From the IMG/VR virus record IMGVR_UViG_3300008267_001643, positions 1 to 20,976 of that record: a stretch of DNA of 20,976 nucleotides; one strand, written 5' to 3'. Below, piece after piece: positions 1 to 20,976 of this stretch (position 1 is the first letter of the stretch; each line of letters begins with the position of its first letter). A program made the position numbers and the translations under genes. Under the pieces are notes generated by a model, which saw only the letters and a program-made list of their open reading frames with translations, made no database searches and had not been told where the DNA came from. The stretch comes from a virus.

Positions 1-915
1 TCCGTATCAGCACAATCGTTTACACCTTTTGATTATGTTTCATTGATTTTTCAAGGCATCTATTTTTCGATGAGTGAATCGGTGCCTGAAGAAATCACGG
101 TTACTGCCAAAGGTGTAGGAGAAACCCAAGCGATTGCAATTGAAACGGCACTTAATTCTGCGGTACAAAAGGCGGTTGGTGTCTTAGTGATATCTGACCA
201 AACTGTTCAAAACGACCGAGTGATTCGGAATCTGGTTGCAAGTTATTCTTCTGGCGTTGTCAATTCATATAAGATTGATACTTGCCAAAAAGATAAAGTA
301 ATTCATTGCACGATTACCGCCAAAGTTTCACCTATGAAGTTTATGCGAAAGTTACAAGGTGATTCACAAACGATTCAGGTGAATGGTAATGACTTATTGG
401 CGAAACATCAAACGGCAAAAAATACTCTTATTCAAAGAGAAAAAATTACCAATTATTATTTCTCACAAATTCGGCAGTCTGGTCTGGATGTGATAATTCG
501 TGAAGTGAAAATTCTGCCATCGGATACCGAAAAGGTGAAATTGGTGGTTGATTATGAAGTCAAGTGGAATGCCGAATACAAAAAAGAAATTCTTAAATTC
601 TTGGAACGATTAGAAAAAGATACCAAGAATGATGGTGGTCAACAAATCTACATTCAATGGGGACCAACCGGTCTTTTCAATAATCGGGTTCATATCAATG
701 TGGTAAATGAGAGATTGAGAACCTCAATGTTAAGAATGATTCATGCACCAACTTTTGTGAAAATCAATGAATTGAATCTATGCGAAGATATTAACCATGA
801 CAATGTATTTACAATTGATTGGTATGGTGTCAAGCGTCAAAGGACCATTGAGGTGGATCCTGCGAAATTGCGTGGAATTCAGTCTCTCTCAGCATCGATA
901 GGATGCACTTCCTAG
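1..915 (+). CDS. Secreted protein with FlgT/LPP20-like N-terminal domain (5' partial)
   Basis: The frame is open to the left edge, so the true start lies outside the window. The first visible residues (S-V-S-A-Q-S) look like the end of a signal peptide, with cleavage after the Ala. The next stretch carries the pattern V-T-A-x-G-x-G-x-T ... A-L-N-S-A-V-Q-K-A-V-G-V ... Y-S-S-G-V-V-x-S-Y, which resembles the N-terminal domain of flagellar assembly protein FlgT and LPP20-type envelope proteins. The middle (about residues 120-215) is lysine-rich and helical-looking. The C-terminus ends in a compact segment with two Cys residues. An internal TTG at 43 could be taken as a start, but the coding signal clearly continues upstream of it. 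The stop codon sits inside the inverted repeat of the downstream promoter cassette. A periplasmic or envelope location is inferred; the function in the phage is unknown. Confidence 0.75.
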   Translation, partial: SVSAQSFTPFDYVSLIFQGIYFSMSESVPEEITVTAKGVGETQAIAIETALNSAVQKAVGVLVISDQTVQNDRVIRNLVASYSSGVVNSYKIDTCQKDKVIHCTITAKVSPMKFMRKLQGDSQTIQVNGNDLLAKHQTAKNTLIQREKITNYYFSQIRQSGLDVIIREVKILPSDTEKVKLVVDYEVKWNAEYKKEILKFLERLEKDTKNDGGQQIYIQWGPTGLFNNRVHINVVNERLRTSMLRMIHAPTFVKINELNLCEDINHDNVFTIDWYGVKRQRTIEVDPAKLRGIQSLSASIGCTS

Positions 916-980
916 ACTGTTGTTTTCCTGCAACATCGATTCCTACGCTGGTTGACAATTCGGCATTCCTGATGTATAAT
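899..980 (+). promoter_or_regulatory. Hairpin-promoter cassette A
   Basis: Three parts are visible. A 16-nt inverted repeat (899-914, TAGGA/TCCTA) overlaps the stop of the preceding gene. A hairpin TGTTG-N8-CAACA lies at 918-935. A consensus sigma70 promoter follows, with -35 TTGACA at 952-957, a 17-bp spacer and -10 TATAAT at 975-980. Transcription should start near 987 and drive the gene at 1010, which has an AAAGGAAA ribosome site. The same architecture recurs at 18242-18315 and 19768-19850. Confidence 0.85.
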
Positions 981-1009
981 ATTTCCATAAACTGAGAAAA
1001 GGAAATATT

Positions 1010-1228
1010 ATGGCATTTCGAAAATTAACTACTGACCCGTTTACCAAAATCATGGATAAAGGAACAATGTCTATTTCCATGAATTCTCGGGTATCTCATA
1101 TCATTACACCAATGCGAAATACCGATATTAAGCGGTGTGTCAAAACCGGTGATTGGTCTGAATTGTTGGAGAAAGCACAAATGCAAACCCGCCGCTTTCG
1201 CCGTGAATTTTATAGGAATGGAGTTTAA
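1010..1228 (+). CDS. Small basic phage protein, unknown function
   Basis: A 72-residue protein, first gene behind promoter cassette A. The ATG at 1010 is preceded by AAAGGAAA at good spacing. The product is rich in Arg, Lys and Met and ends in a strongly basic tail (R-R-F-R-R-E-F-Y-R). The central segment R-N-T-D-I-K-R-C-V-K-T-G-D-W resembles small uncharacterised phage proteins of similar size. No membrane segment or metal-binding motif is visible. The stop is followed one base later by the next gene's ATG, so translation is probably coupled. As the promoter-proximal gene it is likely expressed early after infection, which is inference. Confidence 0.7.
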   Translation: MAFRKLTTDPFTKIMDKGTMSISMNSRVSHIITPMRNTDIKRCVKTGDWSELLEKAQMQTRRFRREFYRNGV

Positions 1229-1229
1229 T

Positions 1230-1502
1230 ATGTCTGCTATGACTGAATATACATTAGAAATTTACAAAGCCGACCGCCGTGTAAAAGGTGGTTATCGTTT
1301 GATTGAAAAAAAAGATTTTGCACCTGTAACCAAGGACTATATCGATAGCGTGGCTAGAGGTTTTAATTGCCAAGGTTATATCGTTAAAATTTTTGAAACC
1401 TATGTTACCAAAACCAATCTAATGGGTGGTGCAAAATTTACTGAGCGTTATGATACACCAATCTATTGCTCACCTTCTTCTGAATCTTATTGGAGTATGT
1501 AA
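1230..1502 (+). CDS. Conserved-looking small phage protein
   Basis: A 90-residue protein starting at ATG 1230, chosen because GGAG at 1220-1223 lies six bases upstream. A longer frame opens at a TTG at 1137, but that part only shadows the preceding gene. It begins M-S-A-M-T-E-Y-T-L-E-I-Y-K-A-D-R-R and contains G-Y-R-L-I, as in small accessory proteins shared by phages and plasmids. It has alternating hydrophobic residues suggesting a small alpha/beta fold. There is no signal peptide. It lies in a co-directional run from promoter cassette A. Function unknown. Confidence 0.7.
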   Translation: MSAMTEYTLEIYKADRRVKGGYRLIEKKDFAPVTKDYIDSVARGFNCQGYIVKIFETYVTKTNLMGGAKFTERYDTPIYCSPSSESYWSM

Positions 1503-1504
1503 TT

Positions 1505-1861
1505 ATGGCTTATATGAATCAACAAAAAAAGGCAGTAATTGCCGCTAAAGTGAAACCAATTCTAAAAAAGTATGGTCTCAAAGGTTCGCTGTCGGTGCAA
1601 AATCACATGGCGATTAGCCTGAATATCAAATCTGGTCCTATTGATTTTGGTGATAACCGAATTCAAGTAAACACCTACTGGTTGGATGACCACTATAAAG
1701 ACCGCCCTAAGGCACTTGCTGCTTTAAAAGAATTAAAAGAAGCGTTAATGGCGGCAGATTATTATGATGAGTCCGATGCTATGACTGATTATTTTAATAC
1801 CGCTTATTATTTTTATATCAATGTTGGAAAATGGAATAAACCATATGTTATTTCGGTGTAA
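1505..1861 (+). CDS. Conserved phage/plasmid accessory protein (SGPIDF...SDAMTDYF type)
   Basis: A 118-residue protein. ATG 1505 is chosen over the TTG at 1490 because M-A-Y-M-N-Q-x-K-K-A is the recurrent N-terminus of this family and GGAG lies upstream at 1492-1495. Recognisable blocks are K-Y-G-L-K-G-S-L-S-V near residue 25, I-K-S-G-P-I-D-F near 45, and D-Y-Y-D-E-S-D-A-M-T-D-Y-F near 85, followed by I-N-V-G-K-W-N-K-P-Y at the C-terminus. I recognise this pattern from many phage, plasmid and bacterial accessory proteins of unknown function. No catalytic motif is obvious. It probably belongs to the early accessory operon. Confidence 0.8.
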   Translation: MAYMNQQKKAVIAAKVKPILKKYGLKGSLSVQNHMAISLNIKSGPIDFGDNRIQVNTYWLDDHYKDRPKALAALKELKEALMAADYYDESDAMTDYFNTAYYFYINVGKWNKPYVISV

Positions 1862-2063
1862 AGTAAAATGGGTTGCAACCGCGGTCACCTTGTGTGGTGC
1901 ATTGGCGACCGCCTTGATGTTCGACCCTTTGAATATTTGGTTACTCAATTTGGGTGCCGCTTTGTTCTTGTGGTGGGGTATTCTCATTAAAGACAAAGCG
2001 ATGATTACAGTAAATGCTGGATTGTTGGCAATTTACATTATTGGATTATGGGTGAGAGTATGA
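1845..2063 (+). CDS. Small integral membrane protein (about three TM segments)
   Basis: A 72-residue, highly hydrophobic protein. ATG 1845 is the first plausible start and lies 17 bases inside the 3' end of the preceding gene, suggesting translational coupling. Hydrophobic stretches lie at about residues 9-24, 28-45 and 50-70. The pattern A-T-A-V-T-L-x-G ... N-I-W-L-L-N-L-G ... W-W-G-I-L-I-K-D ... V-N-A-G-L-L resembles small phage membrane proteins that vaguely recall half-transporters of the SemiSWEET/PnuC type. The PQ loop of SemiSWEET is absent, so transport is only a guess. It ends in an ATGA overlap with the next gene. Confidence 0.75.
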   Translation: MLFRCKVKWVATAVTLCGALATALMFDPLNIWLLNLGAALFLWWGILIKDKAMITVNAGLLAIYIIGLWVRV

Positions 2064-2290
2064 ATGGATTGATGTTTGCATTAATGATAGTAACCGCAAA
2101 TGGTGTGCAAGAAGCACCGAATACATTTTCAAGTTTGAAGGATTGCCAAGCAGTATCCGCAAAGTTGAAAATGGATTCATATTGTGTTCAAAAACAAAAT
2201 GTGGATATAGATAAACAAATGTCTTTTATGATTCAAATGTTAGGAAAGATGAAGAGGCAAATGGATGAAGAATTTGCAAAAAGTAATTAA
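2060..2290 (+). CDS. Small protein with hydrophobic N-terminus
   Basis: A 76-residue protein. ATG 2060 is chosen because it forms an ATGA overlap with the upstream stop and has GGTGAGAG before it; an ATG at 2048 in the same frame would add four residues. The N-terminus (M-N-G-L-M-F-A-L-M-I-V-T-A-N-G) looks like a short signal or anchor. Two Cys residues (D-C-Q-A and S-Y-C-V) flank a short helix and could form a disulfide if exported. The C-terminal half is charged and Met-rich. Export is inferred from the N-terminus. Function unknown. Confidence 0.65.
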   Translation: MNGLMFALMIVTANGVQEAPNTFSSLKDCQAVSAKLKMDSYCVQKQNVDIDKQMSFMIQMLGKMKRQMDEEFAKSN

Positions 2291-2417
2291 ACCAAGAAAT
2301 CTGGTTGCAAAGGACCTACGCAGTCCTAAATATCGTATGCGGGTTGTGCAAAGTGAAAAAACTTACAACCGCAAAACGGAAACTATTGCAATCAGAAAGG
2401 AACTCTCTTATGGGTGA
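2265..2417 (+). CDS. Small basic phage protein overlapping both neighbours
   Basis: A 50-residue ORF. ATG 2265 has GAAGAGG at 2251-2257 as a ribosome site. It covers an otherwise gene-free gap, overlapping the preceding gene by 26 bases and the next by 8. The product contains K-P-R-N-L-V-A-K-D-L-R-S-P-K-Y-R-M-R-V-V followed by a Lys/Arg-rich stretch with K-T-Y-N-R-K. This resembles short basic proteins (R-x-P-K-Y-R-M-R-V-V type) that recur in phage and plasmid genomes. The good ribosome site, gap-filling position and family-like motif all support a real gene. Nucleic-acid binding is a guess from its charge. Confidence 0.65.
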   Translation: MKNLQKVIKPRNLVAKDLRSPKYRMRVVQSEKTYNRKTETIAIRKELSYG

Positions 2418-2808
2418 TGTTAAATTGCATCCAAATGAATATGATGGCATTTATTTTTTACCAGGTGAGGAAGATAATGAATTGGTAATTCATTGTTGGG
2501 AGTTTAAAGCAAATACCGAATATGCAGGTGCAATACCAATTGAAGGAAATCAAATTGGTAACATGTATCATATTGCTTTTTTTCGTAGAGATGACGAAGG
2601 CAATCCGATATTTGACGACCATTATGAGGCGATTCTTGGTGATCCTGAAACCTATATCAAAGGGTTGACAGGTGCCGGATTGTATGGTTGTGTTTTAAAG
2701 AAAACTGAGAAATCAGGCAAATGGTGGGAAGAGTACCTCAAAAGAGCATTATCTTATGTTACACTTAAAAAACTAAAGACATATGCGGAATCAATTGCTA
2801 ACACATAG
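2410..2808 (+). CDS. Hypothetical phage protein, 132 aa
   Basis: Start ATG 2410 is preferred because AAAGGAAC lies at 2396-2403. A longer frame opens at a TTG at 2305, but the intervening bases are better explained by the overlapping 50-residue gene in another frame. The product is acidic to neutral with blocks N-E-Y-D-G-I-Y-F and L-V-I-H-C-W-E-F, a Tyr/Gly-rich centre, and a Lys-rich C-terminal helix. It looks like a single soluble alpha/beta domain. I do not recognise the family. It belongs to the same run of small genes downstream of promoter cassette A. Confidence 0.65.
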   Translation: MGDVKLHPNEYDGIYFLPGEEDNELVIHCWEFKANTEYAGAIPIEGNQIGNMYHIAFFRRDDEGNPIFDDHYEAILGDPETYIKGLTGAGLYGCVLKKTEKSGKWWEEYLKRALSYVTLKKLKTYAESIANT

Positions 2809-2824
2809 AAAGTGAGTTTATATT

Positions 2825-2869
2825 ATGCCAAATTGGTGCATGTCCACAAGAATTAAAGGATGTTGGTAA
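2825..2869 (+). pseudogene. N-terminal remnant of the Api92/DUF1281-like gene, out of frame
   Basis: ATG 2825 opens M-P-N-W-C-M-S-T-R-I-K-G and stops after 14 codons. M-P-N-W-C is the signature start of the Api92/DUF1281-like phage and plasmid family, whose remaining domains follow here in the +1 frame (2898-3314). The two frames overlap: the +1 frame reads C-P-Q-E-L-K-D-V through the same bases. A deletion that fused the start to the middle of the gene explains this best; translational frameshifting is the alternative. Confidence 0.5.
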
Positions 2870-2897
2870 TGTTTCATTCGACCACACCAATGAACAG

Positions 2898-3314
2898 TTG
2901 ATTGAGAAATACGGATATAGTGATTGGTATTCTTGGTCGGTTGATAATTGGGGTTGCAAATGGAATTGTGATGCAAATGATTGGCGTGTTGAGGATTATG
3001 ATGAAGATAACCTGAGCATTCAATTTTGGTTTGATTCACCATGGGGACCACCTGTTGCATTGTATGAATTTATTTCGCAAGATGATTCGATGACTATTTT
3101 TGGTAACTACCATGAAGAAGGAATGGCATTTGTTGGTCGTTATGAGTATGGTTCTGATGAATCTTATGAATATTCTGACCTAGAATCGTTAGATAACATT
3201 CCTGAAGATATTGTTGATGAATGGAATCTCAGGGAAATGCTCGAAGAGCGTGCGGAATGGGACGAATCAGGAATCGAAGAAGAAATTGATGAGGAAAATG
3301 AAAATGGCAAGTGA
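2898..3314 (+). CDS. Api92/DUF1281-like protein, N-terminally disrupted
   Basis: A 138-residue frame from a TTG at 2898, which has no ribosome site. Coding similarity runs further upstream in the same frame (C-P-Q-E-L-K-D-V then E-Q-L-I-E-K-Y-G). Blocks W-Y-S-W-S-V-D-N-W-G-C-K-W, F-D-S-P-W-G-P-P and E-E-G-M-A-F-V-G-R-Y-E-Y-G match the family I remember as Api92/DUF1281 (ferredoxin-like fold, found in phages and plasmids). The C-terminus is strongly acidic. The expected M-P-N-W-C start exists at 2825 but in a different frame, and about 40-50 residues usually found between the two parts seem to be missing. The gene is either decayed, needs a +1 frameshift, or makes a shortened product. Function of the family is not established. 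Confidence 0.6.
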   Translation: MIEKYGYSDWYSWSVDNWGCKWNCDANDWRVEDYDEDNLSIQFWFDSPWGPPVALYEFISQDDSMTIFGNYHEEGMAFVGRYEYGSDESYEYSDLESLDNIPEDIVDEWNLREMLEERAEWDESGIEEEIDEENENGK

Positions 3315-3579
3315 AGTTGATACAAAAGAGGGTCGTGAGTGGTTGCGAGGACTACTCCGTGATGAAAAAGTGACGATTGTTTTCACTAAAAAAGACGGAA
3401 CCGAGCGAAAAATGGTTTGCACACTTGCGGAGTCAAAAATCCCAAGTGAAAAATCACCAAAAAACACCGGGAAATCACAATCTGACGAAGCACTTGCTGT
3501 TTTTGACTTAGAAAAACAAGATTGGCGAAGTTTCCGTTTTGATTCCGTAAAAAATATTGAATTTACACTTGGAGAATGA
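3304..3579 (+). CDS. SH3-barrel-type phage protein (DUF2693-like)
   Basis: A 91-residue protein. ATG 3304 is chosen because GAGG lies ten bases upstream and the family normally begins just before R-E-W-L-R-G-L-L. It overlaps the preceding gene by 11 bases. The order R-E-W-L-R-G-L-L-R ... V-T-I-V-F-T-K-K-D-G-T-E-R ... C-T-L-A-E-S-K-I-P ... W-R-S-F-R-F-D-S-V-K is the pattern I recall for a small family common in T4-like phages, catalogued as DUF2693 and often labelled an SH3 beta-barrel protein. W-R-S-F-R near the end is its most constant block. The role is unknown; the fold suggests protein or nucleic-acid binding. Confidence 0.85.
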   Translation: MASEVDTKEGREWLRGLLRDEKVTIVFTKKDGTERKMVCTLAESKIPSEKSPKNTGKSQSDEALAVFDLEKQDWRSFRFDSVKNIEFTLGE

Positions 3580-3580
3580 T

Positions 3581-3898
3581 GTGGCAAAAAAGAAAATGAG
3601 CAAAAAAAAGAAATTTGTGGTCGAAACCGTAAACACATTTTACGAAATCCACTTGGTTGAAGCAAAAAATGAAGAAGAAGCGAAGTTTATTGTCGCAAAC
3701 TCTGACTACAATGCTTCAAAGTGGTTAGGACAGCAAGTAGCGAACATCAGCGAGTTTGCTGAAAGTGATTTGCCACGACTACAAAGTTTGGATTCTTACT
3801 TTTTTGATGGTTATGCAACCATTGAAGATGACAAGTTGCTCTATCGCAAGATGGATGGCACGCTGAACCATGCTATGCCACAAGAAACCATCAGGTAA
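3581..3898 (+). CDS. Hypothetical phage protein with Lys-rich N-terminus
   Basis: GTG 3581 is chosen because GGAG (3571-3574) lies six bases upstream; ATG 3596 is the alternative and would remove five residues. The product (105 aa) starts with a run of lysines, then V-V-E-T-V-N-T-F-Y-E-I-H-L-V-E-A-K-N-E-E-E-A, a beta-strand/helix pattern seen in many small phage proteins of unknown function. The rest is acidic and soluble-looking with no membrane segment. It is the last gene of the first run: a new promoter begins 15 bases after its stop. Confidence 0.7.
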   Translation: MAKKKMSKKKKFVVETVNTFYEIHLVEAKNEEEAKFIVANSDYNASKWLGQQVANISEFAESDLPRLQSLDSYFFDGYATIEDDKLLYRKMDGTLNHAMPQETIR

Positions 3899-3913
3899 CA
3901 ATGAAAAATAAGC

Positions 3914-3942
3914 TTGACTTTTACTAAATATTTTGATATAAT
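3914..3942 (+). promoter_or_regulatory. Near-consensus sigma70 promoter before leader RNA and tRNA array
   Basis: The -35 is TTGACT at 3914-3919, the spacer is 17 bp and the -10 is TATAAT at 3937-3942. The start point is expected near 3949. Downstream lie the structured leader and then the tRNA genes. It is among the best promoters in the window. Confidence 0.85.
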
Positions 3943-3948
3943 AACTCT

Positions 3949-4138
3949 ATTATGAAAATTTCAATACGACATTCAAAACTAACACTCTGTTCCATGTTAT
4001 CGACAACATGGCAGGCCGATTATCGTTTACCAAGAAACGAGAATGAAGGCTTTCTTGGAGTTCAAGGGGTTTGTGTATAGAGGTAAATCGTAGTAGGTTA
4101 ACAAACACAAACCCTAGTCTAAAAAACTAGGGTTTTTT
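3949..4138 (+). ncRNA. Structured leader or small RNA upstream of the tRNA array (possible attenuator)
   Basis: About 190 nt lie between a near-consensus promoter and an intrinsic terminator. Visible helices are: CCATGTT/AACATGG at 3992-3998/4005-4011 (loop ATCGAC, extendable by CTG/CAG across a two-base bulge); CCAAGAAA/TTTCTTGG at 4030-4037/4051-4058; and a perfect 10-bp helix 4067-4076/4105-4114. The last shares 4109-4114 with the terminator stem, so the two are mutually exclusive. A weaker pairing 4024-4029/4084-4090 would make a pseudoknot with it. It may be a stable small RNA, or an attenuator deciding read-through into the tRNA/bS21 genes. No known RNA family is recognised. Confidence 0.65.
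3952..4080 (+). CDS. Possible 42-aa leader peptide within the structured RNA
   Basis: An ATG lies nine bases after the -10 box, so the message would be almost leaderless. The 42-codon frame contains Cys at two places, one Trp and several Leu/Ser, and ends at TAG 4078-4080. That stop directly follows the 5' arm (4067-4076) of the helix that excludes the terminator, the geometry expected for a translated attenuator leader. There is no Shine-Dalgarno site and no recognisable protein family. A chance ORF of this length is quite possible in AT-rich DNA. Confidence 0.3.
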   Translation: MKISIRHSKLTLCSMLSTTWQADYRLPRNENEGFLGVQGVCV

Positions 4139-4139
4139 G
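4109..4139 (+). terminator. Intrinsic terminator before the tRNA array
   Basis: A perfect 10-bp stem (AAACCCTAGT at 4109-4118 with ACTAGGGTTT at 4126-4135), a 7-base loop and a T-run (4133-4138). This is the clearest rho-independent terminator in the window. It lies 34 bases before the first tRNA gene, so some read-through or processing seems needed unless the array has another promoter. Confidence 0.85.
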
Positions 4140-4172
4140 TTTTAATGTTCTTTAAAAATTTGAATTGATTTT

Positions 4173-4262
4173 GGAAGTGTGGCAGAGTCCGGTTTATTGC
4201 AACAGTCTTGAAAACTGTCGTGTCGAAAGGCACCGTGAGTTCGAATCTCACCGCTTCCGCCA
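4173..4262 (+). tRNA. tRNA-Ser (TGA)
   Basis: Acceptor GGAAGTG/CGCTTCC, anticodon loop CTTGAAA with TGA at 4209-4211, a long variable arm as expected for serine, T-loop TTCGAAT and encoded CCA. It reads UCA codons, common in AT-rich genes. First gene of the array. Confidence 0.93.
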
Positions 4263-4268
4263 AAATAT

Positions 4269-4346
4269 GCACAAGTACCAGAGTGGTCTAATGGCGTGGT
4301 CTGCAAAACCATCGATTCGTGAGTTCGAATCTCACCTTGTGTTCCA
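4269..4346 (+). tRNA. tRNA-Cys (GCA)
   Basis: Acceptor GCACAAG/CTTGTGT (first pair G-U), anticodon loop CTGCAAA with GCA at 4303-4305, T-arm GTGAG-TTCGAAT-CTCAC, discriminator U as usual for tRNA-Cys, encoded CCA. Confidence 0.93.
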
Positions 4347-4356
4347 AAGTTTTAAT

Positions 4357-4431
4357 GCTCGGGTCGTCTATCGGTTAGGACACCGCCCTTTCACGGCGGG
4401 AAGAGGAGTTCGATTCTCCTTCCGAGTACCA
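4357..4431 (+). tRNA. tRNA-Glu (TTC)
   Basis: Acceptor GCTCGGG/TCCGAGT, anticodon stem CCGCC/GGCGG around loop CTTTCAC with TTC at 4390-4392, T-loop TTCGATT, encoded CCA. All stems pair with only G-U wobbles at the acceptor ends. Confidence 0.93.
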
Positions 4432-4434
4432 ATT

Positions 4435-4520
4435 GGGTTGCGAGAAGCATTGGTGACTTCAGCAGACTGTAAATCTGTCGCCTTATGGCATACGGGGTTC
4501 GATTCCCTGGCAACCCACCA
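4435..4520 (+). tRNA. tRNA-Tyr (GTA)
   Basis: Acceptor GGGTTGC/GCAACCC fully paired, anticodon loop CTGTAAA with GTA at 4469-4471, a long variable arm typical of bacterial tRNA-Tyr, T-loop TTCGATT, discriminator A and encoded CCA. It follows tRNA-Glu after three bases. Confidence 0.93.
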
Positions 4521-4526
4521 AATTTT

Positions 4527-4601
4527 GGCCTGTTGATATAATGGTTATTATGCCTGCCTGTCTAGTAGGACAAAGGAGTTCGATTCTCCTACAGGTCGCC
4601 A
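4527..4601 (+). tRNA. tRNA-Asp (GTC)
   Basis: Acceptor GGCCTGT/ACAGGTC, anticodon stem CCTGC/GTAGG (one G-U) with loop CTGTCTA and GTC at 4560-4562, T-arm GGAG-TTCGATT-CTCC, discriminator G as in tRNA-Asp, encoded CCA. Confidence 0.92.
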
Positions 4602-4649
4602 AATATACCGCAATTAATTTTGTGGAAGATGTATAATAAGTAAATCAAT

Positions 4650-4723
4650 AGCGGGTTAGAGAAACGGTATCTCGGAAGTCTCATAAGCTTCAGTTGACAG
4701 TTCGATTCTGTCACCCGCAACCA
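4650..4723 (+). tRNA. tRNA with CAT anticodon (elongator Met or Ile2)
   Basis: Acceptor AGCGGGT/ACCCGCA pairs except for an A1-A72 mismatch. Anticodon stem GAAGT/GCTTC with loop CTCATAA (CAT at 4682-4684), T-arm GACAG-TTCGATT-CTGTC, discriminator A, encoded CCA. The three G-C pairs of an initiator anticodon stem are missing, so despite the open 1-72 position it is more likely elongator Met, or Ile2 read after lysidine modification. Confidence 0.88.
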
Positions 4724-4752
4724 GTTTAACAAAAAGAAAGGAAAGTTTTAAT

Positions 4753-4983
4753 TTGAGAAGAAATAAAAAGTTTGGATTAAAAGTAGAATGTAGTGATATG
4801 CCCTTTGAAAAAGCACTACGCATTTTTCGAAAGAAAGTTGACAACAGCGGTCTTTTGAAAGAAGTAAAGGAAAGACAAGAGTTTTTAAAACCTAGTACCG
4901 AAAAAAAACTTGCACATGGTCGTGCAGTAAAAAGATGGAAGAAACAGTTGAGAATTCAAACTTTACCAAAATCTTTATATTGA
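4753..4983 (+). CDS. rpsU: Phage-encoded ribosomal protein bS21
   Basis: A 76-residue basic protein within the tRNA array. It starts at TTG 4753, with AAAGGAAAG at 4737-4745; the only later in-frame ATG (4798) would remove the conserved first strand. The order K-V-E-C-S-D-M-P-F-E-K-A-L-R-I-F-R-K-K, then S-G-L-L-K-E-V-K-E-R-Q-E-F, then K-P-S-T-E-K-K, and the basic C-terminal helix ending L-Y matches cellular bS21 over its whole length (about 70 residues). bS21 binds the 30S platform near the anti-Shine-Dalgarno region and helps initiation. Viral bS21 genes are known in several aquatic phages. A viral copy could replace the host protein and bias ribosomes towards phage messages; that effect is inference. 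Its place among tRNAs suggests a translation-support module. Confidence 0.92.
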   Translation: MRRNKKFGLKVECSDMPFEKALRIFRKKVDNSGLLKEVKERQEFLKPSTEKKLAHGRAVKRWKKQLRIQTLPKSLY

Positions 4984-4988
4984 ATTAT

Positions 4989-5064
4989 TGTCTTGTAGCT
5001 CAGTAGGTAGAGCAAATGACTGTTAATCATTGGGTCGCTGGTTCGAGCCCAGCCAAGACAGCCA
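4989..5064 (+). tRNA. tRNA-Asn (GTT)
   Basis: Acceptor TGTCTTG/CAAGACA fully paired, D-arm GCTC/GAGC, anticodon loop CTGTTAA with GTT at 5022-5024, T-loop TTCGAGC, discriminator G and encoded CCA. It begins five bases after the bS21 stop. Confidence 0.93.
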
Positions 5065-5068
5065 AATT

Positions 5069-5142
5069 GCCCCTTTAGTTAAATGGTATAACACTTGATT
5101 TGTAATCATGGATTGGCAGTTCGATTCTGTCAAGGGGCACCA
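5069..5142 (+). tRNA. tRNA-Thr (TGT)
   Basis: Acceptor GCCCCTT/AAGGGGC fully paired, anticodon loop TTTGTAA with TGT at 5101-5103 (the anticodon stem has one U-U mismatch), T-arm GGCAG-TTCGATT-CTGTC, discriminator A, encoded CCA. Reads ACA codons. Confidence 0.9.
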
Positions 5143-5147
5143 AACAA

Positions 5148-5224
<77 letters not shown>

Positions 5225-5226
5225 AT

Positions 5227-5300
5227 ATCTCGGTGGTGTAATGGTAGCATCGCAGTCTCCAAAACTGTTGGTCGGGGTTCGAGTCCCTGCCGGGGTGCCA
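5227..5300 (+). tRNA. tRNA-Trp (CCA)
   Basis: Acceptor ATCTCGG/CCGGGGT (two wobbles), anticodon stem with loop CTCCAAA (CCA at 5259-5261), T-loop TTCGAGT, discriminator G as in tRNA-Trp, encoded CCA. Two bases separate it from tRNA-Pro. Confidence 0.92.
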
Positions 5301-5325
5301 ATAATAAAAAAGAAAGTGGGTAATC

Positions 5326-5796
5326 ATGCGTAAGTTGGACTTAAAGGAAGTTAAATCTTTCATTGAAGCACAAACACCTGAAACCAAGATTTATATTGGT
5401 TGTGATTCAGAGCGTATTAAGATAAACAAAGTTTGGTATGCAGATTACATCACCGCTATTGTTGTTCATATAAATGGTAACAATGGTTGTAAGTTATTCG
5501 GTGAAGTTGTCCGTGAAAGAGATTTTGACCAGAAACAAAACAAACCTAGATATAGATTGATGAATGAAGTTTACAAAGTTTCTGAATTATATTTAAAACT
5601 TGCAGATGTTTTAGTGGACCGTAATGTTGAAGTTCATTTGGATATTAACCCAAACGAAATGCATGGTTCAAATTGTGTGATTCAAGAAGCGATTGGTTAT
5701 ATTCGTGGAACATGTAATGTAATACCTTTAGTTAAACCAGAAGCGTTTGCGGCATCGTATGCAGCAGACAGATTGAAAGGATTAAAAGCAGCATGA
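5326..5796 (+). CDS. RNase H-fold protein, YkuK/DUF458-like
   Basis: A 156-residue protein starting at ATG 5326, with AAAGAAAGTGGG upstream. The strand I-Y-I-G-C-D-S-E-R at residues 22-30 carries an Asp (D27) in the place of the first catalytic Asp of RNase H folds. A second strand reads V-H-L-D-I-N-P-N-E (about 105-113), and E in V-I-Q-E-A-I-G-Y (about 120) could complete an acidic site. This order and length match the YkuK/DUF458 family (RNase H-like), which is frequent in phages. The nuclease role and its substrate are not established. Its place inside the tRNA array invites a guess at RNA or tRNA processing. It ends in an ATGA overlap with the next gene. Confidence 0.8.
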   Translation: MRKLDLKEVKSFIEAQTPETKIYIGCDSERIKINKVWYADYITAIVVHINGNNGCKLFGEVVRERDFDQKQNKPRYRLMNEVYKVSELYLKLADVLVDRNVEVHLDINPNEMHGSNCVIQEAIGYIRGTCNVIPLVKPEAFAASYAADRLKGLKAA

Positions 5797-6047
5797 GTGA
5801 CGGTGGAAAAGGCGATAAGCCAAGACCAATAGTAGATAGAACACAATACGAAGAAAACTTTGAAAGAATTTTTGGTAAAACTAAATCAGAAGCTAAAAGA
5901 CTTGCATCAATGCAAGGAAGTGGACCTGAAAACTATCAAGACTTTCTTTCAACTGAAGATTGTGTTGATAATGCTCTTGAAGAATATAAAAAACAAGCAC
6001 AAGAGTTATGGAATGATTCTTGCACAAGCCATAGAAGTAAAAAATAA
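5793..6047 (+). CDS. Small conserved phage protein (GGKGDKPRP type)
   Basis: An 84-residue protein whose ATG overlaps the upstream stop (ATGA), so it is probably translationally coupled to the RNase H-fold protein. The N-terminus G-G-K-G-D-K-P-R-P-I is a common start of small phage proteins of unknown function, followed by an F-E-R-I-F-G-K motif. The second half is acidic and helical. No membrane segment is present; two Cys residues lie in the C-terminal half. Another frame inside it (from 5860) lacks such features and is ignored. Function unknown. Confidence 0.75.
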   Translation: MSDGGKGDKPRPIVDRTQYEENFERIFGKTKSEAKRLASMQGSGPENYQDFLSTEDCVDNALEEYKKQAQELWNDSCTSHRSKK

Positions 6048-6053
6048 TTCAAT

Positions 6054-6127
6054 GCGGGATTAGTTTAATGGTAAAACGAAACCTTGCCAAGGTTTAGTCG
6101 TGAGTTCGATTCTCACATTCCGCTCCA
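6054..6127 (+). tRNA. tRNA-Gly (GCC)
   Basis: Acceptor GCGGGAT/ATTCCGC, anticodon stem AAACC/GGTTT with loop TTGCCAA (GCC at 6086-6088), T-arm GTGAG-TTCGATT-CTCAC, discriminator U, encoded CCA. Confidence 0.93.
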
Positions 6128-6131
6128 ACTT

Positions 6132-6205
6132 GCGGCTGTAGTTTAGTGGTAAAACTGGAGATTTCCAATCTCCTGTCCTGAGTTCGATTCTCAGTAGCCG
6201 CTCCA
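6132..6205 (+). tRNA. tRNA-Gly (TCC)
   Basis: Acceptor GCGGCTG/TAGCCGC, anticodon stem GGAGA/TCTCC with loop TTTCCAA (TCC at 6164-6166), T-loop TTCGATT, discriminator U, encoded CCA. It reads GGA and complements the GCC isoacceptor just upstream. Confidence 0.93.
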
Positions 6206-6211
6206 ATCAAT

Positions 6212-6285
6212 GTTGTTCCTAGTGTAGTGGTCGCACACTTGTCTGTGAAACAAGTAGAGAGGGTTCGATTCCCCGGTTCAACCCA
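6212..6285 (+). tRNA. tRNA-His (GTG), structurally weak
   Basis: Anticodon stem CTTGT/ACAAG is perfect, with loop CTGTGAA (GTG at 6245-6247), and CCA is encoded. The acceptor arm has two U-U mismatches, the outer T-stem pairs fail (GAGGG against CCCCG), and one base seems missing between the T-stem and CCA compared with a normal tRNA. An encoded G-1 opposite C73 is possible. It could be decaying, edited or mis-sequenced. Confidence 0.7.
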
Positions 6286-6343
6286 ATTTTATGTAACTCA
6301 TTATGCACAAAGATATAGTGTTTTGTCTATAATACGATACAAT

Positions 6344-6426
6344 GCGGATGTGGTGAAATAGGTAAACACAGCAGACTTAAAATCTGCCGCTTCGGCTTGG
6401 CGGTTCGATTCCGCCCACCCGCACCA
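6344..6426 (+). tRNA. tRNA-Leu (TAA)
   Basis: Acceptor GCGGATG/CACCCGC with one A-C mismatch, anticodon stem GCAGA/TCTGC with loop CTTAAAA (TAA at 6378-6380), a long variable arm (CGCTTCGGCTT) as expected for leucine, T-loop TTCGATT, discriminator A, encoded CCA. Confidence 0.92.
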
Positions 6427-6431
6427 AACAT

Positions 6432-6510
6432 GCCCCTGTGGACAAATTGGCAAAGTCAACTCTCTCAAAAGGAGTGTTATTTCTCGGTTCAAATCCGAGC
6501 AGAGGTACCA
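6432..6510 (+). tRNA. tRNA-Leu (CAA) with shortened variable arm
   Basis: Acceptor GCCCCTG/CAGAGGT with one C-A mismatch, a Leu-like D-arm, anticodon stem ACTCT/GGAGT with loop CTCAAAA (CAA at 6466-6468), T-arm CTCGG-TTCAAAT-CCGAG, discriminator A, encoded CCA. The variable region is only about 7 nt and cannot form the stem normal for leucine tRNAs. Confidence 0.82.
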
Positions 6511-6517
6511 AAACCAA

Positions 6518-6593
6518 CCGGCTGTGGTCTAATGGATAAGGCAACGCTCTTCTAAAGCGTCCGATGTGGGTTCGATTCCTGCCAGCCGGGCCA
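6518..6593 (+). tRNA. tRNA-Arg (TCT)
   Basis: Acceptor CCGGCTG/CAGCCGG fully paired, anticodon stem ACGCT/AGCGT with loop CTTCTAA (TCT at 6551-6553), T-loop TTCGATT, discriminator G, encoded CCA. It reads AGA, a codon favoured in AT-rich phage genes. Last tRNA of the array. Confidence 0.94.
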
Positions 6594-6699
6594 CCAATAA
6601 ATCAATCCAAATTTGATGCAGGACAACTAAATAGAATATTAGTGATTTTTATGCTGTTTCTTGTGGTATTTAATATGTAAACAACCCAAGGAACAAAAG

Positions 6700-7218
6700 A
6701 TGAAAAAACTATTGGCCGCAATTGCAATGGTTGTGGTTGGTACAGCATACGCTGACCCTATTGTTACAGATTCAACAAGCAGAAGCACAACAAATTCAAC
6801 ATCAGAGACTACAATTAAGTCTCCGCCACCTACTGCCGTGGCGCCTGCTATCACAACTATCAATAACGATGTTTGTGCCGTAGCAGCATCTGGTGCAGTT
6901 CAAACGCAGATTCTTGGTATCTCTATGGGTGGTACAATGAGAGATATGAATTGCGAAAGAATCAAACTTTCCAAAAACTTATTTGACATGGGTATGAAAG
7001 TTGCCGCCGTTGCAACATTATGCCAAGATGAGCGTGTGTTTGCCGCCATGATAGCCGCAGGAACTCCTTGTCCAGTTGATGGTAAGATTGGAGAGAGAGC
7101 AAAAGATGAATGGAAAACTAGAGGTGTTTTAGATAATGTGGATAAAAAGGCAGTTGGTAATTATGCAGTTTTACCTCCTGTCGTTGAAAAATCAATTCAA
7201 GCCGAACCTTTAAAGTAA
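6700..7218 (+). CDS. Secreted protein, first gene of the envelope-type operon
   Basis: ATG 6700 is chosen because AAGGA (6688-6692) lies seven bases upstream and it opens a classic signal peptide (K-K at 2-3, hydrophobic 4-16, A-Y-A at 16-18 then D). The earlier TTG at 6661 is not credible. The mature part (about 154 aa) starts with a Ser/Thr/Pro-rich stretch. A conserved-looking core follows with D-V-C-A-V-A, G-I-S-M-G-G, N-C-E-R-I-K-L-S-K, L-C-Q-D-E-R-V and G-T-P-C-P. Four Cys residues could form disulfides in the periplasm. I have seen similar core motifs in phage proteins without known function. The next gene starts three bases after its stop. Confidence 0.85.
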   Translation: MKKLLAAIAMVVVGTAYADPIVTDSTSRSTTNSTSETTIKSPPPTAVAPAITTINNDVCAVAASGAVQTQILGISMGGTMRDMNCERIKLSKNLFDMGMKVAAVATLCQDERVFAAMIAAGTPCPVDGKIGERAKDEWKTRGVLDNVDKKAVGNYAVLPPVVEKSIQAEPLK

Positions 7219-7221
7219 AAG

Positions 7222-9348
7222 ATGAACAGAAGCGTGAAACAGATAGCAAAACATTTTTTGGCATTAGTGGCGCTATTCTTTTGTTCATTCTCATATTCTA
7301 ATGCACAAGTGGTGGGTATACAACCATCTCCCAATTCAACATATACAACAACACCAAATTTATTAAATCCAACAGTAAACTCTTGGGTTGGAACAATTCA
7401 GGGACAGAATGGTGGTTTTGTTGGAGGGAATACACCCGCATTTAATCCACAAACAAACACGATTATATTTGGTTACACAACGGCTACGGCTGCACAAACA
7501 ATAGCCATTAATCAAGCATTGTCAGGAACAGGAATACAAGTTGGTGGTTATGATTATTCTTGGAATATTAATAATGATCCCGCCACCATGCAATATGGAA
7601 CATTATCAGGTAGAGTTGTATTGAAAGATTCTGGAGGAAATGCTCTTCAGACATATAACTACAACTATTCACAACAGTCTGGTGGTTTTATAACTCATTC
7701 TGGTACACAATGGTTTCCTCAAGACTACTCATTATCAACATTATCAAATTTAGAAGTTTCATTTACTGGTAAAGATGCTAGATTTTGGGCAGGTTATTAT
7801 GGTCCACAAGTTAGAAATCCAAATGTAAGTTTACGATATACAGTAGATCCTTGTGTAAGTAATCCAGGTTTCTCACCTTCTTGTCCTGGTTATAACGCAG
7901 TAACAAGTGGAAACTTATTTACTGGAACAACCGGAACACAAGCATATGCTATAAATCAAGCATTATCATTTGCGGGTGCGGGTGCATTGATACACGGATT
8001 TAATTATGGTTATGATTACAATGTGGCAGGTAGACAATGTGGTTTACTTGATTTATTTGGATTCTGTTTAACTGGATGGCAATATTCAGATGCTGGAGTT
8101 GCGACTGTTATCACAAATAGTAATAGTAACATATTGTTTAGTGAATCTAATACTCACAATGGTGGTAATAATGGAGCATCTGGCACATATTCCAAACAAT
8201 TCAGATTTAATAATTCTTTACCATCATCAGCATTAGGTGGATTTGCTATGTCACCATGGACACTAGGAAACGCATCTATAACAAATATGTATAGCAATGC
8301 AGTATATACACCAGACCCATGCGTGGCAAATCCATTATCAAATTCTAGTTGTCCAGGTTTTGCAGCCGCCTATCTAACTCAGCAATGTAATGCAAACCCA
8401 CTTTATAATACTTCTTGTCCAGGTTATGCAGCTGCGTTTCTAACACAACAATGCACAATAAATCCGTTATATAATCAATCATGCCCTGGTTATGCAAGTG
8501 CGTATTTAAATTATCAATGTTCTTTAAATCCTCTTTATGCACCACAATGTCCTGGTTATTCAACTGCTTATAAAACACAACAATGTTCACTAGATGGTCT
8601 ATACGCAACAGATTGTCCAAATTATGCCGAAGCATATGCAAAGAAAAATATCTTAAACATATCAACAGATACTACAACCACAACAACGACTAAAACTGTA
8701 ACAACTAGCACATCTGAACCATCTTCAACAATTGGTTCAGATGGTACTGTATCAACCACGGTATCAAAAACGGGTGATAGTAATGTGGACAAAGCAATTA
8801 CTACAACAACCACAACAACTAATTCTGCGGCCGCACCTGCCGCACCGGTTCAATTGTCGCAACCTCAACAACAACCAAATTCACCAACAACTGTTGCAGC
8901 CGTTTCACAAGAAAAGAAAGAAGAAAAGAAAGATGCTACTACGACAGGCTCTACTGGCGGTCCATCGTCATCGACTACTGCTTCTTCTTCAACGGCATCT
9001 AGTTCAAAAGACCAACCTAAAACCGCAAGACAAGAATTACAAGAACGCAGAGAAACTGCGGCCAAAGCCAAGGCTATTGAAGATGGAAAAAATTTAGCTG
9101 AAAATATGGGTAAGTCAGTAGATATGGAACAACAAAAAATGGTACAGAATGTAGTTCTTCAAGCAATGGCGTTTGTACCTGGTTTTGATGCTTACAATAA
9201 AGTTATATTAATTGATAGACCTTTTTACAGACCAGAAGATATTTACAGAGGTCAAGTTAATGTTGACAATAAAGTTTTAAGTAGAAGAATGTTTGGTCCT
9301 TCTGACCAACTTCATAACGAAATGGTTGAGGCACAGTATAAGAAATGA
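7222..9348 (+). CDS. Large secreted repeat protein, possible adhesin or envelope structure
   Basis: A 708-residue protein with a signal peptide (hydrophobic about 11-22, cleavage likely A28/Q29). Two related beta-rich domains follow (about 50-215 and 222-375). Both contain A-I-N-Q-A-L-S then a Gly/Tyr-rich strand set, and both end in Y-T-x-D-P-C-V-x-N-P ... S-C-P-G. Next come five tandem 22-residue repeats (367-476) of the form C-x-x-N-P-L-Y-x-x-x-C-P-G-Y-A-x-A-Y-x-T-Q-Q. After a long Thr/Ser/Gln/Pro/Lys-rich low-complexity linker (about 480-605) there is a helical C-terminal domain ending with G-F-D-A-Y ... R-P-F-Y-R-P-E-D-I-Y-R. The secreted, modular, Cys-rich design suggests display on the cell envelope or virion. 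Its start sits three bases after the previous stop. No enzyme motif is visible. Confidence 0.85.
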   Translation: MNRSVKQIAKHFLALVALFFCSFSYSNAQVVGIQPSPNSTYTTTPNLLNPTVNSWVGTIQGQNGGFVGGNTPAFNPQTNTIIFGYTTATAAQTIAINQALSGTGIQVGGYDYSWNINNDPATMQYGTLSGRVVLKDSGGNALQTYNYNYSQQSGGFITHSGTQWFPQDYSLSTLSNLEVSFTGKDARFWAGYYGPQVRNPNVSLRYTVDPCVSNPGFSPSCPGYNAVTSGNLFTGTTGTQAYAINQALSFAGAGALIHGFNYGYDYNVAGRQCGLLDLFGFCLTGWQYSDAGVATVITNSNSNILFSESNTHNGGNNGASGTYSKQFRFNNSLPSSALGGFAMSPWTLGNASITNMYSNAVYTPDPCVANPLSNSSCPGFAAAYLTQQCNANPLYNTSCPGYAAAFLTQQCTINPLYNQSCPGYASAYLNYQCSLNPLYAPQCPGYSTAYKTQQCSLDGLYATDCPNYAEAYAKKNILNISTDTTTTTTTKTVTTSTSEPSSTIGSDGTVSTTVSKTGDSNVDKAITTTTTTTNSAAAPAAPVQLSQPQQQPNSPTTVAAVSQEKKEEKKDATTTGSTGGPSSSTTASSSTASSSKDQPKTARQELQERRETAAKAKAIEDGKNLAENMGKSVDMEQQKMVQNVVLQAMAFVPGFDAYNKVILIDRPFYRPEDIYRGQVNVDNKVLSRRMFGPSDQLHNEMVEAQYKK
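8320..8649 (+). repeat. Five 66-bp coding repeats (22-aa Cys-rich units)
   Basis: Cys codons open each unit at 8320, 8386, 8452, 8518 and 8584, an exact 66-bp period. Each unit reads C-x-x-(N/D)-x-L-x-x-x-x-C-P-x-(Y/F)-A-x-A-Y. A lone first half-unit sits near 7852 at the end of the first domain. The DNA copies have diverged while the protein pattern is kept, so selection rather than recent slippage maintains them. Confidence 0.9.
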
Positions 9349-9539
9349 GCATACTTTTTGAATCATTTATGGTATTTTATTTAATTGAGGTGGTTGTTCT
9401 CATTTCAACATTTATTTGGTATTATAAAGAACCTAAAAAACAAGAGGCACAAATTAATGAAACAAATAAAAGTGAACCCAATGCCTCTGAAATAATTAAA
9501 ATAAGAAATTTACAAAAACAATTAGCAAGAGGAACATAA
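9345..9539 (+). CDS. Small single-pass membrane protein
   Basis: A 64-residue protein starting in an ATGA overlap with the large repeat protein. Residues about 6-26 form one strong hydrophobic segment (F-M-V-F-Y-L-I-E-V-V-V-L-I-S-T-F-I-W-Y-Y), followed by K-E-P-K-K and a short charged cytoplasmic-looking tail. This is the bitopic layout expected of a small membrane adaptor. It lies in a run where nearly every gene carries a signal or membrane segment. Function unknown. Confidence 0.75.
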   Translation: MSILFESFMVFYLIEVVVLISTFIWYYKEPKKQEAQINETNKSEPNASEIIKIRNLQKQLARGT

Positions 9540-9540
9540 A

Positions 9541-10017
9541 ATGGGAGAAGAAATTAAAGATGTAAATAAAAAAGTTGATGAGATGGAATCTGCTGTCAAA
9601 AAATATGCCAGCAAAGATACCGTCATCAGCATTGGAGGATACGAATTTACACCGGCCAAATTAATGGTTGCATTTACAATCGTTTCATCCATCCTTGGTG
9701 GTTTATATGGAGCATTTGAAGTTTACAAATCATACCAAGATATGAAGATGAAAATTGAAAAGTATGTCGCACCAGACTTAACAGAATTTGATAAGAGATT
9801 GGCAGTCATTGAAGAAAACTCTACAAAGACTACCGACTATACTAGAGATATAAAGAATGACCTCAAAAACGACATTCGCCGTTTAGAGAAAGTGGTTGAG
9901 CAAGTTGAGCGTGATGGTAAACAATTGTCCCGTGAAACTGAGCAAGATGTTCGCCAATTAAGAAAAGAAATTGATACTAAGATTCAACGAGCCTTAGACA
10001 ATCCTTTAGCAAAATAA
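9541..10017 (+). CDS. Membrane-anchored coiled-coil protein
   Basis: A 158-residue protein. ATG 9541 has AGAGGAA at 9528-9534. The first 30 residues are charged and helical; a segment S-I-G-G-Y-E-F-T-P-A-K-L precedes one hydrophobic segment (about 41-62, M-V-A-F-T-I-V-S-S-I-L-G-G-L-Y-G-A-F). The remainder (about 75-150) is a long heptad-like Lys/Glu/Arg/Asp-rich coiled coil with R-D-I-K-N-D-L and V-E-R-D-G-K-Q. I remember proteins of this layout in other large phage genomes, but no function. It may form a trimeric or dimeric stalk at the inner membrane (inference). Confidence 0.8.
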   Translation: MGEEIKDVNKKVDEMESAVKKYASKDTVISIGGYEFTPAKLMVAFTIVSSILGGLYGAFEVYKSYQDMKMKIEKYVAPDLTEFDKRLAVIEENSTKTTDYTRDIKNDLKNDIRRLEKVVEQVERDGKQLSRETEQDVRQLRKEIDTKIQRALDNPLAK

Positions 10018-10031
10018 AAAGCGAAAATTAA

Positions 10032-10469
10032 ATGGAAATTCCTAAAGAATTATCTGGTGGTCTCTCTGCATTAAAAAATGCAAAAAAATTTGGAGACGAT
10101 GCATCAAAATTTGTCGGTGAAATACAAAATGATATGGAGAAAACTGTTCGTGATGAGCAAAAAAAGAGAGTTCAAGAAAGAAAAAATCAAGAACAAATAT
10201 TAATAAATGCGGAATTAAATGCCATTCGCAAATTTGAAGAAGAAGAAGAAAGAAAAATTTTATTAAATAATTTGAAAAATGATTTAACCAAAAAACATGG
10301 TAAAGATGCTTGGAATAAAGTTCAACAATTAAAGACCGAAATTGAAAATCAAAATGCTCAAGATATGAAGTATATTGATAGAGATAGGCATAAGGTACAT
10401 GATTTATTTTGGTACTGTGTTGGAGTAGCGGCTATTATTACATATCTTTTTAAACTTTATAAGTTTTAA
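10032..10469 (+). CDS. Coiled-coil protein with C-terminal membrane anchor
   Basis: A 145-residue, strongly charged helical protein (Glu/Lys/Arg/Gln-rich from about 30 to 100) carrying L-T-K-K-H-G-K-D-A-W-N-K-V. It ends with one hydrophobic segment (about 123-141, F-W-Y-C-V-G-V-A-A-I-I-T-Y-L-F) and L-Y-K-F. The topology is therefore tail-anchored, with the coiled coil probably in the cytoplasm. The ribosome site before ATG 10032 is weak. Together with the previous gene it could form a membrane-bound coiled-coil complex; that pairing is inference from adjacency and design. Confidence 0.75.
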   Translation: MEIPKELSGGLSALKNAKKFGDDASKFVGEIQNDMEKTVRDEQKKRVQERKNQEQILINAELNAIRKFEEEEERKILLNNLKNDLTKKHGKDAWNKVQQLKTEIENQNAQDMKYIDRDRHKVHDLFWYCVGVAAIITYLFKLYKF

Positions 10470-10471
10470 TT

Positions 10472-10582
10472 ATGGCAAAATTATTCGCAGCCGTATGTAT
10501 AGTAATTTCTTTGATTGGTATTTGGTTAGAACATCAATCCGCTCATTATGGTAGTGTAAAACAAAATATAAATAAACCTTAA
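10472..10582 (+). CDS. 36-aa single-pass membrane peptide
   Basis: An ORF of 37 codons filling the gap between two good genes. ATG 10472 follows the upstream stop after two bases. Residues 2-19 are hydrophobic (A-K-L-F-A-A-V-C-I-V-I-S-L-I-G-I-W-L), then a hydrophilic tail E-H-Q-S-A-H-Y-G. Tiny membrane proteins like this are usual in phage late operons. There is no clear ribosome site, so translation would rely on coupling. A TATAAATA box lies in its last codons. Confidence 0.55.
   Translation: MAKLFAAVCIVISLIGIWLEHQSAHYGSVKQNINKP
10567..10574 (+). promoter_or_regulatory. Possible T4-type late promoter box
   Basis: TATAAATA matches the T4 late promoter consensus exactly and lies 22 bases before ATG 10596, which would leave a short leader with the AAGGA site. 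It is the only exact copy I found. In AT-rich DNA a chance match is quite possible. Confidence 0.3.
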
Positions 10583-10595
10583 ATAAGGACTGAAA

Positions 10596-10865
10596 ATGAA
10601 TGATAAAAAGTTAGCTAAATTTTTAATTATCTTATTACTGTTGCCATTAACACTTGCATATTTTAGCGGAGATAAGTTTCGTTATCCGTGCCAAGACCCA
10701 GCAAATTGGGACAAAGATATGTGTAAGTTGCCTTTGTGTGATGTAACAAGAACTTGTCCTCAACACATTTTCAAAGGCCAAAATGATCCACGATTAGGGC
10801 CAGATGGAAATAAAACTCTTGCACAAAATACACCAAAACCAATAACTGGAGCGAATTGCAAATGA
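10596..10865 (+). CDS. Small secreted or lipoprotein-like Cys-rich protein
   Basis: An 89-residue protein with AAGGA seven bases before ATG 10596. The N-terminus has K-K and K then a hydrophobic run (9-20, L-I-I-L-L-L-L-P-L-T-L-A), a signal peptide or anchor. No lipobox Cys follows at the normal distance. The mature part has Cys residues in the pattern Y-P-C-Q-D-P-A-N-W-D ... C-K-L-P-x-C-D-V-T-R-T-C-P, suggesting two disulfides in the periplasm. I recall similar N-W-D ... C-K-x-P-x-C segments from phage proteins in comparable operons. It ends in an ATGA overlap with the next gene. Function unknown. Confidence 0.8.
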   Translation: MNDKKLAKFLIILLLLPLTLAYFSGDKFRYPCQDPANWDKDMCKLPLCDVTRTCPQHIFKGQNDPRLGPDGNKTLAQNTPKPITGANCK

Positions 10866-11371
10866 ACTTGAACATTTTTAATAAAGAAGAAAAAAAAGAA
10901 GATAACTTCATGTATACCGAAGAGCAGTTAATGGCTCGGTTAAAATTCTTCATTGGTATTTGTTTAGCACTTACCTTGTTTGGTATTGTATTTGTTGTGT
11001 TATATTCATTAATTTTTGTTACACAACCACTCAATGCTATTTCACCAATCGACCAAAAGTTCTTTGAGTTGATTATACCTATTGCCACATTCTTAACCGG
11101 CACATTGTCTGGTATTATGTTGGCTGGTGGCGATAAAGATGCTCAGAAGATGGCATTGCAAGCAGCGACACGACCAACAACTGTATCGCCTGCACCAACA
11201 ACACCATCTACACCAAGTTTTGGTGCAACAACACCTGCTTTTGCATCGGCACCATCACCAACGGCAAGTCCATTTGGTTCACCTGCACCCACATTTTCGG
11301 CACCTGCACCAGTAGTTACAGGTTTCGGTGGTAAAGCCGCACCTCCGCCTGCATTTGAACCAGAACTGTGA
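10862..11371 (+). CDS. Two-TM membrane protein with Pro/Ala/Thr-rich tail
   Basis: ATG 10862 overlaps the preceding stop (ATGA); an upstream TTG at 10856 is less likely. The 169-residue product has a charged N-terminus, two hydrophobic segments (about 28-52 and 66-88), and a long low-complexity tail from about residue 100 rich in Pro, Ala, Thr, Ser and Phe-Gly (S-F-G-A-T-T-P-A-F type repeats). The tail is probably disordered. Two membrane spans plus a disordered tail could suit a holin-like or scaffold role, but nothing proves it. It is the last gene of the block; regulatory DNA follows. Confidence 0.75.
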   Translation: MNLNIFNKEEKKEDNFMYTEEQLMARLKFFIGICLALTLFGIVFVVLYSLIFVTQPLNAISPIDQKFFELIIPIATFLTGTLSGIMLAGGDKDAQKMALQAATRPTTVSPAPTTPSTPSFGATTPAFASAPSPTASPFGSPAPTFSAPAPVVTGFGGKAAPPPAFEPEL

Positions 11372-11419
11372 TAAACTTCATTTTTGATTCATGGGTTAAA
11401 TTTTGCCTAGAAATGTGGT

Positions 11420-11513
11420 ATCTGCCTTACAAGATTATAAGTAAGAATACAACCCGTTAAGGCAGATTTTCTACCTAATATGGCTTGACAGGTAGAAAAT
11501 TACTAGATAGAAT
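11420..11513 (+). promoter_or_regulatory. Promoter with two perfect inverted repeats
   Basis: The promoter has -35 TTGACA (11485-11490), a 17-bp spacer and -10 TAGAAT (11508-11513), driving the gene at 11547. Inverted repeat 1 is ATCTGCCTTA/TAAGGCAGAT at 11420-11429/11458-11467. Inverted repeat 2 is ATTTTCTACCT/AGGTAGAAAAT at 11466-11476/11490-11500; its right arm begins at the last base of the -35 and runs into the spacer. A smaller CTTAC/GTAAG pair (11426-11430/11441-11445) competes with repeat 1. This could be an operator or a set of hairpins. The 175-bp gap 11372-11546 holds nothing else I can support. Confidence 0.75.
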
Positions 11514-11546
11514 GATAAATTGGTTGAAACATTATGAGATTTCAAA

Positions 11547-12629
11547 ATGGCAAGAATTACTGATGCGAATATGGTCTATGCTGGGACAGAACCGAAATTC
11601 TCGGTTGAACTGTCTCAGCTAGATTTGATAAAAACTTTATCATGGTATGCTCAGAACAAAGATAACAAAGATGCCCAAAAATGGGCTTGTGATTTCCTTA
11701 AAAAGAAACACAAACTTGATGTATCTTCGGTAATCAAAGGTCAATCTCCCACTTTCGGTTTTATTTGTCGAATTATTTCGAATGGCGGTTCTTTATCTGC
11801 CAAAGACCAAATCTGGCTTGAAAACACAATAACAAAACTCAAAGATGAATTAAATGCACCTAAAGAAGTTGTGGTTGAAACGCAACCTAAAGTTGTTGTG
11901 CCTAATATACAAGACCGAATCCGTGAGAAGGCATCTGAGTGTATTGGTGAATTAGAAGGTCAGTTGGATGAACTGATTACCTCAAGTTTTTCTGCCAATT
12001 CGGCACCTTATGCCATTATGCATACCATGGAGATTAAAGGTGTGCATACCAAACACATTTCCGATTGGTTTAAGACGAAGCGGATTGAATTTGATGATGT
12101 GCTTCATACTGATGATGCGGAAGTCAAGGAAGGTTATTCTAACTTCTCCAAACCACAGTTAAAGAAAATCATTGCTTGGTGTGACCAAGTCATCTTAGAT
12201 TGCGGTAAGATTGCCGGTGAGGCAGTTAAATCTCGCAAACCTCGTAAACGAAAATCAAAAACACCTGAACAATTAGTTGCAAAGATTAGTGTCATGGAAG
12301 AATACAAAGAGTTGAAACTCAAATCTGTTCCTACCAAAGACATAATTGGTGCGATGCAATTGTGGGTATTCAATACAAAGAACCGAAAACTTGGTTGCTA
12401 TCATGCAATTGATGCCGATGGTTTATCAGTCAAAGGTTCTTCCATCATTAACTTTAATGAAAGTAAATCGGTACAAAAGACACTTCGAAAACCTGAGGCA
12501 ACAATGCCTGAAATAGTCAAAGGCGGCAAAGTTTATCTCCGCAATGCCTTAGATGGTATTCGGGCAGTTGAATCAGGCTTGACAGGAAGACTAAACGCTG
12601 ATATAATTCTTGTTAGAGTGGTAAAGTAA
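11547..12629 (+). CDS. Conserved T4-like phage protein of unknown function
   Basis: A 360-residue soluble protein behind its own promoter. The N-terminal part contains L-S-W-Y-A-Q-N-K-D-N-K-D-A-Q-K-W-A and P-T-F-G-F-I-C-R-I. The centre has a helical region with A-P-Y-A-I-M-H-T-M-E-I-K-G-V. A strongly basic linker (R-K-P-R-K-R-K-S-K-T-P-E-Q, about 229-241) precedes the C-terminal part, which has R-K-L-G-C-Y-H-A and G-L-S-V-K-G-S-S-I-I-N-F. I remember proteins with the same block order in T4-like aquatic phages, all uncharacterised. The basic linker suggests nucleic-acid contact. It has no signal peptide or membrane segment. Confidence 0.8.
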   Translation: MARITDANMVYAGTEPKFSVELSQLDLIKTLSWYAQNKDNKDAQKWACDFLKKKHKLDVSSVIKGQSPTFGFICRIISNGGSLSAKDQIWLENTITKLKDELNAPKEVVVETQPKVVVPNIQDRIREKASECIGELEGQLDELITSSFSANSAPYAIMHTMEIKGVHTKHISDWFKTKRIEFDDVLHTDDAEVKEGYSNFSKPQLKKIIAWCDQVILDCGKIAGEAVKSRKPRKRKSKTPEQLVAKISVMEEYKELKLKSVPTKDIIGAMQLWVFNTKNRKLGCYHAIDADGLSVKGSSIINFNESKSVQKTLRKPEATMPEIVKGGKVYLRNALDGIRAVESGLTGRLNADIILVRVVK

Positions 12630-12646
12630 TTTATAAAGGTAGTAAT

Positions 12647-13417
12647 ATGAAAATTGCATTAGCAAGTGATGTTCACTTGGAGTTTGGTCATTTGGAGTTA
12701 AACAATGTTGACAATGCCGATGTTTTGGTATTGTCTGGTGACATTTGTGTAGCAAGTAAGTTTGGTCCCAATTATGACCGATTTTTTCAAGATGCAAGCA
12801 GATTGTTTAAAAATGTCGTTTATATCATGGGCAATCACGAACACTATGATGGTGACTTTGCTAAATCTGAATCTATTCTCCGTGCCGCATTGGAGAGATA
12901 TTCGAATGTTCATTTCTTAGAAAAAGAAATTGTTAAAATTGAGACGATGTATCATGTTCAACGCCGTATGAATGATTTTAGAATTGTGCGAAACAGCAAT
13001 CGTATGGTTGTTCGCACAGTTCCACTTTATGAATTGAATCCTGATTACACAGAAGATGGTAAGAATGGTGGTAAGTATGCTACTAAAGAAGGTGGTGGAC
13101 TTATCGAAGTTGGTCAAAAGAAAAAACAAGAACCAAGCACATTTTGTCCTGAAGATGCTGTACCTGAACATAAGGCTATGGTTGATTACATCCGTACCGT
13201 AATTGAAGGCAAATTTGATGAGAAGTTTGTTGTGGTTGGTCATCATGCACCAAGTAAACAATCAACCCATCCTCGATATCAACATGATACTTTGATGAAT
13301 GGTGCATACAGTAGCAGTCTTGATGAGTTTATTCTCGACCATCCACAAATCAAATTGTGGACTCACGGACATACACATGAAGATTTTGATTACATGATTG
13401 GCACTACTTTATCGTGA
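12647..13417 (+). CDS. Calcineurin-like metallophosphoesterase, apparently shortened
   Basis: A 256-residue enzyme with AAAGG before ATG 12647. Metal-site motifs are complete: D8-x-H10, G31-D32, G62-N63-H64-E65, H199-H200 and G241-H242-T243-H244. It should hydrolyse a phosphomonoester or diester with two metal ions; the substrate is unknown. Phage relatives I remember are some 20-30 residues longer at the C-terminus (a V-V-C-N-P-R-G-Y-type ending) and carry a strand such as F-V-G-G-T-L-W-T-D-M between the V-K-I and M-N-D-F-R blocks. Here residues 97-110 jump straight from one to the other, and the protein stops six residues after D-Y-M. It therefore looks internally deleted and C-terminally cut, with the next gene fused close behind. 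Activity is uncertain. Confidence 0.85.
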   Translation: MKIALASDVHLEFGHLELNNVDNADVLVLSGDICVASKFGPNYDRFFQDASRLFKNVVYIMGNHEHYDGDFAKSESILRAALERYSNVHFLEKEIVKIETMYHVQRRMNDFRIVRNSNRMVVRTVPLYELNPDYTEDGKNGGKYATKEGGGLIEVGQKKKQEPSTFCPEDAVPEHKAMVDYIRTVIEGKFDEKFVVVGHHAPSKQSTHPRYQHDTLMNGAYSSSLDEFILDHPQIKLWTHGHTHEDFDYMIGTTLS

Positions 13418-13886
13418 CCGCCATGCACCTATGACAGAGACCGCCATGTGTTGGGGTTTCTGTTGTGGTGAAGGTTGGTATAATATTATTGATACACTTT
13501 CGGCATTACTTTGTTCTGAATATAATCAGGCAAAAGAAAGATATGAAAGTATCAAAGAATATTATGATACCGACAAAAAATGGCCTTGGGTTGGTGGTAA
13601 AGAAATTACACCAGAAGAAGTTGAAGAAAAACGATTGAAAATGGTAGAAGCGGAAGAAAAAGTTCCTACTGTTGTTCAGGTCAAAGAGAAGTTTGGCACT
13701 TTGCGTTTTTACATTCGTGCAGGAACTGATGAACATTATAATTATATTCGTTTTGCAGAAAACCTAAGTGCGGTTACTTGTGAAGATTGTGGCGCACCTG
13801 GCAAAATGAGAGGTCGTGGTTGGTATTATACTGCTTGTGATAAACACACTAACGATGGTGATGAAGATGACGATATATCTGAATGA
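13398..13886 (+). CDS. Zinc-ribbon phage protein
   Basis: A 162-residue frame from TTG 13398, overlapping the end of the metallophosphoesterase. ATG 13431 is the alternative start, but similarity to the family (L-Y-R-D-R-H-A-P-M-T-E-T-A-M-C-W-G-F) extends upstream of it. Blocks are C-W-G-F-C-C-G-E-G-W near residue 20, V-Q-V-K-E-K-F-G-T-L-R-F-Y near 100, and a C-terminal C-E-D-C-G-A-P-G-K-M-R-G-R-G-W-Y-Y-T-A-C-D zinc-ribbon-like segment. This combination recurs in phage proteins of unknown function. No ribosome site is seen at either start, consistent with a 5' end lost in a deletion. Confidence 0.75.
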   Translation: MALLYRDRHAPMTETAMCWGFCCGEGWYNIIDTLSALLCSEYNQAKERYESIKEYYDTDKKWPWVGGKEITPEEVEEKRLKMVEAEEKVPTVVQVKEKFGTLRFYIRAGTDEHYNYIRFAENLSAVTCEDCGAPGKMRGRGWYYTACDKHTNDGDEDDDISE

Positions 13887-14325
13887 TGAAAGAGAATATT
13901 CTGAAGTAATTGAAGGTTGGGTTCGTGAATTCATTTGCACAATGGATGAAGGCATATTACGACCTGGTGATGATTCGGGTAACGCACCATTTGGTGTGAA
14001 AATCATTTTTGATGGTTATGCAGATTTAGAGTATTACACCGAAGATAATGAATATCGATATGAAGAAGCGGGCGATACAACCCAACTTTCTTTTGCGGTA
14101 TTCATTCACAAAGATTCATTACTAAAAGAGTTTCCTGAACATGACCAAACACCATGGGCATTGATACATCGACCAAAAGAAGAAGTTTGTATTTGGGTTT
14201 GGTATAACGAAAACGATGATTCGATTGAAGTAATTCCATTTGAAGATAATAACTCAACCGAACTTGACCACCAGTTTATTACCCAATTAATTTTTGAGGT
14301 AGACAAAAGAGACCGAGGCGAATGA
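13867..14325 (+). CDS. Acidic hypothetical phage protein
   Basis: Start ATG 13867 is chosen from several in-frame options (13855, 13861) because GGTGA lies five bases before it. It overlaps the zinc-ribbon gene by 20 bases. The 152-residue product is very acidic (many Asp/Glu) with a beta-strand pattern: I-Y-L-N-D-E-R-E-Y ... F-G-V-K-I-I-F-D-G-Y ... L-S-F-A-V-F-I-H ... C-I-W-V-W-Y. It looks soluble and cytoplasmic. I do not recognise the family. Strong acidity can hint at DNA mimicry in phage proteins, but nothing else supports that here. Confidence 0.65.
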   Translation: MTIYLNDEREYSEVIEGWVREFICTMDEGILRPGDDSGNAPFGVKIIFDGYADLEYYTEDNEYRYEEAGDTTQLSFAVFIHKDSLLKEFPEHDQTPWALIHRPKEEVCIWVWYNENDDSIEVIPFEDNNSTELDHQFITQLIFEVDKRDRGE

Positions 14326-14365
14326 TAAATGTTTGCCTCACTTTTATTGCTACATATACTATAAT
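14315..14365 (+). promoter_or_regulatory. Hairpin followed by a -10-like box upstream of RNase H
   Basis: The stem GAGGCGAA/TTTGCCTC (14315-14322/14332-14339, one G-U) spans the end of the preceding gene. TATAAT lies at 14360-14365, nine bases before the ATG at 14375. No good -35 at 16-18 bp is visible (TTGCCT is 21 bp away). A weak or activator-dependent promoter is possible. Confidence 0.35.
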
Positions 14366-14374
14366 AGATATATT

Positions 14375-15223
14375 ATGATAATTTTCGATTTCAATCAGGT
14401 AGCAATCTCTAATTTGATGGAACAAATAGGTTCGTCTCGGACTGCCGTAGATGAATCTTTGGTTCGCCATATGATTTTAAACACCATTCGTACCTATGTG
14501 AAGAAGTTTAAAGAATCACATGGGCCTGAGGTCGTTATTGCTTGCGATAACAAAAACTATTGGCGCCGTGAATTGTTTCCACATTACAAAGCGGGTCGTA
14601 AGAAAGCTCGTGAGGCATCTGGCCATGATTGGCCAACCATTTTTGATTGTTTAAATAAAATTCGTGATGAGTTGCGTGATTACTCTCCTTACAAAGTTGT
14701 TACAGTAGAAACTTGTGAAGCAGATGATATTATTGCAGCCTTGGTGATGAAATATTCAGCAACACAAAAGATAATGATTCTGTCCTCAGATAAAGACTTT
14801 GCACAATTGCAAAAGTATCCTAATGTTGACCAGTATTCACCAATTTTGAAAAAACACATTAAAGAACCTCTACCTGCTTTACAATTAAAACAACTAATTA
14901 TTCGAGGAGATAAAAGTGATGGAATTCCTAACATTCTTTCTCCTGATGATGTTTTTGTTGTTGGTGGTAGGCAGAAACCTATAACAGAAGCGAAGATTAT
15001 AGGTTGGATGAATCAAGAACCAAAAGAATTTTGTAATGAAGATATGTTGCGTAATTTTTCTCGCAACGAAACTTTGATTGATTTATCTAAAATTCCTGAT
15101 AAACTGAAGGCCGCTATACTAGATACATATGAGAGCGCAAAAAATCATTCGAAGCAAGAGTTTATGAATTATATGATTGCGAACCGTCTCAAAAACCTAA
15201 TTGAAGTGATTGATGAATTCTAA
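14375..15223 (+). CDS. rnh: RNase H / FEN-family 5' to 3' exonuclease
   Basis: A 282-residue protein (T4 RNase H is 305). ATG 14375 begins the diagnostic M-I-I-F-D-F-N-Q-V; a TTG at 14333 would add 14 non-homologous residues. Acidic metal ligands follow the FEN order: D5, D58 (I-A-C-D-N-K with Y-W-R-R-E-L-F-P-H-Y-K after it), E115/D117/D118 (C-E-A-D-D-I-I-A), D139/D141 (S-S-D-K-D-F), and D179/D182 (G-D-K-S-D-G-I-P-N). In T4 this enzyme removes RNA primers and flap ends from lagging strands. The C-terminal helical part is shorter than in T4. It leads an overlapping gene run and has no Shine-Dalgarno site. This is the strongest marker of T4-like ancestry here. Confidence 0.92.
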   Translation: MIIFDFNQVAISNLMEQIGSSRTAVDESLVRHMILNTIRTYVKKFKESHGPEVVIACDNKNYWRRELFPHYKAGRKKAREASGHDWPTIFDCLNKIRDELRDYSPYKVVTVETCEADDIIAALVMKYSATQKIMILSSDKDFAQLQKYPNVDQYSPILKKHIKEPLPALQLKQLIIRGDKSDGIPNILSPDDVFVVGGRQKPITEAKIIGWMNQEPKEFCNEDMLRNFSRNETLIDLSKIPDKLKAAILDTYESAKNHSKQEFMNYMIANRLKNLIEVIDEF

Positions 15224-15654
15224 TGATTGACGCTAAACTATTTCCAGAAATTTTTGAAGAATTTGAAAAGGCTGAAACCAAAGCCGATAAAATGGCAATT
15301 CTAAGAAAATATTGGCATCCAAAGTTCCAAGAATTTTTGGAATATGCCTTTAACCCTAATATAAAATTCGATGTTATCCCACCAAAAGAATGGCGACCCG
15401 CAGTTGAACCTGCCGGTCTAAACATTACATATTTGGACCTCGAAGTTCCAAAGTTATACCGATTTATTAAAGACCATCCAAATCGACCTTCTGAATTGGC
15501 AAATGATGATGCCAAGAAAACGAAACTATTGAAGGTTGTCTTAGAAGCATTACATCCATCCGAATCAGAATTACTATTGAAGATGTTGAAAAAGAATTTG
15601 GGTATCAAAGGTTTAACAACGAAGTTAATTCAAGAGGCTATATCTGGGAAGTAA
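15223..15654 (+). CDS. Conserved T4-like phage protein (DUF6433-like)
   Basis: A 143-residue protein overlapping the RNase H stop by one base (TAATG). The pattern runs F-E-E-F-E-K-A-E-T-K-A-D-K-M-A-I-L-R-K-Y, then F-N-P-N-I-K-F-D-V-I-P, then E-P-A-G-L-N-I-T-Y-L-D-L-E-V-P-K-L-Y-R-F-I, ending with L-G-I-K-G-L-T-T-K-L-I-Q-E-A. This is the order I remember for a family in T4-like cyanophages, possibly catalogued as DUF6433 (name unverified). It recalls N-terminal helical domains of phage DNA ligases. Adjacency to RNase H suggests a replication or primer-processing role (inference). Confidence 0.8.
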   Translation: MIDAKLFPEIFEEFEKAETKADKMAILRKYWHPKFQEFLEYAFNPNIKFDVIPPKEWRPAVEPAGLNITYLDLEVPKLYRFIKDHPNRPSELANDDAKKTKLLKVVLEALHPSESELLLKMLKKNLGIKGLTTKLIQEAISGK

Positions 15655-15656
15655 TT

Positions 15657-16418
15657 ATGAAAGTTGCAGTTGTTACACCAACAATTGGTAGTGACCATCT
15701 TAGTCAATGTTTATCATCTGTTGATTCACAAACTTACGAAGATTTAACCCATTATGTTTTTATCGATGGGTCTCAATACTTTGATAAGGTTGAAGAACAA
15801 TTAGTTGGTGCATCCAAAGTAAAAACAATCCGTTTAGAAGATAATGTTGGTAAAGGATGGTATGGTCATCGTGTTTATTCTGCCTGTTCATTCTTGGTCA
15901 ATGCAGATATCATTTGTTATTTGGATGAAGATAACTGGTTTGATAATTGTCATGTTAAAAAGTTGGTTAATACAATTCAAAACGGAAATGATTGGGCATT
16001 TTCACTAAGGAAAATTTATGATAAACAAGGTAACTTCCTCTGTGAGGACAATTGCGAATCGCTTGGAAAATGGCCTGTCTATTTTAATGATGAAGTATTC
16101 CATGTGGACACCTCATCTTTTGCCGTTAAGCGTGATGTTGCAGTCCGTATAGGACAATCTTGGTATGGACAATGGGGTGCGGATAGACAATTCTTTCAGA
16201 ATATCCGCCATCATTTTCCAAAGTATGATTGCACTGGTGCTCACACCATGTGTTATCGATTAGATGGTAATGAAAACTCTGTCAACAAAGAATTTTTTGA
16301 CGAAGGTAATGAAATTCAAAGACAGAAATATGGTGAAAGCTTTCCGTGGAACTCTACGAAGAAACCGATACAGATAAACGAACCGATAATCATTGGTCCT
16401 GGAATTCAGTTAATATGA
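15657..16418 (+). CDS. GT-A (family 2-like) glycosyltransferase
   Basis: A 253-residue protein starting two bases after the previous stop. The N-terminus M-K-V-A-V-V-T-P-T-I-G followed by C-L-S-S-V-D-S-Q-T-Y is the nucleotide-sugar-binding opening of GT-A glycosyltransferases. The metal-binding D-x-D equivalent is L89-D90-E91-D92-N93-W94. A later W-G-A-D-R-Q-F-F carries a candidate acceptor-side acidic residue. There is no membrane anchor, so it acts in the cytoplasm. The next gene is a GalE-like epimerase in an ATGA overlap, so the donor may be UDP-galactose or a related sugar. The acceptor (phage DNA, virion protein or host glycan) is unknown. Confidence 0.85.
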   Translation: MKVAVVTPTIGSDHLSQCLSSVDSQTYEDLTHYVFIDGSQYFDKVEEQLVGASKVKTIRLEDNVGKGWYGHRVYSACSFLVNADIICYLDEDNWFDNCHVKKLVNTIQNGNDWAFSLRKIYDKQGNFLCEDNCESLGKWPVYFNDEVFHVDTSSFAVKRDVAVRIGQSWYGQWGADRQFFQNIRHHFPKYDCTGAHTMCYRLDGNENSVNKEFFDEGNEIQRQKYGESFPWNSTKKPIQINEPIIIGPGIQLI

Positions 16419-17359
16419 AAACCGCTCTCATAACAGGTGTCTCAGGATACCTTGGATCACATTTAGCTAAATCCCTTAAAAACTCAGGATGGAAGGTTGT
16501 AGGTGTTGATATAAAACACACCGACAATCGTTATATTGATTTGTTTCATCCTTGTGATATAAAAGATGGTGAATCATTACATTTGCTTTTTGATAAGGTG
16601 AATATTGATGTGGTGTTTCATTTGGCAGGAAGAATCGAAGTTGGTGAATCAGTAAAATATCCACAAACATTTTTTGATAATAATACACACGGAACAAATG
16701 TTCTTTTAGATGTTATGAAGTTTTGGGGTGTGAATAAAATTGTTTATTCGTCTACCGCAGGTCTTTACAAATCTAAAGACACACGAATAAGTGAAGATGA
16801 TGAATTAAACCCAATGAACAATCCTTATGCAGCAAGTAAATATTCTGCTGAATTGGAGATTCGTCTTTCTGGTGTGGAACATGTTATCTTCCGTTATTTC
16901 AATCTCGCTGGTGCGGATCCTGAAAACGAAATGGGTGAGTGCCACGAACCAGAAACACATTTGATTCCTAGGATTCTCCAAAATCTAAATAATTTCACTA
17001 TTTACGGAAATGATTATGAAACGCCTGATGGAACTTGCGTCAGAGACTATGTTCATGTAAGTGATGTTGCCGATGCACATGTTTTGGCAGCAGAACATTT
17101 GGTAAATGGTAAACAATCTCAAATTCTAAACTTAGGAACTGGAAGAGGTTATTCGGTACAAGATATTGTTAACCTGGTTAAAAAAGTAACCGGGCAAAAT
17201 GTGACATTCAGGTATGAATCCAGACGGGCAGGTGACCCTCCTTTCCTATTTGCCGATGTATCTTTAGCCGAAAAAGTCTTGACTTACCGACCTAAGCATG
17301 ATATAATCTCTATTATTCAAACCGCTTATAACTGGCATACAAGACATGACAATACCTAA
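16415..17359 (+). CDS. galE: UDP-glucose 4-epimerase (GalE-like)
   Basis: A 314-residue SDR enzyme. ATG 16415 gives the canonical N-terminus and an ATGA overlap; the earlier frame start at 16346 lies within the glycosyltransferase. NAD-binding G8-x-S-G11-Y-L-G14 and D32 mark the Rossmann fold. The catalytic set is S112-S113-T114 and Y138-x-x-x-K142. GalE hallmarks are F-R-Y-F-N-L-A-G-A-D-P, E-T-H-L-I-P, T-P-D-G-T-C-V-R-D-Y-V-H-V-S-D and the C-terminal R-R-A-G-D-P-P. It should interconvert UDP-glucose and UDP-galactose (or the N-acetyl forms). With the preceding glycosyltransferase it forms a sugar-transfer pair. Its end overlaps the ClpP-like gene by 14 bases. Confidence 0.9.
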   Translation: MKTALITGVSGYLGSHLAKSLKNSGWKVVGVDIKHTDNRYIDLFHPCDIKDGESLHLLFDKVNIDVVFHLAGRIEVGESVKYPQTFFDNNTHGTNVLLDVMKFWGVNKIVYSSTAGLYKSKDTRISEDDELNPMNNPYAASKYSAELEIRLSGVEHVIFRYFNLAGADPENEMGECHEPETHLIPRILQNLNNFTIYGNDYETPDGTCVRDYVHVSDVADAHVLAAEHLVNGKQSQILNLGTGRGYSVQDIVNLVKKVTGQNVTFRYESRRAGDPPFLFADVSLAEKVLTYRPKHDIISIIQTAYNWHTRHDNT

Positions 17360-17915
17360 AATACATGATATGGCGCTTGGCGCCGATGACCTCATTGGTC
17401 TTGGTTTACTTAAAAATCACATCCATGTTCTCAATGGCGAAATCGATGAAGATAATATCGAAGAAGCAATTAAGTGGATTATTTTTGAGAACACCGATGA
17501 CAAAGATAAAGAACTTACACTCTACATCAATTCATCAGGTGGAAGTTTGTGTGATGCTTTTGCGTTGATTGATATCATGCGTAGTTCCAAGTATCCAATT
17601 CGAACCATTGGAATGGGAAGTGTAATGTCAGCCGCATTTATGATTTTTGTAGCAGGTGACAAAGGTCGTAGATACATTGCAAAAAACACAAGCATTCTCT
17701 GCCACCAATTCTCAGAAAACACCGAAGGTAAGTATCACGACCTTAAAGCATCTTTGCGTGAAAATGAAAATATGAATAATCGTATGGTCGAACTTATCAA
17801 AGAATGTACCGATTTATCCACTAGAGTTATTAAGACCAAACTTTTACCGCCAAGTGATGTTTGGTTGACTGTGGATGAAGCAGTAGAACTTGGCATTGCA
17901 GACCATATCCTCTAG
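17346..17915 (+). CDS. clpP: ClpP-like serine protease
   Basis: A 189-residue protein, about the length of cellular ClpP. The nucleophile S95 is in G91-S-V-M-S-A-A-F-M, the position of the usual A-A-S-M box. H120 is in I-L-C-H-Q-F, and D171 in P-P-S-D-V-W, giving a complete Ser-His-Asp triad. The handle region (N-S-S-G-G-S-L-C-D-A, 62-71) and the C-terminal V-D-E-A-V-E-L-G-I-A-D are also ClpP-like. In some phages ClpP-fold proteases mature the prohead; others may pair with host ClpX/ClpA. Its neighbours here are not capsid genes, so the second idea or a separate role is more likely. The N-terminal axial-loop region is divergent. It is translationally coupled to galE. Confidence 0.9.
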   Translation: MTIPKIHDMALGADDLIGLGLLKNHIHVLNGEIDEDNIEEAIKWIIFENTDDKDKELTLYINSSGGSLCDAFALIDIMRSSKYPIRTIGMGSVMSAAFMIFVAGDKGRRYIAKNTSILCHQFSENTEGKYHDLKASLRENENMNNRMVELIKECTDLSTRVIKTKLLPPSDVWLTVDEAVELGIADHIL

Positions 17916-17936
17916 GAGGTTTTTTAAAAATTCAAA

Positions 17937-18089
17937 ATGTTAGGCGGAAAGAAAGTCTATAAACCAACAAAAACGAAGTTTAAAAAACATGAAGAAAATT
18001 TCTTCATTACAAAACAAAAAAAGAAACACCATGATAAATCAACTTATCGGTTGTTGAAGCAACAAGAGAAAGATGAATATGTCGTATAG
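17937..18089 (+). CDS. Small basic protein, 50 aa
   Basis: A 51-codon ORF in the gap after the ClpP-like gene. ATG 17937 lies 17 bases after an AGGAGG (17914-17919), too far for a normal ribosome site. The peptide is very basic (about 17 Lys/Arg) with F-K-K-H-E-E-N-F-F and K-Q-K-K-K-H-H. Its stop overlaps the next small ORF. Gap position and orientation favour a real gene; composition alone could be AT-rich noise. Nucleic-acid binding is a guess. Confidence 0.5.
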   Translation: MLGGKKVYKPTKTKFKKHEENFFITKQKKKHHDKSTYRLLKQQEKDEYVV

Positions 18090-18246
18090 AGAAATGTTAC
18101 TCAAGAAAATCCGTGAATTGGAATTAAAGATAGCGGAAGCACAAGGCGATAAAGCGGTTTTAGAAAAAGAATTAAACCGTTTGCAGATTGCCGAATTTGA
18201 GGAAGAAATGCGAGAATCAAGCGAACAGCGCCTCCTCAAAGGTTAG
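18079..18246 (+). CDS. Small coiled-coil protein, 55 aa
   Basis: ATG 18079 is chosen because AAGAGAAAG (18064-18072) sits at suitable distance; ATG 18073 in the same frame is the alternative. The product is almost entirely helical and charged: L-L-K-K-I-R-E-L-E-L-K-I-A-E-A then L-E-K-E-L-N-R-L-Q-I-A-E-F-E-E-E, a clear heptad pattern. A small dimerising adaptor is plausible. Its TAG stop lies within the 16-nt inverted repeat of promoter cassette B, the same arrangement as at the first cassette. Confidence 0.6.
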   Translation: MSYREMLLKKIRELELKIAEAQGDKAVLEKELNRLQIAEFEEEMRESSEQRLLKG

Positions 18247-18315
18247 TGCCCACTAACTTGGTGTTGCAAAAAAACAACACCAGCACTTGACAATTCCATC
18301 CTTCCGTGATAGGAT
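18242..18315 (+). promoter_or_regulatory. Hairpin-promoter cassette B
   Basis: The inverted repeat GTTAGTGCCCACTAAC lies at 18242-18257. Hairpin GTGTTG-N8-CAACAC lies at 18261-18280. The promoter has -35 TTGACA (18287-18292), a 17-bp spacer and -10 TAGGAT (18310-18315). The -35 context TTGACAATTC equals that of cassettes A and C. The next ATG (18322) begins six bases after the -10, at the expected start point. Confidence 0.82.
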
Positions 18316-18321
18316 GTATGA

Positions 18322-18570
18322 ATGATGAAAATTCTAAAAGAAATCACGGTATGGAACGGTCTCGAATACCGACCACCGAACCATACTTATCTCCTAAATT
18401 CAAAAAATCAAATTGTCGCTTTTGCAAAATGGCATGGCGATGAAATTGATGAATTAAAATCCCGAATGGTATTAGATAAAAGATACCGCAAGTTTGAAGA
18501 AACCAAACATTCGGGTTTATCCAAACTAATTTCAAAATACAATACCGAAAATATACCTGAAGAACCATAA
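18322..18570 (+). CDS. Small hypothetical protein, possibly leaderless
   Basis: An 82-residue protein directly behind promoter cassette B. ATG 18322 coincides with the predicted transcription start; ATG 18325 follows at once. No ribosome site is visible, so it may be translated from a leaderless message. The product is soluble and contains I-T-V-W-N-G-L-E-Y-R-P-P-N-H-T-Y and Q-I-V-A-F-A-K-W, then a charged Lys/Arg-rich helix. I do not recognise it. The stop overlaps a TAATGA that could begin the next frame. Confidence 0.65.
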   Translation: MMKILKEITVWNGLEYRPPNHTYLLNSKNQIVAFAKWHGDEIDELKSRMVLDKRYRKFEETKHSGLSKLISKYNTENIPEEP

Positions 18571-18590
18571 TGATTGATAAGGAGTTGTTT

Positions 18591-18908
18591 ATGAAATTCG
18601 ATGTTTTTCAAATTAATCTTTCCGATGAGGAAAATAGTGTTCCAATGATTCGTGAAGCCTACTTGGATACGATTATGAAACCTAATGCTGCTGCGATTTT
18701 AAAAGCAAAAGTATTTTACAAAAAAGTAGCGACAATTGACGCCACCTCTTTTAATGATGTTTTCGAAATTGGCAACATTGGTCCTGAAGAAAAAATTCAA
18801 AGAATCGACCGTATGCATTCCGTCTCCGTTGGTGATGTAATTGTGAGTGAAGATGGTATTGCAAAATTTGTTGCACCAATCGGTTTTCAAAATGTGGAGT
18901 TTGCATGA
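18591..18908 (+). CDS. Conserved phage/plasmid small protein (SVSVGDVIV type)
   Basis: ATG 18591 is chosen because AAGGAG lies seven bases upstream and M-K-F-D-V-F-Q-I-N-L is the usual family start; ATG 18570 would add seven residues. The 105-residue product contains E-A-Y-L-D-T, V-F-Y-K-K-V-A-T-I, V-F-E-I-G-N-I-G-P-E-E-K-I, and M-H-S-V-S-V-G-D-V-I-V-S-E-D-G. I remember the same block order in small proteins of conjugative plasmids and phages with no assigned function. The pattern suggests a compact beta domain. It ends in an ATGA overlap with the next gene. Confidence 0.8.
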   Translation: MKFDVFQINLSDEENSVPMIREAYLDTIMKPNAAAILKAKVFYKKVATIDATSFNDVFEIGNIGPEEKIQRIDRMHSVSVGDVIVSEDGIAKFVAPIGFQNVEFA

Positions 18909-19081
18909 TTACAAATTCCTTTAAAGTTTTAAAAGTTGCCTCCGAAATCAATGGCATGACCAATGAAGAATTGCAGGTTTTGGCGGAATGTTTAAATGAA
19001 AAAAATGCAGATATCTTGGCGAATAATATTTCTTGGGTTATTCAAGACCGCCAATTTTTACAAAGTGGAGTGGAAGTATGA
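18905..19081 (+). CDS. Small helical protein, 58 aa
   Basis: A 59-codon ORF with ATGA overlaps at both ends (18905 and 19078), a strong sign of a real gene in this genome. The product is soluble and helical, with L-K-V-A-S-E-I-N-G-M-T-N-E-E-L-Q-V-L-A-E-C-L. This is the pattern of a small helix-turn-helix or adaptor, but no DNA-binding motif can be confirmed. Function unknown. Confidence 0.7.
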   Translation: MITNSFKVLKVASEINGMTNEELQVLAECLNEKNADILANNISWVIQDRQFLQSGVEV

Positions 19082-19239
19082 TTAGGACAGTTTTAGGTTT
19101 TCTAATGGTGTTTGGTGCAGTTGGTGGCATGGATGCACAACCTCTTGCCTCTAGTGCTGTGTTTGCCTCACAAATCGGTTTTGCCGTGTTAGGATTGGTA
19201 CTCATGTATTTTGGTACCAAGAAAATTGCAAATCAATGA
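19078..19239 (+). CDS. Small two-span membrane protein, 53 aa
   Basis: ATG 19078 overlaps the previous stop and has GGAG/GGAAG upstream; an earlier TTG at 19033 belongs to the preceding gene's region. Two hydrophobic segments are visible (about 3-17, V-L-G-F-L-M-V-F-G-A-V-G-G, and 29-46, F-A-S-Q-I-G-F-A-V-L-G-L-V-L-M-Y-F). The Gly-rich helices and short loop resemble small inner-membrane phage proteins. It ends in an ATGA overlap. Function unknown. Confidence 0.7.
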   Translation: MIRTVLGFLMVFGAVGGMDAQPLASSAVFASQIGFAVLGLVLMYFGTKKIANQ

Positions 19240-19574
19240 TTATCTATACCCATCAAAAATCAAAAAAGCGTAAACCAAATGCGAAACAGCGTGAGCTGTC
19301 TCGCTCTTGGGAAGAAATGCTTAAAAAATACGAAACCAAAAAAGTAGTCAAAGTGACAAATAATGTAAAACCGTATTCTACGCCAAAACCATATGTGCGA
19401 GAGACACCAAAATATCCAAGTTTGAATTCTGGACTTGGTACTTGCACCAAACCTGTTCATGGCAAAGTTTACACTGGCGACAAAATGAAAGGTATTGGCA
19501 CTTTACACAAATCCAATGCTGTGCCAATTTTTACGGATGAAGAAGCAATAGACCAAGCGAATATGCGAAGATAA
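19236..19574 (+). CDS. Conserved phage protein (HKSNAVPIF type)
   Basis: A 112-residue basic protein coupled to the membrane protein by ATGA. The N-terminal half is Lys-rich and probably disordered. The C-terminal half carries S-L-N-S-G-L-G-T, Y-T-G-D-K-M-K-G-I-G-T-L-H-K-S-N-A-V-P-I-F and D-E-E-A-I-D-Q-A-N-M-R-R. This ending is common in small phage proteins of unknown function, and its strong conservation suggests a defined partner. A role in DNA or protein binding is only a guess from charge. Confidence 0.8.
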   Translation: MIIYTHQKSKKRKPNAKQRELSRSWEEMLKKYETKKVVKVTNNVKPYSTPKPYVRETPKYPSLNSGLGTCTKPVHGKVYTGDKMKGIGTLHKSNAVPIFTDEEAIDQANMRR

Positions 19575-19575
19575 A

Positions 19576-19767
19576 ATGGATGAGAATAAAATGCAAAGAA
19601 TAAGAATGGTTTTAACAAAAAATCAATTAATGACCTTTGTTGGAGGTCTCCACGAAATGCAATTAAAAATGATTGATGATGCCGTGGATTTGAAAGAAAA
19701 AGATGGTTTTCCAGAAGCTAATGCGGTCATTGATTATATACGCAAAAAAACCATTGGAAATCAATAA
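19576..19767 (+). CDS. Small hypothetical protein, 63 aa
   Basis: ATG 19576 follows the preceding stop after one base; no strong ribosome site is seen. The product is soluble and helical, with M-T-F-V-G-G-L-H-E-M-Q-L-K-M-I-D-D-A and V-I-D-Y-I-R-K-K. The stop codon directly precedes the 16-nt inverted repeat of promoter cassette C, so this is the end of the transcription unit begun at cassette B. I do not recognise the family. Confidence 0.65.
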   Translation: MDENKMQRIRMVLTKNQLMTFVGGLHEMQLKMIDDAVDLKEKDGFPEANAVIDYIRKKTIGNQ

Positions 19768-19850
19768 GTTAGTGGGCACTAACATTTTGTTGTTTTTTTG
19801 CAACATATGTTCCGAAGCTGGTTGACAATTCGGCATTTTCATGTTATCCT
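19768..19850 (+). promoter_or_regulatory. Hairpin-promoter cassette C
   Basis: The inverted repeat GTTAGTGGGCACTAAC lies at 19768-19783, hairpin TGTTG-N8-CAACA at 19788-19805, then -35 TTGACA (19822-19827), a 17-bp spacer and -10 TATCCT (19845-19850). The gap from hairpin to -35 is 16 nt, as in cassette A, and the two share the 20-mer CTGGTTGACAATTCGGCATT. It drives the gene at 19884, which has AAAGG upstream. Confidence 0.83.
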
Positions 19851-19883
19851 ATGCTTGTTGAGAATGAAAAAGGCACTTAAATT

Positions 19884-20633
19884 ATGAAATTATTATCTAC
19901 TGGCAATCCAAAAATTCTAAAAGGTTTGAAGCAAGGTTTCAATACTTACATTATGCACCTTGCACCAGCAAATCTTTCTGGTTATGAAACCTGTCCAAAG
20001 CGTACCGCTGGTTGTACCGCTGCCTGTTTGAATACTGCTGGTCGTGGTGGTATGTTTAAAAAAGGCGAAAATACTAACGCTATTCAAAAAGCGAGAATTC
20101 GCAAAACCAAAATGTTTTTCGAAAATCGTACCGAGTTTTTTACTCAATTGGTAAAAGATATTGAATTAGGTATCAAGCAAAGTGCTAAAAAAGATTTGGT
20201 TCCTGTTTTTCGTTTGAATGGTACAAGCGACCTTTCTTTTGAAAAATACGAAGTGATTCGGAATGGCAAATTATTCCGTAATATTTTCTCCGCTTTCCCT
20301 GAAGTCCAATTTTATGATTACACCAAAATTCTTGGTCGTAAGGTAAGTGAAATTTCAAATTATCATTTAACATTTAGCGCTGCTGATGGTAATGATATCG
20401 ATGTGACAAAAGCGGTTGCACAAGGTTATAATGTTGCGGTTGTTTTTGGTATCAAAAAGACTTTACCAATGCCTGAAGATTATGTTGGTATGCCAGTTTT
20501 CAATGGTGATGATTCTGATTTGAGATTCTTAGACCCGAAAGGTGTTGTGGTTGGTTTGTATGCCAAAGGTAAAGCGAAAAAAGACACCTCTGGTTTTGTG
20601 AAGTATCCTACTTTTATGATGAAGGCAGCTTAA
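19884..20633 (+). CDS. Conserved phage/plasmid protein with Cys cluster (DUF7227-like)
   Basis: A 249-residue protein, first gene behind cassette C. The N-terminal block H-L-A-P-A-N-L-S-G-Y-E-T-C37-P ... G-C44-T-A-A-C48-L-N-T-A-G-R-G-G carries three Cys residues that could bind a metal or cluster. Later blocks are F-R-L-N-G-T-S-D-L-S-F-E (about 108-119), Q-F-Y-D-Y-T-K, Y-H-L-T-F-S-A-A-D-G-N, V-A-V-V-F-G, and G-D-D-S-D-L-R-F-L-D-P-K-G-V-V-V-G-L. The order matches a family I remember as DUF7227, widespread in phages and plasmids and functionally unassigned. The strand pattern recalls the Gp37/Gp68 (DUF5131) TIM-barrel proteins, which also pair a Cys cluster with G-T-x-D. Enzyme activity is inference. 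Confidence 0.85.
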   Translation: MKLLSTGNPKILKGLKQGFNTYIMHLAPANLSGYETCPKRTAGCTAACLNTAGRGGMFKKGENTNAIQKARIRKTKMFFENRTEFFTQLVKDIELGIKQSAKKDLVPVFRLNGTSDLSFEKYEVIRNGKLFRNIFSAFPEVQFYDYTKILGRKVSEISNYHLTFSAADGNDIDVTKAVAQGYNVAVVFGIKKTLPMPEDYVGMPVFNGDDSDLRFLDPKGVVVGLYAKGKAKKDTSGFVKYPTFMMKAA

Positions 20634-20634
20634 T

Positions 20635-20871
20635 ATGAAATTTGCTACTTATAGAGACCGTGATAATTATGATACCCGCCATGGTGGTCCTTTTGACCGT
20701 GGTTCTGCTGATAGTTATTATCATCGTGGTATCACACCGCATTATTATGTTGAAGGTACTTCAACCTCTCCTAGAATTGAAGAAGTCCAAATGACAGAAA
20801 AAGAAATTTCTGATTATATGGCAGGTTATGAATGGAATGAACAGTTTGGTGACAAGAAAAGTTGGGAATAA
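20635..20871 (+). CDS. Conserved small phage/plasmid protein (YRDRDNYDTRHG type)
   Basis: A 78-residue protein starting one base after the previous stop. The N-terminal run Y-R-D-R-D-N-Y-D-T-R-H-G-G-P-F-D-R-G-S-A followed by D-S-Y-Y-H-R is highly characteristic of a small family in phages and plasmids, always without known function. It is Tyr-, Arg- and Asp-rich and probably partly disordered. The C-terminal half has M-T-E-K-E-I-S-D-Y-M-A-G-Y-E-W-N, likely a helix. It often travels with other small accessory proteins like those here. Confidence 0.8.
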   Translation: MKFATYRDRDNYDTRHGGPFDRGSADSYYHRGITPHYYVEGTSTSPRIEEVQMTEKEISDYMAGYEWNEQFGDKKSWE

Positions 20872-20872
20872 T

Positions 20873-20976
20873 ATGAAGAAAATTTTTATTGTAAAATCGT
20901 TTGGTCCTGAAAGTGGTTATGTTAATCTAAAGGCGTTTGCTGACCAGAATGAAGCGGCAGCATATGCAAAAGCAAT
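20873..20976 (+). CDS. Hypothetical protein (3' partial)
   Basis: ATG 20873 follows the previous stop after one base, and the frame runs off the right edge. The visible 34 residues start M-K-K-I-F-I-V-K-S-F-G-P-E-S-G-Y-V-N and continue K-A-F-A-D-Q-N-E-A-A-A-Y-A-K-A, a strand-then-helix pattern. Too little is present to name it. Confidence 0.6.
   Translation, partial: MKKIFIVKSFGPESGYVNLKAFADQNEAAAYAKA

Follow-up and report, generated by a model that had tools for sequence, protein, structure and literature searches.

A ribosome-mediated transcription attenuator, in which the leader peptide would check off each of the 20 amino acids in turn and the target would be the phage's tRNA array, very probably lies upstream of the tRNA genes in the window, the 20,976-base stretch of DNA analysed here (bases 1-20976 of a 28,293-base IMG/VR virus record). 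The anatomy of the leader, its recurrence, its 20-amino-acid inventory, the covariation of the antiterminator and the mutual exclusivity of the two helices were all computed in the present analysis.

The original prediction had placed a promoter, a 42-codon ORF, a 10-bp helix and a 10-bp terminator ahead of the array, and the coordinates of each were confirmed (Table 1). The promoter ranked top among 17 promoter-like sites within 6 kb. There was no Shine-Dalgarno sequence before the ORF and about 3 nt separated the AUG from the predicted +1, so that translation of the ORF would need a (near-)leaderless mRNA. The antiterminator helix (4067-4076/4105-4114; GGGTTTGTGT/ACACAAACCC) was a perfect 10 bp, with an 11th pair (G4066-T4115) that is a wobble. 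Bases 4109-4114 are common to the antiterminator and the terminator, and the two helices are therefore mutually exclusive, as had been claimed. The fold of the 195-nt leader was better than that of 199 of 200 dinucleotide shuffles (z = -3.0). The first hairpin within the ORF, possibly an RNA polymerase pause hairpin, was retained in the related leaders L082 and L091 with a U-A to C-G change (by eye). No second promoter was seen by eye at 4136-4172 of the window. The motif TGTTCTTTAAAAATTTG is presumed to be a boxA. A ClpP-type protease was encoded in the same phage region (17346-17915).

Table 1. Coordinates of the putative attenuator and of the array downstream of it, in positions of the window.
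Feature	Position	Strand	Remarks
Sigma70-type promoter	3914-3942	+	TTGACT-17-TATAAT, 11/12, extended -10 TG; predicted +1 at about 3949
Leader ORF, 42 codons, (near-)leaderless	3952-4080	+	MKISIRHSKLTLCSMLSTTWQADYRLPRNENEGFLGVQGVCV*; all 20 amino acids included
Hairpin within ORF	3992-4011	+	CCATGTT/AACATGG; from fold and alignment
Second hairpin within ORF	4023-4040	+	TCGTTT/AAACGA; TCGCTT/AAGCGA in L082 (by eye)
Antiterminator 5' arm	4066-4076	+	Occupies last four codons ahead of stop
Antiterminator 3' arm	4105-4115	+	Overlaps 5' arm of terminator
Intrinsic terminator	4109-4143	+	10-bp stem 4109-4118/4126-4135, U tract
rrn-like boxA (presumed)	4146-4162	+	TGTTCTTTAAAAATTTG; between terminator and first tRNA
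Array under putative control	4173-6593	+	16 tRNA genes with bS21, RNase H-like protein and 84-aa ORF
bS21	4753-4983	+	Inside tRNA array
RNase H-like protein	5326-5796	+	Inside tRNA array
84-aa ORF	5793-6047	+	Inside tRNA array

Related loci were collected with the RNase H-like protein, the gene upstream and DNA patterns as queries. Across 216 such loci, a stop codon with an exclusive antiterminator was found ahead of 28 of the 40 terminators that lie near tRNAs and of 1 of 97 elsewhere (p = 1e-18), which speaks against a chance origin of the arrangement. Covariation, which the original prediction had named as a check, was observed as compensatory changes at antiterminator pairs 5-7 (T-A, C-G, G-C) across 30 distinct helices, these having been picked as best-pairing, a choice that favours canonical pairs. 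The modelled probability of the antiterminator in the window was 0.94, rose to 0.99 with a ribosome in mid-ORF, and fell to 0.00 with a footprint at the stop codon, with the terminator staying at 0.98; the proposal that a ribosome at the stop masks the 5' arm was thus borne out in the model. Most leaders modelled behaved likewise (about 0.9-1.0 without a ribosome or with one in mid-ORF; 0.00 with a ribosome at the stop). Since the finished terminator of the window was favoured at equilibrium (0.98), read-through would depend on the antiterminator forming first, and the model without any translation resulted in read-through. In six leaders the arm was farther upstream, 14-33 nt from the stop, where a ribosome at the stop would leave it uncovered. 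Val was restricted to the last codons, under the arm, in several relatives. From this geometry and its modelled behaviour we infer regulation.

The 42-residue leader peptide of the window holds all 20 amino acids, and still has 20 kinds when its first and last five residues are excluded. About 40 further leader peptides, 30-47 residues long and in many cases little alike in sequence, also held all 20, an inventory with a chance of 0.02-2% per peptide depending on length. The list of distinct all-20 leaders ran to about 41, with L180 counted under two start codons; most of them represented each amino acid by one to three codons. This list was partly gathered by diversity, and the unbiased figures are therefore those of a structure-only scan and an array-start test. 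In the structure-only scan (stop codon, exclusive antiterminator, terminator and -10 at the start codon; amino acids ignored), leaders ahead of tRNAs mostly had 18-20 kinds, and fourteen peptides were listed with 20/20 in 38-47 residues (two of them start-codon variants of L012). Further all-20 peptides, 30-33 residues long, came from relaxed scans. Among random windows of phage proteins, all 20 kinds appeared at a rate of 0.2-0.8% for lengths of 37-42 residues and of about 0.02-0.05% for lengths of 31-33 residues. In 26 of the 48 leaders, frame 0 held all 20 kinds; the count for the other five frames was 0-2 of 48.

The array-start test, with no structural condition, looked for a diversity-extreme ORF (p ≤ 0.01) upstream of 91 array starts. 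Such an ORF was present at 36/91 starts compared with 0/91 in the reverse complement and 1/64 farther upstream (Wilcoxon p = 8e-10); roughly half the array starts were without one. Clustering of the peptides at 45% identity gave a combined p = 6e-13 using the worst member of each cluster; at 35% identity, chance similarity of short peptides merged them into a single group, and the combined test was uninformative (p = 0.41, worst member).

Conservation applied to the set of amino acids more than to their order. In the window's family all 13 rows held the full set, against 3.7 on average under column permutation (0/5000), permutation and Fisher values here overstating independence because many homologues are related. 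Under simulated substitutions at the observed number, the joint probability of the full set being kept in four close pairs was 0.0043, with L113 entering two of the four. Between L113 and L117, an Arg codon was lost at one site and Arg kept at another, and Gln, Cys and Asp sit at different positions in L195 and L213. The window and L082 differed by 9 nonsynonymous and 6 synonymous codon changes, and purifying selection on the peptide at the level of sequence was accordingly judged weak and set aside. As far as the sequences tell, relatives alter residues yet preserve the inventory. The ORF and its position were kept among relatives, as the original prediction implied, but the peptide sequence was less conserved than the 20-amino-acid inventory. 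The greater conservation of the inventory argues for a pan-amino-acid attenuator and rules out a simple one-amino-acid attenuator: the proposed attenuator geometry was upheld, and its specificity would be for all 20 amino acids, not for one. A structured small RNA was also considered and rejected; the region folds well, but had no Rfam match, and the inventory in the coding frame is the better account of its conservation.

The amino acids that leaders lack are mostly those without a tRNA downstream. Across 18 leaders, 33 of 43 missing-amino-acid cells were amino acids without a tRNA in the downstream block (missing residue vs. block tRNA: odds ratio 0.12, p = 9e-10, the cells not being independent). 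The exceptions, with an amino acid missing despite its tRNA in the block, were L005, L053, L057, L072, L169, L200 and Xanthomonas phage X1. Where arrays were split, a leader tended to omit the amino acids of tRNAs outside its control. Thus one leader of L037 had no His or Trp and was upstream of the Cys, Asp, Glu, Met and Tyr tRNAs, and the other had no Cys or Asp and was upstream of the remaining tRNAs. In L033 a second, Leu-rich leader of 24 residues (2810-2884), with its own terminator and five Leu codons (CTA, TTA, CTC, TTG, TTA), is placed ahead of tRNA-Leu(UAG) and tRNA-Leu(UAA) only and is, by its sequence, a single-amino-acid version of the same device. In blocks with two isoacceptors, leaders covered both in 222 of 272 cases vs. 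198 under synonymous recoding (0/500).

The same arrangement occurred ahead of tRNA arrays in dozens of uncultured phages. The leader could be aligned in about 16 contigs, where it was placed between the promoter and the tRNAs; in most aligned homologues 0-3 nt lay between the predicted +1 and the start codon, and the spacing from the -10 to the ATG was conserved. Leaders of L109, L180, L206, L245 and L246 carried Shine-Dalgarno-like sequences instead. A weaker form was present in Xanthomonas phage X1 (OQ427096), with a 39-codon ORF of 19 kinds lacking Cys, an exclusive helix of 6 bp, a terminator of 13 bp (at about 135,740) and a boxA, followed by 37 tRNAs. No such leader was found in the tRNA-bearing regions of ten isolates examined (DLP_6, RcXuper, MD18, Astolliot, Va1, D484, EnC15, AsFcp_2, phage 30-1 and T5). 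Searching phage isolates with the peptide by tblastn gave weak matches (E of about 3 or more) among the matches listed, and an alignment-based search for loci with leader peptides was unproductive, conserved stretches being missing. Six matches of the leader-core pattern in bacterial genomes (Peptoniphilus, Paenibacillus, Cohnella and Sedimenticola) were taken as chance because there was no tRNA on the DNA examined. ARAGORN labelled two tRNA genes as Pyl (L130:14675 and L131:6946; Stenotrophomonas phage DLP_6 and phage BUCT-ZZ01), one of which is annotated as a suppressor (CTA) in its record.

A second sigma70-like promoter occurred between the terminator and the first tRNA in L055 (1449-1500), L239, L245, L246, L257 and L259, so that the attenuator is not the sole input there; boxA was usually 3' of this promoter. 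Of 83 TTCTTTAAAAA motifs in the 216 loci, 57 had a same-strand tRNA downstream within 150 nt, and the placement of TTCTTTAAAAA and boxA suggests recruitment of host Nus-factor antitermination for untranslated tRNA arrays. In one phage group a motif like AAGGCAACGCGAGCC was observed immediately 3' of the leader terminator (L042:2380-2440, L052:2490-2530 and L023:520-550).

A prediction was written down ahead of the last scan of new loci. The strict scan yielded one leader only, with 35 residues and 19 kinds, a result weakly consistent with the prediction. A relaxed look found leaders of 19-20 kinds ahead of L239, L245, L246, L257, L259 and L273. Downstream of each was a terminator or a hairpin resembling one, and a complementary arm was seen by eye; all but L273 are among the loci with a second promoter listed above.

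Four other explanations were weighed against these results. A functional small protein, anti-host or ribosome-binding, with a terminator that just ends the transcript, would fit the recognisable core TWQADYRS shared by the window's family, but other families share little of that core and still preserve the 20-amino-acid inventory, and close pairs vary freely at nonsynonymous sites. As it also leaves unexplained both the exclusive antiterminator and the match between missing residues and tRNA blocks, this reading is very unlikely. Much the same low probability attaches to an arrest-peptide attenuator of the TnaC kind, in which a specific nascent chain would stall the ribosome when a ligand is present: an arrest motif would select neither 20 kinds nor isoacceptor coverage, and no C-terminal or internal motif was common across families, even though Trp was present at a similar place in nearly all leaders and GVCV or GFV ends were frequent in one family.

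It is equally hard to sustain that the leader senses initiation or the state of the ribosome, its leaderless ORF being read by altered ribosomes (e.g., in their bS21 content) and the peptide being secondary. Many leaders are indeed leaderless and bS21 is encoded in the window's array; the 20 amino acids are nonetheless not accounted for, and the inventory was the same or nearly so in the five loci with Shine-Dalgarno-like sequences. The coincidence of an inter-operon terminator with a random ORF and helix is scarcely credible, since the strong enrichment, the covariation and the empty opposite-strand control of the array-start test contradict it, although promoter-like sites in the region were no commoner than in shuffles.

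Under the preferred reading, that of an attenuator polling all 20 amino acids, the ribosome would initiate on the (near-)leaderless AUG. With every aminoacyl-tRNA available it would reach the stop and mask 4066-4076, the terminator would form and the array would be off. With any aminoacyl-tRNA scarce it would stall upstream, 4066-4076 would pair with 4105-4115, and this antiterminator would block the terminator, letting RNA polymerase continue into the tRNA/bS21 operon. Translation of the ORF, read-through caused by stalling and the biological trigger are proposals; likely triggers would be loss of host tRNA in infection, tRNA-cleaving defences, or a shortage of amino acids or of charging. The device is probably a virus-borne universal decoding sensor, in which all 20 amino acids would have to be decoded, with both isoacceptor classes favoured, before the tRNA genes are shut off, a near-complete set that would be on (with bS21) only when host decoding fails, and whose split-array versions would be tuned to their own tRNAs. 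Ribosomes free of bS21 might treat leaderless mRNAs differently, and the bS21 of the array might thus close a putative feedback loop. The main quantitative doubt is the small number of codons per amino acid relative to sensitivity: attenuation theory holds that more regulatory codons give greater sensitivity (PMC1183508). Classical attenuators have repeated codons for their amino acid, but the phage leaders often have a single codon for each, and might therefore respond poorly when only one amino acid is short.

The mechanism itself is of a known kind; what looks new, to our knowledge, is the sensing of all 20 amino acids and the link from that sensor to tRNA genes. The original prediction knew of no description of amino-acid attenuator geometry applied to a phage translation module, and no account of the present device was found in the open-access literature on leader peptides, attenuation, phage tRNAs and 'all 20 amino acids'; we know of no earlier leader peptide polling all 20. 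If true, it would be a rare case of selection on the amino-acid set of a peptide and not on its sequence.

The attenuators of amino-acid operons (trp, his, leu, thr and pheA of E. coli and Salmonella) have the same promoter, short leader ORF and exclusive antiterminator and terminator, the same decision by ribosome position and the same stop codon at the 5' arm. They differ in that their leader repeats one amino acid and their target is biosynthesis, whereas the phage leader samples all 20, targets tRNA genes and bS21, is phage-borne and often leaderless, and has an rrn-like boxA downstream. Repeated codons mark the classical single-amino-acid subtype, and here only the Leu leader of L033 is repetitive. 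In multivalent attenuators of the ilvGMEDA type, one leader peptide reports several amino acids; these are few and related, compared with all 20 in the phage leader. The pheST (pheM) attenuator of tRNA-Phe synthetase likewise regulates the translation apparatus and not biosynthesis, but it is cellular, reads one amino acid and targets a synthetase, unlike the phage leader, which targets tRNA genes; its nearest analogue here is the Leu-rich leader before the two tRNA-Leu genes of L033. T-box leaders are also leader RNAs that sense tRNA charging and control a terminator; they bind tRNA directly, whereas the phage leader has a predicted translated ORF, and the T-box covariance model had no match in the Rfam search. 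The ilvGMEDA operon is named in a modelling study of attenuation in which a stop codon inside the 5' arm is proposed to lower basal read-through (PMC1183508). What tRNA genes do for phages has been a matter of debate over decades (PMC10264068). The evasion of tRNA-targeting defences by phage tRNAs (PMC10264068, PMC11555353) likely has the physiological setting proposed here, a shortage of tRNA during infection, with no leader or attenuation mentioned in PMC10264068; if the attenuator operates as proposed, these tRNA arrays would be an emergency supply against tRNA loss, which reporters could test.
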